A stretch of DNA of 64,000 nucleotides. It comes from Acidobacteriota bacterium (GTDB lineage: Bacteria > Acidobacteriota > UBA4820 > DSQY01). Shown here in pieces: positions 1 to 64,000 of this stretch. Below the pieces are notes generated by a model. The model was given only the letters and a program-made list of their open reading frames with translations, searched no databases and had not been told where the DNA came from. Position 1 is the stretch's first letter. Each line of letters begins with the position of its first letter. The position numbers and the translations under genes were made by a program. The stretch covers positions 1 to 64,000 of the forward strand of contig JAJYLT010000011.1 of assembly GCA_021787565.1 (NCBI GenBank), in the 5' to 3' direction.

Positions 1-48
1 AAAAAGTGTTGAAAGGGAAATAAAAAAGTGGTCTGTTCTGGCACCCAC

Positions 49-88
49 CGGGGGGGGGAAGGGGCGCCCCCCCCCCCCCCCCCCCCCC
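49..88. repeat. Homopolymer G and C tracts
   Basis: A run of nine G is followed closely by an uninterrupted run of 22 C (67-88). The C run lies 14 bases beyond the stop codon of the neighbouring minus-strand Ig-like ORF. Such a run could be a slippage-prone tract or an assembly artefact near a contig end. Nothing else is recognisable in positions 1-102. Confidence 0.8.
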
Positions 89-102
89 AGCCATCCCTCA
101 GT

Positions 103-660
103 TCACGGCCACTGCCAGGTCTTGGTGAGGCTTCCCCCGTCTGGATTCACAAAGGTGAACTGCGTCGGGGTGTTCGGTGGCACCGCGGACTTCAAGGACG
201 CTCCGCCCTTCAGCACGAGCTTGGCGGTGCTCTTCCAGGAGGTGTTGGACCAGAGCGAGCCGTTGATGTAGATCTGGATCCCTGCCTCGATGTTGCCTCC
301 CGCGGCGACTATCCGGAAGGGGCCCCCCAGCTTGGTGAGCGATACGACCGATGGTGGGGGCGTCGTGAGAACGGTAATGCTGGCGGTCGCGCTGTCGGTG
401 TGCCCGCAGGAGTTCGAGACGCGGACCCAGTATTGCGTGCTCGATGTGAGGGGCGGAGTCGTGTAGCTGCCGCCCGTCGCGCCTCCCGCGGGATGGGAGA
501 CGTCTCCGCTATACCCTTGGTACCACTGGTAGCTTAGAGGTCCCTCGCCGGAGGCGGTGACGGTGAAGGTGGCCGTCTGGCCGGATGAGATCGTCTGGCC
601 CCGAGGCTGAACGCTGATAGCGGGGACCGTGCAGGAGCCTCCGGACCCGAAGCAGGCCAC
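103..660 (-). pseudogene. C-terminal part of an Ig-like secreted protein
   Basis: This 185-codon frame encodes an Ig-like beta-sandwich (about residues 12-95; SYQWYQG and YWVRVSNSCG are the core strands) followed by a second beta-rich module (about 105-185) that ends in KTWQWP. There is no signal peptide or plausible N-terminus. The frame opens directly beside a fragment of an unrelated gene at 664, so it is probably a 5'-truncated remnant of a larger surface protein. The C-terminal module recurs in broken form at 8350-8720. Ig-like domains normally mediate adhesion or act as spacers in exported proteins. The exact family is not recognised. Confidence 0.6.
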
Positions 661-663
661 TCC

Positions 664-897
664 GACCGGGAGTGGCCAGAACCGAATCTCCCCCTGCTCA
701 AGAACGCCCTCTCGCAGACATGCTGGGATGGCCCCGGCGTAACCCGGAGGAACTGGCGCTCCCTTCTCCTCAACAGGCTCGGCACGCTCGATTGGCCGCG
801 GCTTGTCGCGGATGTTCGGCCCTTCCTCGAGGAACCCGCCAGCGCCGGTCTCCTCAACCCGGACGATCTGAGCGCGCTGCTGAGATCAAGGCACTGA
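664..897 (+). pseudogene. 3' remnant of AbiEii/AbiGii-type nucleotidyltransferase toxin gene
   Basis: Reading the plus strand in the frame that ends at the TGA at 895-897 gives about 77 residues that resemble the C-terminus of COG2253 AbiEii-type nucleotidyltransferases. The markers are RNWRSLLLNRLGTLDW, then DVRPFLEEP and a terminal leucine-rich LLNPDDLSALLR. The catalytic N-terminal nucleotidyltransferase domain is absent, because the frame upstream runs into the antisense of the Ig-like remnant. It is therefore a truncated toxin gene of an AbiE-type system. No AbiEi antitoxin gene is visible. The assignment rests on pattern memory of the family C-terminus. Confidence 0.6.
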
Positions 898-951
898 GGC
901 CTAATCCCAGGACTCGAAGGCATGCGCAAACGAAGGAATCCCTATGCTCGC

Positions 952-980
952 TCCTGAAAAGGCCGCCCTTTCAGGAGGGC
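952..980. terminator. Hairpin after AbiEii remnant
   Basis: CCTGAAA and TTTCAGG form an inverted repeat around a 9-base loop. It follows the AbiEii remnant by about 55 bases and could be a transcription terminator, although there is no clear T-run. The rest of 898-1167 holds only a REP half-site. Confidence 0.3.
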
Positions 981-1050
981 ATCTGGCGGCCGGGCCACTC
1001 AAGCCCTCGCCTGGCCGACCCCCGCATTGTATTCGCTCCCCGCCCCCCTA

Positions 1051-1075
1051 TGGGAGCCGTCGCCTGACGGCGAAC
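1051..1075 (-). repeat. REP family 1 half-site
   Basis: GGGAGC followed by CGTCGCCTGACGG matches the B-type half of the REP/BIME family that surrounds the RAYT gene at 20 kb, in inverted orientation. Confidence 0.6.
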
Positions 1076-1167
1076 GTCTCGTCTCGCGAACACAAGGAGG
1101 GCAGACAGAAGTCCGCGCTCCCCTCCCGGAATGGACGGGCGTGCGACAGGTCTCTCAGTTCACGGGC

Positions 1168-1653
1168 TCACTTCGCTTCGGCGATGGAGGCGATAATGTG
1201 CACTTTAGTGACCTTTGGCCAGTCAATAGTCTTCATGCTATCGAGCCAGCAGAGGTTGGTATGGTCGTCTTGCGCGTTGGGCTGGACGTCGTCCGTTCGG
1301 TCGCAACTCATGTAGACTTTGCCGTCCTCTCCCTCAAGCCTCACGATGATTTTCATGCTCATCTTCTTGTCAGAGGTATTGCTCACGCCAACGGCGAGCT
1401 TGGGGTGACAGTTGTCCCCGGGATCACTCTTGGCTTTGGCGATATCCTCTTCATTGGGGGCGTTGCGGATCACCACTTCTTCGAAAATAAGGGAGCCCGC
1501 CTTGAAGTGAAGCTCACCCACTTCCGATTTCGGCATGGCTACGGTCTGATCGACCTTGATAGGTTCGCCCGCCCAAGCAAGGGTGCTTGCCGCCGCCCAC
1601 ACGACGCAAGCCCACGCCACGATGCACCAACAGCCACAGTGTCTACGTTTCAT
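1168..1653 (-). CDS. Small secreted protein of unknown function
   Basis: The 161-residue product has an N-terminal signal peptide: a basic start, a hydrophobic core rich in Trp and Ala, and cleavage probably after AWA near residue 28. The mature part is about 130 residues with a C-terminal IIASIAEAK and two or three cysteines. No family is recognised. The ATG is preceded by a strong AAGGAGG. It starts 57 bases after the KAS III stop codon on the same strand, so it may be the last gene of the biosynthetic operon that begins at 7797, or an independent exported protein. Confidence 0.7.
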   Translation of the reverse strand: MKRRHCGCWCIVAWACVVWAAASTLAWAGEPIKVDQTVAMPKSEVGELHFKAGSLIFEEVVIRNAPNEEDIAKAKSDPGDNCHPKLAVGVSNTSDKKMSMKIIVRLEGEDGKVYMSCDRTDDVQPNAQDDHTNLCWLDSMKTIDWPKVTKVHIIASIAEAK

Positions 1654-1710
1654 GCCATCCTCCTTATCAATACCGGCGAAAGAACGATGCCACCTCTTCT
1701 CACGGCCCTA

Positions 1711-2859
1711 TCAAACAGCCGTCATCATCATGTAGCACATGGAAAACCGTCCGCTCTCCGGGATCAGGCAGAGCAACTTGTCCTCGCGGCAGACGCGTCC
1801 CGACTTGAATAGTTCCTCCAAGATGATGTAGATGGCGGCGGATCCGGTATTCCCTTTTGTCGCGAGGTTGCTGTACCACCTTTCCATGGGGATGCCGAAG
1901 CCGATTCTCATCATGGCATCGTGCAATGCGCCCTTGAAGAAATGGGAGGAGTAGTGGGGAAGGAACCAATCCACGTCCCCTGTTTTCAGGGAGTGCTTCT
2001 TGATGACCGCCGGGAGGGTCAGGTCCACGGCTGTCCTGACGATCTCCCGGTTGAGAAGCTTCACATCTTGTTGCAAGTTGAATGCGCCTTCCTCCACAGC
2101 CTCGTGGATCGATTCGAATTCACGCCAGCCCCTCAAGTCTCCGTCTGCGTTCTTGAAGCACCCCGCATACATGCAGGTCTCGAAGTGGCTGGCGAAAGAA
2201 ACATGCTCAATCCAGTCTATCCTCAGAGCCAGCTTCCCGGCCTCGGGAGCTCGCGTCAGGAAGGCGGCCGCGGCCCCGTCGGAAAGCATCCACCGAAGGA
2301 AATCAGCATTGAACAGAAGCGCGGGCCGTTTTGTTAGCTCTTCATGGTGCTTGTGAGGCCCGGACTTGAAGAACCTTGCGTTGAGGAACGACGAGGCCGC
2401 TTCTGAACCCGTGGCCACTGCATTCTTGGACATCCCAAGCGCCACGTTCATATAAGCGTATTTCAAGGCCGTGAGCCCCGAGAGACAGATCCCCGATGTG
2501 CTGATCACTTCGCACGGCCGGCTGCCGAGTTCTCCGTGGACCATAAGCCCGTGGCCCGGCAGCAACTGGTCGGGGGTTCCGGTACCGCAGCAGAGACATT
2601 CGATGTCATCCACTGCAAAACCGTCGTACGGCATCAGGTTCCGAATCGCGTTGGCCGTCAGCTTGGCATTAGAGTGCGTGGATCTTCCGGAAACCGGATC
2701 CAGCGCGTAGTATCTCTGCCGAATCTGGTTGTTCCGCAAGATGATCTGCCTTGTGCGCGACGGAACCTCGCCAGCCATTCCGAGGATCTTCTCCATTTCA
2801 TCGTTGCTGACCGGGTCATTCGGAAGGAATACCCCCAGATCCGTGATGTAGCAATCCAT
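1711..2859 (-). CDS. 3-oxoacyl-ACP synthase III family (KAS III-like) protein
   Basis: The product is about 382 residues and belongs to the FabH/thiolase-fold ketosynthase III superfamily, which condenses an acyl-CoA or acyl-ACP primer with a malonyl-type extender or transfers acyl groups. The expected triad can be placed: Cys in STSGICLSG, His in FLPHYSSHFF and Asn in KGNTGSA. The ATG at 2859 has AGGAG upstream; an in-frame start at 2967 would overlap the radical SAM gene. It sits in an operon with BtrH-like, ABC and radical SAM genes, so a secondary-metabolite role is more likely than housekeeping fatty acid synthesis. The substrate cannot be told from sequence. Confidence 0.85.
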   Translation of the reverse strand: MDCYITDLGVFLPNDPVSNDEMEKILGMAGEVPSRTRQIILRNNQIRQRYYALDPVSGRSTHSNAKLTANAIRNLMPYDGFAVDDIECLCCGTGTPDQLLPGHGLMVHGELGSRPCEVISTSGICLSGLTALKYAYMNVALGMSKNAVATGSEAASSFLNARFFKSGPHKHHEELTKRPALLFNADFLRWMLSDGAAAAFLTRAPEAGKLALRIDWIEHVSFASHFETCMYAGCFKNADGDLRGWREFESIHEAVEEGAFNLQQDVKLLNREIVRTAVDLTLPAVIKKHSLKTGDVDWFLPHYSSHFFKGALHDAMMRIGFGIPMERWYSNLATKGNTGSAAIYIILEELFKSGRVCREDKLLCLIPESGRFSMCYMMMTAV

Positions 2860-2875
2860 GGTGCGGCTCTCCTGT

Positions 2876-4171
2876 TCATACCCGCGCGCGGGACTGGCAA
2901 AGGCGAAGCAGCTCAGCGTATCTTTGGTAGAATACCTTGTCTCCAAGCCTGGTGGGGAGTATGGCATTTTCGAGGGTGTAATAGTCTAGATCCTCGATGA
3001 GGATCCGGTCCTTCATGGTTTCATATAGCGCCGTGCCCGGCAGGGGAGTCAGCACGGACAGAATAGGGAGGTCAATCGGATTCTTCGCGATATATGTGCC
3101 AAGGGCCTCGAACTCGGCTTCGCCGTATTCTGGGGAAATGATGAAATCGCCGACTATGGTAATGCCTATTTCGTGAAGCGCCGCGATGGCTTCCAGGTTG
3201 GTCTCGGTGGAACTTCCCTTGCGCCACCCTCTCAACCTCTTCCCATCGATTTCCTCGAACCCGACGATCACGGAACGCAGCCCTGCGGTCTTCCATCGGC
3301 GCAGGAGGGCCGGGTGGGAGACGACCGTATCGGCTCGGATGTCCGCGATGAAGCTCTTCTGAATGCCCTCCTCCAAAATCGCACCGCAGAGCCTCTCTGC
3401 GTGCCCGATGTCTGCAAACGTGTTGGCGTCAATCAAGCGGACCACTGGGATGTCTCCAAGAAGCCGAACGTCCCGAAGCACCGCGCCCACCCTGCGGGTC
3501 AGATGCCTCCCTCCGGCCTGAGAGGCGATGCAGCAGAAGGAACAGCCGAACGGACAACCGTAGGCGGAGGCAACGAATCCAAGTTTGAGCTTCAATGCTG
3601 GAATCGTGTAGCTCTCTCGGTAGCCTGAGACCTTGTGATAGCTTGGGGGCCAGTCGTCCGCAAGGTCGGCAGGAGAATAAGAGCGGCGCCTGAACGCGAT
3701 CTCTTTGCCGGGTCTGGTCCTGGCCACCCCCGGGATTCCGTCCGGAGTCCTCCCCTCCGCCAGGGCCACCACGAGCTCCCTGAAGCTCGACCCTGCGAGA
3801 CCCACGACGATATAATCGACCTGTTCCCGGTTAAAGTACCCCGGGGCGCTACTAGCATGGCTGCCACCGACCACGACCGTGGCGTTGCACATCGCCTTGG
3901 CCTGCGCGGCGAGCCTCAGAACGGTATTTGCCTCGCATGTGACGCCAGTGAAGCCGACGATCTCGGGTCCAAACTCCACCAAGAAGGTTTCGAGCGCCGC
4001 GGGCTCGACTTTCAGATCCACGATACGAACCTCGTGATCATTCACGGTGCCCGCGAGAACTTCTAGGGCGTAGGGTTCTCCTCGGAAGATATGCTTGACA
4101 AAGTCAATTCCATAGCGTTCCCGCGGAATGCTTCTGCCGCAATTCGGTGGATTCACGAGAAGGATCTTCAT
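2876..4171 (-). CDS. Cobalamin-binding-domain type radical SAM protein
   Basis: The 431-residue product has an N-terminal Rossmann-like region typical of B12-binding radical SAM enzymes (KILLVNPPN at the start, VVVGGSHAS near residue 105). A radical SAM core follows with the cluster motif CPFGCSFC near residue 205. The strict cobalamin ligand motif DxHxxG is not obvious, so B12 binding is uncertain. Enzymes of this class catalyse methylations and rearrangements of unactivated carbons. It lies 16 bases upstream of the KAS III start and 7 bases after the ABC permease stop, which points to one operon. Confidence 0.85.
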   Translation of the reverse strand: MKILLVNPPNCGRSIPRERYGIDFVKHIFRGEPYALEVLAGTVNDHEVRIVDLKVEPAALETFLVEFGPEIVGFTGVTCEANTVLRLAAQAKAMCNATVVVGGSHASSAPGYFNREQVDYIVVGLAGSSFRELVVALAEGRTPDGIPGVARTRPGKEIAFRRRSYSPADLADDWPPSYHKVSGYRESYTIPALKLKLGFVASAYGCPFGCSFCCIASQAGGRHLTRRVGAVLRDVRLLGDIPVVRLIDANTFADIGHAERLCGAILEEGIQKSFIADIRADTVVSHPALLRRWKTAGLRSVIVGFEEIDGKRLRGWRKGSSTETNLEAIAALHEIGITIVGDFIISPEYGEAEFEALGTYIAKNPIDLPILSVLTPLPGTALYETMKDRILIEDLDYYTLENAILPTRLGDKVFYQRYAELLRLCQSRARV

Positions 4172-4178
4172 CGGCTGC

Positions 4179-5534
4179 TCATGCCCCGCTTGGACCCCTT
4201 CTGAGGAGAACGTACCCAGAAAGGAGCATGCTCATCAGGAAAAAAGAGAGTAGCAACAAAATGCCCGGGAGGGCGCCCCGGAGCCCCTGCCCCCGGACGA
4301 AAATAGCAAGAAAGGCATTCAGGCCCCAGGCCAGTGGCGAAAACACGCTGATCTGGCGCATGGTGGCGGGCATGGCGTAGGCAGGAACCATGATTCCTCC
4401 TAACGCCGCGGCAACGACGACCGAGACTGAACCAAACATGGAAGCTTGTTCGAAGCTCCTCGCGACCGTGCCCACCAGCAAGCCGAACCCCGTTGCGGCA
4501 AGGCTGGCGCTGAGGGCCACGAGAAAGACGGCCAGTGGGTCGGATCCCAGGTCTAGTCTCGGTGTCCCAAGCATCGGGAGGAGCAGCTTGCCAATCAGCA
4601 GGATCAGCGTAAACTGTGCCATGCAGACGAGCGCGTATGCCGTAACCTTGCCGGTGACCAGCGCCAAGGTGGACACTGGCATCGTAAGAAGTCGCATCAA
4701 CGTCCCGTTTCGTCTCTCGGTAATGAGAGATTCGGATAGTGGAACCACAATGAAGAACATTCCAAACAGCGCCCAGGCCGGCACGTTCTGTTGAACGGAC
4801 GTGGGCGGAGAAGTCATGCCTCCAGACATGACGACTTGATGTCTGACTCTGATGGCGGGCACGCCGCCCAAGCCTGGGTTTAGATTGGGGAGCGAGCGGA
4901 CAACCGCCCCGGCAATCTCTGGGCCCATGGATCGCTCAACGCTCTCTCTAATTATCTGGGGAATGACTTCGGCCAAGGCTCTGTCTTCCTCCCGCGTTTC
5001 GACCGCGAGAGTTATCCGACCGAGGGAACCCAGAACCGCACCGCGGAAACTCCCCTGAACAGCCGGATCAAAATAGACAGATATCTCGGGCACGACAACC
5101 CCACCGCCCTTTCCGTCACGTTTCCAGGAAAGCGTGGTTTCTACGGCTTCGCGCGCCTTCTTCTGAAGTGCAGCGGTCAATCCCCTAGGGATGAGAATGC
5201 ATACCTGGTAACGGCCGCAGCCCACGGCATCAAGGGCGGAGCGTTTGTCGGCCGTTCTTCCATCCAGCGTTGTTACGACCCCGACAATGCCAGACCCGGC
5301 TAAATCTCTTTCGATGCTCTGCCCGACGTCTCCATGGTCTTCATCCACGAGAATGATACTCTCTCTGGTCTCGAAGAAGGTCTTTGCCACATTCTCCTGC
5401 ACGAGGGAAATCACGACCACGAGAATGGCGGGCATGAGGAAAAGCACGAGAAGCCCCATTTTGTCCCGCCAAAGAAGAAGGAGTTCCTTCCACATCGAGG
5501 CAACGAATCTTCTCATCAATAAGGCGCCTTTCAC
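4179..5534 (-). CDS. ABC-2 type transporter permease
   Basis: The 451-residue integral membrane protein has the ABC-2 layout: an N-terminal membrane segment after a short basic cytoplasmic start (GLLVLFLMPAILVVVI), a large extracytoplasmic loop of about 220 residues, and a C-terminal block of five or so membrane segments that starts near WALFGMFFIVVPL. TERRNGTLMRLLTMPVS is the usual coupling-helix region. Six bases separate it from the upstream ATPase gene, so the two form an exporter. It probably exports the product of the surrounding biosynthetic operon, which is inference from context. Confidence 0.9.
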   Translation of the reverse strand: MKGALLMRRFVASMWKELLLLWRDKMGLLVLFLMPAILVVVISLVQENVAKTFFETRESIILVDEDHGDVGQSIERDLAGSGIVGVVTTLDGRTADKRSALDAVGCGRYQVCILIPRGLTAALQKKAREAVETTLSWKRDGKGGGVVVPEISVYFDPAVQGSFRGAVLGSLGRITLAVETREEDRALAEVIPQIIRESVERSMGPEIAGAVVRSLPNLNPGLGGVPAIRVRHQVVMSGGMTSPPTSVQQNVPAWALFGMFFIVVPLSESLITERRNGTLMRLLTMPVSTLALVTGKVTAYALVCMAQFTLILLIGKLLLPMLGTPRLDLGSDPLAVFLVALSASLAATGFGLLVGTVARSFEQASMFGSVSVVVAAALGGIMVPAYAMPATMRQISVFSPLAWGLNAFLAIFVRGQGLRGALPGILLLLSFFLMSMLLSGYVLLRRGPSGA

Positions 5535-5540
5535 GACCGG

Positions 5541-6278
5541 TCAATCCCTGAGGTGCTTGCCCGTGAGGGAGAAGAAGAGGCCCTCCAAATTAGTGCATCC
5601 GCCCGAATCACGGACCAGGTCATTGGGAGGGCCTTCGGCGATCTTCCGCCCCTCGTCGATAATCGCCACTGAAGAACACAGCATCGCCGCCTCTTCCATG
5701 TAATGCGTGGTGTAGATGATGGTCGTTCCCGTGTCCCTAAGGTGCAGCAGCCTTTCCAGAATCAGGCCTCTCGATTGGGCATCGATGCCCACCGTTGGCT
5801 CGTCCAGAAAGAGAATGGCTGGGCTATGGAGAATGCCCGCAGCCAGGTTGGCCCTCCGCTTCATCCCTCCGGAGTACGTGGAAACAGCCTCGTCTGCCTT
5901 CTGCTGCAAGCCCACGACTTGAAGGCACTCGGCGATCCTATCTCGGAGAAGAGCGCCCCGCATGCCATAGAGCCTGCCGAAATATTGGAGGTTCTCCCGG
6001 GTCGTAAGGCTGGGGTAGAGCGCGATTTCCTGGGGGACGACACCCAGCAAGCTCCGCGCCTCGATTGGGTACTTCAGGATGTCCAGGCCGCCGATGGAGA
6101 CCTGGCCTTCCGTTGGGGCCATGGCCGTGGTCAGGATTGAGATCGCAGTGGTCTTGCCAGCGCCGTTAGGCCCCAGCAGCCCGAGAACCTCCCCCTCCCG
6201 GACGGACAGGTCAAGGCCCTTGAGCGCCGGCGTGGCCGAGCCCCGGTAAACTTTAGTCACACCCCGGACGGAGACCAT
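5541..6278 (-). CDS. ABC transporter ATP-binding protein
   Basis: The product is about 245 residues with all ABC ATPase signatures: Walker A GPNGAGKTT, Q-loop PQEIALYP, ABC signature YSGGMKRR, Walker B ILFLDEPT and a switch His in YTTHYMEE. The start chosen is the ATG at 6278, which has GGAGAG upstream. A longer frame would overlap the btrH-like gene without a good start codon. It pairs with the ABC-2 permease immediately downstream. It resembles the CcmA/drug-exporter subfamily, so export rather than import is expected. Confidence 0.92.
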   Translation of the reverse strand: MVSVRGVTKVYRGSATPALKGLDLSVREGEVLGLLGPNGAGKTTAISILTTAMAPTEGQVSIGGLDILKYPIEARSLLGVVPQEIALYPSLTTRENLQYFGRLYGMRGALLRDRIAECLQVVGLQQKADEAVSTYSGGMKRRANLAAGILHSPAILFLDEPTVGIDAQSRGLILERLLHLRDTGTTIIYTTHYMEEAAMLCSSVAIIDEGRKIAEGPPNDLVRDSGGCTNLEGLFFSLTGKHLRD

Positions 6279-6361
6279 TTCTCTCCGGCAACCGTCCTGA
6301 CTTTCGGCCTGTCTCACGAGCTCCCTTCCCCGCCGGGGGGAGGCTTGGCGGTCCGTTTCAT

Positions 6362-7381
6362 TCAAGCCGCGGCCCACCGTTCTTGCAGGATGGAGCGCAG
6401 GTCGCGAAACAACTCGTCCTCCCGAACGGCGCAGTCTCTCAACATATCGCCCAGTGCGCCGTAGGTGTCTCCCTCCACTGTCCGTGCCTTGCAAATCCTT
6501 GCGCATCTCAACGCGAAAAGGCGCCAGCGGTCACCAATGGCCGTCATCCGCGTGGCCAAGTCCATCAGCCGGTTCTCGCCTAAAACACCGGAAGCTTCCT
6601 GGAGAAACGCCGCGTACATGAATCGAAAACCGGCTCCACCGGTGCCTATCTCCTCTTGCATGCGGATGAGCTGCGCCAAGTAAAGACGCGCCCTCCTCTC
6701 ACCCAGTTTCTCGGGCCACTTTTCAATCTGGTTTCCCAGGAAGTTAACGCCCTTTACTCCCACGAGTGGAAAGGCCACCTCGCGCATGTTCCGGCAGGAT
6801 TCGTTGAGCCCCCGCAACGTTGCATTGGCGACATCGACGTGTTCAGGCACGCTGGAAATGTAGTACATCCTGCCCTTCGGAGAGAACATACCCCTTGCGA
6901 ATCGGGCCTTTTGAATGTCCTCCCTCGCGCAAACAATGGGCTCTTCCATCACTGGGTCACTGACCGCATAGCAGTCCCCGTTTCTACCGTAGACAACGAG
7001 GTTATGGGCGTTGAAATGGAACCTCAGGGCCGCGGGGATATACGGTAACCAAAAAATCCCCGCTTGGAGGCCGACGGGGATCCCGGCGTCGAGCCTTCTG
7101 TCGAGGCTAGCCATGGCAGCCCGCTGGCTCCAGAACTTCTCCGCGCCGATCTTGATCCCTAGGTGCTTGGTGGCCTTTTTTAGGATGCTACCCGGGAAGC
7201 TACGAAAGGCGGTCAGAGGCAAATCATTGATCTTGATGAACGGGAAATGGGCAAAGTGAAGGCCCGCTCCGATCCCGAAGACCAGCGACTCGGAAATGCG
7301 CACGCCATGGTGGCACAGGAGGTTAGCGGTTACGCCCGTTTCACAATGTGCTGCCTGCTGGTGGCGAAAAGGGACGCTCAT
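6362..7381 (-). CDS. BtrH N-terminal domain-containing protein (acyltransferase-like)
   Basis: The 339-residue protein begins with HCETGVTANLLCHHG and SESLVFGIGAGLHF, which match the BtrH N-terminal family: a C39-peptidase-like fold in which a Cys/His pair transfers an acyl group, as BtrH does in butirosin biosynthesis. Cys13 is the candidate nucleophile, and the FHFNAHNLVVYG region near residue 120 supplies a candidate His. The C-terminal half is helical and probably corresponds to DUF4872. Its ATG overlaps the TGA of the preceding small gene by four bases, so the two are coupled. Together with KAS III it suggests assembly of an acylated product. Confidence 0.8.
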   Translation of the reverse strand: MSVPFRHQQAAHCETGVTANLLCHHGVRISESLVFGIGAGLHFAHFPFIKINDLPLTAFRSFPGSILKKATKHLGIKIGAEKFWSQRAAMASLDRRLDAGIPVGLQAGIFWLPYIPAALRFHFNAHNLVVYGRNGDCYAVSDPVMEEPIVCAREDIQKARFARGMFSPKGRMYYISSVPEHVDVANATLRGLNESCRNMREVAFPLVGVKGVNFLGNQIEKWPEKLGERRARLYLAQLIRMQEEIGTGGAGFRFMYAAFLQEASGVLGENRLMDLATRMTAIGDRWRLFALRCARICKARTVEGDTYGALGDMLRDCAVREDELFRDLRSILQERWAAA

Positions 7382-7797
7382 CTTTCGCCCTTGTCCCGCT
7401 GGATCTCGGGAACGAAGGAGATGCGTTCAACGGGCATTCGCAGGACAGCCGCATATCGCCCCTTGAGGCTCGGTTTCAGGCGCTCGAATACTTCCCACCT
7501 CAGATGCCTTCTAACTCTCCAGATGGGGAGCCGGACATATTGGGCCATGAGTTTGATGTCCATCTGGTTCAGGGCCATGTGGTAGGCGAGGGGGCTCTTG
7601 ACTCTCGCGTGGACGTCGCGGAGCGCCTGCTCCACCTGCTTGGAAATGACCTCCCAAGCCATGCCGTTGGCGATGTTCAGAGGCTCCCATCCGGTGCTGG
7701 GTGCAAGCACATAGCGGTCGTTTTCCCCCAGCGCGTAGCAGACGCTTTTCCTGCCTTCATACAGCCCTTCATCTTGAGGAACCTCATCGATCTTCAT
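7378..7797 (-). CDS. Small HTH-like protein, first gene of the biosynthetic operon
   Basis: The product is 139 residues with no signal peptide. The C-terminal half (about residues 70-115) reads MDIKLMAQYVRLPIWRVRRHL and following, which fits a helix-turn-helix. The N-terminal half contains VLAPSTGWEP and an amphipathic helix. I recall similar small proteins beside lipid and secondary-metabolism genes but cannot name the family. As the first gene of the operon it could be a regulator or a small partner of the BtrH-like protein. Confidence 0.65.
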   Translation of the reverse strand: MKIDEVPQDEGLYEGRKSVCYALGENDRYVLAPSTGWEPLNIANGMAWEVISKQVEQALRDVHARVKSPLAYHMALNQMDIKLMAQYVRLPIWRVRRHLRWEVFERLKPSLKGRYAAVLRMPVERISFVPEIQRDKGER

Positions 7798-7933
7798 GGC
7801 TTCCTCGTGCTGCTATTATAGTCTTCTTGGGCACACGCGCAAGACGGGAGGCCTGCCAAACCCATCTTCTACCGCCGCGCCCTTCAACCCCAGCCCGCCC
7901 CGGCCCAAATCGTACTCGCTCGCCATCCCCCCT

Positions 7934-7958
7934 GTGGGAGCCGTCGCCCGGCGGCGAC
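7934..7958 (-). repeat. REP family 1 half-site
   Basis: GTGGGAGC followed by CGTCGCCCGGCGGCGAC is a B-type half of REP family 1, with the inner palindrome preserved. A further degraded copy is visible around 8233-8255. Most of 7798-8340 is repeat debris and has no gene. Confidence 0.65.
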
Positions 7959-7988
7959 TCCGCGGCCTTTCGAAGGTCATCCTTCATC

Positions 7989-8110
7989 GTAGCGGCCGAT
8001 CGCCGATCGGCCGAAGCGCCGGGGCCGCACCCTGCCCAGTCGGCCTTTGGCGAGGAAAGGCCGCTACACCAGCGACCATTCATCGTAGCGGCCCGTCGCC
8101 GATCGGCCCC
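7989..8110. repeat. REP family 3 cluster (three stem-loops)
   Basis: GTAG at 7989 is followed by the palindrome CGGCCGATC-GCC-GATCGGCCG. An inverted copy at 8041-8067 reads, on its own strand, GTAG then CGGCCTTT...AAAGGCCG. A third copy starts with GTAG at 8085. Head and stem architecture are those of REP elements, but the stem sequence differs from families 1 and 2 in this window. Confidence 0.65.
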
Positions 8111-8342
8111 AGCCATCGGAGCAGCGGTCGTTCCCGCGCACCTCCGACATCCTCCGCCGATTTCTCGTTCGCCTCCCTCGGAGCGAGGGGGGCGATTCTG
8201 ATCGGTCCTCCCTACTCCCATCAGCCTTCCCAATCGATCCTGTGGGTGCCGTCGCCCGGCGGCCTGGCCCACACCACTTTCATACCCATGGGCCGGAGGG
8301 ATTCTCGCGGGGGGAATGGCAAGGCCTTCCGCAACGGACATC

Positions 8343-8740
8343 TCCGTGGATCACGGCCACTGCCAGGTCTTGGTGGCGCTCCCCCCGTCCGGGTTCACGA
8401 AGGTGAACTGGGTGGGTGTATTTGGAGGGACCGCCGACTTCAGCGATGCCCCACCATTCCGGACCACCGCTCCCCGGTCCCCCAAGTTCTCCGTGCTTCC
8501 CGGCTCCCCGGAAAAAGCGCCGCCACCAGGCTGGCCATCTCCACCCGCCTCAGTCTACCCCCAAGCCTCCCCACCCCGCCAGACGGGGCACGGCGAGGAC
8601 TTGCGATCTTTCTTCTTGCTTGCACCGCGGCAGAGTAAGAATCCCACTGCCGCCTTGAGCGATACACCGCCCTTGACCACAACTTTTGAGGTGGACTTCC
8701 ACGCCACGTTGGTCCACCGCGTGCCCAACGTGCCCAACGT
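8343..8740 (-). pseudogene. Interrupted copy of the Ig-protein C-terminal module
   Basis: On the minus strand, 8650-8720 encodes WTNVAWKSTSKVVVKGG, matching WSNTSWKSTAKLVLKGG of the gene at 103-660. Then 8343-8455 encodes the rest of that module through to the identical ending KTWQWP and stop. Between them lie about 195 unrelated bases, and the short motif GGxSLKxA appears on both sides of the insert. It is therefore a broken paralogous tail, not a gene. The insert has no recognisable coding content. Confidence 0.75.
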
Positions 8741-8748
8741 GCCCAGCG

Positions 8749-9435
8749 TTATTGTACGTCGCTCACTTTCCCGTCCACGAACACGATCTTCATCTCCTTG
8801 TAGATAAAGATCTTCTCTGCGCCCAGATCCACCTTATTCTCGGGCGCACCAAGAATGGCGACCACCTGCTCAGGTGTTTGCCCTAGCGCTATTGTATTTG
8901 CCGTAGACGCCGCAGCATCCGACTCGGTCTTGATCCAAGTCCCGATGTCGGCCAGTACCTGCGAAGGCTGAACCGCTGCAAGGCCTCCGTCGTACTTGAA
9001 CTTAAGCGCGCCCTTGTAGTACTCTCTACGGGTTGAGCCGTTCACCATCAAATCCACGGAATCAACCGTACCGTAAAGCAGCGTAACGCTGTCCTCTTCC
9101 ACACCTATCTGGTACAAGTAGATTTGCTGCCCAGGCTTTAAGGTCAGGCCGCTGTCACCGCCCAGGAGATTTCCGCCACCGGCGTGATCAATCTCTCCGT
9201 TCTTGATAACGACCGCCCTCATAGCGAGCTTAGATTGTGGGTCCGCGTTGATACCAGCCTTCTGAATGATAGCAATAGTACCCGGCTTGGTAACCTTCCC
9301 CGTCATCATGCTGCGCTGTGTCAAGGTAAACTTCGACATGATCGCGGTGCGAATCTGATCAGGCGTTGCAGCTTTCGCCTGCGCACCGATCATGATCAAC
9401 AGCACCGCCCCCACAACTGCTCGGGTTGACTTCAT
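8749..9435 (-). CDS. Secreted protein with SmpA/BamE-like C-terminal motif
   Basis: The 228-residue product has a signal peptide (MKSTRAVVGAVLLIMIGAQAKA). A middle region of about 120 residues contains repeated short strands. The C-terminal segment GQTPEQVVAILGAPENK...FVDGKVSDVQ resembles the SmpA/OmlA (BamE-like) fold used by outer-membrane-associated lipoproteins. No lipobox Cys is present, so it is probably periplasmic. The ATG at 9435 has AGGAGA upstream; an in-frame start at 9543 is unlikely. Its function is unknown. Confidence 0.7.
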   Translation of the reverse strand: MKSTRAVVGAVLLIMIGAQAKAATPDQIRTAIMSKFTLTQRSMMTGKVTKPGTIAIIQKAGINADPQSKLAMRAVVIKNGEIDHAGGGNLLGGDSGLTLKPGQQIYLYQIGVEEDSVTLLYGTVDSVDLMVNGSTRREYYKGALKFKYDGGLAAVQPSQVLADIGTWIKTESDAAASTANTIALGQTPEQVVAILGAPENKVDLGAEKIFIYKEMKIVFVDGKVSDVQ

Positions 9436-9661
9436 GCGTGTCTCCTTTCGTCTCCTGGAATCGCCTCGGGTTCTTACTCCAAAGAAATGTCCGCCGCTTC
9501 GGAGGCCACAAAAGATGGCCCTTGCCCCTGGCCGATAGAGCATCCGATAGGTGACCCGAGTCCTTTACAGTTCAACCGCGCGCTGCACCTAAAAGATCCC
9601 AAGTTGCGTTTCACGCCAAGCTTATGCTTCCCCCCGTCCAGCCACTGCCCTCACGAACCCC

Positions 9662-12148
9662 TTATCGTCCATTTTCTAACCTAGCATCGTTCATTCCAGC
9701 GTGCCATTCAATCTCTGAATAGGGACTTGAAACGGCGTAGATAGATCTCAAATCGTAGGGCTTCCCGTTGATTGCCCCGTCGTTGAGGGTTCTAGGATTT
9801 GCAGGCTGCTGCAGGTCCCAAGGGTCCAAGATAAGGTAGGCTGATGGCCCACTCTGAGCGGCTGCCTTGCCGATGATTACTACCATGTGCGTGTTATCGT
9901 TACGAATGTACGTTCCCATTTTCTTGAAGCGTACACCAGCTAAGACCGGATAACCCTTCGCCAGTTCTGCGTCTATTTGGGGGGAAAGTGCCGCCAAGTC
10001 CTTACGTGGATTCCCAGTGGAAGCCCCTATATGTTGTGTCAAGATTACATTCGCCATATCCGCTTCCGGCAACTGTCCCCAATTTACTAAGCATTTCTGG
10101 GTGTACCCGCCATCACCCTTAAATTGTGTGTTGAGCTCGCTTGGGTTTGTTTTGGTGGAGTATCCATGAATAACCATTGCGATAGAGGTTATGTAGCACC
10201 CTTGTGCATAAATTGTGTCATAACCGCTTCTCGGGCCACCTTTTGTGCATGGCTCACTAGGTGTCGTGCAAAAGCCGAGATGATCGCACGCCCATTGAGG
10301 GTCCCTTTGGCTGAAAAAGTGCACGGGCAAATAGTTCGACTGAGTTGCCGCGAAGGTCAGCCCGTTTACGGCAACCCCATTCACGCTCACGCTCTGATTC
10401 GTGGGATAGAACGTGTACCCTGCTAAACTAGGAGTTATTGTGTAGGTGCCGTTGGCTAGGCCGGTCAGGGAAAAATACCCGGTGGAGTCTGTTGTCGCTG
10501 CCACGCTACCATCGCTAAGACAAACTCCCTGTAGGCCGTAACCATTGGTGGTGACCGAACCGGAAATGGAATATGAAAGCGTCTGAACCACGGTGATTGT
10601 GTAGCTTTCGTTCCTCGTGCAGCCGTTGGTGTCGGTGGCCGTAATGGTGAAGGCAAAACTACCGGCCTGTGCTGGGCTCCCGGAGAGCAGGCCGCTGGAT
10701 GAAAGCGCGAGGCCGATGGGAACGGTTCCGGAAGTGACGGCGTAGGTGTAGGGCGGAGCTCCGCCCGACGCTGAAATGGTTTGGTTGTAGAAACTCCCCA
10801 CCGTTCCCCCGGGCAGGCTGGCCGGACTTAACGCCAAGCTGCACGAACCTTGCTGAACGGAAATCTCCACATTGCTGGTGCAGTTGTTGGTGCCATCTGC
10901 GACAATTAACGAGGCCCAATAGTCCCCGGCGCTTGTATAGATATGCAGGGGGGCCTGGCTGGTGTCGCCCATGCCGTCGCCGAAGTTCCAGAAGTAGGTT
11001 TGGCTGCCGGAGGCTCCAACTGTGTTTGCGGAGAAGGCAACCGTTAACGGGGCGAACCCGATGAGAGGTGTGGCGCCAATCGAGCATCCTAACCCTGGCG
11101 CCGAGGAGGTCTGAATGGTGATGTCGTCGATCCGTGCGCCAAAGCCAGGGGGAGTGTTGTACTGAGAATTGAATGCCAACCAGAGCTGGTTGCAAGAGTA
11201 TTGGGTTAGATCTCCCAGTCCGTACCATTGGCGCAGATTGAAAATTAGATGCCACCAGGAAGGCCATGCTCCCCAATAAAGCCATCCATAACCTGAATAG
11301 TAAAGGGCCAGCGTATCCACATTCGGATAACCCGAAGAGCCATCAGTATTAATGGAGACGTAGCCATCGAACCATGCCTGCCCAGCTCCCGAGAGGTCCT
11401 CGCAGCCAAGGTCCTGCATATTGGTGGTGACCCCTTGCGGATAGGTATCGTAGCAGCCGAGGGTGCTCCCCATAGATCCGCCGCGGACGGCGTCGCCAGA
11501 ATAGGCCCCGGTGTGAGCGTCGCAGGAGGCAGTGCTCCAGGCATAGGCGGCATAGGTATTGTCCCAAAGGTTCCAGTTGGAGAGTCCGTTTTCAAAGTTC
11601 TCGCTGAATATGACTCCGTTTTCGGCGGCCTTTCTTACCATCTGCGGCGGCTGCGTGCCTGACTGCTGAACCGGTTGCAGCGGCGCGCGGCAAGGAAATT
11701 TGGCGATATAGGGACTCGCTTGGGCACCTAGCGCTTCTTCCATTTGGTGCCGCACCTGGCTGAGAAATTGTTCCAACGTCATAGACCCCGTGGGCTTCAA
11801 TGCTGCAACGAGTGGGGATACCGAAGAATCAAGTCTGACGAATCGGCTCGCCGCCTGCTGAACGCCTTCCAGATGGTCGTCGCACAGCATGAGGAACTTG
11901 CCGTCGCGCTGATGGTAAACGGCGGCTAGGGCGCCGCACATCGCGACTTCGGCTTGGGTTTGCGAGAAGCCGGACGCCTCGTAAGCTTGGTGCATCGCTT
12001 TTAGGTCGGGGAGAGGTCGTGATGCCGAGCTCGCAGTGGAGGGGGGGGCAGAGGATGCTGCGGCCCAAGCCGTGATGCAAGCGATAAGACCGATGGCAAT
12101 GAAGAGTTTGTGCCATCCATTTCCCGAGATCAAGATTCTGCTGGCCAT
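9662..12148 (-). CDS. Large secreted protein with PKD, Ig-like and C39-family peptidase domains
   Basis: The product is about 828 residues. After a signal peptide it has an N-terminal region with a jelly-roll-like segment (around 190-370), a PKD domain with YFWNFGDG, a putative-Ig module (LSPASLPGGTVG to ATDTNGC), a carboxypeptidase-regulatory-like module (SISGSVTTNG) and a C-terminal C39-type papain-like domain of about 220 residues. Cys in AQGCYITS, His in NTHMVVIIG and Asp in LILDPWD are the candidate catalytic residues. The start at 12148 has AAGGAG upstream. It is probably an exported protease or bacteriocin-like processing enzyme; the substrate is unknown. Confidence 0.8.
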   Translation of the reverse strand: MASRILISGNGWHKLFIAIGLIACITAWAAASSAPPSTASSASRPLPDLKAMHQAYEASGFSQTQAEVAMCGALAAVYHQRDGKFLMLCDDHLEGVQQAASRFVRLDSSVSPLVAALKPTGSMTLEQFLSQVRHQMEEALGAQASPYIAKFPCRAPLQPVQQSGTQPPQMVRKAAENGVIFSENFENGLSNWNLWDNTYAAYAWSTASCDAHTGAYSGDAVRGGSMGSTLGCYDTYPQGVTTNMQDLGCEDLSGAGQAWFDGYVSINTDGSSGYPNVDTLALYYSGYGWLYWGAWPSWWHLIFNLRQWYGLGDLTQYSCNQLWLAFNSQYNTPPGFGARIDDITIQTSSAPGLGCSIGATPLIGFAPLTVAFSANTVGASGSQTYFWNFGDGMGDTSQAPLHIYTSAGDYWASLIVADGTNNCTSNVEISVQQGSCSLALSPASLPGGTVGSFYNQTISASGGAPPYTYAVTSGTVPIGLALSSSGLLSGSPAQAGSFAFTITATDTNGCTRNESYTITVVQTLSYSISGSVTTNGYGLQGVCLSDGSVAATTDSTGYFSLTGLANGTYTITPSLAGYTFYPTNQSVSVNGVAVNGLTFAATQSNYLPVHFFSQRDPQWACDHLGFCTTPSEPCTKGGPRSGYDTIYAQGCYITSIAMVIHGYSTKTNPSELNTQFKGDGGYTQKCLVNWGQLPEADMANVILTQHIGASTGNPRKDLAALSPQIDAELAKGYPVLAGVRFKKMGTYIRNDNTHMVVIIGKAAAQSGPSAYLILDPWDLQQPANPRTLNDGAINGKPYDLRSIYAVSSPYSEIEWHAGMNDARLENGR

Positions 12149-12358
12149 GCCCCACTCCTTGAAAGTAAGCCTCCCCAATCTCCGCATGCGCAGGCGCCGT
12201 TCCGCCAGTGAGTAACACTGAGAAAGATTGCCTCTCGGGTGATCGCCCAAGGCTTCTCCCATTTCCAACTCAACATTGTCACTCCCTCCCCATGTGAAGA
12301 ATGTGGCTAGTGCCTGTCCGACCCAAAATCATCGATAGGGTAATGGCCCTTCGGTTCT

Positions 12359-12781
12359 TCACTTCTGCCCCTTGGCTGGTGTCGCGGGAATTGGAGACAG
12401 AACGACCAGTTCCCCCGACACCATCACGTAGTAGGTGAATGACGCCGGTGTCTGTGTCATGGCCACGGTGGTCCGCTCGTTCAGGATGGCGTTGGCTCCC
12501 ATGGCCAGCACACCCTTAGTCATCTCTTCCTCGGCGCTGGTGATCCTCTTGTCAATATCGCCCTTAAGAAAGAAGCCAGTATTGCCAGTGGAACCGAAGG
12601 CAGATCCGGAGATACATCCAAATGACTTTTCGATGATGTAGCCTGGCGGAGGGGTGCTAAGAGAGGAAACAATAATGAGCTTATTGGACGAATCGGCCGA
12701 AGGAGCCAGGGAAAAGGCCAGCAGAAGGCCGACCGTCCACCACACTTTGCTCCGAATCAGATTCCAGGCCATTTTGCGCAC
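12359..12781 (-). CDS. YbjQ-like (UPF0145/DUF74) secreted protein
   Basis: The 140-residue product has an N-terminal hydrophobic export segment and then a domain resembling YbjQ: LIIVSSLSTPPPGYIIEKSFG for the first strands and MTKGVLAMGANAILNERTTV for the helix and strand with the typical GANA motif. YbjQ proteins are cytoplasmic pentamers of unknown role, so an exported version is unusual. It lies between the zinc-ribbon protein and the C39 protein on the same strand. Confidence 0.6.
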   Translation of the reverse strand: MRKMAWNLIRSKVWWTVGLLLAFSLAPSADSSNKLIIVSSLSTPPPGYIIEKSFGCISGSAFGSTGNTGFFLKGDIDKRITSAEEEMTKGVLAMGANAILNERTTVAMTQTPASFTYYVMVSGELVVLSPIPATPAKGQK

Positions 12782-12826
12782 TCCCTTCCGATTCCGGTGT
12801 TGCGCCAGCCCCGCTTGAGGTAATGC

Positions 12827-14953
12827 CTACTGCAACCTTTTCATCTTGATGCTGCCACCGAAGGCGGGGACCCAGACGTTGAAGACGGACTGTTGGCCGG
12901 GCGTAAGCGTCTGGTCCCACTGCGTTTGCATCGTTCGTCCGCTGGCAAAGGATGCGGTTGCGACGAAGTGATGAGCCCCCGGAAGAACCGGGATATTCCG
13001 CTCGACACGGACGTCGTTGCCCATGGCTCCGGCCATTGGGGCAGCGAAGACGACTTGGCCGTCCACCTGGACGATGAAGCGTTGGACATTGGCTTTGCTT
13101 TCAAGTATCAGCCCCACGTTGGCCTTGGGAACCTTTGTTGGCTTGGGAAGAGGCGGAGGGTTGAGGGCCATGAGGAAGGTCCAGGTCGTCTTGACGGGAA
13201 CTCCTTCTTTGGTTGGCGGCGTAAAGGTCATGGAGGATGCCGCTTGCTGGCAAGCGGCATCCATGCCGTAGTCTGGCTCCGGCCCCGTGGTGACCTGTGC
13301 CTGCGTCACGTTGCCCTTTTCATCGATATCCAGAGAAAATGTCACCGTGCCTCGCACTTGGTGCGCAATAGCATCAGGCGTGTAAATGGGCGTGGCGGCC
13401 TGAAGCGGCGAGGGAGGCCCGTCGAGTTGGTTGGAGGGGACGAAGGAACCCTCTTCTTTGGGGTTGCGCTCCGCAGGCGGCGCATGGGACTGAGGCCTTT
13501 CTGCCTGAGCTTGTTCACCCGCCTGTACTGGCTGGGGAGCCTGCAAGGGAGGGGGGAGCTGCGAGATGCGCGTGAAGAAGTCGTTGTACGAGCGGTCCGG
13601 GCGCTGAGAAGCCTGGGTGTAATGAACGTCGTTGCTGAGCTTCAGGCGGCCATCGGGCAATAGCGACAAAACTTGTGCCTCCTGGCGGCCGGGCAGCGTC
13701 CATTGCAGGGGCACCGTGCCATCGGCGGCAGAAATCGCGCTGGCGAGCACACCGCGGTCCGCGTCCTGCGGATAGGCCTTGTCCTTCATGTCGAAGGTCA
13801 GGCCACCGGCGTCCTGCCGAACGATAATCTCGGTTATGTCCAGGGTTGATGGATCTTGGTTCTGCCAAACCCCGATGAATTGGCCTGGAGTAGGCACCGA
13901 GACCGGGGCAGGGATTGACGCAGGAGAGGAGGCTTCCGGCGTAGTCCGTGCTCCCGGGGAGAGCGGTGGAGCGGTGGATGAAGCGCTGGAAGCTTGAAGC
14001 GTAGGCTTCGCTCCCGAGCGATAGTACAGGAACCAGAGCACACCAACAGCAGCCGCCGCGAGCAGCAGGGAAGCAGCCACCACTGCGGTGACGATGAGAA
14101 CCGTCTTGCCTCGGCCGTGGTTCCTCTGTGACTCCCCCTTCGTGGGTCCCATGGCGCCCTGTGGCGGGGCAGGTCGAGGGATCTGCGCCTCACCAGCCGG
14201 GGGCAGGCGGGGCGGCTGAGGAGTGGCCTGCTGACGAGGGGCTGGAGTCGTGCCCAGGGGCCCTGTAGGCCGCGCGGTGGCTGAGGGGGGTGTTCCCGCG
14301 TCTAGCCCGTGATGTAATGACCCCGGCCGACGGAGTTGTTGCGAACCCGGCAAGGTGTCTCGCGAAGGCTCTTGAGGGGCGGGGCGCGCAGTTGGCGGCG
14401 GCGGGAAGTTTTCTTCCTGCGCGTCACCGGGTATTGAGCTTTCTGATGGTGAACTCGCCTCGTCTTGGGGTTCTGGATGCGTCTGCGCGGGGCCCGTGGA
14501 GGCATTGCTGGAGGGTGGAACCGCTCCGGCGGGTGGTGTGCCCGCCAGTCGCTGTTCCGGCACGGCAGTAGCTGCCTGGGCCCCGCAAACCCCACAAAAC
14601 CCCTTGCCAGGCTTCAGAGGAGTGCCGCACTTTGGACAAGTAGGTTTTGTTATGGTCAAGGCAGATGCTTCCCTGCTCTCACTAGGCGGAGTCGCTGATA
14701 CGGGGCTGGAGGTCAGGGGCACAGACCTGGCCGCAGTACAGGCCGAGGGGGCAGAGCCTTGGGGAGCAAGGACCACCGGAGTCCCGCAAGCTCCGCAAAA
14801 GCGCTTTCCGGGTTTCAGTGAAGCACCGCATGAAGGGCAACTCACTGCTGCTTCTGTTGTAGGACGGCCTGCAGCCTGACCAACGACCGCCCCACACTTC
14901 CCGCAGAACTTCACACCGACCTTAACCGGATTTCCACACCGTGAGCAGTTCAT
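12827..14953 (-). CDS. Zinc-ribbon, proline-rich membrane protein with TonB-like C-terminal domain
   Basis: The 708-residue product starts with three zinc-ribbon motifs of the CxxC...CGxCG type within the first 125 residues. A low-complexity Pro/Ala/Ser region and one transmembrane helix (VLIVTAVVAASLLLAAAAVG, about residues 283-308) follow, then a Pro-rich linker and a TonB C-terminal-like domain (about 520-600, GTVTFSLDIDEKGNVTQA). A final beta-rich domain of about 95 residues completes it. The cytoplasmic ribbons and extracytoplasmic TonB-like domain suggest a signal or force relay across the inner membrane. Its ATG overlaps the stop of the next zinc-ribbon gene upstream. Confidence 0.7.
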   Translation of the reverse strand: MNCSRCGNPVKVGVKFCGKCGAVVGQAAGRPTTEAAVSCPSCGASLKPGKRFCGACGTPVVLAPQGSAPSACTAARSVPLTSSPVSATPPSESREASALTITKPTCPKCGTPLKPGKGFCGVCGAQAATAVPEQRLAGTPPAGAVPPSSNASTGPAQTHPEPQDEASSPSESSIPGDAQEENFPPPPTARPAPQEPSRDTLPGSQQLRRPGSLHHGLDAGTPPSATARPTGPLGTTPAPRQQATPQPPRLPPAGEAQIPRPAPPQGAMGPTKGESQRNHGRGKTVLIVTAVVAASLLLAAAAVGVLWFLYYRSGAKPTLQASSASSTAPPLSPGARTTPEASSPASIPAPVSVPTPGQFIGVWQNQDPSTLDITEIIVRQDAGGLTFDMKDKAYPQDADRGVLASAISAADGTVPLQWTLPGRQEAQVLSLLPDGRLKLSNDVHYTQASQRPDRSYNDFFTRISQLPPPLQAPQPVQAGEQAQAERPQSHAPPAERNPKEEGSFVPSNQLDGPPSPLQAATPIYTPDAIAHQVRGTVTFSLDIDEKGNVTQAQVTTGPEPDYGMDAACQQAASSMTFTPPTKEGVPVKTTWTFLMALNPPPLPKPTKVPKANVGLILESKANVQRFIVQVDGQVVFAAPMAGAMGNDVRVERNIPVLPGAHHFVATASFASGRTMQTQWDQTLTPGQQSVFNVWVPAFGGSIKMKRLQ

Positions 14954-15537
14954 GGTGCCTCTCCGGCAGAATCGGCTCTGAATCCTTTGGCGATATCAGT
15001 TACTCGCTGGTTCATGTTGATTAAGATCGACAACAGATCAAGACAGTAGTTGGCAAACCAGATGAAGAAGAAGGCGCCGATGAGAGAGCCGATGAACGCG
15101 CCGATGCCCGAGCCCAGGTGCGAGCCGAACACATTCCACCAGTGCCGCGGCTGATCCCACATGGACTCCTCCTTCCCGAACAGGAAGCCGCCCAGGGTCA
15201 CTAAGAGAACCCAAAGCACCGCGAACACAGGAACTAGCATCCGGGAGGCGATGAGAACCCAAGTTAGAAAGGGCGTCGGAGTCGTCTCCATCGAGAAGGC
15301 GCCGTTCTGCGCACCGATCCGCCCCAAGTCTTTGTAGACCTCAACGACAGACCTTGCCGGAAGCAAGAAGAAGGAACCGATAACCTTCAGGGTTCCGAGA
15401 ATCGCATCCCCAAAGCCATGTTCATCAGCCGCGTGCACCGGACGCACCGGTGGACGGCTGGGCGTGAGCGGTTGCCCACACGATTCGCAGAATTGGGAAG
15501 TGGGACCGCTAGAATAGCCACATGCTGAACAATTCAT
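14950..15537 (-). CDS. Zinc-ribbon membrane protein (DUF4282-like)
   Basis: The 195-residue product has one N-terminal zinc ribbon (CSACGY...CESCGQ), a linker and two transmembrane helices (WVLIASRMLVPVFAVLWVLL and the later IGAFFFIWFANYCLDLL). The end reads NMNQRVTDIAKG. The layout resembles DUF4282 membrane proteins. It overlaps the downstream 708-residue zinc-ribbon gene by four bases, so the two are probably co-translated. The function is unknown. Confidence 0.65.
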   Translation of the reverse strand: MNCSACGYSSGPTSQFCESCGQPLTPSRPPVRPVHAADEHGFGDAILGTLKVIGSFFLLPARSVVEVYKDLGRIGAQNGAFSMETTPTPFLTWVLIASRMLVPVFAVLWVLLVTLGGFLFGKEESMWDQPRHWWNVFGSHLGSGIGAFIGSLIGAFFFIWFANYCLDLLSILINMNQRVTDIAKGFRADSAGEAP

Positions 15538-15589
15538 CGTATCCTCCAGGCCAATTCAGTCAAGTGCTAATCTCGCACGTGCTGGCACC

Positions 15590-16327
15590 TCAAATAGCTG
15601 CTGTGCGCGTGTTTCGCTCGATTGCAAGCAACACCAAAATCATAGTAACCATCGTTAAGAGGGCCGTTCCCGAAAGTAGGCCCCAGCCGGCAAGGAGAAG
15701 GCGAGCCTTGGCGGCAACTTTCTTAGCCTGGTCATCGTTCATTTTCTGCGCTTTAAGGTCAAAGTATTTATTGACCGCATTGAGGCGCTGAGCAGGCTGG
15801 AGGTCGCGCAAATCGGTTCCAAGCTCGCGGAGCATGGCAAGTTGTTCCCCGTGGCTGGGGCTCACATTGGCCGCCATGGACTTGATGTCGCCTCGTTGAG
15901 CGTCAACGGACTGATAGCGCCTGGAATCTGCTGGCAGGAGCGATACGATTTCATAGGCAGCCTCATCCAGCTTGGCCAACTCCGTGGGGTTGATGTTGGG
16001 CTGCGTTTGCCCGCTCGCCTGCTGCGTGTTCCTGATGGCCCGCTCCAGATCCTTGGAACTAACGTGGGTAGAGGCTCCGAATAGCTTTCCGAGGGCGGGC
16101 AGCACAAAGACGAGGGTGCCTATCATTCCCAGTGCTACCAAAAAAAGGACGAACCAGGCGAAGGCCCTCGCGACTCTGAAATAGACAGCCCGCTCAGCCT
16201 GGGAAACAAGCGTGATACTGCTTCGTTGAGCTTGGGCAACCGCTTGAGCCCGGCCCAATGTGGCCCCACAGTTGGTGCAGAACTCTAGTCCCTCTGATAC
16301 CAGTTCCCCGCAGTGTGTGCACTTCAT
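15590..16327 (-). CDS. Zinc-ribbon membrane protein with two transmembrane helices
   Basis: The product is about 245 residues, starting at MKCTHCGELVSEG with GGGGGAAG upstream of the ATG at 16327. One zinc ribbon (CTHC...CTNC) is followed by a transmembrane helix near residue 60, a helical extracytoplasmic or cytoplasmic segment of about 120 residues, and a second helix near the C-terminus (LLSGTALLTMVTMILVLLAI). It is the third zinc-ribbon membrane protein in a row on this strand. No family name is recognised. Confidence 0.6.
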   Translation of the reverse strand: MKCTHCGELVSEGLEFCTNCGATLGRAQAVAQAQRSSITLVSQAERAVYFRVARAFAWFVLFLVALGMIGTLVFVLPALGKLFGASTHVSSKDLERAIRNTQQASGQTQPNINPTELAKLDEAAYEIVSLLPADSRRYQSVDAQRGDIKSMAANVSPSHGEQLAMLRELGTDLRDLQPAQRLNAVNKYFDLKAQKMNDDQAKKVAAKARLLLAGWGLLSGTALLTMVTMILVLLAIERNTRTAAI

Positions 16328-16567
16328 GTCTTCCCCCTTTTCCCCATCGCAGCCCCATCTGCCCCGCATCAAGAAAAGGCTGGGCGCCGCTTCCCGGCGG
16401 TCAGGCCAAGTTGGCGGTCCAGAGAAATACGTCCAATCTTCATCGACCTTAAGATGCTGTAGCCGTGATGAAAAACCGGAAGCAGAAGCATACCCTGCCC
16501 CAAAATGCCCGAAATCCGACGAAAGGTTACTGGTGCCGTCCTTATACCCCTCTTCCTCTTTAGCCCG

Positions 16568-16855
16568 CTAATTGATTTTCTGGATCTTCTGGCCAGGTGC
16601 CGTGACCTTCCAGGTATTTTCAAGATTTCCGTTGGTATTGTATTCGTAGATGGTGTTCGTGGTCTTGTCCCAGATGACGAGCCTGCGGACCTCCTGGTTC
16701 CCAACGGGTATAAATGCCCAATCTCCGACTCCCTCGGCATACACTTGCGAAACGAGTTTTGAGGGAGCCGTGCGGGACACCAACTCCAAGACGACGACTG
16801 CCAGAATAATTGCGATGACCGTCATGATTATGTTGAGATATCGGTCGTGCTTCAT
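16568..16855 (-). CDS. Small single-pass membrane protein
   Basis: The 95-residue product has one N-terminal membrane segment (IIMTVIAIILAVVVLELV). An extracytoplasmic part of about 65 residues follows, containing two short beta strands (RRLVIWDKTTNTIYEY). The ATG at 16855 has AAGGAGG upstream. No family is recognised. It sits in the minus-strand series of membrane and secreted proteins. Confidence 0.55.
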   Translation of the reverse strand: MKHDRYLNIIMTVIAIILAVVVLELVSRTAPSKLVSQVYAEGVGDWAFIPVGNQEVRRLVIWDKTTNTIYEYNTNGNLENTWKVTAPGQKIQKIN

Positions 16856-16907
16856 GGTACGCCTCCTTCGCGCGTGAGCGCCCATCTCGTCGGCCGGAAC
16901 TGGGTTG

Positions 16908-17786
16908 TTATTTATCCACCCCAAAATCGAAGAGCTCGTCGCTAGGCCCAAAGACGCCATACTCGCCGGCTTTGAGGGCTTCCTGGGGAATCATCTGCCA
17001 CAGCCCCTGCTGAACCTGCTTAAAGGTAAAGGGAAGAGTCCAGTCGCTGTCGGGAGCGCCAAGGCTCTTCATGGACAAGAAGGCTCCTGAGCGTCCCATC
17101 TTCACCGACCGCGTGTGTTCGTTGGACTTGCAGCGAACGAGGTAAAACCGGCCCTCTGGGCTCTTGCTGCACTGGACGAGTAGGGTAGGGTGGTTGTCGG
17201 TAGTGCGCACCTGTGCCTTCGTGCCAGGGTAGTCCATGAACATGAGCATTGTGACGAAAGCGTAAGTTGTGCTCATGTGCCCGGCCTCGGACGAAAGGTC
17301 ATGGGTGCCATCCTTGGCCTCAAGGCGAACAAGGACGTCGGATCCCCCGGGACTAGAGACGTGGATCGCTCCCATGGGAGTGTCGATCACGCTTCCAGTG
17401 GACCCTCCGGACCCTCCGCCAGGCACGGCCACGGGGTTGCTGGCGCGCTTCATCATGGCGGAGATAACATCCTGGTTTACACCGGCGGTCTTGAGGGCGA
17501 TGAGGTCGTCGGTTCCCAGTTGGAAGGCCACCTGCTGGGCGGTGTTGATCTTGGTGATAATGACGTCCGGGTCCAAGCCGATCTGACTGAGTTTGACGAT
17601 GTCCTGGTTGGTGAGGGCGCCATCGGGGGCGGTCGCAGGCTGTCGCTGCGCCGTCGGCGAGTTGCTGGCCTGCGAATCAGCTGCAGGCTGAGCGGGTTGG
17701 GTGGGTGGCGTCTGGCCGAAGAGGTGTGAACTACTGATGAGGCCAATGATGAGAGCGAGGGACGTGATGAGCCTTTTCCGATGCAT
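16908..17786 (-). CDS. Secreted protein with Acidobacteriota-type helical repeat
   Basis: The product is about 292 residues with a signal peptide, a Pro/Ala/Gln-rich linker and then a compact helical domain (about 60-115) containing LTNQDIVKLSQIGLDPDVII and ALKTAGVNQDVISAMM. This domain is a frequent building block of exported Acidobacteriota proteins. The remaining C-terminal part (about 135-290) is beta-rich. The ATG at 17786 has GGAGG upstream. It faces the divergent FHA-sigma54 gene across 251 bases. The biochemical role is unknown. Confidence 0.65.
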   Translation of the reverse strand: MHRKRLITSLALIIGLISSSHLFGQTPPTQPAQPAADSQASNSPTAQRQPATAPDGALTNQDIVKLSQIGLDPDVIITKINTAQQVAFQLGTDDLIALKTAGVNQDVISAMMKRASNPVAVPGGGSGGSTGSVIDTPMGAIHVSSPGGSDVLVRLEAKDGTHDLSSEAGHMSTTYAFVTMLMFMDYPGTKAQVRTTDNHPTLLVQCSKSPEGRFYLVRCKSNEHTRSVKMGRSGAFLSMKSLGAPDSDWTLPFTFKQVQQGLWQMIPQEALKAGEYGVFGPSDELFDFGVDK

Positions 17787-18037
17787 GAAGACCTCCGTCA
17801 TACCCGACCACGACCTTTAGGGGCGGCCCGAGGCGGGGCGCCACCATGAGCTGATACAGCCCTGTTCGCCAAGCGAATTAGCAACAGGCGTGCCAGTGCC
17901 GCGAGGGGTTCGTTGTTTTGTAACTGATTCATTAGGAAGCAGATCGGCAACGCCTGGAAGGGAGACGCGTGAGCACTTGTAAAGAATGGTAGACAGAATG
18001 TAAAGTGAACAAGGCGAAATGATCATGAGGGGGGGCC
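17787..18037. other. Divergent intergenic region
   Basis: This AT-richer gap separates a minus-strand secreted protein and the plus-strand FHA-sigma54 activator, and it must hold promoters for both. No single sigma70 match is convincing by eye. The ribosome binding site for the plus gene is the GAGGGGGGG run just before its ATG. Confidence 0.4.
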
Positions 18038-19900
18038 ATGCGGTACGAACTGGAGATCATGCTTCCGGGGCTGGCTTGCATCCATTACCACCTTCGCGGG
18101 GAGGGGCCCTGGCGGATCGGGTCGGAGGCCTCCTGTGACATTCCGGTGCGGGCGCGGGGGGTGTCCCGGGCTCACGTAGAACTCTCGCTGGACGGAAAAG
18201 GAAGGGTCACCTTCCGGGACCTGGGCAGCACGAATGGCACCCTTCTTGATGGGGAGCGGGTCCGGTCGGGCCCGTTGCCGGCGGGGACCAGCTTGGGATT
18301 GGGTGAGGCGCGCCTCATTCTGCAGGAGGCTGTCACCGAGGGGATGGCCTTCCGCCCGGAGCTGGGGGAGGTGGCCATTTCGGGGACGGTGGACATCCAG
18401 GTCCTGCCGGGCCGCGACGGGCTGGCGGGGGCGGGCCGGCGCCTGCCCTTCCTCTCCATGGTTACCGTCATGGAGCGGGTGCTCGAGTTGGGCGTGCCCG
18501 GCGTGCCCTATCAGGCGCTCTGCGAGGTGTTCTCGGAGGCCATGGGATGCCAGGCGGCCAAGTGCTACGAGATCTCCGGCCGTTCGCTGACGGTGCAGGC
18601 GGTCTGCGGCGGGTTCCCCGAGGAGAGGGTCACCCCGGAACTGGCTCAGGCCGCGGCTTTGCTGCCGAAGCCCACGAGCTTTGAGGTGCTGGAGGGCGGC
18701 CCTGGGGTGCTGAGGGCACTTTCGGTGCCCGTGGAGGATGCCGGCCGGCGGCTGTCCTTCGTGGGCATTCTCAAGGAGGGGTTCGATCCCCTCAGACAGG
18801 GGCTCGACTCCTTCCTCATGGTGCCGGTGGCGCTGCGATTCCTGCTGCACTGGGTGGAAAGCCTGCAGGCCCAGCGGCAGACCGTGGAAACACTGGCTGA
18901 GGAGGTCCGTCGGCTCCGGAGCGGCCTGCCCGACGGGAGCGGGCTGGAGCCCATACTCGGGCGCAGCCCGGTCATCGTGGAAGCCCTCGACCTCGCCGAC
19001 GCGGCGGCCCAGACGGAGATGGGCGTGCTGCTGCTGGGCCCCACGGGCACGGGCAAGGAGCTCTTCGCCCGGCGCATCCACTGGCTCTCCAGGCGGAACG
19101 GCAGGCCCATGGTCGCGGTCAACTGCTCGAGCATCCCGGCCACGCTGCTGGAGAGCGAGCTGTTCGGGGCCGAGCGGGGCGCGTATACCGGCAGCGACGC
19201 CCGCCGCGGGGGCTATTTCGAGGAGGCCTCGGGCGGCACCCTCTTTCTGGACGAGATCGGCGACATGCCGCTGGCCTTGCAGCCCAAACTGCTGCGCGTG
19301 CTGGAGGAGAAGCGCGTCTATCCGCTGGGAAGCTCCAAGGGCAGGCCGGTGGATGTGCGGGTGATCGCCGCGAGCAACCAGGACTTGCGGACCATGATGG
19401 AGGAGGGGCGCTTCAGGCGGGACCTCTACTACCGTCTGGCGCAGATGATCGTGGAGCTTCCGCCGCTGACGGCGAGGCGCGAGGACATCGCCCTGCTGGC
19501 GGCGGCCTTCCTGGAGCGGGCCAACCGGGAGGTGGGCAAGAGCGTCAGAGGTTTCGAGGAGGAGGCCCTCCGGCTGCTCATGGCGCACCCGTGGGGGGGC
19601 AACGTCCGCGAACTCTTGAACAGCGTCAAGCGCATGGTGGTCATGGCGCATGGGGAGAGCATCGACGCGGGGCTCGTCCGCCGCGCCCTGGACCCGCAGC
19701 CCGGCCACGGAGCCGAGGAGAGCTGGTGGGCCCAAGACCTGCGGGCCGCCAACGATGCCTTCGAGAGGGAATACCTGGCCCGGCGCCTCCGGGAGAAGAC
19801 GGGCTCCATGTCAGCCCTTGCCAAGGAGCTGGGGATCTCCCGCCCCGCCCTCTACATCAAGCTCAACAAATATGGCCTTCTCGTCGATCCCGAGTTGTAG
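18038..19900 (+). CDS. FHA-GAF-sigma54 AAA+-Fis transcriptional activator
   Basis: The 620-residue regulator has an N-terminal FHA domain (residues 8-95; RIGSEASCDIP, SRAHVEL and DLGSTNGT), a GAF-like region (about 140-280), a sigma54-interacting AAA+ domain with Walker A GPTGTGKE near 334 and Walker B GGTLFLDEIG near 400, and a C-terminal Fis-type HTH (about 590-617). The sigma54 loop reads GAYTGS rather than GAFTGA; Tyr is common but the final Ser is not. The FHA domain implies control by a Ser/Thr kinase, and such a kinase gene lies convergently at 20.9-23.6 kb. The TAG stop is part of a REP head. Confidence 0.92.
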   Translation: MRYELEIMLPGLACIHYHLRGEGPWRIGSEASCDIPVRARGVSRAHVELSLDGKGRVTFRDLGSTNGTLLDGERVRSGPLPAGTSLGLGEARLILQEAVTEGMAFRPELGEVAISGTVDIQVLPGRDGLAGAGRRLPFLSMVTVMERVLELGVPGVPYQALCEVFSEAMGCQAAKCYEISGRSLTVQAVCGGFPEERVTPELAQAAALLPKPTSFEVLEGGPGVLRALSVPVEDAGRRLSFVGILKEGFDPLRQGLDSFLMVPVALRFLLHWVESLQAQRQTVETLAEEVRRLRSGLPDGSGLEPILGRSPVIVEALDLADAAAQTEMGVLLLGPTGTGKELFARRIHWLSRRNGRPMVAVNCSSIPATLLESELFGAERGAYTGSDARRGGYFEEASGGTLFLDEIGDMPLALQPKLLRVLEEKRVYPLGSSKGRPVDVRVIAASNQDLRTMMEEGRFRRDLYYRLAQMIVELPPLTARREDIALLAAAFLERANREVGKSVRGFEEEALRLLMAHPWGGNVRELLNSVKRMVVMAHGESIDAGLVRRALDPQPGHGAEESWWAQDLRAANDAFEREYLARRLREKTGSMSALAKELGISRPALYIKLNKYGLLVDPEL

Positions 19901-20055
19901 GAGCGATCGCCTGATCGCGAAGGGTGGGGAGAGGGGAAAAGGTCGCCGTCGGGCGACGGCTCCCACATGGGGAGGGGGGATGGATGTGGGAGCGATCGCC
20001 TGATCGCGATGAGTTGGGAGAGGGGAAGAGGTCGCCGTCAGGCGACGGCTCCCAC
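19897..20055 (+). repeat. REP family 1 BIME pair upstream of RAYT
   Basis: Two BIMEs each consist of an A half (G[T]-GGAGC then GATCGCCTGATC), a linker of about 22 bases and a B half (GTCGCCGTC then GGCGACGG and CTCCCAC). The outer GTGGGAGC/GCTCCCAC ends are complementary. The first A half starts GTAGGAGC at 19897, and its TAG is the stop codon of the FHA gene. The second BIME spans 19986-20055. Confidence 0.9.
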
Positions 20056-20088
20056 GAAATTCTTATGTGAGGGGAAGGAGCAAGGGGG

Positions 20089-20637
20089 ATGAAGAACCGA
20101 GAAGAGGATGCCGATGCGACGGTCGGCGAGCGAAGCCCCCATTCTGTGGCCTTGAGAAAGGGGAGGTTTTCGGAAGCGGGCCGCTGCTATGCCATTACCA
20201 AGTGCGTCCTGGGCCGTAGGCCCATGTTGGTTGAAAAGTTGAAGGACGGGCGGGCGGCGGCGTCCCTGCTGGCCGATGCGGTCCGTTACCGGCATCAGGT
20301 CGGCATCTGCCAGTGCTTTGGTCTGGTCGTCATGCCCGATCACTTCCACCTTGTCATCCAATTGTTACAGAACGAGCTGCCTGTTTTCGTGGCTTCGCTA
20401 TCCAAGTTCACCTCGCGCCAGATCTCATCTGGATTGCGGGATTCGGGGCCCCTGTGGCAAAGCGGATTCTACGAACATGCGCTGCGAGGAGAACGAGGCC
20501 TGCAGGCTTATCTGGCCTACATGAACCTCAACCCCGTTCGTGCCGGGCTGGTCTCCAGACCCGAGGAATGGCCCTGGACTTTCATCCTGCCGAGGTGGCC
20601 ACTGAAGGGATCGCCGGCTGCGGGATGGATCGGTTGA
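20089..20637 (+). CDS. REP-associated tyrosine transposase (RAYT, IS200-like Y1)
   Basis: The 182-residue product has the RAYT/TnpA-REP motifs: the HUH metal site in MPDHFHLVI (about residues 82-90), LWQSGFYEHAL, and the catalytic Tyr region YLAYMNLNPVRAGLV (about 140-155) followed by PEEWPWT. RAYTs are single-copy domesticated Y1 transposases that cut REP hairpins and probably spread them. REP family 1 BIMEs lie on both sides, two upstream and three downstream, and a degenerate REP half overlaps its own stop codon. The start could also lie a few codons downstream; the ATG at 20089 has AAGGAG about 15 bases upstream. Confidence 0.93.
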   Translation: MKNREEDADATVGERSPHSVALRKGRFSEAGRCYAITKCVLGRRPMLVEKLKDGRAAASLLADAVRYRHQVGICQCFGLVVMPDHFHLVIQLLQNELPVFVASLSKFTSRQISSGLRDSGPLWQSGFYEHALRGERGLQAYLAYMNLNPVRAGLVSRPEEWPWTFILPRWPLKGSPAAGWIG

Positions 20638-20653
20638 TCGCGAACAAGGGGAG

Positions 20654-20856
20654 GTCGCCGTCGGGCGACGGCTCCCACATGGGGAGGGGGGATGGCTGTG
20701 GGAGCGATCGCCTGATCGCGATGGGTTGGGAGGGGGGAAGAAGTCGCCGTCGGGCGACGGCTCCCACATGGGGAGGGGGGATGGATGTGGGAGCGATCGC
20801 CTGATCGCGATGGGTTGGGAGGGGGGAAGAAGTCGCCGTCGGGCGACGGCTCCCAC
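20654..20856 (+). repeat. REP family 1 BIME array downstream of RAYT
   Basis: Three B halves (20654-20678, 20743-20767 and 20832-20856) and two complete A halves (from 20698 and 20787) form BIMEs repeated with an exact 89-base period. A degraded first A half lies over the RAYT stop near 20625-20642. The array ends two bases before the convergent kinase stop codon. Confidence 0.92.
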
Positions 20857-20858
20857 GA

Positions 20859-23618
20859 TCACCGGCCGTTGCTCTCCACTGAAGCGAGGACCTGCTGGAC
20901 CAGGAGGTAGGGCAGCAGGCCGCGGTGGAGCCTCGGGAGAATCTCTTTGGCCAGCGCCGCGGCGTCCTGCGTGCGGCCGGCGGCCAAGAGGGCCGTGGCG
21001 TGGCAGGCCTGGGCGAGCTGCATGGTCTGGTAGGACCAGAACTCGCACGGGGCGCGCTCGGAAAGGCGCCGCTCGGCCTCCAGGCAGTCCGAGACGGCCT
21101 CGTTGGGATGGCCGAGGCTGAGGCGGGCCATGGCCCTCGCGATGAGGCATTCGCCCGCGGCGTCCGGGTTGCGCCGGAGCGAATCGGTCATGGCCGCCAC
21201 GTCCCCGGGCTGGATCTCGTGCAGGCGCCAGCGCGCGAGACAAGCGATGGCCTCGCCCTCGGGTGCTAGGTCGTAGGAGCCGAGGCGGGTGTCCGCCTGG
21301 ATGGATTCGTTCCACCAGAGGCGCGCGCGGGCGTCGAGGATCTCGATGACCGAACTTGAATAGTTCATATTACTCAATTGGAGTTCCTGCGCCTTCAGTA
21401 ATCGCTCATCACGTGTCTCGATGGCGATACGCGCCAGGACCTTGACGCACAGCCAGTTGCCGGCGGGGGTCTTCCCGTCGAGATAGCCATGCTCCAGAAC
21501 CTGCCTGGCCTCGGCCAAGTTTCCCTGAATGGCGAGGAGATGACCCAGGTTTAGGAGGAGGGAGTCGTTGAATCCATCTTCCTTCAGGGCGTCCTTGATG
21601 AGCTGAACGCCGCCGGCAGGATCGCCCGCCCGTGCCAAAGCCCGGGCGCAGAATTGGTGGAACGCCGCCCGTTCGGGCTCTTCGCGCAAGAGGTCCGCAT
21701 ACTCCTCTTGGATAGAGGCGATAGCCCTTTGCACTCCTTCACGGCCGAGATCGGGCGCCCTATCGTAGACATCTCCTATCTTCGCGAGGAAAACCACGCG
21801 ATGGGCCGAAAGGTCCCTGCCAGCGTTGGGTCCTGGAATGGGGTTACCCCACTGGTCCACGACAATCTGTCTGCCCTTGGCCGTAAAGCGCGTGGCTCCA
21901 TCGGCCTCGACGATAAATCCTTCCACGGGGTCCCGGGCATTGTAGTATGCAGGAGAGAGCGGTGTGTACCAGCGAAATTGACTTGAATCGCTTCCCCAGG
22001 TTCCTGGCACGAGTATCACAGAGCCTATCAACCCAGTTCCTCCCTGCGGGGGGCGGATGATCAACCTCGCCTCAATGGGTTGGGCTGCCAGCAAGCCGTT
22101 GAAGCCTAGTAGGCAGAGTGTGGGAGGGTTGCTCTCGGGCACCGCATCCACGGCATAAATCCATCCGCCCCAATGGTCGAGAATCTCGTCCCACTTGTTC
22201 TGCTTGGGCCAGTAGAGCCAGAGATAGGCAGTTCCAAGTGAACGGTGGTGGGCGCTTACAAGAACCTGACGGGTGCCATCGCCGAGGAGATGCAGCAGCT
22301 TGACCTCTGGCACGAGGAGTGGCGGGGCAATATTGCTATTGTCGTTCGCGACGGATTTCTCCGGAAGGAATTCGCTCAAGGTCTTTCCTTCGCCGCTAAC
22401 GATGAGAATCTGGGGGCTCAAATGCGCGATGGCGGCGCGAGACAAGTCTCCTTTCATGGGGTTGTAGGACGCCACGATCACCTCTTGCTTGCCATCGCCG
22501 TCCAAATCGGCCTGCTCCACCTGCTGGATGGGGGCGAGGGTATGGACGGTCCAGAGGGTCTTGCCGCTGGCATCGAGGCCCCTGAGGGTGTTGCCTTCGT
22601 AGGAGGTGCGGACGGCCATGGCGCTGGCGTTTTCCCCCCGGCGCCAGGCGAGAGCGCCGGCCGTGGCGGCGGCCACCAAGAGAAGGGCGGCCGCCCCGTT
22701 CAGCAGAAGCCTGTTCACCATTCGCCGCGAGAAGAGGCCGCGCCGGGTCTCAAGCGCCCTCAGGGCCGCCTCGGCGCTGTCGAATCGGTCTTCCGGGCGC
22801 TTCTCCATGAGCCGCCGGATGAAGCGCGAGAGCCAGCGGGGGCAGTCGGGGCGCGCCTGCTTGGGGCTGGGGAGCTCACCGCGTATATGGCCCGTGGCCA
22901 CCTCGTAGGTGCTCTTCCCTTCGTAGGGCAGCTTTCCCGTGAGGAGTTCGTAGAGGGTGATCCCAAGAGAGTAGAGGTCGCTGGGCGGCCCCACCTCGCC
23001 GTTCTGGAGCTGCTCGGGGCTCATGTAGGCCGGGGAGCCCGGTGTCAGCGAGGTCTGTGTAGCGCCGTCCGGGGGCGCCAGGGACTTGGCCACGCCCAGG
23101 TCGGCAAGGCGCAGGGAGCCCTCGCCGTCCAGCAGGAGGTTGCTCGGCTTCACGTCGCGGTGGACGATGTCGTGAGCGTGGAGATAGCAGAGGGCCTCCA
23201 GGGTGTGGAGGGCCACCTCCTCCACCTGGTCAGGCCGAAAGGGGCCCTCCTTGGACAGCCGCTCGGCGAGGCTTCCGCCCGGAAGGTACTCCATGGCGAG
23301 GGCCACGCCCTCCTCGGTTTCGATGAGTTCGTGGATGCGGATCAGGTGGGGGTGCTGTAACAAGCGCCCGAGGCGCAATTCGCGGCGCCAGCGCGCCCGG
23401 GCCTCGCCCGAGTAGGCCCCGCCGTAAAACTTGATGGCCACCGGCTCGTTGAGCTGGGTGTCGGTGGCGAGCCAGACCTCGGCCTGTCCGCCCGATCCGA
23501 GTTGCCTCTCAAGCCGCCACCGCGGTGGCAGCCCAAAGGTCCCCCCGTCCCCGCCGCCCGGCGTCGAGAGCCGGTCCGTCGCCTGCATCCGCCCTCCTGG
23601 ATACACGCCGCCCACCAT
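20859..23618 (-). CDS. Transmembrane Ser/Thr protein kinase with C-terminal sensor/TPR-like region
   Basis: The 919-residue product has an N-terminal Hanks-type kinase domain (about residues 35-290): glycine loop GSGGQAEV (41-48), Lys63 in AIKFY, HRDVKPSN (153-160), DLG (173-175) in place of DFG, and PAYMSPEQ. A transmembrane helix lies at about 305-325. The extracytoplasmic part includes an FG-GAP-like DLDGDGKQEV segment and ends in helical TPR-like repeats. It is complete for catalysis. Both the first ATG (23618) and the ATG at 23588 have ribosome binding sites. It probably feeds the FHA activator across the RAYT locus, which is inference. Confidence 0.88.
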   Translation of the reverse strand: MVGGVYPGGRMQATDRLSTPGGGDGGTFGLPPRWRLERQLGSGGQAEVWLATDTQLNEPVAIKFYGGAYSGEARARWRRELRLGRLLQHPHLIRIHELIETEEGVALAMEYLPGGSLAERLSKEGPFRPDQVEEVALHTLEALCYLHAHDIVHRDVKPSNLLLDGEGSLRLADLGVAKSLAPPDGATQTSLTPGSPAYMSPEQLQNGEVGPPSDLYSLGITLYELLTGKLPYEGKSTYEVATGHIRGELPSPKQARPDCPRWLSRFIRRLMEKRPEDRFDSAEAALRALETRRGLFSRRMVNRLLLNGAAALLLVAAATAGALAWRRGENASAMAVRTSYEGNTLRGLDASGKTLWTVHTLAPIQQVEQADLDGDGKQEVIVASYNPMKGDLSRAAIAHLSPQILIVSGEGKTLSEFLPEKSVANDNSNIAPPLLVPEVKLLHLLGDGTRQVLVSAHHRSLGTAYLWLYWPKQNKWDEILDHWGGWIYAVDAVPESNPPTLCLLGFNGLLAAQPIEARLIIRPPQGGTGLIGSVILVPGTWGSDSSQFRWYTPLSPAYYNARDPVEGFIVEADGATRFTAKGRQIVVDQWGNPIPGPNAGRDLSAHRVVFLAKIGDVYDRAPDLGREGVQRAIASIQEEYADLLREEPERAAFHQFCARALARAGDPAGGVQLIKDALKEDGFNDSLLLNLGHLLAIQGNLAEARQVLEHGYLDGKTPAGNWLCVKVLARIAIETRDERLLKAQELQLSNMNYSSSVIEILDARARLWWNESIQADTRLGSYDLAPEGEAIACLARWRLHEIQPGDVAAMTDSLRRNPDAAGECLIARAMARLSLGHPNEAVSDCLEAERRLSERAPCEFWSYQTMQLAQACHATALLAAGRTQDAAALAKEILPRLHRGLLPYLLVQQVLASVESNGR

Positions 23619-23762
23619 CCACCCCCCTCCTGCCCTCTACAGGCGGGCGTGAATCAGGGAAGCCCAGCGACAAGCGGTGGGGGCTTGTCTCCTTTATGGT
23701 AGACCCTATCGCTGGAAGAGTCGAGACTGGGTGCATCCCAAGTTGCGCGGGTGGGGCTGGCT

Positions 23763-23877
23763 GTGGGAGCGATCGCCTGATCGAGAAGGGTGTTGGGAGA
23801 GGGAAGAAGTCGCCATCAGGCGACGGCTCCCACATGGGGGTGGAAGGGTGGTTGTGGGAGCGATCGCCTGATCGCGA
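23763..23877 (+). repeat. REP family 1 BIME plus an extra A half
   Basis: A complete BIME occupies 23763-23833, and a lone A half (GTGGGAGC then GATCGCCTGATC) occupies 23854-23877. The A half abuts exactly the start of the tRNA-associated repeat. Confidence 0.9.
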
Positions 23878-24269
23878 ACGCCGTGTCCCGCCCTTCGAAT
23901 CCCGCCTTCGCCTTCGTGAAACGAAACAATCTGCGCGAAGCCGGATTTACTCCGACTGGAGCGCACCCTATCCCCGAGGAGTTCAGCGAAGCGAGGCGAA
24001 GCCGAGCGGAGCGCCAAGAGGGGGGCGGAGCCTCCCTCTTGGAGAAATGGTGCGCTCGGCGGGATTCGAACCTGAGCGCCCTAGAAGCCTCGCCGCTCGC
24101 GGGTCTCGCGGCTGCGTTTCAAGGGCGCCCACGGTTCCCGGGGCGGGGCCCTCGCCTCGCCTTGCTCGCTGCGAACGCTCGCTCTTCGCTCGCGTTCTCG
24201 CGGCAAGGGCTACGGCGTGTCCCGCCCTTCGAATCCCGCCTTCGCTTTCTCTGTAGGAGTGGCAAGAAA
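23878..24269 (-). repeat. tRNA-Arg-associated repeat with direct and inverted T-arm copies
   Basis: In minus orientation this directly follows the 3' end of tRNA-Arg. It contains an inverted T-arm copy (plus-strand 24228-24240), a hairpin closed by 24160-24165 and 24203-24208, a second hairpin closed by 24076-24086 and 24117-24128, and then a direct copy of the tRNA T-arm, acceptor 3' strand and CCA (24048-24072). A second, partial unit with another inverted T-arm copy (23894-23906) runs to the REP junction. The same architecture follows tRNA-Sec at 51 kb. This accounts for most of the gap between the kinase and the tRNAs; 23619-23762 shows nothing else. Confidence 0.8.
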
Positions 24270-24346
<77 letters not shown>

Positions 24347-24353
24347 ATGAAAT

Positions 24354-24430
24354 TGGGGTGAGCGACGGGGGTTGAACCCGCGACAACCGGAGCCACAGTC
24401 CGGGGCTCTACCAGCTGAGCTACGCTCACC
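24354..24430 (-). tRNA. tRNA-His (GTG)
   Basis: The acceptor pairs GTGAGCG with CGCTCAC, with an extra G at -1 opposite discriminator C73, the identity mark of tRNA-His. The anticodon stem CCGGA/TCCGG encloses CTGTGGC (anticodon GTG). The T-arm is GCGGG-TTCAACC-CCCGT. CCA is encoded. Confidence 0.95.
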
Positions 24431-24492
24431 GTACGGCGGTGGCCGAAGGGGCCGCTTCCGCCCGATTAAGCTACACCGAAGGGGCCGCCGGG
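24431..24492 (-). other. Possible tRNA 5' fragment or structured leader
   Basis: On the minus strand this reads GGTGTAGCTTAATCGG then GCGGAAGC, which looks like the 5' end and D-arm of a tRNA. A GGCC-CCTTC-GGCC hairpin follows, and then tRNA-His begins. No T-arm is present. The 13-base GCGGCCCCTTCGG occurs twice. It may be a truncated tRNA or part of the tRNA leader. Confidence 0.35.
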
Positions 24493-24530
24493 TCAAGGGG
24501 TAAGAGCCACCGAACGGCGGCGGGAAGGGG

Positions 24531-25313
24531 TTAGAGGAGGTCCCGCAGGTCCTCGCCGGTGATCTCCATTTCCGGCAGTCCCCCGCTTTCGGGAGAGGGG
24601 ATCCCGCTCGGCTCGACGGTGCGAACGTACCCGAGCATGAGGAGCACCCAGAGGAACTTGAGAAGCGGGAACTGTGGCATCTTGGCGGAGGCGCAGAGGC
24701 CGCGCAGCTCGCAGGGGGCAGCCAAGGCCCGGACGACCTCCCTCTCGGTGCCCTCCAGCGTCAGGGCTGAGAAGACGACGGAGGCGCCGCCGGCGAGCTG
24801 GAGGTGGAGGTCCGTCTCGGGAAAGGCGTCCAGGATGGGGAGGATCTGGTCCATTCGGGTCACACCCTGATGGAGGAGCTCGGGGGTGTTGATCTGGAGG
24901 GTGATCATCTCCTCGCCCGCGTCCTGGCCGTCGAGGAACTGGTAGGGGCCAGCGGGCAGGCCGAACAGGGAGAAGACGATCTCCTTGACCTGCTCGGTGA
25001 CGGCCCAGACGAGTTGCTGGCCGTCGATGATCTCCCGCTCCACCAGGAGGGTGCCGAAGCGCTTTCCGGGCACCATGGAGGCGGAGGCCTCAAGAAAGTC
25101 CGAGAGGCCGAGGACGCCCCGGCGCACGAGCATCTCGCCCAGCCGGTCGTTACGGTCGTTGGAGGCGGCGAAGACCACCCGCCCTCCCTGGAGGTAGATG
25201 CGCTTCCGGAAGGCTCCCACGGCGACGGATAGGGCCCCCGTGCTGCCCCGCTGGAAGTGCTCCGCCAGTAGCACGGGGAACGGCGTGGCCGAGAGGTCGC
25301 CCGAGTCGGACAT
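24531..25313 (-). CDS. DUF4388 (PATAN-like) protein
   Basis: The 260-residue product begins MSDSGDLSATPFPVLLAEHF and continues with LSVAVGAFRKRIYLQGGRVVFAAS and RLGEMLVRRGVL, the DUF4388 pattern of predicted regulatory adaptor proteins in two-component and gliding-motility contexts. A C-terminal winged-helix-like tail follows (about 200-260). The ATG at 25313 has AGGAG upstream; an in-frame extension to 25463 runs through a 143-bp repeat and is unlikely. It precedes tRNA-His/Arg on the same strand. Confidence 0.8.
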   Translation of the reverse strand: MSDSGDLSATPFPVLLAEHFQRGSTGALSVAVGAFRKRIYLQGGRVVFAASNDRNDRLGEMLVRRGVLGLSDFLEASASMVPGKRFGTLLVEREIIDGQQLVWAVTEQVKEIVFSLFGLPAGPYQFLDGQDAGEEMITLQINTPELLHQGVTRMDQILPILDAFPETDLHLQLAGGASVVFSALTLEGTEREVVRALAAPCELRGLCASAKMPQFPLLKFLWVLLMLGYVRTVEPSGIPSPESGGLPEMEITGEDLRDLL

Positions 25314-25376
25314 GGATCTCTCCTGGGGCCATGATACCGGCGCGGGAGCGATGGGGCAACGGCGGGGGGATGCCCA

Positions 25377-25519
25377 AATTCCGCGATGGAATTGCACTCG
25401 TAGGAGCGCCGCCCCCGGCGCGACGGACCGTACGCGGGCACCGCATCCTGGTCGCAGGGTCACCCGGTTCGCGGCGAGGCGCCGCTCCTACGCAGGCGTT
25501 GAGCCGCTATCGCGGAATT
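25377..25519 (+). repeat. REP-like family 2 element, copy 1 (143 bp)
   Basis: The outer inverted repeat is AATTCCGCGAT...ATCGCGGAATT. Nested inside are GTAGGAGC plus a CGCCG-CCCC-CGGCG palindrome and, at the other end, the complement of GTAGGAGC plus a GCGGCG-CC-TCGCCGC palindrome. The element has no ORF of its own. Its sequence is nearly identical to copies at 25977 and 60503. Confidence 0.92.
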
Positions 25520-25578
25520 GGGGGGATGTGGCGGTGGGGAAGCGGGCGGGGGTATGCTGAACTCTTAAGGAGGTGCCC

Positions 25579-25923
25579 ATGAGCGACTGCCTGTTCTGCA
25601 AGATCGCCGCGGGCGAGATCCCCAGCCGGCGGGTCCATTCGGACGAGGAGTTCTACGCCTTCGAGGACATCAACCCGCAGGCGCCCACGCACGTGCTGGT
25701 CATACCCAGGCGCCACATCGCCACGCTGAACGACCTGCGGGACGAGGACGCCCCGCTGATGGGCCGGCTGCTGGTGCTGGCGTCCAGGATCGCCAAGGAG
25801 CGGGGGCTGGAGTCCAAGGGCTTCCGGCTGAACGCCAACTGCCTGGAATCGGCCGGCCAGTCCGTCTTTCACGTGCACCTTCACCTGCTGGGCGGCCGCC
25901 CCTTCGGCTGGCCCCCGGGCTGA
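25579..25923 (+). CDS. HIT family protein (HinT-like nucleotide hydrolase)
   Basis: The 114-residue product has CLFCKIAAGEIPS at the N-terminus, EDINPQAPTHVLVIP in the middle and the HIT triad FHVHLHLLGGRP near residue 97. HinT proteins hydrolyse nucleoside phosphoramidates and adenylates such as AMP-lysine. The start is the ATG at 25579 behind AAGGAGG. The gene is bracketed by two direct copies of the 143-bp repeat (25377-25519 and 25977-26119), each about 55-60 bases from the coding region. Confidence 0.95.
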   Translation: MSDCLFCKIAAGEIPSRRVHSDEEFYAFEDINPQAPTHVLVIPRRHIATLNDLRDEDAPLMGRLLVLASRIAKERGLESKGFRLNANCLESAGQSVFHVHLHLLGGRPFGWPPG

Positions 25924-25976
25924 GGCCGCCCGCGGCGCGGCGAGCGGCCATCCTCGATCCCGTCGCCCCGGACCCA

Positions 25977-26119
25977 AATTCCGCGATGGAATTGCACTCG
26001 TAGGAGCGCCGCCCCCGGCGCGACGGACCGTACGCGGGCACCGCATCCTGGTCGCAGGGTCACCCGGTTCGCGGCGAGGCGCCGCTCCTACGCAGGCGTT
26101 GAGCCGCTATCGCGGAATT
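25977..26119 (+). repeat. REP-like family 2 element, copy 2 (143 bp)
   Basis: This is a direct copy of 25377-25519. Here the outer inverted repeat extends to 15 bases (CCCAAATTCCGCGAT with its complement). It starts 53 bases after the HIT stop codon. Confidence 0.92.
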
Positions 26120-26240
26120 TGGGCCGGATGGGGCCGGAGCCAGGTGGGGCCCTCCGTATGGTACAATCATCGTTTACCGGGAGCGGCGCGGGATGTGAGA
26201 AATAGAGCGCCACCCGGTGACGTTCCCTCGATGAGAGGTC

Positions 26241-26903
26241 ATGAGGCCGATGGAGAGCAGCCTGCGGGTGGAGATACACCAAGTCGGACCCCTGGAGAAC
26301 AACACCTACCTCGTGGTGGACGCCTCCTCCGGGGAGGCGGTCCTGGTGGATCCCTCCATCGGCAGCGAAGGGCTGACGGACGAGATCCGGCATCGGGGCC
26401 TCCGCCTGAAGGCCGTCATCAATACCCATGGGCACTTCGACCACGCCTACAACAACGCCCTCTTCACGGAGCAGTTCGGGTGCCCCCTGATGCTGCACGA
26501 GGGGGACCTTCCGATCCTCAGGGATATGGTCAGGCACGCGCTGCTCTTCGGCTTCGCGGTGCAGCCTAGCCCCGAGCCGACGACCTTTCTGAGGGACGGG
26601 CTGGAGATCCCCGTGGGGGAGGCGAAGCTTCGAGTCCTGCACACCCCCGGCCACTCTCCGGGCGGGGTCTGCCTGGCCGGTGACGGCTTCGTGCTCGTGG
26701 GCGACACGCTCTTCGCCCAGTCCATCGGGCGGACGGACCTGCCGGGCGGCGACTACGACACCCTGATCCACTCCATCCAGCGGGCGCTCTACGCCCTGCC
26801 GGATGCGACGGAGGTCTTTCCAGGGCACGGGCCCTCCACACTCGTCGGCTTCGAGAAACGGCACAACCCCTTCGTGAAGGCGGCCCATGCTCACCAGGAT
26901 TGA
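26241..26903 (+). CDS. Metallo-beta-lactamase-fold hydrolase (glyoxalase II-like)
   Basis: The 220-residue product has the metal motif NTHGHFDHAYN (about residues 62-72), HTPGHSPGGVCL, VLVGDTLF and FPGHGPST, which together give the two-metal site. Proteins of this type hydrolyse thioesters such as S-lactoylglutathione or related small molecules. An alternative start lies at the ATG at 26250. It is followed by a radical SAM gene on the same strand. Confidence 0.88.
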   Translation: MRPMESSLRVEIHQVGPLENNTYLVVDASSGEAVLVDPSIGSEGLTDEIRHRGLRLKAVINTHGHFDHAYNNALFTEQFGCPLMLHEGDLPILRDMVRHALLFGFAVQPSPEPTTFLRDGLEIPVGEAKLRVLHTPGHSPGGVCLAGDGFVLVGDTLFAQSIGRTDLPGGDYDTLIHSIQRALYALPDATEVFPGHGPSTLVGFEKRHNPFVKAAHAHQD

Positions 26904-26957
26904 GAAGGCGCGAGATTTGAAGGGGACGGGTTGTTCCGCGGGCGGAGGGCGGAGGCC

Positions 26958-27755
26958 GTGAGCCTGCACGTGCGGAGCACCATCCAGCTCCAGCAGGGCA
27001 TCCTGTACGGGCCGGTGCTCTCCCGCCGGCTCGGCCGCTCCCTGGGCCTGAACATCCTGCCCGATGAGATCAAGGTCTGCTCCATGAACTGCGGATACTG
27101 CCAGTATTCCTGGACCGGAATCCTGGCCACCCAGCCGGCCCTCTACGCGGGCTTCCTGCCTTCGCGTGATCACGTCAGGGTGGCCCTGGAGGCCGGGCTG
27201 GGCCGCCTGATGGAGGAGGGCACGCCGCCCGACACGCTGACCTTCTCGGGCAACGGGGAGGCGACGCTGCACCCCGAGTTTTCGGGCATCGCGGAGGACG
27301 TGGTGGCCCTGAGGGACCTTTACGCGCCAGCCTGCCGGACGGCCATCCTCTCCAACTCCACCACCGTGGACCGGCCGGAAATCAGGGCGGCGCTGGAACT
27401 GTTGGATGATCCGATCCTGAAGCTGGATACGGCCGTGGAGGGCACCTTCCGGCGCCTGAACGGCCCCGCCAGGGACGTGAGCCTGGCCGCCATTCTGCGC
27501 GGGCTCAGGGCCATGGGCTCCAGGGCGATCCTCCAGTGCATGTTCGTCAACGGGAGGGTGGACAACACCACGCCAGAGGAGGTGTCCGCCCTCGTGGAAG
27601 CGGTCAGGGCCATAGGCCCGAACCACGTGCAGATCTACACCCTGGACCGCGGCCCCGCGGATCTGGATCTGTGCCCGGTGCCGACCGAACGGCTCGAAGC
27701 CATCGCCTCGGCCATTCGGGAGGGCGCGGAGACCGACGCCAGGGTGTTCTTGTGA
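26958..27755 (+). CDS. Radical SAM protein
   Basis: The product is about 265 residues, beginning at a GTG with GGAGG upstream (a TTG at 26931 is the alternative). The cluster motif is CSMNCGYC near residue 43, followed by FSGNGEATLHPEF, the usual SAM-binding GGE-like region. It belongs to the short radical SAM proteins related to COG0731 (wybutosine-type/YfkA-like). It contains no extra cluster Cys cassette. The function is unknown. Confidence 0.75.
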   Translation: MSLHVRSTIQLQQGILYGPVLSRRLGRSLGLNILPDEIKVCSMNCGYCQYSWTGILATQPALYAGFLPSRDHVRVALEAGLGRLMEEGTPPDTLTFSGNGEATLHPEFSGIAEDVVALRDLYAPACRTAILSNSTTVDRPEIRAALELLDDPILKLDTAVEGTFRRLNGPARDVSLAAILRGLRAMGSRAILQCMFVNGRVDNTTPEEVSALVEAVRAIGPNHVQIYTLDRGPADLDLCPVPTERLEAIASAIREGAETDARVFL

Positions 27756-27784
27756 GCCAACACCCTCATAGGGAGCGTTGAACA

Positions 27785-29359
27785 ATGGCGGCCCATATCC
27801 TGATCTATTCGATCGTGGGTCTGCTCCTGGGGATCGGCCTGGGGTTGCTGGGCGGCTGGATTCTGAACAGCCGCCTCGGCGAGAAGAGCCTCGTCCGGGC
27901 CCGGGAGGAGTCCGCGCGTCTCCTGGAAGATGCCAAGATCCAGGGGGAGAACCTGAAGAAGCTCGAGCTGGCCAAGGCCCGAGAGGAGTTCCAGCAGGAG
28001 CGCTCCGCGGTGGAGGAGGATTACCAGAAGCGCTTCGAATCGGTGAAGAACATCGAACGGGCCATGAACCGCCGCGACGCGCACCTCCAGCAGGTCGAGC
28101 GCGAGCAGCAGAAGCGGCTGGGCGAGATGGAGACCATGGCCGCGGAGATCGAGGCGAACGAGGCGGCGCTCCAGGGGAGGCGGGGCGAGATCGACGCCGT
28201 GATCGCCGAGTACAACAGCCGCCTGGAGAAGGCGGCGGGCCTCACCATCGAGGACGCCAAGAAGCAGCTCGTGGCCAATCTCAAGAACGAGGCCGAGCAC
28301 GAGGCGGCGAACATGATCCGCCGCATCAAGGAGGAGGCCCAGCGCACCGCCGAGATCGAGGCGCAGAAGATCGTCACCCTGGCCATCGAGCGGGTGGCCG
28401 TGGACCAGGTCGTGGAGCGCACCACCTCCCAGTTCAAGCTGCCCGACGAGGCCATCAAGGGGCGGCTGATCGGCCACGAGGGCCGGAACATCAAGTTCTT
28501 CGAGGAGCAGACCGGGATGCAGCTCCTCATCAACAACGAGGATCCCAACACGGTGGTGATCTCGGGCTTCAATCCCGTGGCCCGCGAGATCGCCAGGCAG
28601 TCCCTGGAGAGGCTGATCCAGGCAGGCAAGATCCACCCGCGGAAGATCCAGGAAGTGGTGACCAAGGTCAAGAAGAAGGTCCAGCGGGAGATCCAGGTGG
28701 CCGGCGAGGAGGCCTTCACCTACCTGGCCCTGGAGCCTCCCAACCCCGAGATCCTCAAGCTCGTGGGCAAGCTGAGGTACCGCACCTCCTACGGGCAGAA
28801 CGTGCTGAACCACTCGGTGGAGGTGGCCGAGCTCTGCGGCAACATGGCAGCCGAGCTGGGCCTGGACGTGACCCTCGCCAAGCGGGCCGGCCTCCTTCAC
28901 GACATCGGAAAGGCCATCGACGTGGAAAAGGAGGGGACCCACCCCCAGCTCGGGGGCGAAGCGGCCCGCAAGTACGGCGAGCACGAGGTGGTGATCAACG
29001 CCATCGAGAGCCACCACGAGGACGTGGAGGTCATCCACCCCATTTCGGTGCTGGTGGCGGTCTGTGACGCCATCTCGGGCTCCAGGCCCGGGGCGCGTCG
29101 GGCCTCCTTGACCGACTACCTGCGTCGAATCGAGACCCTCGAGAGCATCGTCACCTCCTTTGAAGGAGTGGAACAGTGCTTCGCCATTCAGGCGGGGAGA
29201 GAGGTGCGGGTGATCGTCAAGACCGACCAGGTGGACGACGACAAGATGCCCTTCCTGACCTCCGAGATGGCCAAGAAGATCCAGGACGAGATGGACTACC
29301 CCGGCCACATCCGCCTGACCATGATCCGGGAGGCGAAGGCGGTGCAGTACGCCGGGTAA
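27785..29359 (+). CDS. rny: Ribonuclease Y
   Basis: The 524-residue product has the full RNase Y order: one N-terminal transmembrane helix (IYSIVGLLLGIGLGLLGG), a long coiled coil (about 30-190), a KH domain with KGRLIGHEGRNIKFFEE (about 225) and an HD domain with HSVEVAEL and LLHDIGKA (about 340-480). RNase Y is a membrane-anchored endoribonuclease that initiates mRNA decay. It is flanked by a radical SAM gene and mqnE. Confidence 0.97.
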   Translation: MAAHILIYSIVGLLLGIGLGLLGGWILNSRLGEKSLVRAREESARLLEDAKIQGENLKKLELAKAREEFQQERSAVEEDYQKRFESVKNIERAMNRRDAHLQQVEREQQKRLGEMETMAAEIEANEAALQGRRGEIDAVIAEYNSRLEKAAGLTIEDAKKQLVANLKNEAEHEAANMIRRIKEEAQRTAEIEAQKIVTLAIERVAVDQVVERTTSQFKLPDEAIKGRLIGHEGRNIKFFEEQTGMQLLINNEDPNTVVISGFNPVAREIARQSLERLIQAGKIHPRKIQEVVTKVKKKVQREIQVAGEEAFTYLALEPPNPEILKLVGKLRYRTSYGQNVLNHSVEVAELCGNMAAELGLDVTLAKRAGLLHDIGKAIDVEKEGTHPQLGGEAARKYGEHEVVINAIESHHEDVEVIHPISVLVAVCDAISGSRPGARRASLTDYLRRIETLESIVTSFEGVEQCFAIQAGREVRVIVKTDQVDDDKMPFLTSEMAKKIQDEMDYPGHIRLTMIREAKAVQYAG

Positions 29360-29429
29360 TAGGACCGGAAAACGAGACCACGAATCCTTGGACCAGGGTC
29401 CAATGGGTTCTTAGCCATAGGGGTTGCCC

Positions 29430-30584
29430 GTGAACACGATGCAGGCCTCCGAGCGGGCCGTTCAGGGGTTAGCCGGATCCCGGGTCCGCCGGAGGCAGGT
29501 GCGGGATGCCTCCCTTCACCCCATCATCGACAAACTGGAGGCGGGCGAGCGCCTGGGGTTCGAGGACGGAGTGGCCCTCTACCGGACCCACGACCTGGCG
29601 ACGCTCGGCATCCTTGCCAACCGCGTCCGGGAGGGGAAGAACGGCGGCGTGGCCTACTTCAACGTGAACCGCCACATCAACCACACCAACATCTGCGTCA
29701 CGGGCTGCTCCTTCTGCGCCTTCGCCAAGAAGCCGCGGCAGGAGGGCGCCTACCGCATGACCATCGAGGAGATCGCCGGAAAGGCGGTGCCGGCCCCGGG
29801 CGAGCGGTGGGAGGAGATCCACATCGTCGGCGGGCTGGACCCCGGGTTCAGCTTCCAGGACTGCCTGGAGATGCTGCGGGCCATCCGCGCCGTCAACCCT
29901 TCGGTCCACCTCAAGACCCTGACCCTGGTGGAGGTGGACTACTACGCGAAGCGCGAGCGCAAGAGTCCCCAGGAGATCCTGGAGGCCCTCCGGGAGGCCG
30001 GCATGGGCTCGCTGCCCGGCGGCGGGGCGGAGATCCTCGGAGAGGAACTGCGGCGGAAGATCTGCCCCAACAAGATCAGCGGACAACGCTGGCTGGATCT
30101 TGCCCGGATCGCCCATCAGATGGGCATCCGCAGCAACTGCACCATGCTCTACGGCCACGTCGAGGCCATCGAGGACCGGGTGGACCACGTGCTGAGGCTG
30201 CGGGAGCTCCAGGACGAGACGGGTGGATTCATGGCCTTCATCCCGCTCCAGTTCAACAAGCACAATACTCCGTATGAGCACCTGCCCGACGTGACCGGGG
30301 AGGACAACCTCAAGACCCTGGCCGTCTCCCGCCTGCTTTTCGACAACATCGACCACATCAAGGTGTACTGGATCATGGTGGGGTTGAAGATCGCCCAGGC
30401 CGCCCTCTGGTTCGGGGCGGACGACCTCGACGGGACCGTGGTGGAGGAGCGCATCACCCACGACGCGGGCGCCACCACGCCCGTGGGCGTGGGACTCGAG
30501 GACCTCCTCCACCTGATCCGGAAGGCCGGCCGCGTACCCGTCGAGCGCGACAGCCTCTACGGCGTCCGTCAGGTCTACGCGTAG
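29430..30584 (+). CDS. mqnE: Aminofutalosine synthase
   Basis: The product is about 384 residues and is a radical SAM enzyme of the futalosine menaquinone pathway, joining the chorismate-derived enolpyruvyl benzoate to SAM. The diagnostic regions are NVNRHINHTNICVTGCSFCAF (CxxxCxxC cluster), GSLPGGGAEI, SNCTMLYGH and FGADDLDGTVVEE. The start codon is a GTG at 29430 or the TTG two codons earlier. No other mqn genes are in the window. Confidence 0.9.
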   Translation: MNTMQASERAVQGLAGSRVRRRQVRDASLHPIIDKLEAGERLGFEDGVALYRTHDLATLGILANRVREGKNGGVAYFNVNRHINHTNICVTGCSFCAFAKKPRQEGAYRMTIEEIAGKAVPAPGERWEEIHIVGGLDPGFSFQDCLEMLRAIRAVNPSVHLKTLTLVEVDYYAKRERKSPQEILEALREAGMGSLPGGGAEILGEELRRKICPNKISGQRWLDLARIAHQMGIRSNCTMLYGHVEAIEDRVDHVLRLRELQDETGGFMAFIPLQFNKHNTPYEHLPDVTGEDNLKTLAVSRLLFDNIDHIKVYWIMVGLKIAQAALWFGADDLDGTVVEERITHDAGATTPVGVGLEDLLHLIRKAGRVPVERDSLYGVRQVYA

Positions 30585-30606
30585 GGGAATTGCGAATTGA
30601 AAGAGA

Positions 30607-30630
30607 ACACCAAACGCCAAGGCACGAAGG
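30607..30630 (+). repeat. Short dispersed CACCAAG...CACGAAG repeat
   Basis: ACACCAAACGCCAAGGCACG is a diverged unit of a low-complexity motif that also appears inverted at 60429-60454. Confidence 0.4.
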
Positions 30631-30691
30631 GCTGACGGATTGGGGATTTGGGAAGCGGCTCATCCTTGGCCCCTCCACCCTCCTTCCCATT

Positions 30692-30744
30692 GTGGGAGCC
30701 GTCGCCTGACGGCGACGGGATCGCGATCAGGCGATCGCTCCCAC
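30692..30744 (-). repeat. REP family 1 BIME with short linker
   Basis: GTGGGAGC, the B palindrome, a two-base spacer, then the A palindrome and GCTCCCAC form a complete inverted pair. Compared with the 20-kb copies, the linker of about 22 bases is missing. Confidence 0.88.
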
Positions 30745-30790
30745 ATCCATCATCCATCATCCATCATCCAATCCATCATCCATCATCATA
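30745..30790. repeat. CATCCATCATC microsatellite
   Basis: Tandem CATCCATCAT units follow the REP directly. A complementary GATGGATGATGG tract occurs at 55505-55550. Confidence 0.8.
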
Positions 30791-30796
30791 CAAAGA

Positions 30797-30820
30797 GGGG
30801 CGAGGCCTAGGCCTCGCCCC
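30797..30820 (-). terminator. Perfect 24-base palindromic terminator
   Basis: GGGGCGAGGCC is followed directly by TA and its complement. In minus orientation the palindrome is followed by CTCTTTG, so it is a likely Rho-independent terminator for the minus-strand gene that ends at 30848. Confidence 0.7.
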
Positions 30821-30847
30821 GTGCCAGGAAGAGGGAGGAAAAGGAAA

Positions 30848-32551
30848 CTATCGCCGCCGGTTGCTCCGACCGGGCGGCGGTGCTGAAGGGATGCTGATTC
30901 GGGGCTCCGGCACGCTCATGCCGGAGGGCGGGCGGCTGGGGATACGCCGCGGCGCCTGCGGGAAGGGCTCTACGCGCTGTGGCCTCTCCACGCCCTGCCG
31001 CTCCCACCGGGGTGTTTCGCGAACCGGTGGCGCAACGGATCGGGGCGCGTACCGATTCGGCTCGACTCGCTTGGGAACGTAGGGTTCGGTCCGGACGCCG
31101 CCCTCGACGGGTGTTCGGGGGCTCCGCGGCGTGCGGTCACTCGAGCTCCGGTTGGGGGCAGCCGGCCAGTCGCGGCCGCGGGGCTGGTTGGGGACGGCCG
31201 TCCGATCTCCGGCTCCACCCCTGACCGGGCGCGTGTCGCGCCAGGCGGGCTGGACGGAGGGGAAGGCACGGCTCGTGGTCCTGATGGGCTCCGCGATCTG
31301 CCTTCCAAGCTCTCGGCCCGTGATCCGTCCGTCCCGGAAGGCCCTCACGCGATGGGGCGGCAGGTTGATGGAGGTGAAGCTCCCTCTGCTCCTGGGGCTC
31401 CCGCCGCGAAGGCCACCGGGGTTGCCCGGCGCCCTCGGATAGATGGGACGGGGCGGGGGGGCGGTCCGATGGTGCACGATGATGGGCCTCAAATTGCTCT
31501 GGTAGATGTAGCCCACGGGACAGCTATACCAGCCGGCCGGGCCCCAGATGGGGTAACCGTCATAGCCGAGGGGACACCAACCCAGCCAGCCGTCGTCCCC
31601 CCACCAGAAGCTGACCCACGCCGGTGCGAAATAGGGGCCGGGGACCCATCCCCACCCGATGCCCACGTTGAACACCCATCGCCCGTAATGGAAGGGGGCC
31701 CAGCCCCAGGCCTCGTAGGGAACCCAGGTCATGCCCCAGGGATTCCAGACCCACCTGCCGTCGGTGTAGGGAGCCCACCCGGCGGGCAGGCCGCTGGGGT
31801 ACCAGACGTCGCCGTAGGGGGCCGTGTAGGACCAACTGCCGTAGTTATCGAGCTCGGAGGAGTAGGCGTAAAGGTCCGAAGGCAGATAGCGCCGGGAGAC
31901 CGATTGCACGGGCCTCGGCAGGTTGCTGTCCCGGTACTGCACGAGGGTCGAATCCACCGGCTGGGCGGTCATGGGCTGCAGCGGGGGATAGCCGTAGTCC
32001 GTGTAGGTCATCTGGTGGGCCTGAAGGGCCACGGTGGAGCCCGCGCTGGCCACGAGGCAGGCTCCATCCAGGGCAGTGATCTTGGTCCTGTCGACGTTCT
32101 GAACCTGGAGGTAGTAGACCCCGGGGCGTGAAGGGCTGAGCGAGGCCGAGGGGGTCGTGACCACGTAGTCGGCCGTCTGGTCATTCCAGCCCCTCACGTC
32201 GAGGAGCATGGCCCCCTTCCACAACCGGACGACCAGTCCCTTGCCGCTGGCCGGGCCCGCCTGGGGGAACTGGTCCACTTCGATCCGCGAATCGTAGTCC
32301 ACCCAGAGGTGGTTCCCATCCTGCATGAGGACGTCGAGCTGGCCGCTGGGCCCCGTCCAGATGTTGTCGCCGTTCATGAGCGGCACGTTGATGCCCAGGC
32401 TCTGCGTTTGCTCGTCCGCGGAGCCCTGGACGTAGCCATCCCCCCTGACGTTCTTGACCACCGCGTAGTCTTCGGCCCGGAACGCCGTTGCTCCCGCCAG
32501 CAGGAAAAGGCTGGTGAGCGCGGCTACCATCAGTGGTTTCGTGGTCCACAT
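30848..32551 (-). CDS. Secreted FecR-like/DUF6600 Trp-rich protein
   Basis: The 567-residue product has a signal peptide and a FecR-like N-terminal domain (about 30-200: NVRGDGYVQG, GDNIWTGPSGQLDV). A Trp/Tyr/Gly-rich central repeat follows (about 240-370; repeated GRWVWNPWG-like units such as YGDVWYPSG and YGRWVFNVG), as in DUF6600 proteins. The C-terminal region is a disordered Arg/Pro-rich tail of about 180 residues. Such proteins are frequent in Acidobacteriota and Myxococcota and are probably cell-surface associated. The substrate or partner is unknown. Confidence 0.8.
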   Translation of the reverse strand: MWTTKPLMVAALTSLFLLAGATAFRAEDYAVVKNVRGDGYVQGSADEQTQSLGINVPLMNGDNIWTGPSGQLDVLMQDGNHLWVDYDSRIEVDQFPQAGPASGKGLVVRLWKGAMLLDVRGWNDQTADYVVTTPSASLSPSRPGVYYLQVQNVDRTKITALDGACLVASAGSTVALQAHQMTYTDYGYPPLQPMTAQPVDSTLVQYRDSNLPRPVQSVSRRYLPSDLYAYSSELDNYGSWSYTAPYGDVWYPSGLPAGWAPYTDGRWVWNPWGMTWVPYEAWGWAPFHYGRWVFNVGIGWGWVPGPYFAPAWVSFWWGDDGWLGWCPLGYDGYPIWGPAGWYSCPVGYIYQSNLRPIIVHHRTAPPPRPIYPRAPGNPGGLRGGSPRSRGSFTSINLPPHRVRAFRDGRITGRELGRQIAEPIRTTSRAFPSVQPAWRDTRPVRGGAGDRTAVPNQPRGRDWPAAPNRSSSDRTPRSPRTPVEGGVRTEPYVPKRVEPNRYAPRSVAPPVRETPRWERQGVERPQRVEPFPQAPRRIPSRPPSGMSVPEPRISIPSAPPPGRSNRRR

Positions 32552-32733
32552 AGCCTGACCTCCACGCCTCTCCTACGAGCAAGGGATGTGCCAGCCACGA
32601 AAGCCGGCCATCCCCTAGAAATTCCTGGAAGCATCACAATAGGGAATCGGAATTGTCCTGTGCCGAACGCAGAATTCATCCGGGTTACCGGACACTGCCG
32701 GCGCACCGTTCGGACAGATCCTGAGCCGTCCGG

Positions 32734-33468
32734 CTACTTGTTCCCCTCGATGATTACCGTAGGCGGAACGGCGGAGATCTGCTGCTGGACGCTCTGGATT
32801 TGGCTGTCCAGGCCGGATAACTGGTTCTTCACGCTGTTCAGCTGGGACTGCGCCTGGTCGATCTGGGCCTGAATCCGCTGTTTGTCGTTGTACTGGGTGG
32901 AGAAGTTGAATTTCTGCTGCAAGTCCTGGACTTGCTTGCTCAGATCGGCCTGCTGCCGCTGGGCCGTGAATCTGTCGCTCATGAGGGAATTCAGCCGGCC
33001 CTGCAGTTCCTGCCGGGCGCGCTGCGCATTGGCCGCCTCCGCGGCCTGCCTATCTTCCTTGGGAGCGGCCTTGGATCCCTCCGCGGAGGAAGGGACTTCC
33101 CCTTTGGCTGGAGAGCTCAATTCGCCCTCGTTGGCAAGGCGGGAATGGGCCGTGATCTTGTTGAGCATCTCGTCGGTAATGACGAGAGGCTGGGGCTTTT
33201 CAGGGGGTAGCACGGAGGCGGGGACCACACCCTGCATGTCCGGGGTTGCCTTTTTCGTGTTCAGTTCTTGGCTCGCCGCCATATCTATCTGGTCCGCGGG
33301 CAGGTAGAGAGTCATCCCCTCCTTCATGAAGAAGGCCAAGTTCTGCTTGATCACCGGCTTTTCCTCGGCGGTGATGATCTTGCCGTTCTTGAGCTGGATC
33401 TGGTATTCGGCGGAGACTGAAGCCCCCACTAGACAGAACAACGTGGTTAGAAGAAGAATCCGCTTCAT
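32734..33468 (-). CDS. Secreted coiled-coil protein
   Basis: The 244-residue product has a signal peptide (MKRILLLTTLFCLVGASVSA) and a short N-terminal domain that begins EYQIQLKNGKIITAEEKPVI. A Pro-rich linker leads to a long coiled coil (about 140-235) rich in Gln and Asp. No family is recognised. The gap 32552-32733 to the downstream gene shows no clear terminator. Confidence 0.65.
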   Translation of the reverse strand: MKRILLLTTLFCLVGASVSAEYQIQLKNGKIITAEEKPVIKQNLAFFMKEGMTLYLPADQIDMAASQELNTKKATPDMQGVVPASVLPPEKPQPLVITDEMLNKITAHSRLANEGELSSPAKGEVPSSAEGSKAAPKEDRQAAEAANAQRARQELQGRLNSLMSDRFTAQRQQADLSKQVQDLQQKFNFSTQYNDKQRIQAQIDQAQSQLNSVKNQLSGLDSQIQSVQQQISAVPPTVIIEGNK

Positions 33469-33539
33469 TCCTAACCCCCTTTCGCGCGTTTATAGTATGG
33501 CGCCCCGGGGGCGGCCGGTCAAGATTGGGGGGACGCCCC

Positions 33540-33640
33540 AATTCCGCGATAGCGGCTCAACCGCTTTGTAGGAGCGGCGCCTCGCCGCGAACCGGGTGAC
33601 CCTGCGACCAGGATGCGGTGCCCGCGTACGGTCCGTCGCG
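33540..33640 (-). repeat. REP-like family 2 element, truncated copy 3
   Basis: An inverted copy of the 143-bp element begins at its AATTCCGCGATAGCGG end and stops after about 100 bases. The opposite outer end and one inner hairpin are missing. Confidence 0.88.
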
Positions 33641-33673
33641 CTGTATGCTCGCTTCTAGGGAAAATCGTCCGCT

Positions 33674-33723
33674 GCGGGAGCAATCGCCCGATTGCGACAG
33701 TCGCCGGTAGGCGACGGCGCCCA
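33674..33723 (+). repeat. REP family 1 BIME with compensatory changes
   Basis: The A palindrome reads GCAATC-GCCC-GATTGC instead of GCGATC-GCCT-GATCGC, so both arms changed together. The B half follows. Along with the truncated family 2 copy it accounts for the 33469-33807 gap. Confidence 0.85.
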
Positions 33724-33807
33724 TAGTGATGCGGATGCGATGGAGCGACTGGGACCGATTTGACACACCTTCACGCCGTTGGTAGTCTGACCCCGTTGGA
33801 GGCGCCC

Positions 33808-36756
33808 TTGTCCCAGCTCTCGCGGGAAGCCTGGAAGGCCTATTTCAGGGGGGACTATCTCAGGGCGGGAGATCTCTACAAGGCGGCCGGCCTCGAAGAG
33901 AAAGCGCTGAAGATGTATCTGAAGGCGGGGGCCCTGTCGGCGGCCTCCCAGGTGGAGGAATCGCTCGGGCGGGTATCCCAGGGGGTGGATCACCTGCTCC
34001 GGGCCGGCGATCCGACCTCCGCCGCCCAGATGCTGGCCCGCCACGGCCAGTTCGGCCGGGCGGCCCAGATCATGGGTGAATCGGGAAACAAGTTCCAGGC
34101 GGCCCAGCTCGCGCTCAAGGGGGGCCACGTGACCCTTGCCGCCCAGTACCTGGAGCAGTCGGGACGGTACCTGGACGCCGGCCGTCTCCACTTTCAAGGT
34201 GGAAACGTGGAGCGCGCGCTCCTTCTTTTTGAGAAGGCGGTCAAGGCTCTGCCCTCCATGGACCTGCTGACGGCGTCGGACCAGCTTCAGCAGCGGGAAC
34301 AGTTGACGGAGATCGCCCGCTTCTTCGAGGAGGGGCAGGCCTATGCCCGCGCGGCCGAGGTCCACGAGAGCCTGAACAACGCGATGCAGGCGGCCCAGTG
34401 CTACGAGGCCGCCAAACAGTACACAAAGGCCATGGAGCTGTACCGGCGGGCGGGGGCCATGGATAGGGTCTCGGCGCTCGTGGATCGGGAGGAGAACACA
34501 CCCACCGAGCTTCGGGCCGAGGCGCTCCTGGCCAAGGGGGAGACGGGGGAGGCGGCGCTCCTTTTCATCAAGGCCGGCCGCAAGGAGCGGGCGGCGGACC
34601 TGCTGGAGAAGGCGGGGAACGTGGCTGGAGCGGCCGAGCTGCGGAGGGAGATGGGGGATTACGAGGCGGCCGGCAATCTCTTCTTCCGGGCCCAGGCCTA
34701 CCTGCCCGCCGCCGAGAGTTTCCAGCAGGCCGGCCTCCACGGAATGGCCAAGCAGTGCTATCTCGAGGCGGGTGACCTCGGCCCGGCCTGTCGGATGGCC
34801 TATGAGGCGGGCGATTGGGAGGAGGCGGTCGAGCTGGCGGCCAGCAGGGAGGATCGGGAGTACCTCCTCAAGCGGCTGCAGGCTCTCCCGGAGGGGCGCG
34901 AACTCCAGGCGCGGATCGGCGTCCTGAAGGCCAGGCTCTTCATCGAATTGGACCAACCGGAGCTGGCGCGCGTGTGCCTGGATGGCCTGCCCGCCTCCTC
35001 CGGGACGGAGGATCTCTGGCGCCTGTACCTCTTGGGGCGGACGCGGGAGGCCGAGGGCAGTCTGGATGAGGCCTCCTCCGCCTACCGCCAGGTGATGGCC
35101 CAGGACGTCTCCTTCCGGGACGTCAAGCGCCGGTTGGAGGGCCTCAAGCGCCAGCCCCAGGCCGCGGCCCCCTTGAAGGATGAGAGGTACCGCGCCTTGA
35201 GGCCCAGGGGGAGGGACGCCTTCGGCCCGTGGTTCGAAGGGGAAGACGGCTCTCTCCGCCTGCCCGTGCTCATCCACACCGCCAGGACTCCGAGATCGGA
35301 CGATCCCCTGTCGGCACAGGAGGGCTTCCAGGTGAGGCTGGAGCTTCGGCACCCGGCCATCCTTTCGCTCAGGGACGCGGTGCCGGGCGGGGATGAGACG
35401 ATCCTGGTCTACGAGTCCTTCGATGGACGCCCTCTGTCGGGTTGGCTCGGGGAGGGCTACGCGCCCTCCGCCTACGGTGCCGTGGACAAGCTCCGGCAGT
35501 GTCTGGAGGCGCTCGCGGAGGCCCACAGACGCGGGGCGGTTCACGGCCACGTATCGCCGGACGCCGTCTTGATGGACGGGGAGGGGCGGATCAAGATCCA
35601 CGGCTTCGGCCTGCTGGGCGCGTGGAGGGAGCTGGAGCCTTCGCCGGAGCGCGAGGCGCTGAGGCCCTACCTGGCGCCCGAGGTCCTGGCCGGGGGGGCT
35701 CCGACGGTGCGGTCTGACCTCTTCGGGGCTGGTGCCCTCTTCGTCCGCCTGGTCACCGGGGCCTCCCTCGACCGGGCAAAGGAGGGGCAGGCCTCCGGTT
35801 CCGCCGATCCCCTCCAGGGGGCCACCGTCGCGGAAAACGTCCGGGCGCTGGTGCTCAAGCTCCTGGAGGTCCAGCCCGACGGGCGTTACGCGGATGCCGC
35901 CGAGGCGCTCCAGGACTTGGCGGCCCAGGAGTTGCCGCCGGGGTCCGTGATCGCGGGTCGGTACGAGGTCCTCGAGGAGCTGGGGCGGGGCGGCATGGGC
36001 CAGGTGTTCCGGGTCAGAGACCGGGAGCTGGACGAGGTGATCGCCCTCAAGACCCTGCGCCGGCGGCCCGACCTGAGCGAGCAGGCCCGCTCCAGGTTCC
36101 TGCGGGAGATCAAGCTCACGAGAAAGATCACCCACCCCAACGTCGTCAGGGTGTTCGACCTGGGTGCGTGGAGGGACCTCTCCTTCATCACCATGGAGTA
36201 CATCCCCGGGAGGACGCTCAGCCAGTGGGTGCGGGACGGCGAAGGGAAGAACGCCAACCTCAGGCAGAAGGTGGAGATCCTCCGGGCGGTGGCGGCGGGG
36301 CTGGCCGAGGCGCACAAGCTGGGCATCATCCACCGCGACCTCAAGCCGCAGAACGTGATCCTCACGCCCAGCGGCATCCCCAAGCTACTGGATTTCGGCA
36401 TCGCCTACACGGAGGCGGAGGGGAACGAGGATCTCACGCAGGAGGGCCACTTCGTGGGCTCCCCCAAGTATGTGTCCCCGGAGCAGATCCAGGGATTGCC
36501 CCTCGACGCGCGGTCCGACATCTACTGCCTCGGGCTGCTCGCCTATTTCCTGCTGACCGGCCACGACGCCTTCACGGGAGACAAGCCCTCGATGATCCTG
36601 ATCAAGCAGCTCAAGGAGCCGCCCCTTCCCCCCTCCCGCCTGGTCCGCCTTCCGCCCAGCCTGGAATCGCTCGTCCTGAAGTGTCTGAACAAGAAAACCG
36701 ACGACCGCCCGTCCGATCTGGCCGAAGTCTCGCGGACGCTCAAGGAGATCGTATGA
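33808..36756 (+). CDS. TPR-like protein with tandem pseudokinase and Ser/Thr kinase domains
   Basis: The product is about 982 residues from the TTG at 33808, which has GGAGG five bases upstream. Residues 1-460 are helical TPR-like repeats (many AAxxLEKAG units). A degenerate kinase-like domain (about 490-700) has HGHVSPDA in place of HRDxKPxN and HGFG in place of DFG, so it is a predicted pseudokinase. A complete Hanks-type kinase (about 718-980) follows, with GRGGMGQV, ALKTL, HRDLKPQN, DFGIA and PKYVSPEQ. It has no transmembrane helix. Its TGA overlaps the ATG of phoH, suggesting co-translation. Confidence 0.88.
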   Translation: MSQLSREAWKAYFRGDYLRAGDLYKAAGLEEKALKMYLKAGALSAASQVEESLGRVSQGVDHLLRAGDPTSAAQMLARHGQFGRAAQIMGESGNKFQAAQLALKGGHVTLAAQYLEQSGRYLDAGRLHFQGGNVERALLLFEKAVKALPSMDLLTASDQLQQREQLTEIARFFEEGQAYARAAEVHESLNNAMQAAQCYEAAKQYTKAMELYRRAGAMDRVSALVDREENTPTELRAEALLAKGETGEAALLFIKAGRKERAADLLEKAGNVAGAAELRREMGDYEAAGNLFFRAQAYLPAAESFQQAGLHGMAKQCYLEAGDLGPACRMAYEAGDWEEAVELAASREDREYLLKRLQALPEGRELQARIGVLKARLFIELDQPELARVCLDGLPASSGTEDLWRLYLLGRTREAEGSLDEASSAYRQVMAQDVSFRDVKRRLEGLKRQPQAAAPLKDERYRALRPRGRDAFGPWFEGEDGSLRLPVLIHTARTPRSDDPLSAQEGFQVRLELRHPAILSLRDAVPGGDETILVYESFDGRPLSGWLGEGYAPSAYGAVDKLRQCLEALAEAHRRGAVHGHVSPDAVLMDGEGRIKIHGFGLLGAWRELEPSPEREALRPYLAPEVLAGGAPTVRSDLFGAGALFVRLVTGASLDRAKEGQASGSADPLQGATVAENVRALVLKLLEVQPDGRYADAAEALQDLAAQELPPGSVIAGRYEVLEELGRGGMGQVFRVRDRELDEVIALKTLRRRPDLSEQARSRFLREIKLTRKITHPNVVRVFDLGAWRDLSFITMEYIPGRTLSQWVRDGEGKNANLRQKVEILRAVAAGLAEAHKLGIIHRDLKPQNVILTPSGIPKLLDFGIAYTEAEGNEDLTQEGHFVGSPKYVSPEQIQGLPLDARSDIYCLGLLAYFLLTGHDAFTGDKPSMILIKQLKEPPLPPSRLVRLPPSLESLVLKCLNKKTDDRPSDLAEVSRTLKEIV

Positions 36757-38051
36757 GCCGCATCTACGTCCTGGACACGAACGTCCTCCTCCATGATCCC
36801 TATTGCATCTACAAATTCCAGGAGCACCACGTGGTGATCCCCATCTGGGTCATCGAGGAGGTGGACCGCTTCAAGCGAGACGTCACCGAGATCGGGCGCA
36901 GCGCCCGCGAGGTCTCTAGGCAGCTGGACAAGCTGAGGCGGGAGGGCCCCCTGTCGAGCGGCGTCTCCCTCCCATCGGGCGGCACGCTCCGGGTGGTGAT
37001 CGAGGAGGTGGAGAAAGACCTCCCGCCCTCCATCCGGGAGGGGAGCGCGGACAACCTCATCCTGGCCGTGGCGCTCTACTTCAAGCGCCGAAAGCAGGAG
37101 GTGGTCTTCGTCACCAAGGACACCAACCTCCGCATCAAGGCCGACGCCTTCGGCATACCGGCGGAGGACTACGAGACGGACAAGGTGCAGATCGAGGAGC
37201 TCTACGCGGGGCACCGCTCCATCACGGTCCCGCGGCAGACCCTCGACGAGCTGTTCTCCAAGCGGGCCGTCGCCTGCCCCGAGCCGCTGCATCCCAACGA
37301 GATGGTGCTTCTCGTGGACGAGCAGAGCCCGTCCCACACGGCCCTCGCGCGCCATTCGCCGGAGGAGGACCTGGTGGTCCCCATCGACGACGTGAAAGGC
37401 ATGTGGGGCATCACGCCCCGGAACAAGGAGCAACGGTTCGCCCTGGACCTCCTGCTGAACGACCAGATCCCGCTCGTGACGCTGGTGGGGAAGGCCGGGA
37501 CCGGCAAGACCCTCCTCGCCCTGGCCGCGGGCCTCCACAAGGTCGCGGACCAGCAGGTCTTCAAGCGGCTCCTGGTGACCCGTCCCATCTTTCCCATGGG
37601 GCGGGACATCGGCTACCTGCCGGGAGAGCTGGAGGAGAAGCTCAAGCCCTGGATGCAGCCCATCTTCGACAACCTCGAACTGCTCCTGAACCTCTCCTAC
37701 AGCAACAGGGGCCACGACGCCTACAGGGAGCTGGTGGATCAGAGGATCCTCGAGATTGAGGCCCTGACCTACATCCGCGGGCGCTCCATCCCCCAGCAGT
37801 TCATGATCGTGGACGAGGCGCAGAACCTCACCCCCCACGAGGTCAAGACCATCATCACCCGCGCGGGGGAGCAGACCAAGATCGTGCTCACGGGCGATCC
37901 CTACCAGATCGACAACCCCTACATCGACGCTTCGTCCAACGGGCTGACCTACGCCGTGGAGAAGTTCAAGGACCAGAAGCTGGCCGGGCACATGAGCCTG
38001 AGCCGCGGAGAGCGCTCACCGCTCGCCGAGATCGCCGCCAACGTACTCTAA
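36753..38051 (+). CDS. PhoH family protein with N-terminal PIN domain
   Basis: The 432-residue product has an N-terminal PIN nuclease domain (MSRIYVLDTNVLLHDP, with acidic residues at GSADNLILAVAL and VTKDTNLRIKA) and a C-terminal PhoH ATPase with Walker A GKAGTGKT near 246 and Walker B FMIVDEAQN. PIN-PhoH proteins couple ATP-driven RNA unwinding to ribonuclease activity. The ATG overlaps the kinase stop (ATGA). It heads the run that leads into the ntrYX region. Confidence 0.93.
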   Translation: MSRIYVLDTNVLLHDPYCIYKFQEHHVVIPIWVIEEVDRFKRDVTEIGRSAREVSRQLDKLRREGPLSSGVSLPSGGTLRVVIEEVEKDLPPSIREGSADNLILAVALYFKRRKQEVVFVTKDTNLRIKADAFGIPAEDYETDKVQIEELYAGHRSITVPRQTLDELFSKRAVACPEPLHPNEMVLLVDEQSPSHTALARHSPEEDLVVPIDDVKGMWGITPRNKEQRFALDLLLNDQIPLVTLVGKAGTGKTLLALAAGLHKVADQQVFKRLLVTRPIFPMGRDIGYLPGELEEKLKPWMQPIFDNLELLLNLSYSNRGHDAYRELVDQRILEIEALTYIRGRSIPQQFMIVDEAQNLTPHEVKTIITRAGEQTKIVLTGDPYQIDNPYIDASSNGLTYAVEKFKDQKLAGHMSLSRGERSPLAEIAANVL

Positions 38052-38072
38052 GGCGGCCGAGGGGAGGCGGTT

Positions 38073-38666
38073 GTGAAGGGGAGCCCGGAGTCGCCCCATT
38101 CCGAGACGCGCGCGCGCGGCCCGTCCTTTCTTCGGGTGGCCGTGGCGGCCCTGGCCCTGCTCACGGCGGTCGCGGCCTGGGCCGCGGGCCCCTACGTCGA
38201 AGGCCTCACCTGGGAATACCGGGGCCGGGACCTGGTGGCCTCCTTCGGCGTGGGGGACGCGCTGGACCGGCCCGACCTGAAGGAGCTCATCCAGTCCACC
38301 CAGCCCGTGAACCTCTTCTTCACCGTGGAGGTGGTGAAGCACCGCACCCTCTGGAAGGACAAGCTGGTGGTGCGGCACGTGGTCGTCCACACGGTCCGCT
38401 TTGACAACCTGACGCGCCAGTACTCCCTGGAAACCCAGGTGGACGACAAGGTCACCGACCAGAGGGCGGTGGGGAGCTGGGCCGAGATGGCCAGCTACAT
38501 GAAGGAGGTCAAGGATCTCACGGTGACCTCCGTGGCCAACCTCGAGCCTTCCGAGGGCGGCTATTCCATCCGGGTGAGGGTGCACGTGCTCACCAATTTC
38601 GTGCTCTGGATCTTCCCCTGGGACGTCCAGACGCCGTGGGTCAGCCAGACCCTCGAGACCCCATGA
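38073..38666 (+). CDS. DUF4390 domain-containing protein
   Basis: The 197-residue product has an N-terminal signal or anchor (FLRVAVAALALLTAVAAWA) and then a beta-rich DUF4390 domain with DALDRPDLKELIQST and RQYSLETQVDD. DUF4390 genes usually precede ntrY-like kinases, as here. The TGA overlaps the ATG of the next gene by four bases. The start codon is a GTG at 38073. The function is unknown. Confidence 0.8.
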   Translation: MKGSPESPHSETRARGPSFLRVAVAALALLTAVAAWAAGPYVEGLTWEYRGRDLVASFGVGDALDRPDLKELIQSTQPVNLFFTVEVVKHRTLWKDKLVVRHVVVHTVRFDNLTRQYSLETQVDDKVTDQRAVGSWAEMASYMKEVKDLTVTSVANLEPSEGGYSIRVRVHVLTNFVLWIFPWDVQTPWVSQTLETP

Positions 38667-40777
38667 GGCCGCGCCTGACCCCCCGCACCTTCATGATCCT
38701 CATCGCCTGCGTGGGCCTGCTCATGGTGGGCGGGTTCATCCTGGTGATACGGCGCCAGCAGGAGGCGGAGAACATCACGCCCGCCGGCAACTACCTCCTC
38801 ACGGCCCTCTCGCTGGTGAACCTCCTGCTCATGATGGTCCTCCTCTTCGTGCTCTTCCGCGAGCTGATGAAGGGCTTCATCGCGTGGCGGAGGCAGCGGG
38901 AGGGCGCGAGGTTCAGGACCCGCCTGCTGACCGCCTTCGTCCTCCTGGGCCTCCTCCCCTCGCTCCTGCTCTTCGTGAGCGCCATCCTGTTGATCGAGTC
39001 CACGGTGGACCGGTGGTTCCGTTCCCCCGTGGGCACTGTGGCCTCGGCCAGCCAGGAGCTCGTGGACAAGACTCTCGACATGGTGCGGGACGAGAGCTAC
39101 AGGAAGGCCAAGGCCCTCGCCTGGCAGCTGAAGAAGATCTCCCCCGAGCTGCGGCCCGCGCTCACCAGCCACCTATGGCAGGCGGGCGACATGGACGCCG
39201 TGGCCCTCATCAACCGCGACGGGAGCGTCCTCACCAAGATGCCCCCGGAGTTCCCCGCGCCCACGGCCTACAAGGTGGACAAGATCTTCCAGCCGGGCGG
39301 GCTCCTGGGCTGGATCGACCTGACCCCGGTGCCCACGGTGGTGAGCGGCGTGGAGGTGGACGACCACACGGGGATCATGGTGGGGATGTTCCTGCCGAAG
39401 GGGCTCTTCGCCCAGGCCAAGCTGATCTCGGACAACAACAAGCAGTACCTCCAGATCCACAGCCAGAGGCAGACGCTCAAGATCTCCATGATCTCCTCCT
39501 TCCTGGCGCTCACGCTGCTCGTGACCTTCGTGGCGGTCTGGATCGGCTCCCAGCTCTTCCGGGAGGTCAGCGTGCCGCTGCAGCTGCTGCTGGAGGGCAC
39601 GCAGGAGGTGTCGAGGGGCAACCTGCTGCACCGGATCAGCTACGACGGAAGGGACGAGATCGGCCAGGTGGTCTCCTCCTTCAACCAGATGACCCACGAG
39701 CTCGAGGCCAGCAAGGCCGAGCTGGAGCGGAGCAACGCCGAGATCCGCGCCGCCTCGGAGTCGGCGGAGCGAGGCCGGCGCTACATCGAGACCCTCCTCG
39801 AGACCCTGAACATCGGCGTCATCTCCACGGACGCGGACGGTCAGCTCAGGACCCTCAATCCGAAGGCGCGCGACATCCTGGACATGCACCCCGGCGAGCC
39901 CATGAGGAACCTCGTCTCCCGGCCCGAGTGGGGCCCCATCGGGTCGGTCATCGCGGGCGCCGCCAAGCGGAGCGTGGCCAATCGAGAGGTCATGCTCAAC
40001 ACCCGGAGGGGCCACGTGATCCTCTCCGTCACCGTGACTCCGTTGAAGGGCCCGGACGGGAAGGTGTTCGGGAGCCTGATCATCCTGGAGGACATCAGCG
40101 ACCTGGCCAGGGCCCAGCGCATAGCGGCCTGGCAGGAGGCGGCCCAGCGGATGGCCCACGAGATCAAGAACCCGCTGACGCCGATCCGCCTGTCCGCCCA
40201 GCGCATCCGCAAGAAGGTCCGGGAGGGCGCCTCCGATCTGGAGTCCGCGGTGATGGAGGGCACCACCACCATCGAGCGGGAAGTCGAGGCCATGATGACC
40301 ATCGTGAACGAGTTCTCCCGCTTCGCGCGGCTTCCCGAGGTGCACCCGAAGGCCGCCTCGCTGCCCGCCCTCATCCAGGCTACCGTCGCCTCCTACCGCG
40401 CCGCCTCCTCCACCGTGGACTTCCGGCTGGACCTGCCCAGCGACTTCCCCCCGGTGCGGCTCGACAAGGAGCAGATGGGCCGCGTGTTCAAGAACCTCTT
40501 CGAGAACGCCATCCAGGCCATGGACACCTCGGGGCAGCTCTTCGTCGGGCTGGCCGAAGAGGCCGGCCAGGCGGTCGTCACGCTCAGGGACACGGGGCCG
40601 GGGATCCCTCCCGAGGCCCGCTCCAGGCTCTTCCTTCCCTACTTCTCCACCAAGCGCAAGGGCACGGGCCTGGGGCTGGCCATCGTGGCGCGCATCCTGG
40701 AGGAGCACGGGGGGACGATTCGCGTGGACGAGGAGTACCGGGACGGGGCGGGCTTCATCGTGACGCTTCCGATCTGA
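38663..40777 (+). CDS. ntrY: NtrY-like sensor histidine kinase
   Basis: The 704-residue product has several N-terminal membrane segments, a periplasmic or linker sensor region, a HAMP domain after a helix (LFREVSVPLQLLLEG), a PAS domain (GVISTDADGQLRTLNPKARD) and a HisKA-HATPase core. The H-box is MAHEIKNPLTPIRLS near residue 496; the N-box FENAIQAM and G-box TGPGIPP and GTGLGLAIV follow. It pairs with the response regulator 10 bases downstream. Whether it senses nitrogen or envelope cues is not visible. Confidence 0.92.
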   Translation: MRPRLTPRTFMILIACVGLLMVGGFILVIRRQQEAENITPAGNYLLTALSLVNLLLMMVLLFVLFRELMKGFIAWRRQREGARFRTRLLTAFVLLGLLPSLLLFVSAILLIESTVDRWFRSPVGTVASASQELVDKTLDMVRDESYRKAKALAWQLKKISPELRPALTSHLWQAGDMDAVALINRDGSVLTKMPPEFPAPTAYKVDKIFQPGGLLGWIDLTPVPTVVSGVEVDDHTGIMVGMFLPKGLFAQAKLISDNNKQYLQIHSQRQTLKISMISSFLALTLLVTFVAVWIGSQLFREVSVPLQLLLEGTQEVSRGNLLHRISYDGRDEIGQVVSSFNQMTHELEASKAELERSNAEIRAASESAERGRRYIETLLETLNIGVISTDADGQLRTLNPKARDILDMHPGEPMRNLVSRPEWGPIGSVIAGAAKRSVANREVMLNTRRGHVILSVTVTPLKGPDGKVFGSLIILEDISDLARAQRIAAWQEAAQRMAHEIKNPLTPIRLSAQRIRKKVREGASDLESAVMEGTTTIEREVEAMMTIVNEFSRFARLPEVHPKAASLPALIQATVASYRAASSTVDFRLDLPSDFPPVRLDKEQMGRVFKNLFENAIQAMDTSGQLFVGLAEEAGQAVVTLRDTGPGIPPEARSRLFLPYFSTKRKGTGLGLAIVARILEEHGGTIRVDEEYRDGAGFIVTLPI

Positions 40778-40787
40778 AGGAGCGAGC

Positions 40788-42147
<1,360 letters not shown>

Positions 42148-42164
<17 letters not shown>

Positions 42165-43434
42165 GGCCACCAAGGAGATCACGCTGAAGATCGTCTACTA
42201 CGGCCCGGGCCTGTGCGGGAAGACCACCAATCTGGAGTACATCTACGGAACGGCCAATCCCGAGAAGAAGGGCAAGCTCCTCTCCGTGGCCACGGAGACC
42301 GACCGGACGCTCTTCTTCGATTTTCTTCCCATGGAGCTGGGCACCATCCGGGGCATGCGGGTAAGGGTGCAGCTCTACACCGTGCCCGGGCAGGTCTTTT
42401 ACGACGCCACCCGGCGCATCGTGCTGCGCGGAAGCGACGGGGTGGTCTTCGTGGCTGACTCCCAGAGCGCGATGATGGACGCCAACCTGGAGAGCCTGGA
42501 GAACCTCAAGCAGAACCTTCGCCTGAACACCCTGGACCCCGACGGCATCCCGCTCGTGCTGCAGTACAACAAGCAGGACCTCCCCAACCTGGCCCCCCTG
42601 GAGGAGATGGACGCCAAGCTCAACTGGCGGGGCGTGCCCTCCTTCACCTCGGTGGCCACGGCGGGGCAGGGGGTCAACGAGACCCTCCGCAAGATCATCG
42701 AGCAGGTCATCCGCAAGCTCCAGGAGAGCGAGGAAAGCCTGAAGGCGGCCAAGCGCGTCAGGCGTCCCGGGTCGTACGGCGAGCCCGAGGAGGACCGGCC
42801 CCCCTCGGGAGAGCGGCCGATCGTCACGGCGTCGGCGGCCCAGGGCGGAGAGGGGATCGGCCGCGAGGCGGATTCGGGCGAGCGGATCGCCCCGGCCGGG
42901 GCCATCCCGGAGCCGGCTCGCGAGGAGCCCGCCGGACGTGCGCCCGTGTGCCCCGCGCCGCCCGTTCCGGAGCCATCGCCTACAACGGGCCCCGAGGCCA
43001 CGTGGCCCTCGCCACCGGCGGGGCCCGCCGAGGAACCCGAGGTGGATTTCGACCTGGACGCCGCTTCGGCGGAGGGCTCGGCCGTCGCGGTGAAGGTGGA
43101 GGCGGGCCTGTCGGCGGAGGATGCCGAGGATCTCGATCTGGAGCAGGCGGCCCCGGCGGGTGAGGAAGAGGCCCGCGGGGCAGCGAGGCCGGGGCAGCGG
43201 CTGGCGCCCTCCGAGCCCATCGCGCCGGGGATCGAGCTGGAGACGCCGCTTTCGGAGATCGCGCAGCCCGAGCCCCCGCTTCCCGGAGCGTCCAAGGCGG
43301 ATCTGCGTTCCTTGGCCGACGGCCTCGACCACTGCCTCGCCAAACTCCGCGAGGCGACCGGCGAGGTGGAGGACCTGCGGGCGCGCCTTCGCGCCCTGGA
43401 GGCGAAGGCCGGAGAGCCCGGGATTGAGGCGTAG
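42148..43434 (+). CDS. MglA-like small Ras GTPase with long disordered tail
   Basis: The product is about 428 residues. Residues 1-195 are an MglA-type GTPase: P-loop YYGPGLCGKTTN, switch/G3 region YTVPGQVFYDAT, G4 NKQDLPNL. MglA proteins set cell polarity and motility with response regulators or MglB. A second half of about 230 residues is Pro/Glu/Ala-rich and ends in a short coiled coil (LAKLREATGEVEDLRARL). The ATG at 42148 has AAGGAG upstream. No mglB is in the window. Confidence 0.88.
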
Positions 43435-43500
43435 CCGGCGCCCCGGACTCGGCAGCGCCGGAGGCGGGTATGGTATGGTAATAGATCGGAAAGGGCGGTC

Positions 43501-44306
<806 letters not shown>

Positions 44307-44310
<4 letters not shown>

Positions 44311-45104
44311 AGCGGGTCCTCACGGCGATCGTGCTGCTTCCCATCTTCATCCTGGTCGTGCTGGCCAAGGGCCCGATCTACTTCACGGCCCTCGTGTGCG
44401 TGGCCGCCGTCCTGGCGGCCTGGGAATTCGAGGCGGTGGCCGTCCGGTCCGGCGCCCCCCCCTTCCGCTTCTTCGTCTGCCTGCTCTCCGTGGCCCTGCT
44501 GGGCTCCTGGCTCTGGCCCGTGCAGATGGCGCCGGAGAGGGTCCTCTCGGCGGCCTTCCTGGTGCTCCTGGTGTGGGGGCTCTCCACGAAGACCGACCTC
44601 AAGGTCATCCTGGCCTCCCTCTCGGCGACCCTCTTCGGGGCTCTCTACGTGGGGTTCCTGCTCGGATTCATGCTGGGCCTCCACCAGGTGGAGGGAGAGG
44701 GCGCGCAGCTCATCTTCCTCCTCTGCATCGCCATCTGGGTGGGAGACAGCGCCGCCTACTACGTGGGCAGCACGCTCGGGAAACATAAGCTCTATCCGCG
44801 CGTTTCTCCCAAGAAGACGTGGGAGGGGGCGGTGGCTGGCGTCGCGGGGAGCGTGCTGGCGGCGGCCGTCGTGAAGATGACCTTCTACGCGTCCCTTCGC
44901 TGGGAGGACGTGGTGGTGCTCGGCATCCTGCTCTCCATCGTGGGCCAGCTCGGAGATCTCTTCGAGTCCCTACTCAAGCGGGGCGCCGGCATCAAGGATT
45001 CGTCCAATCTCCTGCCGGGGCACGGCGGCGTGCTGGACCGGCTGGACAGCCTGCTCTTCAACGGACCTCTGCTCTACTACTACCATCAGGCGTTCATGCG
45101 ATGA
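44307..45104 (+). CDS. cdsA: Phosphatidate cytidylyltransferase
   Basis: The 265-residue membrane protein has multiple transmembrane helices and the C-terminal signature LLKRGAGIKDSSNLLPGHGG followed by LDRLDS. It converts phosphatidic acid and CTP to CDP-diacylglycerol. It overlaps uppS by four bases and dxr by four bases. Confidence 0.95.
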
Positions 45105-46264
45105 GCGTCGGGATTGCAATCCTCGGATCGACGGGCAGCGTGGGGGAGACCACCCTGAGGGTGGTCCGGAACCTCCGGGACGAGTTCCACGTCGTGGGCC
45201 TGGCCGCCGGCCGGAAGGTCGAGCGGCTGGCGGAGCAGATCCGCGAGTTCTCCCCGCGGGTGGTCTCCGTGGCCGATCAGGCCGACGCCGCGGCGCTACG
45301 GAGGCAATTCCCCGGCGTGGAGATCTACCACGGGCTCCACGGGGCCTCCCTGGTGGCGGATGCCCCCGAGGCCAAGGTGGTGATGGCCGCCATCGTGGGC
45401 GCCGCCGGCCTCGAGCCCACCTACCGGGCGGTCCAGCGGGGCAAGCGCGTGGCCCTGGCCAACAAGGAGTCCCTGGTCATGGCGGGCCGCCTGGTGATGG
45501 AGGCGGCGCGCCGGTCGGGCGCCGAGATCCTCCCCGTCGACAGCGAGCACTGCGCCGTCTTCCAGTGCGTCCGCGGCGAGAGCAAGAAGCACATTCGGAG
45601 AATCCTCCTGACGGCCTCCGGCGGCTCCCTCCGGGACCGCCCCGTCGAGGCCATGGCCAGCGCGTCGGTGAAGGAGGTGCTCGCCCACCCGACCTGGAAG
45701 ATGGGCCGCAAGATCACCGTGGATTCGGCCACCATGATGAACAAGGGGCTGGAGGTCATGGAGGCGCACCACCTCTTCGGCGTGCCCGCCGAGCGCATTC
45801 ACGTGGTCATGCACCCGCAGAGCGTCGTCCATTCTCTGGTGGAGTACGTGGACGGTTCCATGATGGCCCAGATGGCCACCGCGGACATGGCGCTGCCCGT
45901 GCAGTACGCCCTCACCTACCCGAGCAGGAGCCCCGGCGTTCAGGAGTTCCTGGACCTGACGGCCATCTCCTCCCTCACCTTCTCGGAGCCCGACCCCCTG
46001 CGATACCCGTGTCTCGGTCTCGCTCGCCAGTCCATGGAGGGCTCGGAATCCCATATGATCGCCCTGAACGCGGCGAACGAGGTGGCCGTCAAGGGCTTTC
46101 TCGATGGTGTTATCCCGTTCGGCGGCATCCCCGACCTCATCGGGCGGGTCCTGGACGCCACCATGCCCACGTCCCCCTCCTCCCTGGAGGAGGTGCTGGC
46201 CCTGGATCAGGCCGGGCGCGCCGCGGCCCGGAAGGTCCTTTCGGCTATGGAGAAGAATTCTTGA
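45101..46264 (+). CDS. dxr: 1-deoxy-D-xylulose 5-phosphate reductoisomerase
   Basis: The 387-residue product has the NADPH motif ILGSTGSVGETTL, ANKESLVMAG, the metal/substrate region PVDSEHCAVFQC and the ASGGSLRDRP loop. It converts DXP to MEP in the non-mevalonate pathway that feeds uppS and quinone synthesis. The ATG overlaps the cdsA stop. Confidence 0.96.
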   Translation: MSVGIAILGSTGSVGETTLRVVRNLRDEFHVVGLAAGRKVERLAEQIREFSPRVVSVADQADAAALRRQFPGVEIYHGLHGASLVADAPEAKVVMAAIVGAAGLEPTYRAVQRGKRVALANKESLVMAGRLVMEAARRSGAEILPVDSEHCAVFQCVRGESKKHIRRILLTASGGSLRDRPVEAMASASVKEVLAHPTWKMGRKITVDSATMMNKGLEVMEAHHLFGVPAERIHVVMHPQSVVHSLVEYVDGSMMAQMATADMALPVQYALTYPSRSPGVQEFLDLTAISSLTFSEPDPLRYPCLGLARQSMEGSESHMIALNAANEVAVKGFLDGVIPFGGIPDLIGRVLDATMPTSPSSLEEVLALDQAGRAAARKVLSAMEKNS

Positions 46265-47607
46265 TCGTCCTGAACTTCCTCTACGCCCTGCTCTCGTTCG
46301 TCCTGCTGCTAGCCGTGCTGATCATCGTCCACGAGTTCGGCCACTACCTGGCCGGGCGCCTCCAGGGCTTCGCCATCGACGCCTTCTCCGTCGGGTTCGG
46401 CCCCAAGCTCCTCGAGGTGAAGGGAAAGTACAACCCGTGGCAGTTCCGGTGGATCCTCCTGGGCGGCTACGTGAAGTTCCGGGAGGAGGTCGGGGAGGGC
46501 GGCGACGCAGGAGAGGATGCCCCCTCGCAGCCCCAGGGCCCCGGCGAGCCCTTTTTCAAGAAGAAGCGGTGGCAGCGCTTCATCGTCATGATCATGGGGG
46601 TCACCTTCAACGCCCTGCTGGCCTACGGAATCTACTCCTCTCTTGCGATGTACGGCATGGAGGAGTCGGTTCTCCGCGACCAGCCTCCCGTCGTCGGATG
46701 GGTGGCGCCCAGTCTGCCGGCGGCCAAGGCGGGGATCGAGGCCGGCGACCTGCTCTACAGCCTGGACGGCCGCCACGTCTCGAACTGGGACCAGGCCAGG
46801 GAGCAGATCTACACGCTGACGCTGAGGCCCTACAACGTGGTCGTGATCCGCGACGGGAGGAAGCGGACCTTCCGGGTCGCGCCCGAGACGGTCACCATGA
46901 TGCACCAGCCCATGGGGGAGATCGGGGTCTTTCCGCAGCTACCGCCCGTCATCGGGGGGGTGGCGGCGCCCTCGCCGGCGGAAGCTGCCGGGATCCAGCC
47001 GGGCGACCGGATCGTGAGCGTGGACGGGCAGCGCTTTCAGTACTGGGACCAGTTCTACCAGGCCATGCTCCAGGGGAAAGGTGATCCCCGGCACTTCACC
47101 ATCGAGCGCGGCGGAAAACTGCTGAACTTCACCATCACGCCCGAGTGGAACGCCCAGGCCGGCCGCTACCTCATCGGAGTGGCGGCGCAGGAGAGCACGT
47201 GGGTCCGCTACCCCTTCCCCTCCAACCTGGGCAAGGCCTGGCGAATGATCGCCGACCAGTCCACCCTCACCTACCGGGCCATCCAGGGGCTCTTCCAGCG
47301 CAAGATCTCCCTCCAGTCCATGCAGGGGCCCGTGAGCATCGCCTACATCACGGCCCAGGCCGTGAGGGCCGGCTTCTACAGCATTCTGTACTGGATGGCG
47401 CTGATCTCGCTGCAGCTCGCCCTCGTGAACCTCCTGCCGGTCCCCGGCCTGGACGGCGGGCAGATCCTGATCCTGGCGGTGGAGGGGGCGATCCGGCGGG
47501 ACCTCCCGACCGTGGTGAAGGAGCGGATCATCATGGCGGGCTTCGCGCTGGTCATGGTCTTCTTCGCGGTGGTGCTCTTCGTGGATACGGCCAAGTTCTT
47601 CCACTGA
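46261..47607 (+). CDS. rseP: RIP site-2 metalloprotease RseP
   Basis: The product is about 448 residues from a TTG that overlaps the dxr stop. The zinc motif is VHEFGHYLAG in the first transmembrane helix. Two PDZ-like domains follow (about 145-220 and 230-310, with AAKAGIEAGDLLYSLDG and AAGIQPGDRIVSVDG), and the second metal motif NLLPVPGLDGG lies near the C-terminus. It cleaves transmembrane anti-sigma factors in envelope stress. A bulky loop before the first PDZ is acidic and Pro-rich. Confidence 0.95.
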   Translation: MIVLNFLYALLSFVLLLAVLIIVHEFGHYLAGRLQGFAIDAFSVGFGPKLLEVKGKYNPWQFRWILLGGYVKFREEVGEGGDAGEDAPSQPQGPGEPFFKKKRWQRFIVMIMGVTFNALLAYGIYSSLAMYGMEESVLRDQPPVVGWVAPSLPAAKAGIEAGDLLYSLDGRHVSNWDQAREQIYTLTLRPYNVVVIRDGRKRTFRVAPETVTMMHQPMGEIGVFPQLPPVIGGVAAPSPAEAAGIQPGDRIVSVDGQRFQYWDQFYQAMLQGKGDPRHFTIERGGKLLNFTITPEWNAQAGRYLIGVAAQESTWVRYPFPSNLGKAWRMIADQSTLTYRAIQGLFQRKISLQSMQGPVSIAYITAQAVRAGFYSILYWMALISLQLALVNLLPVPGLDGGQILILAVEGAIRRDLPTVVKERIIMAGFALVMVFFAVVLFVDTAKFFH

Positions 47608-47632
47608 TCGGCCTGGGCGGGGGCAGGTGAAG

Positions 47633-47947
47633 ATGGCGGCGAGCGACATCTTCGAACCGTTCGAGCGGCTCGTTTCCATGCGGATCCTGGGCCGAGAGGC
47701 GAAGGTTCCGGAGAACAACCTCCTCCTCAGGTGCTACCAGTACCTCGCGCCCCAGATCGTCCCCTACGGTGACTTCTGCTGGAACGCCGACTGCCGGAAC
47801 TGCGCCGTGACGCTCCTGCGCTCGGGTCGCACCGAAGAGGTGCTCTCCTGCCAGACAATCGTCCGGGAGGGGGACGAAATCGTGGATCTGGGGCCCGAAG
47901 TGGAGTATGTACTGCTCCCCTGGCTCCAGGGATGGGAAGGTCCATGA
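47633..47947 (+). CDS. Small 2Fe-2S ferredoxin-like protein
   Basis: The 104-residue product has four cysteines arranged C-x4-C-x2-C (CWNADCRNC) and a fourth in LSCQT, the plant-type 2Fe-2S spacing. Unlike classical ferredoxins the domain is embedded in a short protein without a clear beta-grasp N-terminus. The start could instead be the GTG at 47627. It overlaps the start of the crotonase-like gene, suggesting a partner role with acyl-CoA enzymes. Confidence 0.55.
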   Translation: MAASDIFEPFERLVSMRILGREAKVPENNLLLRCYQYLAPQIVPYGDFCWNADCRNCAVTLLRSGRTEEVLSCQTIVREGDEIVDLGPEVEYVLLPWLQGWEGP

Positions 47948-48579
47948 TGACCGCCTCCATTGAGCTCCACCGTCCGGGCTGGCCAGGGCGGCTCGAGGAG
48001 GCCATGGCCTCGGGCGCGGCCATCGTCCTGGCCGCGGGGGGAGCCGCCGAGTGTCCTCCCGTCACGGGGGATGCGGTGGAGGCCCTGCTCCGCCACCCAT
48101 GGCCCGTCCTGGGCGTGGTGGCGGGACGCGTGGGAGCCGGCGCCAGCCCCCTGTTCCTGGCCTGCGACGGTCTCTCGTGGTGCCGGGACGGGGTCTTGGA
48201 GCTGCGGCCGGAGGGCCGGGGCGAGGCCACGCTGCTGGCGTGGCGCCTGGGCGCGGCGGGGGCCGCGCGGTGCTGGTTCGGCGGAGGGCGCCTGACCCCA
48301 GCCGTGGCGCGCTCCTCGGCCTGGATTCGCACCACCCGTTCGGGGTATGCCGAAGCCCTGGAGCAGACGCTTCACGCCTTCGGGGGATTCTCGCCCACCG
48401 CCCTCGGTCTCTTGCGCGAACTCCTGATCCACCAGCACGGGCTCGCGACGGGACCGGCCCTGGCCCTGGAGCGGCGCGCCTTCAGCCTCCTCTTCGCCTC
48501 GGGCGAGCCGCTGGAGGGGATAGGCGCCTTCCTGGAGCACAGGCCGCCGCGGTTTGGGATAGTGAGAAGTGAGAAGTGA
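47944..48579 (+). CDS. Crotonase-like protein of divergent type
   Basis: The 211-residue product has a weak enoyl-CoA hydratase/isomerase pattern: AIVLAAGGAAECPPV near residue 25 where an oxyanion-hole strand would be, and a C-terminal ALERRAFSLLFASGEPLEGIGAFLEHR resembling the crotonase trimerisation helix. The canonical Glu residues are not clear. The ATG overlaps the stop of the small ferredoxin-like gene. It precedes an acyl-CoA dehydrogenase. Confidence 0.55.
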   Translation: MMTASIELHRPGWPGRLEEAMASGAAIVLAAGGAAECPPVTGDAVEALLRHPWPVLGVVAGRVGAGASPLFLACDGLSWCRDGVLELRPEGRGEATLLAWRLGAAGAARCWFGGGRLTPAVARSSAWIRTTRSGYAEALEQTLHAFGGFSPTALGLLRELLIHQHGLATGPALALERRAFSLLFASGEPLEGIGAFLEHRPPRFGIVRSEK

Positions 48580-48592
48580 GAAGGATGGCTGT

Positions 48593-48621
48593 TTGGCGGT
48601 GGTTGGTCCGGCTGGTATAGT
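48593..48621 (+). promoter_or_regulatory. Candidate sigma70 promoter for acyl-CoA dehydrogenase
   Basis: TTGGCG and TATAGT are separated by 17 bases and lie 58 bases before the ATG at 48679. The -35 box is weak. The preceding 48563-48585 holds short GTGAGAAGT repeats. Confidence 0.4.
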
Positions 48622-48678
48622 AGGCTCTCTCATCGCTCAAACCACGCTGCGAGAGAGATCACCGAAGGAGAACGGGCC

Positions 48679-49821
48679 ATGGACTTCGAGCTAAACGAAG
48701 ACCAGAAGATGATCCGCGAGATGGTGAGGAACTTCGCCGAGCAGGAGATCCGGCCCGGGGTCCAGAATCGGGACGAGGAGGGGCGATTCATCGGCGAGCT
48801 CCTCCCGGGGCTGGCGGAACTGGGCCTGCTCGGCATGATCGTGCCCGAGGCGTACGGGGGGTCGGGACTCGACAGCGTGGCCTACGCCGTGGCCATCGAG
48901 GAGCTGGCGCGGGTCTGCCCCTCCACGGCGGTCACCGTCTCGGTCACCAATTCGGTTTGCCAGGAACCCATCCTGCGCTTCGGCAGCGAGGAGCAGAAGC
49001 GGCGCTTCCTGCCGCCGCTGGCGAGCGGCCGGCAGCTCGGCGGTTTCTGCCTGACCGAGCCCGGAGCCGGCTCGGACGCCGGGGCCCTCAAGACCCGCGC
49101 CGTGCGCGACGGAGACCGCTACGTCCTGAACGGCTCCAAGGCCTGGATCACCAACACCCACGTTGGCAAGACGTTTATCGTGCTTGCCAATGTCAATCCA
49201 GATCTCGGCCACAGGGGGATCACCGCCTTCGTCGTGACCTCGGACCTGCCGGGATTCACCTTCCTGCCGGAGGAGAAGAAGATGGGGCTGCGCGCGAGCA
49301 TCACCTCCGGCGTCGCTTTCGAGGATTGCCCGGTCCCGGTCGCCAACCGCCTGGGCGAGGAGGGGATGGGCATGAAGATCGCCCTGGCCACGCTGGACTC
49401 GTCCCGGATCGGCATCGCAGCGCAGGCCGTGGGCATCGGGCAGGGGGCGCTGGAGGAGGCGGTCCGCTACGGCCTGGGGCGCGAGACGTTCGGCAAGCCC
49501 ATCGCCGAGCACCAGGCCATCCAGTTCATGCTGGCCGAGGCGGCCACCAATCTGGAGGCGGCCAGGCTCCTCACCTACCGAGCCGCCGCCATGAAGGACG
49601 AGGCGATTCCGGGGCTCTCGCGGGCCTCCAGCATGGCCAAGCTCTATGCCTCCGAGGCCGCCAAGGCCGTCTGCGACTCGGCCGTCCAGATCCACGGCGC
49701 TTACGGTTACAGCCGGGAGTACGCCGTGGAGCGCTTCTACCGGGACGTCCGGGTGACGACCATCTACGAGGGCACCAGCGAGGTGCAGCGCATGGTCATC
49801 GCGCGCTCCCTCCTGAAGTAG
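48679..49821 (+). CDS. Acyl-CoA dehydrogenase
   Basis: The 380-residue product has the typical short-chain acyl-CoA dehydrogenase order: N-terminal helical domain ([20 protein letters not shown]), the FAD/substrate region [18 protein letters not shown] with KAWITN, and the C-terminal domain with [20 protein letters not shown] and [11 protein letters not shown], which supplies the catalytic Glu. It oxidises acyl-CoA to enoyl-CoA. No electron-transfer flavoprotein is nearby, although the small ferredoxin-like gene is. Confidence 0.95.
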
Positions 49822-49988
49822 CGGACCGTCCGGCCGCGCTCCCGTGCCACGCTTGACGGCGGCGGACCCGCCTCCCTACATTTGGTCAGAAGCAAAGAAG
49901 GTGAGTCCGATGCGGCAGGCTCGAGGTGGCTTCGCCCCGTGACGGGGCACGGGCCTTGCGGGGATCGGTTTGCGCGAGGAACGGAACA

Positions 49989-50705
49989 ATGGCCTGGATC
50001 GGTCTTCTCGGCCTGTTGACGGGCCTTGCACTGGGCGGCCTGGCGGTTCAGGCCCTCAGGCGTCGTTTCCGAGACCGGGAGCAAGAGCTGGCGCGCGAGG
50101 CGCAGGAGGCGGCCCTGGCCCTCGCCGACGCCCGGATGCGCCTGGGCGCCGTGCAGGCCGAGCTGGCAGCGAGCCGGGCCTCCCTCGATGCGGTCGCGAG
50201 GGAAGACCCCTTGACGGGGCTGTTCAACAAGGAGGTCTTCCAGGAGACGCTGGAGAGCGAGTGGCGGAGGGGGTTCCGTTACGGCGCATCGGTTTCCGTC
50301 CTCCTGATCCAAACGGACGCGGACGGTCCTCGGAGTCCGGTCGCCCGCGAACCGAAAACCATTCAGACGGTCGGCGAGCTGGTGGACCAGACCCTTCAGA
50401 GGCCCGGAGACATGACGGCGCGCCTGGGCGAGGCCACATTCGGCGCCATTCTCTCCGGCACCGACGCGGAGGGGGCGGCGGAAGCAGGAGAGATCGTTCG
50501 ATCAAAGGTCGAGGAGATACGGCTGGCGCACGACGGCAAGGGGCCCAGGGGCGCCGTGACGGTCAGCGTCGGGGCGGCCACGGCCTATCCCGGAAAAGGG
50601 CTCAGCTCCGAAAGGCTCATGGGGGCAGCGAAGGAGGCCCTGAGCAAGGCCCGCGGCGAGGGCGGAAACCGCGTGGCCCTCGCGGATATGCTGTGGCCGG
50701 AGTAG
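49989..50705 (+). CDS. Degenerate GGDEF-domain membrane protein
   Basis: The 238-residue product has one N-terminal transmembrane helix and a coiled coil, then a GGDEF-like fold: DPLTGLFNKEVFQETLE at the start and VTVSVGAATAYPGKGLSSERLM with AKEALSKARGEGGNRV at the end. The signature is RLGEATFGAIL, so the GGDEF motif is lost and the metal-binding Asp is missing (LIQTDADG). It is therefore probably not a cyclase and may instead bind nucleotide or act as a scaffold. Confidence 0.75.
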   Translation: MAWIGLLGLLTGLALGGLAVQALRRRFRDREQELAREAQEAALALADARMRLGAVQAELAASRASLDAVAREDPLTGLFNKEVFQETLESEWRRGFRYGASVSVLLIQTDADGPRSPVAREPKTIQTVGELVDQTLQRPGDMTARLGEATFGAILSGTDAEGAAEAGEIVRSKVEEIRLAHDGKGPRGAVTVSVGAATAYPGKGLSSERLMGAAKEALSKARGEGGNRVALADMLWPE

Positions 50706-50744
50706 GAAGCAAAAAGTAAGAAGTAAGAAGGAAATTCCGCGATG
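50706..50744. repeat. Micro-repeat and fragment of family 2 outer end
   Basis: AAGTAAGAAGTAAGAAGG is followed by AAATTCCGCGATG, which is 13 bases of the outer inverted repeat of the 143-bp element without the rest. Confidence 0.6.
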
Positions 50745-50758
50745 AAAGTCCCGCCGAG

Positions 50759-50817
50759 GTGGGAGCCGTCGCCCGACGGCGACTTCCCCTCGTTCTCGAT
50801 CGGACGATCGCCCCCAC
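50759..50817 (-). repeat. REP family 1 BIME
   Basis: GTGGGAGC plus the B palindrome (CGTCGCCCGACGGCGAC) is followed after 13 bases by a diverged A half with the core CGATCGGACGATCG. It sits 98 bases before tRNA-Sec. Confidence 0.8.
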
Positions 50818-50915
50818 AACCTGCCGGCCGCGCCCAGTGACCGCTTCCTCCATCTCGGGATTGCGGCTCGGGGCCCATCTTGACCCCTCCGCACGCATAC
50901 CCTATCCTCACAAGC

Positions 50916-51013
50916 GGAGGTGCTTCGGGGCTGGTGCCTTGCGCGGCCTTCAAAGCCGTTGGACCGGGGCTAACCCCCCGGCCGGTGGGTTCGATTCCCA
51001 TGCGCCTCCGCCA
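50916..51013 (+). tRNA. selC: Selenocysteine tRNA (UCA)
   Basis: A 98-base tRNA has the tRNA-Sec features: an 8-bp acceptor stem (GGAGGTGC with GCGCCTCC), an anticodon arm with loop CTTCAAA (anticodon UCA, 50950-50952), a long variable arm (GGACCGGGGC...CCCCCCGGCC) and a T-arm with TTCGATT. Discriminator G and an encoded CCA end at 51013. It implies a SelA/SelB/SelD system elsewhere in the genome. No selenoprotein was recognised here. It is followed by duplicated copies of its own 3' end. Confidence 0.95.
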
Positions 51014-51206
51014 AGGGGATGGAAACGGGGAAACGGAGAGACAGGGAGACAGGGAGAAGAAGCCGGCGTGAAGCCGGCTTCGCGCGTTGGTGGGGTGAAA
51101 GCATGGGAATCGAAGGGTGGGAGACGGCGTAGCCCCACCCGCGAGAGCGCGAGCGATGAGCGAGCACTCGCAACGGAGTGGGGCAAGCCGAGGGACCCAC
51201 CCCGGG
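50988..51206 (+). repeat. 219-bp direct repeat, copy 1 (starts in the tRNA-Sec T-arm)
   Basis: The repeat begins inside the tRNA at GGTTCGATTCCC and continues through CCA into the downstream element. It includes a GAAGCCGGC/GCCGGCTTC hairpin, an inverted T-arm copy (51101-51114) and the covarying hairpin closed by 51133-51138 and 51178-51183. One base differs from copy 2. Confidence 0.95.
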
Positions 51207-51270
51207 AACCGTGGGCGGCCTTGAAACGGAGCCGCGAGACCCGCGAGCGGCGAGGCTTCTAGGCCGCGCA
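51207..51270 (+). repeat. Second covarying hairpin of the tRNA-associated repeat
   Basis: GCGGCCTTGAA (51215-51225) pairs with TTCTAGGCCGC (51257-51267), enclosing GCCGCGAGA...GCGAGCGGC. The same helix in the tRNA-Arg repeat is GCGCCCTTGAA with TTCTAGGGCGC. Confidence 0.8.
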
Positions 51271-51489
51271 GGTTCGATTCCCATGCGCCTCCGCCAAGGG
51301 GATGGAAACGGGGAAACGGAGAGACAGGGAGACGGGGAGAAGAAGCCGGCGTGAAGCCGGCTTCGCGCGTTGGTGGGGTGAAAGCATGGGAATCGAAGGG
51401 TGGGAGACGGCGTAGCCCCACCCGCGAGAGCGCGAGCGATGAGCGAGCACTCGCAACGGAGTGGGGCAAGCCGAGGGACCCACCCCGGG
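51271..51489 (+). repeat. 219-bp direct repeat, copy 2 (with a tRNA-Sec 3' end)
   Basis: This copy starts with a complete T-arm half, acceptor 3' strand and CCA (51271-51296) that are not attached to a tRNA 5' half. The period relative to copy 1 is 283 bases. The second hairpin is missing after this copy, because 51490 onward is different sequence. Confidence 0.95.
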
Positions 51490-51898
51490 GTTCGAGGATA
51501 CGGATGCGCGGCGAGACGCGAAGACATGCAGCATCGAGCCGCAGCAGCCGTCCGAAGAAAGCCTGGGCCAGCGCCGAACTCCAGCGGGCGTCCCTCTAGC
51601 CCAGGCCGGGAGAGCCCCTTCGAAGGACAAAGGCGTTGGAGCGGAGCGAGCGGACTCTAACGCGAGCGAGCATCCTACGGCGCCTAGGTTCGATTCCCTT
51701 AGACGGCCGCGGGGTGGCCGCAGAAGCGCTCTCCAGGACGCGATTCTCCGATGGCCCCGCCTGGCTGGGTTTCTCATCGACCATCTATCCTCTCTCATCG
51801 CTTCCGCCGTTGCGCCGGATGGGCCGCTCCGCTAGACTGTCGCCGCCTGGAGGGAGTTTCGAATCGGCCCCACGGCGCGATGCCACGAAAGGACCTGC
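51490..51898 (+). other. Diverged tRNA-like/repeat remnant and spacer before nadB
   Basis: CTAGCCCAGGCCGGGAGAGC around 51598 resembles a D-arm. GGCGTTGGAG and CTCTAACGC form a hairpin (about 51632-51663), and GGTTCGATTCCC at 51686 is a T-loop. The parts could be a tRNA pseudogene with an insertion, or a third, diverged copy of the tRNA-associated repeat. No convincing ORF is present in 50706-51898. Confidence 0.4.
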
Positions 51899-53491
51899 AT
51901 GCCGGTGGATCCCAAGGAAACGCTGAGTTGCGACCTGCTCGTCCTGGGATCGGGCATCGCGGGGCTGCGGGGAGCCATCGAGGCGGCAGGTGCCGGGTGG
52001 GACGTCCTGGTGGTCACCAAGGACCACCCGCGCGAATCCAACACCGAGTACGCCCAGGGCGGCATCGCCGTGGCCCTCTCCGAAGGGGATGACCCGGAGG
52101 CGCACCTGCACGATACGCTGGAGGCGGGGGACGGACTCTGCGACGAGCGCGCGGTGCGCGTTCTCGTGGAGGACGGGCGCGAGCGGGTTCGCGAGCTGAT
52201 CCGATGGGGGGCCGAGTTCGACCGCCAGGATGGCGAACTGCACTACACGCGAGAGGCGGCCCACGGGAGGAACCGCATCCTCCACTCCCAGGGGGACGCC
52301 ACGGGGAGGGAGCTGGAGAGGGCGCTGACCGTCAGGGCGGCCACCCAGGAGCGGATCCGGACCCTTCCCTTTCACACCGGCATCCGGCTGGCGTCCGACG
52401 GAAGCCGATGCCTGGGCGCCTGGATCCTGGACGAGGCGGATGACCGGCCGGTGGCCGTCAAGGCGCGGGCCGTCCTGCTGGCTACCGGAGGCCTGGGGCG
52501 GCTTTTCCGGGAATCCACCAATCCGGCGGTGGCCACGGGCGACGGCATGGCCATGGCCATCGAGGCCGGATTGACGATGGCCAACCTGGAATTCGTGCAG
52601 TTCCATCCCACGGCCCTTTTCCTCAAGGGAGCCCCGCGCTTCCTCCTGTCGGAGAGCCTGCGCGGCGAGGGGGCCTACCTGCGAAATGCCGACGGGCAGA
52701 GGTTCATGGAGAAGTACCATCCCATGGGAGAGCTGGCCCCGAGGGACGTGGTCTCCAGGGCCATCACCTCGGAGATCAAGGCCACCGGCGGCCGGCCCGT
52801 GACCCTCGACATGACGCACCTCGATCCGGGCTTCATCGCCGGCCGCTTTCCCATGATCCACTCCACCTGCCTGCAGTTCGGACTGGATATCTCCCGCGAG
52901 CCGATCCCCGTTTCGCCCGCCGCCCATTACATGATGGGGGGCGTGGAGACGGACACCGAGGGTCGAACATCCCTGGCGGGGGTCTACGCGGCGGGGGAGG
53001 TCGCGTGCACGGGTGTCCACGGCGCCAACCGCCTCGCCAGCAATTCACTCCTTGAGGGACTGGTCTTCGGCACCAGGGCCAGCCGGGCCGCCCTGGGGGA
53101 GAGCCCGCCCCTCGGCGCCGGCGGCTCCTTCCCACCGCCGGAGCTCCCGGCCTGTTCCGACCTCGACCGCACGAACAGGCTGCGGCGCCGCATCGCGGAG
53201 GTGATGTGGAACGGCGTGGGCATCATCCGCGAGGCCGGCGGACTGCGCGCCGCGCGGCTCGAACTGGAGGGGATGAGGCGGGAACTGGGCAGGGGCTGTC
53301 TGCATCGCCGCGTTCTGGAGACGGCCAACATGGCCCTCCTGGGGGACGCCATGGCGGCAAGCGCCATGTACAGAACCGAGAGCCGGGGGGCGCACTACCG
53401 CGAGGATTACCCCTCTCCGGACGACCTCACCTGGCGGCGTCCCACGCGGCTCAGACGGGAGCACGACCGGCTTTCATTCCTGGAGGGCTAG
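51899..53491 (+). CDS. nadB: L-aspartate oxidase
   Basis: The 530-residue product has the FAD motif CDLLVLGSGIAGLRGAIEA, NTEYAQGGIAVAL, the substrate region HSQGDATGRELE, FVQFHPTALF, RDVVSRAI and AHYMMGGVETD and GEVACTGVHGANRLASNSLLEGLVFG. It oxidises aspartate to iminoaspartate for NAD synthesis. It is followed closely by a biotin carboxylase gene. nadA and nadC are not in the window. Confidence 0.95.
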   Translation: MPVDPKETLSCDLLVLGSGIAGLRGAIEAAGAGWDVLVVTKDHPRESNTEYAQGGIAVALSEGDDPEAHLHDTLEAGDGLCDERAVRVLVEDGRERVRELIRWGAEFDRQDGELHYTREAAHGRNRILHSQGDATGRELERALTVRAATQERIRTLPFHTGIRLASDGSRCLGAWILDEADDRPVAVKARAVLLATGGLGRLFRESTNPAVATGDGMAMAIEAGLTMANLEFVQFHPTALFLKGAPRFLLSESLRGEGAYLRNADGQRFMEKYHPMGELAPRDVVSRAITSEIKATGGRPVTLDMTHLDPGFIAGRFPMIHSTCLQFGLDISREPIPVSPAAHYMMGGVETDTEGRTSLAGVYAAGEVACTGVHGANRLASNSLLEGLVFGTRASRAALGESPPLGAGGSFPPPELPACSDLDRTNRLRRRIAEVMWNGVGIIREAGGLRAARLELEGMRRELGRGCLHRRVLETANMALLGDAMAASAMYRTESRGAHYREDYPSPDDLTWRRPTRLRREHDRLSFLEG

Positions 53492-53494
53492 CCC

Positions 53495-54979
53495 ATGAAG
53501 AAAGTGCTCATCGCGAACCGCGGGGAGATCGCCGTCCGGATCATCCGCGCCCTCAGGGATATGGAGATGTCCGCCGTGGCCGTCTTCTCCGATGCGGATC
53601 GGAGCGCGCGCCACGTCCGCCTGGCCGATGAGGCCTACTGCATCGGCCCGCCGCCCTCCAGCGAGAGCTACCTCAACATGGATGCCATCCTCGACGTGGC
53701 CAAGCGTAGCGGTGCCGAGGCCATCCACCCCGGCTACGGCTTCCTCTCCGAGAACGCCGAGTTCGCGGCCCGCTGCGCCGAGGTGGGGCTCGTGTTCATC
53801 GGACCCCCGCCCGCGGCCATCCGGGCCATGGGAGAGAAGACCCAGGCCCGGCGGATCATGGCGAAGGCGGGCGTGCCCGTGGTGCCGGGCACGCTGGAGC
53901 CGCTACGCGACGCCGAGGAGGCGGCCGCCGAGGCGGAGAAGGTGGGTTATCCCGTCATGCTCAAGGCCGCCGCCGGCGGCGGTGGCAAGGGGATGCGCCT
54001 GGTGCACGAGGCCAAGGAGCTCCGCGCCGCCTTCAGGGACGCCTCCTCGGAAGCCGTGCAGTCCTTCGGGGACGGCTCGGTCTACCTCGAGAAGGCCATC
54101 CTCAGGCCGCGCCACATCGAGATGCAGATCCTCGCCGACGCCCACGGAAACGTGGTCTACATGGGCGAGCGCGAATGCTCCATCCAGAGGCGGCACCAGA
54201 AGATCGTGGAGGAGGCCCCGTCGCCCATGGTGGGACCCCAGATGCGGGCCGCCATGGGCGAGATCGCCGTGAAGGCCGCCCGGGCCGTGGGCTACGTGAA
54301 CGCGGGGACCATCGAGTTTCTCGTGGACGAGCGGGGCCAGTTCTACTTCATGGAGATGAACACGAGGCTCCAGGTGGAGCACGCCGTCACGGAGATGGTC
54401 ACGGGCATCGACTTGGCGCGCGCGCAGATCCGCATCGCGGCGGGTGAGAAGCTCCGCTTCCGGCAGGAGGAGATCTCCATCCGAGGCTCGGCCATCGAGT
54501 GCCGGATCTACGCCGAGGACCCCGAAAATCACTTCCTGCCGTGCCCCGGCAAGATCGAGGCCGTGCGCCTTCCGGAAGGGCCCGGAGTGAGGGTGGACTC
54601 CTCCGTCTTCACCTCCGGGGAGGTCAGCCTCTACTACGATCCCATGGTCGCCAAGGTGGTCACGTGGGGCAGGGACAGGGTCATCGCCGCCCGCTCCATG
54701 ATACGCGCCCTCCAGGAGTTCCAGATCGTGGGAATCCGCACCAACCGGAACTTCCTGCTCCAGATCGTCTCCCATCCGGAGTTTCTGGAGGGGCGCCTGG
54801 ACACCGGCTTCATCCCGCGGATCCTGGGAGAGAGGGGATTCCGTTCGCCGGGCCCCCACCCGGTGGCGGACATCGCCGCCGCGATCTTCGCCTACGAGTC
54901 GGCGAGGCGGCAGCGGCCCTGCGCCGGAGGCGCGACGACGGGGCCGAGCGCCTGGCGGCGCGCCATGAGAAGGGGGTGA
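53495..54979 (+). CDS. accC: Biotin carboxylase subunit
   Basis: The 494-residue product has the ATP-grasp biotin carboxylase markers: KKVLIANRGEIAVRIIRA, HPGYGFLSENAEFA, KAAAGGGGKGMRLV, EMNTRLQVEHAVTEM and the C-terminal GRDRVIAARSMIRALQEFQI. It could belong to acetyl-CoA carboxylase or to a propionyl/methylcrotonyl-CoA type enzyme; the adjacent separate biotin carrier gene fits either. It lies three bases after nadB. Confidence 0.88.
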   Translation: MKKVLIANRGEIAVRIIRALRDMEMSAVAVFSDADRSARHVRLADEAYCIGPPPSSESYLNMDAILDVAKRSGAEAIHPGYGFLSENAEFAARCAEVGLVFIGPPPAAIRAMGEKTQARRIMAKAGVPVVPGTLEPLRDAEEAAAEAEKVGYPVMLKAAAGGGGKGMRLVHEAKELRAAFRDASSEAVQSFGDGSVYLEKAILRPRHIEMQILADAHGNVVYMGERECSIQRRHQKIVEEAPSPMVGPQMRAAMGEIAVKAARAVGYVNAGTIEFLVDERGQFYFMEMNTRLQVEHAVTEMVTGIDLARAQIRIAAGEKLRFRQEEISIRGSAIECRIYAEDPENHFLPCPGKIEAVRLPEGPGVRVDSSVFTSGEVSLYYDPMVAKVVTWGRDRVIAARSMIRALQEFQIVGIRTNRNFLLQIVSHPEFLEGRLDTGFIPRILGERGFRSPGPHPVADIAAAIFAYESARRQRPCAGGATTGPSAWRRAMRRG

Positions 54980-54982
54980 GCC

Positions 54983-55501
54983 GTGCGCTACGTGATCCTT
55001 CGCGATGGCGAGCAGGTGCCGGTGGAGGTCCAGGAGCGCGACGGGGGCTACCTCGTCAAGCTCGGCGGGGTGACCCACGAGGTGGACAGCCGGGAGGTGG
55101 TTCCGGGCCTCCTCTCGCTCCTCGTCAACGGGGAGAGCTGGGAGGTGACGGTCTACTCCCCCGAACCCAACTTCTACCACGTCCATCTGTGGGACGGCAT
55201 GCGGCGCGTGGAGCTGCTGAGCCCCATCGACGTGGTTATGCGCAGCCAGGGAGGCGCCACGGCGGGCCGCGGCCTGCACGTGCGCTCGCCCATGCCGGGC
55301 AAGGTCGTGCGCGTCCTCGTGGCTCCCGGTCAGCGGGTCTCCAAGGGCGATGGCCTGGTGGTGGTGGAGGCCATGAAGATGCAGAACGAGCTGCAGGCGC
55401 AGGGCGACGGCATCGTGAGAGAGGTGCGGGCCCGCGAGGGGGAAAACGTGGAAGGGGGCGTGGACTTGGTGCTCCTGGACCCGGTAGATGGTGACGGATG
55501 A
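54983..55501 (+). CDS. Biotin carboxyl carrier-type protein
   Basis: The 172-residue product ends in a biotinyl domain (about 95-168) with the biotin-accepting Lys in VVVEAMKMQNEL and the flanking SPMPGKVVRVLV. The N-terminal half resembles the linker region of methylcrotonyl/propionyl-type biotin carriers. The start is a GTG three bases after accC. A carboxyltransferase gene is not present. Confidence 0.85.
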   Translation: MRYVILRDGEQVPVEVQERDGGYLVKLGGVTHEVDSREVVPGLLSLLVNGESWEVTVYSPEPNFYHVHLWDGMRRVELLSPIDVVMRSQGGATAGRGLHVRSPMPGKVVRVLVAPGQRVSKGDGLVVVEAMKMQNELQAQGDGIVREVRAREGENVEGGVDLVLLDPVDGDG

Positions 55502-55672
55502 TCGTAGATGGATGATGGGTGATGGATGGTGGATGGTGGATGATGGAGGAGAGAGGGCCGGCTGGTGTACCAAGCCCCTCGGCAGGGATTCGTGATGAGG
55601 TGATGAGGTGATGACAACCCCCAGGGACCCTCCCGCACTCAGTCCTCAGCACCCAGCACTTGGCACAAGCAC
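55502..55672. repeat. Micro-repeat spacer
   Basis: GATGGATGATGG-type tandem units and a GTGATGAGG tract at 55592-55612 fill the gap between the biotin carrier and the HU terminator. The complement of the GTGATGAGG tract occurs at 60367-60390. No gene is seen. Confidence 0.6.
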
Positions 55673-55673
55673 C

Positions 55674-55700
55674 AAAAAAAAGGGGCCCGCAGGCCCCTTT
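55674..55700 (-). terminator. Rho-independent terminator for HU
   Basis: In minus orientation GGGGCC-TGCG-GGCCCC is followed by eight T. It lies 26 bases after the HU stop codon. Confidence 0.92.
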
Positions 55701-55725
55701 CGTCACCGAAACGAGGTACGCCTTG

Positions 55726-55998
55726 TCACTTGATGGTCTCGGCGAGGCCCTTGCCCGGCTTGAATTTCGCGACCTTCTTGGCCGCGATCTTGATGGGCTT
55801 GCCGGTCTTGGGGTTCCGGCCAGTGCGGGCATTGCGCTTGCCCACGCTGAAAGTCCCGAAGCCGACCAGGGTCACCTTGTCGCCCTTCTTGAGGGCCTTG
55901 GTGACGGAGCCAGTGAAGGAATCGAGAGCCTTCTGGGCGTCCGACTTGCTGATTCCGGCACCGTTCGCGATGTGAGCAATCAGTTCCGCCTTGTTCAT
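55726..55998 (-). CDS. hup: DNA-binding protein HU
   Basis: The 90-residue product has the HU/IHF fold: MNKAELIAHIANGAGISKSDAQKA, VTLVGFGTFSVGKRNARTGRNPKTGKPI and the C-terminal PKTG...AKFKPGKGLAETIK arm and tail. HU bends DNA and organises the nucleoid. AAGGAGG lies upstream of the ATG. It has a canonical promoter and terminator, so it is monocistronic. Confidence 0.96.
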   Translation of the reverse strand: MNKAELIAHIANGAGISKSDAQKALDSFTGSVTKALKKGDKVTLVGFGTFSVGKRNARTGRNPKTGKPIKIAAKKVAKFKPGKGLAETIK

Positions 55999-56027
55999 TC
56001 GAACCTCCTTTCCAAGGTTTCATCCCT

Positions 56028-56056
56028 AATATATTCCTGCAATCCCCGGCTGTCAA
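56028..56056 (-). promoter_or_regulatory. Sigma70 promoter of the HU gene
   Basis: On the minus strand TTGACA (56051-56056) and TATATT (56028-56033) are exactly 17 bases apart, 30 bases before the HU start. Confidence 0.9.
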
Positions 56057-56070
56057 GGGTTTCTTGGGGG

Positions 56071-56095
56071 GCAACCGGCTGTGAAGGCCGGTTGC
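56071..56095. promoter_or_regulatory. Inverted repeat between divergent promoters
   Basis: GCAACCGGC and GCCGGTTGC surround TGTGAAG. The repeat lies between the HU and glycerate kinase promoters, and its right arm overlaps the candidate -35 of the latter. It could be an operator or an RNA hairpin. Confidence 0.5.
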
Positions 56096-56120
56096 TGGTG
56101 GTTTGGGATTATTCTATATA
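56092..56120 (+). promoter_or_regulatory. Candidate promoter of glycerate 2-kinase gene
   Basis: TTGCTG and TATATA are 17 bases apart, 17 bases before the ATG at 56137, so the leader would be very short. The -35 box is poor. Confidence 0.45.
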
Positions 56121-56136
56121 ACAGATTGAGTTTGCA

Positions 56137-57399
56137 ATGCCTTATGCGGATGGTGACCACCTAGCTGAGGCCCTTCGGGCATTCCTGGAGGGGGCCGACC
56201 CCGAGAGGTTGGCGGCGACGGCCTTCGAGCGCATGGCGAAGCGGGGCGAAGAACCGGCCCGGGTGCTCTGCCTCGGCAAAGCCGCTCCGGCCCTGGCTCG
56301 GGCCGCTGAGGCCATCTGGCCAGGAGTTCCAGGCTTTCTGTACGGCACCTCGCCGCACCAAAAGGCGCCTCGCGCATGGACCGAGCTCTACGGCGATCAC
56401 CCCAATCCCACGGCCGGCAACCTCAGGCGGACCCGGGAGGTGCGGGCATGGCTGGAGCGGGGAAGTGGCCCCCTGCTGGCCTGCGTCTCGGGCGGGGGGT
56501 CGGCGCTCCTGGTGGAGCCACGGCCGCCCTGGACCCTGAAGGAGAAGGCGGCGGCCATGGCCCTCCTGATGCAGCGCGGCGCATCCATCGGCGAGATCAA
56601 CACCGTCAGGGCGCGACTCTCCACGGTGAAAGCCGGCGGGCTGCTCGGGAGCGTGCGGCCGTGGCCGGTCCTCACGGCCATCTGGAGCGACGTGGGGGCG
56701 GGCCAGGGGCGCCTCGTGAGTTCGGCCCCCACCTTGCCGTGGCGGGTACGCGAGAGCGCGGAGGCCGTGGCGGCGAGGTACGATCTGCGACTCGCGCGCC
56801 CTTTGCCGGCACCCGGGTCGATAGCAAGCGCGGCGAGAGGAGACCGATGGATGGTGCTCTTCGACGCCCTCGCCCTCCGGCGGCTCGTGGCTGCTGGGCT
56901 TCGCGAGGAGGGATACACGACCATCGAGTTGCCGGTCCCGGAAGGTGTCCATGCGGGGCGGCTCGCCGCAAGGATCGTGGAGCGCTTCGCCTGCCGGCGC
57001 TCTCGCGCTCCGCTGGCCATGGTGGGGACGGGCGAGGCCACGGTCGTCGCGCGAGGCGCCGCGGGCCGGGGAGGTCGCTGCAGCCACCTCGCCGCCGCTC
57101 TCGCCCTGGAGATGACGGGGCGAAACCGGAAATCGCCCTGGCTCTTCGCGGCGCTGGCCACCGACGGGGTGGACGGCTCGGGTGGCGCGGGGGCCTTCAC
57201 CGATTCCGCGCACGCGCCGCCGGCCGACGAGCTTCGTGCGGCTCTGGAGCGCCGCGACACGGGACGACTCTGGGAGTGGCGGGGGGGGCTGCTTGCGCGC
57301 GGACCTACCGGCAATAACCTCCGGGACCTCTGGGTCCTGGCCGATGGCCCGTGCGAACCGGCGGGCGCCCAGCGGGGAGAGGAGGGGCACCGGAAGTGA
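56137..57399 (+). CDS. Glycerate 2-kinase (MOFRL/GckA family)
   Basis: The 420-residue product has family motifs: LYGDHPNPTAGNL, CVSGGGSALLVEPRP, INTVRARLSTVKAGG, GTGEATVV, GRGGRCSHLAAALAL and ATDGVDGSGGAGAF. Glycerate 2-kinase phosphorylates D-glycerate to 2-phosphoglycerate. The TGA overlaps the GTG of hemW, suggesting co-translation of otherwise unrelated genes. Confidence 0.88.
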   Translation: MPYADGDHLAEALRAFLEGADPERLAATAFERMAKRGEEPARVLCLGKAAPALARAAEAIWPGVPGFLYGTSPHQKAPRAWTELYGDHPNPTAGNLRRTREVRAWLERGSGPLLACVSGGGSALLVEPRPPWTLKEKAAAMALLMQRGASIGEINTVRARLSTVKAGGLLGSVRPWPVLTAIWSDVGAGQGRLVSSAPTLPWRVRESAEAVAARYDLRLARPLPAPGSIASAARGDRWMVLFDALALRRLVAAGLREEGYTTIELPVPEGVHAGRLAARIVERFACRRSRAPLAMVGTGEATVVARGAAGRGGRCSHLAAALALEMTGRNRKSPWLFAALATDGVDGSGGAGAFTDSAHAPPADELRAALERRDTGRLWEWRGGLLARGPTGNNLRDLWVLADGPCEPAGAQRGEEGHRK

Positions 57400-58613
57400 A
57401 GCGGCTCTTCGACCCCTCGGCGGCCGGGCTCTACATCCACGTTCCTTTCTGCGCCTCCATCTGCGGCTACTGCGATTTCTACCGGGTGCTGGACCGGGGC
57501 GGCGGCGTGCCCGCGGGCTTTGAAGATCTGCTCCTGGTGGAGGCCGCCCTCTACCGGGAGTCTCCCCCCGTGGAACTGGATTCGATCTACCTCGGAGGAG
57601 GCACTCCTTCGCTGCTCGCGCCCGAGCGCCTGGGGCGATTGATGCAGGGCCTGGGAGTGGTCTTCACGTTCCGCCCGGACCTGGAGGTGACCCTCGAGGC
57701 CAATCCCGAGACCGTCACGCCGGAGGCCCTCCGCGGATGGCTCGACGCGGGCGTCACTCGCCTCTCCATCGGCGTGCAGAGCCTCGACGGGCGGGTCCTC
57801 GCGGCGCTGGACCGACGGGCCGGCCCCGACCAGGCGCTGGAGGCGGTGGAACAGGCGGCGTCCGCAGGCTTCGCGCGCCTCTCGGTGGACATGATGACGG
57901 GCGTGCCGGGCCAGGATTCCGGCTCCCTCGAAGCGGACCTGGAGCGCGTGGCGCAACTGCCCGTGGACCACCTCTCCTTCTACAGCCTGGACCTGCATCC
58001 GCAGACCAAGCTCCACCGGGCCGTACTGCTCGGCCGCCAGTCGGTGCCGGATGACGATGCCGCCGCAGAGATGTGGGAGCGCACCCACGAGCTCCTCACC
58101 GAGCGGGGCTTCGAGCACTACGAGGTCTCCAACTTCGCCCGGCCGGGCGGCCGCTGCCGCCACAACCTCCGGTACTGGCAGGGCGGGGACGGCATCGGCC
58201 TGGGGCCCGCCGCCTGGGGCCGCTTCAGGGAGCGGCTCCTGGCCAACCCGAGGAGCCTCGCGAGGTGGAGGGAGGCCCTGAAGGAGGGACGGACTCCCTG
58301 GGAATCGGTGGAGCCGCTCGCTCCGCGCAGGCAGCGGCAGGACCTGCTCATCTTCGGCCTGCGCGTCTGTGATGGCGTGCCCCTGGAGTCGGTGGAGGAG
58401 GTCCTCGCCGAGGACGGCCGGGATCCGCTGGCGCTCGTGAAGGCCTTGACCGACCACGGATACGCGCTGTTCGAGGAGGGAGTGCTCCGCCTGACTCCCC
58501 TGGGATTCCTCATGTCCAGCGAGATCCTCGCCTACCTGCTGCCGCGGGGATGGAATGAGCCGCCGTCCTCGCGCTCGGGCGACCTGGCCGGCGCCAAGGC
58601 GGGGGAGGAGTGA
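57396..58613 (+). CDS. hemW: Heme chaperone HemW-like radical SAM protein
   Basis: The 405-residue product has GLYIHVPFCASICGYCDFYR with the CxxxCxxC cluster, IYLGGGTPSLL, SIGVQSLDGRVLAALDR and SVDMMTGVPGQ, followed by the C-terminal winged helix-like domain. HemW delivers heme to membrane proteins and was formerly confused with HemN. The start is a GTG overlapping the glycerate kinase stop. Confidence 0.9.
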   Translation: MKRLFDPSAAGLYIHVPFCASICGYCDFYRVLDRGGGVPAGFEDLLLVEAALYRESPPVELDSIYLGGGTPSLLAPERLGRLMQGLGVVFTFRPDLEVTLEANPETVTPEALRGWLDAGVTRLSIGVQSLDGRVLAALDRRAGPDQALEAVEQAASAGFARLSVDMMTGVPGQDSGSLEADLERVAQLPVDHLSFYSLDLHPQTKLHRAVLLGRQSVPDDDAAAEMWERTHELLTERGFEHYEVSNFARPGGRCRHNLRYWQGGDGIGLGPAAWGRFRERLLANPRSLARWREALKEGRTPWESVEPLAPRRQRQDLLIFGLRVCDGVPLESVEEVLAEDGRDPLALVKALTDHGYALFEEGVLRLTPLGFLMSSEILAYLLPRGWNEPPSSRSGDLAGAKAGEE

Positions 58614-58921
58614 AGCGCCCGGGTGGTGGGCCGCACGATCCGCACGAGCCCCTCGTAGGCCGCGTGGAGATCCTCCACCGAGCGGATGAGGGCGGCATCG
58701 TCGCCCGAAGCGGCGGACCGCCCATACCGATCCACGGCCTCCTGGCGGTCCACCGATCTCACGCTGGCATAGGCGAAGAGACCCCCCGTCAGAAAACCCG
58801 CGGCGCCGAGCTGAAGCCCGACGAGGCCGAGGAGCGAGACCAGGCCCACGGCGAAGAGCTGGAACCTGGCCGCAGAAGGGGCGGCGCCCCCGGCCGCCGC
58901 GCGACGCCTTCTCAGGCCAGC
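58532..58921 (-). CDS. Hypothetical membrane protein, start unclear
   Basis: This open frame encodes an Arg/Ala-rich N-terminus, a hydrophobic hairpin (FQLFAVGLVSLLGLVGLQLG then GFLTGGLFAYA) and a charged tail (SVEDLHAAYEGLVRIVRP). It overlaps the 3' end of hemW by about 80 bases on the other strand. No ATG, GTG or TTG sits at a sensible position before the membrane segment, so the gene may be broken or may have lost its start. It runs directly after the hydrolase remnant. Confidence 0.35.
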   Translation of the reverse strand, partial: AGLRRRRAAAGGAAPSAARFQLFAVGLVSLLGLVGLQLGAAGFLTGGLFAYASVRSVDRQEAVDRYGRSAASGDDAALIRSVEDLHAAYEGLVRIVRPTTRALHSSPALAPARSPEREDGGSFHPRGSR

Positions 58922-59046
58922 CAGTCGGCCACGATCCGGGCCACGTCCTCCCAGCCCGGCTCGCCGAGGACCCAGTGGGCGTGGTCCGGAAGCTCGCGGT
59001 AGGTGACCACGTTCACCCCGTGCGGGTTGACGGGGGGAGCCGGGCC
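58912..59046 (-). pseudogene. C-terminal remnant of an alpha/beta hydrolase
   Basis: The minus strand encodes about 45 residues ending VVTYRELPDHAHWVLGEPGW and the terminal EDVARIVADWLA, the usual C-terminus of alpha/beta hydrolases with the catalytic His in DHAHW. The catalytic Ser and Asp parts are missing. Upstream sequence towards 59145 shows no family match. It is likely the stump of a deleted gene. Confidence 0.55.
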
Positions 59047-59159
59047 GCCCATATTGGCAGTACGAGCGCGCTGTGAGGCAAATTCGGGGGGTCCGTCGCC
59101 GGTCGGTCTGCCGCGGCGGGGTTTTCCTCCAGTCGAATGTCGCATGAGGAGAGGCGGCC

Positions 59160-59504
59160 ATGGCAGAAATGCAGATCAAGATCGGCGACAGGGGAGCGGT
59201 CAAGGTGGTGGAGCTGGTGGGGTCGGTCACCCTCGGCGCGGGAGACCTGAAGGTGCGGGAGGCCATCAAGGAGCTCGTCTCCGGTGGGCACCAGAAGATC
59301 GTCCTGGACCTGGGCGAGGTGCCCTTCATGGATTCCACGGGCATCGGCGAGCTCGTCGCGGCCTTCACCTCGGCCCGAAACCGCGGGGCCACCTTGAAGC
59401 TGGCGCGCTTGACCCGCCGGATCAAGGATATCCTGGACATCGCCCAGCTCTCGGCGGTCTTCGAGAGCTACGAGTCCGTCGAAGAGGCGGTCCAGTCCTT
59501 CTGA
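59160..59504 (+). CDS. STAS-domain anti-anti-sigma factor
   Basis: The 114-residue product is a single STAS domain with the phosphorylatable Ser in FMDSTGIGELVAAF and the strands VKVVELVGSVTLG and KIVLDLGEV. Such proteins bind and release anti-sigma kinases of the SpoIIAB/RsbW type. No kinase partner is adjacent. The ATG has AGGAG about 9 bases upstream. Confidence 0.93.
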   Translation: MAEMQIKIGDRGAVKVVELVGSVTLGAGDLKVREAIKELVSGGHQKIVLDLGEVPFMDSTGIGELVAAFTSARNRGATLKLARLTRRIKDILDIAQLSAVFESYESVEEAVQSF

Positions 59505-59647
59505 CGGGGCTCCCGGCGCCCTTCCGCCGGCACGACGACCAGCCTGAATCCGCACCCGGATGCGGCCGGGCCTCCGGCCGTTCTCCGAGGAGGCCTTCGC
59601 GCGTCTCGAACCGCGAATAAAGGGCGGGCTCTGGCGTTCCTACGAAG

Positions 59648-60310
59648 ATGAGAGCGCGAACTGGCCATCGCCGGAAGCTGACGGCGGCGCTCGTGGCCGC
59701 GGCGGCGCTGTGCGTCCTCGGCGCGGCAACGTGGGCGCAGAATCCGAAAGGAAAAGGGCAACCGATGTCCGAGAAGACGGAGACGATCACGCTGGGCGGG
59801 GGCTGCTTCTGGTGCATCGAGGCGGTCTTCGAGGAGCTCAAGGGGGTGGAGAAGGTGGAGTCCGGCTATTCGGGCGGGACGGTGCCGAACCCGACCTACG
59901 AGCAGGTCTGCACCGGGAGGACGGGCCACGCGGAGGTGGTGCAGATTACCTTCGACCCGGTGGTGATCTCCCTCGGGCGGATCCTGGAGGTCTTCTTCGC
60001 GGTCCACGACCCGACGACGCCGAACCGGCAGGGGGCGGACGTGGGGCCCCAGTACCGGTCGGTGATCTTCTACCGGGGCCCCGAACAGCGGGCGGCCGCC
60101 GAAGAGGCGATCCGTAAGCTGGAGGCGGCCAAGCTCTACCCGAGGCCCGTCGTCACGCAGGTGGAGCCCTTCCAGGCCTTCTACAAGGCCGAGAACTACC
60201 ACCAGGAGTACTACCGCCTCCACGGTGAGGAGCCCTACTGCCAGCTCGTGATCTCGCCGAAGATGAAGAAATTTCGGGAGCACTTCGCGGCCCTGCTCGG
60301 AAGGAAGTGA
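59648..60310 (+). CDS. msrA: Peptide methionine sulfoxide reductase MsrA, probably exported
   Basis: The 220-residue product has an N-terminal signal peptide ([20 protein letters not shown]) and a full MsrA domain: [13 protein letters not shown] with the catalytic Cys, [36 protein letters not shown] and NYHQEYYR. It repairs oxidised methionine in the envelope. The catalytic residue is Cys, not selenocysteine. An internal ATG at 59765 would give a cytoplasmic form. Confidence 0.93.
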
Positions 60311-60502
60311 GTGCTGGGGACAGGGGACAAGAGGCGGCCACAGCATGGCACGATGCTTTCTCTCGGCATCACCTCATCACCTCATCACCCCATCTCCTCA
60401 TCTCGGAATCTTGCTGGAGGCAAAACCTCTTCGTGTCCTGGTGTCTTGGTGGTGAATCCCTTTTTCGTGCTTTCCGAATCCCGGATCCCGCTCCACCCCC
60501 CA
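60311..60502. repeat. Micro-repeat spacer
   Basis: CATCACCTCATCACCTCATC units (60367-60406) and an inverted CACCAAG/CACGAAG-type motif (60429-60454) precede the family 2 element. The complements of both occur elsewhere in the window (55592-55612 and 30607-30630). No gene is seen. Confidence 0.6.
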
Positions 60503-60645
60503 AATTCCGCGATGGAATTGCACTCGTAGGAACGCCGCCCCCGGCGCGACGGACCGTACGCGGGCACCGCATCCTGGTCGCAGGGTCACCCGGTTCGCGG
60601 CGAGGCGCCGCTCCTACGCAGGCGTCGAGCCGCTATCGCGGAATT
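60503..60645 (+). repeat. REP-like family 2 element, copy 4 (143 bp)
   Basis: This complete copy has the outer AATTCCGCGAT/ATCGCGGAATT inverted repeat. It ends 17 bases before the rpmE promoter. Confidence 0.92.
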
Positions 60646-60662
60646 GGAGCACCCGTCCGATC

Positions 60663-60691
60663 TTGCACGGACGCGGAAGTTGGTTTATAAT
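60663..60691 (+). promoter_or_regulatory. Sigma70 promoter of rpmE
   Basis: TTGCAC and TATAAT are 17 bases apart. A GGAGGT ribosome binding site and the rpmE ATG follow. Confidence 0.92.
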
Positions 60692-60717
60692 CAGCCTTTT
60701 GAAGGAGGTAGTTCTTC

Positions 60718-60927
60718 ATGAAGAAAGCCATCCATCCGGCCTATCACGAGGTGACGGTGACCTGCGCCTGCGGAAACAGCTTTGTGACGCACTCCACCAA
60801 GAAAGAGCTGAAGGTCGAGATCTGCGCGGCCTGCCACCCCTTCTTTACGGGCAAGCAGAAGTTCCTGGACACGGCCGGCCGCATCGAGAAGTTCAATACC
60901 AAGTACGGCAAGAAGCCCAAGGAGTAG
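60718..60927 (+). CDS. rpmE: 50S ribosomal protein L31
   Basis: The 69-residue product has the zinc-binding type of L31: [12 protein letters not shown] and [25 protein letters not shown]. It belongs to the large subunit. It is followed 10 bases later by DUF1385 and then prfA, a conserved order. Confidence 0.97.
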
Positions 60928-60937
60928 CTCCCGAATC

Positions 60938-61909
60938 ATGCCGGGCCGAACGGGCTCCATTCGCCGGTGGCTCAGGGCCAGCCTTCCCCTCCTGGCGGAG
61001 GGCAGCGTCCTCGTGGGAGGACAGGCGGTCATCGAGGGGGTGCTCATGCGCCTGCCCGAGACCTACGCCGTGGCCGTCCGGGACGCCAAGGGAGAGGTGC
61101 GCGTGAAGAGGGAGCGCCTGCCGGAGACGGCCAGGGGCCGCTTCGGAAACCTCCCTTTCGTCCGGGGCAGCATCATCCTCTTCAAGGCCATGATGTTGGG
61201 GATCTCGGCGCTGAACTTCTCGGCCGAGGTGGCCATGGAGGAGATCGGCGAGGAGGAGGGGGAGAAGGGAAAGGGAGGCTCGGCCTGGCCCATGGCCCTG
61301 ACCGTGGCGCTCTCCCTGGCCGCGGGGGTGGCCATCTTCTTCTACGTGCCCCTCCTGCTCACCCAGCTCCTGACTCGGGTCTGGCCGCTGGCGAACCACT
61401 CCGTGGGCTTCAATCTCATCGACGGGGCCATCCGGATCGTCATGTTCGTTCTCTACATCCTGGGGATCTCCCTCATGAAGGACATCCGCCGGGTCTTCGG
61501 CTACCACGGGGCGGAGCACAAGGTGGTCTACACGTGGGAAGCGCGGGAGGAGCTGACGGTGGAGAACGCCCGTCGCCACTCCACGCTCCACCCGCGTTGC
61601 GGCACCTCCTTCCTGCTGTTCGTGATGGTGGTGGCGATCCTGGTCTTCTCGCTGGTTCCATCCAGCGCTCCCTTCTGGGTGAAGCTGCTCTCCCGCGTGG
61701 TGTTCCTGCCGGTGATCGCGGGCATCTCCTACGAGCTGATCCGCTTCACGGCGAAGTTCCCGCGCTCGCCCTTCGTGAGGCCGCTGCTGTGGCCGGGACT
61801 GGGCATGCAGCTCTTGACCACCCGGGTGCCCGACGACACCATGCTCGAGGTGGCCATCCGGGCGCTCAAGGAGGCCCAGGAGCTGGGAGTGGCCTCCCTC
61901 GCCGCCTAG
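60938..61909 (+). CDS. DUF1385 membrane protein
   Basis: The 323-residue product has [15 protein letters not shown] near the N-terminus, two to four transmembrane helices, and the conserved [14 protein letters not shown] and [14 protein letters not shown], all DUF1385 features. Its function is not established, but it is nearly always between rpmE and prfA. The conserved His and Cys suggest a metal site. Confidence 0.92.
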
Positions 61910-61980
61910 CCCCCCGACCCACGAACCCCGCGCCGAGGGCCGAGGCCCGCCTCGCGACGATGACCGATACGGACGGAGCC

Positions 61981-63069
61981 ATGGATACAGCCATTCTGAG
62001 CCGCCTCGACAAGCTGATCTTGAAGCACGCCGACCTCTCCGAGCAGTTGAGCCGGGCCGACGTGGTGGCCGACCAGGCGCGCTTCAGGGAGCTCTCCAAG
62101 GCCTATGCGGACCTCTCCGAAAAGGCGGCGATCTACACCCGCTACCGGAAGCTCCAGGCGGACTACCAGGAGGCCCAGGAGCTCTTGCAGGGAGACTCGG
62201 AGGAGATGGCCGAGATGGCCCGGGAAGAGATCGCCCGGCTCGAACCGGAACTGGCCAAACTCGAGCACCAGCTCAAGATCTGCCTGCTCCCCTCCGATCC
62301 CAACGACACCAAGAACGGCATCCTGGAGATCCGGGCCGGCACGGGGGGCGAGGAGGCCGCGCTCTTCGCTGGGGACCTCTTCCGCATGTACGCCCGGTAC
62401 GCCGAGCGGAGGGGCTGGAAGCTCGAGGTGCTGGACGAGAGCCGCACCGAGCTGGGTGGCTTCAAGGAGGTGGTGGCCTCCCTCTCCGGGGAGAAGGTCT
62501 ACTCCCGCCTGAAGTTCGAGGCGGGCGTCCACCGGGTGCAGCGCGTCCCCGCCACCGAGGCCTCGGGGCGGATCCACACCTCGGCCGTGACGGTGGCCGT
62601 GCTGCCGGAGGCGGAGGAGATCGACGTTCACATCGAGGAGAAGGATCTCCGGATCGACCGGTTCTGCTCCTCCGGTCCGGGCGGGCAGAGCGTGAACACC
62701 ACCTACAGCGCGATTCGCATCACCCACCTGTCCACGGGCCTCGTAGTGAGCTGCCAGGACGAAAAGAGCCAAATCAAGAACAAGGCCAAAGCCCTCAAGA
62801 TTCTCCGCTCCAGACTCCTCCAGTTGGAGGAGGAGAAGCGCATGGCCGAGCTCTCGGCCACGCGGAAGTCCATGGTGCGGTCGGGGGACCGCTCCGAGAA
62901 GATCCGGACCTACAACTTCCCCCAGAACCGCCTCACGGACCACCGCATCAACCTGACCATCCACCGCCTGGCGGACATCCTGGAGGGGGACCTGGACATG
63001 CTCCTGGACCCGCTGCTGGAGAGCTTCGAGGCCGAGAGGCTCGAGGCCGAGTTCGACAAGGTCGTGTAA
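61981..63069 (+). CDS. prfA: Peptide chain release factor 1
   Basis: The 362-residue product has the release factor 1 PxT codon-recognition region [15 protein letters not shown], the catalytic GGQ in [17 protein letters not shown] and the C-terminal [12 protein letters not shown]. It releases peptides at UAA and UAG. UGA is read by release factor 2, or by tRNA-Sec where recoded. prmC, often next to it, is absent here. Confidence 0.97.
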
Positions 63070-63109
63070 TCCCGGCGGGGTTCGCCGGGGCTCGTGTTCG
63101 AGGTGGATC

Positions 63110-63283
63110 ATGGACCTGGGACTTCGGGGCAAGGTGGCGGTGGTGTGCGGGGCGAGCGCCGGGATCGGCCTGCCCGAGGAGGTGGCCGCGGCCGTGGCCT
63201 TCCTCTGTTCCGAACGGGCGGCCTACATCACCGGCGTGGCCCTGCCGGTGGACGGCGGACGCCTTCGCGGCCTGCTGGCCTGA
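63110..63283 (+). pseudogene. Internally deleted short-chain dehydrogenase gene
   Basis: The 57-codon ORF joins an SDR start ([20 protein letters not shown], the NAD(P) Gly motif) in frame to an SDR end ([20 protein letters not shown] and [10 protein letters not shown]). About 180 residues, including the catalytic Ser-Tyr-Lys, are missing. It cannot be a working enzyme. It may be a deletion remnant or an assembly error. Confidence 0.85.
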
Positions 63284-63339
63284 GCGCGAGGGCGGAACCA
63301 TGGCCGCCCGAGGCTGGGCCAAGAAAGAGGTTCTGATCA

Positions 63340-64000
63340 TTGCTCGAACGCACTAAGATCCGCCTAGTAGCGCTCTTCGGTTCACCGCTCAACACCCTGC
63401 ACAGCCTGAGGGCCAGGGAGGCCCTCATCGCCCGCTGGGTCCTCTCCTCCTTCGTGATCGGGGTGACGACGGGCGTGCTCGTGGCGGGCTTTGACTTTCT
63501 TCTCCGGGACCAGGTGGTCTGGTATCTGTACAGCCTCCGCTCCAAGCCCGCCTATGCCCTCCTCCCCGTTGCCGGCCTCTTGTGCGCCTGGCTCGCCACG
63601 CGGTACCTGGTGCCCAGTCGGGAGGGGGAGCTGACGGAGGACTACATCTTCGTCTTCCACGACAAGAACCGCCGCATGCGCTTGGGGAACCTTCCCGGGA
63701 AGCTGGTGGCCAGCTTCCTGACCATCGCCAGCGGCGGAAGCATGGGGCTGGAGGGCCCGGCGATCTATACGGGGGCCGCCCTCGGCGATTCTCTCCAGAA
63801 CTGGCTGGGGCGCTACTTCGGGCGGGAAGACCGCAAGATGCTGCTGGTGGCCGGGGCCTCGGCGGGCATGGCGGCCATCTTCAAGGCGCCCCTCACCGGC
63901 GTGGTCTTCGCCATGGAGTCTCCCTACAAGGACAGCATGGCGGCGAGGGCCCTCGTTCCGGGACTCATCGCCTCCTCCTCCAGCTACGTCACCTTCGTGA
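63340..64000 (+). CDS. ClC-type chloride channel/antiporter, truncated by window end
   Basis: At least 220 residues are visible, starting at a TTG. They include transmembrane segments and the first ClC selectivity region, GGSMGLEGPAIYTGAALGD, with the gating Glu in the GxEGP motif, then AAIFKAPLTGVVFAMES. ClC proteins exchange Cl- for protons or conduct Cl-. The C-terminal part lies beyond the window. It follows the deleted SDR gene by 56 bases. Confidence 0.9.
   Translation, partial: MLERTKIRLVALFGSPLNTLHSLRAREALIARWVLSSFVIGVTTGVLVAGFDFLLRDQVVWYLYSLRSKPAYALLPVAGLLCAWLATRYLVPSREGELTEDYIFVFHDKNRRMRLGNLPGKLVASFLTIASGGSMGLEGPAIYTGAALGDSLQNWLGRYFGREDRKMLLVAGASAGMAAIFKAPLTGVVFAMESPYKDSMAARALVPGLIASSSSYVTFV

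Follow-up and report, generated by a model that had tools for sequence, protein, structure and literature searches.

Dialkylresorcinol clusters and the operon at 1168-7797

In known dialkylresorcinol (DAR) clusters, the gene of the ketosynthase/cyclase DarB adjoins that of the aromatase DarA. Cyclohexanediones are intermediates of DAR, and the enzyme credited with ring aromatization, in the dialkylresorcinol, flexirubin, and arcuflavin pathways alike, is DarA alone. The arcuflavin cluster of Azoarcus sp. BH72 (darA-darK) includes genes for the DAR-aromatase (darA), the DAR-cyclase (darB), a conserved hypothetical protein (darD), a BtrH-like protein (darE), ABC transporter proteins (darF and darI), an acyl carrier protein (ACP; darC), and a KS (darJ) (PMC3949708). 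The locus tags of darB and darA in Chitinophaga are consecutive, and a DAR was obtained when the two genes were expressed (PMC3992019), while darA or darB mutants of Pseudomonas chlororaphis made no resorcinol (PMC6403133). Our search of the literature, mostly outside subscription journals, found no paper tying radical SAM enzymes to DarB or to DAR clusters.

The window analyzed here, a stretch of 64,000 nucleotides, carries seven ORFs between 1168 and 7797, all on the minus strand and close to the first base of the contig (C48; 92,689 bp). The assembly has 3.47 Mb and a completeness of 98.3%. From 5' to 3', the genes are the following:

7378..7797, minus strand: DarG-family protein, 139 aa (NF053536, 125.9 bits, cut-off 70)
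6362..7381, minus strand: DarH, BtrH-related acyltransferase, 339 aa (NF053550, 459.8 bits, cut-off 300; PF14399 and PF16169)
5541..6278, minus strand: ABC transporter ATPase, DrrA-like (PF00005; DrrA model, 260.6 bits, below the cut-off of 312)
4179..5534, minus strand: ABC-2 type permease, 451 aa (PF12698 and PF01061 above cut-off)
2876..4171, minus strand: B12-binding radical SAM protein (rSAM), 431 aa, occupying the place of DarA (PF02310 and PF04055 above cut-off)
1711..2862, minus strand: DarB, StlD/DarB-family ketosynthase/cyclase (NF005293, 549.9 bits, cut-off 450)
1168..1653, minus strand: ORF7, 161 aa, with a signal-peptide-like start (no family match)

The coding sequences of DarG and DarH share 4 bases, and a gap of 83 bp separates DarH from the ATPase, whose start is put at 6278. 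The ATPase and permease genes are 6 bp apart, those of permease and rSAM 7 bp, and those of rSAM and DarB 13 bp, with a likely DarB start at 2862. ORF7 follows DarB after 57 bp. The ATPase start, an ATG at 6278, was chosen from the ribosome-binding-like GGAGAGAA and from the alignment, and the homologs of the permease align from an ATG at 5516. This layout bears out the original prediction of a compact biosynthesis and export operon on one strand, with small gaps or overlaps. Of the seven genes then counted, six are conserved together, and ORF7 is not among them. We considered it as a member and then dropped it, as it probably lies outside the module. Since it matched no Pfam or NCBIfam family and had no counterpart at the related loci compared, the conserved unit is one of six genes (1711-7797). 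A lack of conserved synteny, named beforehand as what would refute the original prediction, was not observed. Conservation of the neighborhood is strong: two loci (L075 and L078) have an identical gene order, one ACP gene excepted, and the adjacency of rSAM and DarB was found in dozens of genomes.

The BtrH-like acyltransferase, the B12-type radical SAM enzyme, and the ABC exporter of the original prediction were all recovered by the family models listed above. Its KAS III is indeed an enzyme of the KAS III fold, but NF005293 places it as an StlD/DarB ketosynthase. Identity with the housekeeping KAS III (FabH) was rejected (66.5 bits versus a FabH cut-off of 292.1), and a separate strong PF08541 match (C6:11027) is likely to be FabH. 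The candidate triad of DarH, Cys13-His126-Asp142, is invariant in 37 of 37 homologs. The small first gene, described as HTH-like in the original prediction, falls into the DarG family. DarG is the counterpart of Azoarcus darD by position and family, and its AlphaFold model, built from two sequences, was too poor for a reading of the fold (pLDDT 52). The operon has no ACP gene; an ACP encoded at the end of another contig (C38) is 49 to 58% identical to the ACPs of the clusters. Strong PF00109 matches in the whole genome were restricted to FabF and one KS pair, which lies on contig C52 with an ORF that looks FabZ-like by eye. No aryl-polyene assembly genes were found between 1168 and 7797.

DarB, DarG, and DarH all exceed the NCBIfam cut-offs of DAR-pathway families, and we regard the locus as very probably a DAR operon. 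The expectation of a lipid-like, acylated, and exported compound as the likely product stands. The claim that this combination has no characterized product does not: without the rSAM gene, the set is that of DAR clusters, whose product class is known (PMC3949708). The operon is of a known kind, and what is new is the B12-type radical SAM protein in the place of the usual aromatase.

Partners of DarB across genomes

At some of the related loci, the gene directly upstream of DarB encodes a flavodoxin-type protein of 290 to 330 aa; at others, as in the window, this place is taken by the rSAM family. We call the flavodoxin-type protein a DarA candidate, a label given by position and fold rather than by a characterized sequence. 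It relies on the adjacency to DarB, the length, weak flavodoxin-like matches, and a 31%-identical homolog that adjoins DarB and an ACP gene on a Streptomyces plasmid; no NCBIfam or Pfam model recognized these proteins. Plasmid searches revealed DarB homologs in Streptomyces, Bacteroides, Prevotella, and Pseudoalteromonas. The four plasmid stretches inspected had no DarH, and the DarH matches on plasmids were remote. The whole window genome showed no match to a single DarA candidate nor to a profile of 10 candidate sequences, which matched ten other genomes at 414 to 537 bits. A search of a collection of genome contigs with rSAM alone gave two loci only, one of them remote.

DarH was above the cut-off in 34 of 395 genomes from the phylum of a Desulfobacteraceae relative (L016). 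These 34 genomes, the window genome, and one further genome (G291) were searched whole (n = 36). DarB was present in 32 of them: 21 had rSAM, 11 had the DarA candidate, and none had both or neither. The rSAM matches reached at least 616 bits in 20 genomes, the remaining one being a fragment of 139 residues at the end of a contig (G291). Those to the DarA candidate reached at least 414 bits in 10 genomes, the other being also a piece at a contig end (G344). Weaker matches were counted as paralogs (62 to 79 bits for DarA; 270 bits for rSAM in G518). The four genomes lacking DarB had neither rSAM nor the DarA candidate.

A second sample of 390 genomes of one class, analyzed at the level of the locus only, had DarB in 48 genomes, of which 47 were new. 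Two loci cut by contig ends (L124 and L147) and three fragments were left out. The others comprised 20 loci with rSAM, 20 with DarA, none with both, and two with neither (L155 and L157, where the stretch covered was about 9 kb on each side or up to the contig end), suggesting that the step may in some cases be encoded elsewhere or not be needed. The two enzymes co-occurred at none of 72 loci. Wherever the contig permits, rSAM adjoins DarB on the same strand, and the core of DarB, DarG, DarH, the ABC pair, and usually an ACP is constant with both types of partner.

Both of our phylogenies were built from DarB only. In the first one (38 sequences), the rSAM type formed one clade (support 94/93), so that the mutual exclusion could have been the result of one event. 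This single swap was overturned by a denser tree of 76 sequences, which requires seven or more changes of partner. Six independent pairs on supported branches were all reciprocal (sign test; P = 0.031, the minimum possible for six). Forcing all the rSAM types, a group defined by labels and not from the tree, into one clade was rejected (p-AU = 4.9e-13). DarBs that are about 90 to 91% identical have different partners, rSAM in L158 and L154 and DarA in L149, L150, L151, and L168. At these last four, darA is found on the opposite strand, about 1.3 to 1.4 kb from darB. This would fit the acquisition of DarA at another position and the loss of rSAM, a direction that we infer.

Possible roles of the radical SAM protein

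The rSAM protein carries the CxxxCxxC motif at 206/210/213, and the cluster cysteines are conserved across the family. Its best named match is HpnR (TIGR04367), at 143.5 bits, far below the cut-off of 650, followed by the oxidative cyclase BchE (TIGR02026; 88.2 bits versus a cut-off of 481.35). The score against the B12 radical SAM proteins of ladderane-type lipids (TIGR04072) was 32.4 bits versus a cut-off of 360. One locus (L060) has a true member of this family as a separate gene (698.6 bits). The AlphaFold model of rSAM, made from two sequences, was too poor for a reading of the fold (pLDDT 53).

The repeated one-for-one exchange of rSAM and DarA with an unchanged core is best read as both enzymes doing the same step, and given the name of DarA, DAR-aromatase, the task of rSAM would be to dehydrogenate the cyclohexanedione. 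On balance, we favor rSAM as the putative aromatase of the DAR pathway. With the same mild preference, drawn from gene content and phylogeny, we suggest that B12-type rSAM proteins would dehydrogenate dialkyl-cyclohexane-1,3-diones to resorcinols, presumably without O2, and would have been swapped repeatedly with the flavodoxin-type DarA. DarB would condense and cyclize two acyl chains to a 2,5-dialkyl-cyclohexane-1,3-dione, as shown for its relatives. From this compound rSAM would take two hydrogens to give the resorcinol, as suggested by its reciprocal replacement of DarA. DarH may acylate a hydroxyl of the ring, with an acyl carrier protein as the donor, by analogy with BtrH, DarG would assist the pathway, and the ABC pair would export the product. 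Taken as a whole, with all these pathway steps, a DAR operon in which a B12-type rSAM stands in for the DarA aromatase seems to us just barely the better bet. If true, this would be a non-orthologous displacement in which flavin-type chemistry and radical chemistry replace each other, a new reaction for B12-type radical SAM enzymes, and an unrecognized route to an aromatic ring. It would also mean that DAR lipids reach many relatives of sulfate reducers, whose clusters are overlooked when DarA is the search key.

The main rival, to which we give a real but clearly minor probability, is that rSAM is a methylcobalamin-dependent C-methylase acting on the cyclohexanedione, that the methylated ring either cannot be aromatized or does not have to be, leaving DarA without a use beside it, and that an acylated methyl-cyclohexanedione is exported. 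Most known enzymes with B12-binding and radical SAM domains methylate, and the best named match, HpnR, is itself a C-methylase of hopanoids. A quaternary carbon would block aromatization, which would account for the exclusion of DarA as well. However, the HpnR score is a long way from its cut-off and the second-best match, BchE, is an oxidative enzyme. Moreover, DarG, DarH, and the exporter stay the same through repeated swaps in DarB lineages near and far, which is easier with the same product.

The decoration of the alkyl chains or of another late intermediate by rSAM, with an unlinked or enzyme-free aromatization, is improbable. It would fit the two loci with neither enzyme and the further B12 radical SAM proteins found in neighboring acyl-assembly modules of relatives, but an enzyme with a purely decorating role would be expected beside DarA now and then, which was the case at none of the 72 loci, and rSAM adjoins DarB on its strand wherever the contig permits. 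We consider it very unlikely that there is no DAR pathway and that the operon makes an unrelated acylated metabolite, in line with the broad wording of the original prediction. No product is known from the lineage of the window, DarG is below the cut-off of the flexirubin equivalog (NF053545; 117.9 bits versus 170), and DarB is below that of a strict "exception" model (NF053539; 460.5 bits versus 550); against this, three proteins pass the cut-offs of the dar pathway, the gene set fits the published DAR clusters, and DarB aligns with StlD over its whole length. A chance association, for which nothing specific speaks (the absence of the operon from sampled relatives of the family fits random arrangement and horizontal transfer equally), has a negligible probability and was ruled out by the conserved synteny of L075 and L078 and by the recurrence of these modules in many other genomes.

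Origin of the operon and comparison with known systems

None of the eight genomes sampled from its genus and family has DarH or a close DarB homolog, and among 297 genomes of the phylum, a close DarB was found elsewhere only in G291 (54%). At 58.3%, the GC content of the operon is lower than the 65.7% measured in the window past 8.8 kb, and in the tree of 76 sequences the DarB of the window is placed among those from the phylum to which the Desulfobacteraceae relative belongs. The operon was likely acquired horizontally.

DarH has the fold of BtrH, the acyltransferase of the butirosin side chain (PF14399), at its N terminus, but it belongs to a separate NCBIfam equivalog and there are no butirosin genes nearby. 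The alignment of DarB with the solved StlD, the cyclohexanedione-forming ketosynthase of Photorhabdus stilbene biosynthesis (PDB 5gk0; 407.9 bits), spans the whole protein, and DarB keeps the catalytic Cys, His, and Asn; its partner genes are different, and the window lacks stilbene pathway genes. Another StlD entry (5gk2) has Ala at the residue aligned with the catalytic His of DarB. HpnR, the hopanoid C-3 methylase, shares with rSAM the B12-binding and radical SAM domains, but rSAM is tied to DarB and not to hopanoid genes, and its score remains below the HpnR cut-off.

At the level of the cluster, the DarB, DarG, and DarH families are common to the window and to the flexirubin/DAR genes of Chitinophaga pinensis and Flavobacterium johnsoniae (PMC3992019), whereas darA and the aryl-polyene genes (ammonia-lyase, ligase, many KS, KR, and DH) are absent from the window. 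The arcuflavin cluster of Azoarcus sp. BH72 has counterparts in the window for darB, darD, darE, darF (ABC ATPase), and darI (ABC permease). The operon differs from it in the lack of darA, darC (ACP), and darJ (KS), and in the radical SAM gene that adjoins darB.

Surroundings of the dialkylresorcinol module

A large open reading frame (ORF) lies upstream of the operon:

9662-12268, same strand as the operon, 868-aa ORF, features judged by eye

By this visual assignment, the protein combines PKD/Ig-like stretches with a papain-like (C39-type) C-terminal region. In many relatives, the dialkylresorcinol (DAR) module is adjoined by genes for a ketosynthase (KS) pair, an ACP, LPLAT-like and glycosyltransferase-like proteins and additional B12 radical SAM proteins:

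L060, 14940-18935, acyl-assembly set adjoining the DAR module, with counterparts in the loci L070, L073, L075 and L080
L118, the same type of set in G291, the only other genome with a close DarB among 297 of the phylum

The B12 radical SAM protein encoded at 17559-18935 of L060 is a true member of TIGR04072, "lipid biosynthesis" (698.6 bits). A search of the window genome revealed no gene set of this kind.

DarH-like proteins apart from DarB

The window genome encodes a second BtrH/DarH-like protein, scoring below the cut-off:

L015, 8337-9386 (contig C6, 146.4-147.3 kb), BtrH/DarH-like, 99 bits

Adenylate-forming-like ORFs are found near this gene, and no DarB was seen around it in L015. Three loci (L086, L087 and L089) carry tandem DarG-DarH pairs in two or three copies, together with an ABC exporter, an ACP and a KS. 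Since these repeats occur without DarB nearby, DarH apparently also serves another acceptor.

Partners of DarB-like enzymes

In L125 and L165 (G861), the radical SAM gene adjoining DarB is broken up into two ORFs that directly follow one another and score 250 and 380 bits; this is a frameshift, either real or assembly-derived. L155 (G737) and L157 (G787) encode DarB, and neither DarA nor the radical SAM protein was found within these locus stretches. Plasmids of Prevotella (L018) and Bacteroides (L020) each carry a DarB-like gene directly 3' of a regulator-like gene, the annotation of these stretches showing no neighboring DarA, DarG or DarH. On a Pseudoalteromonas plasmid (L019), a DarB homolog is followed by a gene annotated "iron-containing redox enzyme."

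Three genomes of the window's phylum contain long ORFs in which a DarB-like ketosynthase is fused with a further, C-terminal part:

L012, 6440-8431, G128
L014, 6551-8587, G214
L013, 9641-11539, G047

The C-terminal part matches PF14518 (iron-containing redox enzyme) in L012 and L013. DarB-like enzymes may have oxidative partners of a third type in such proteins.
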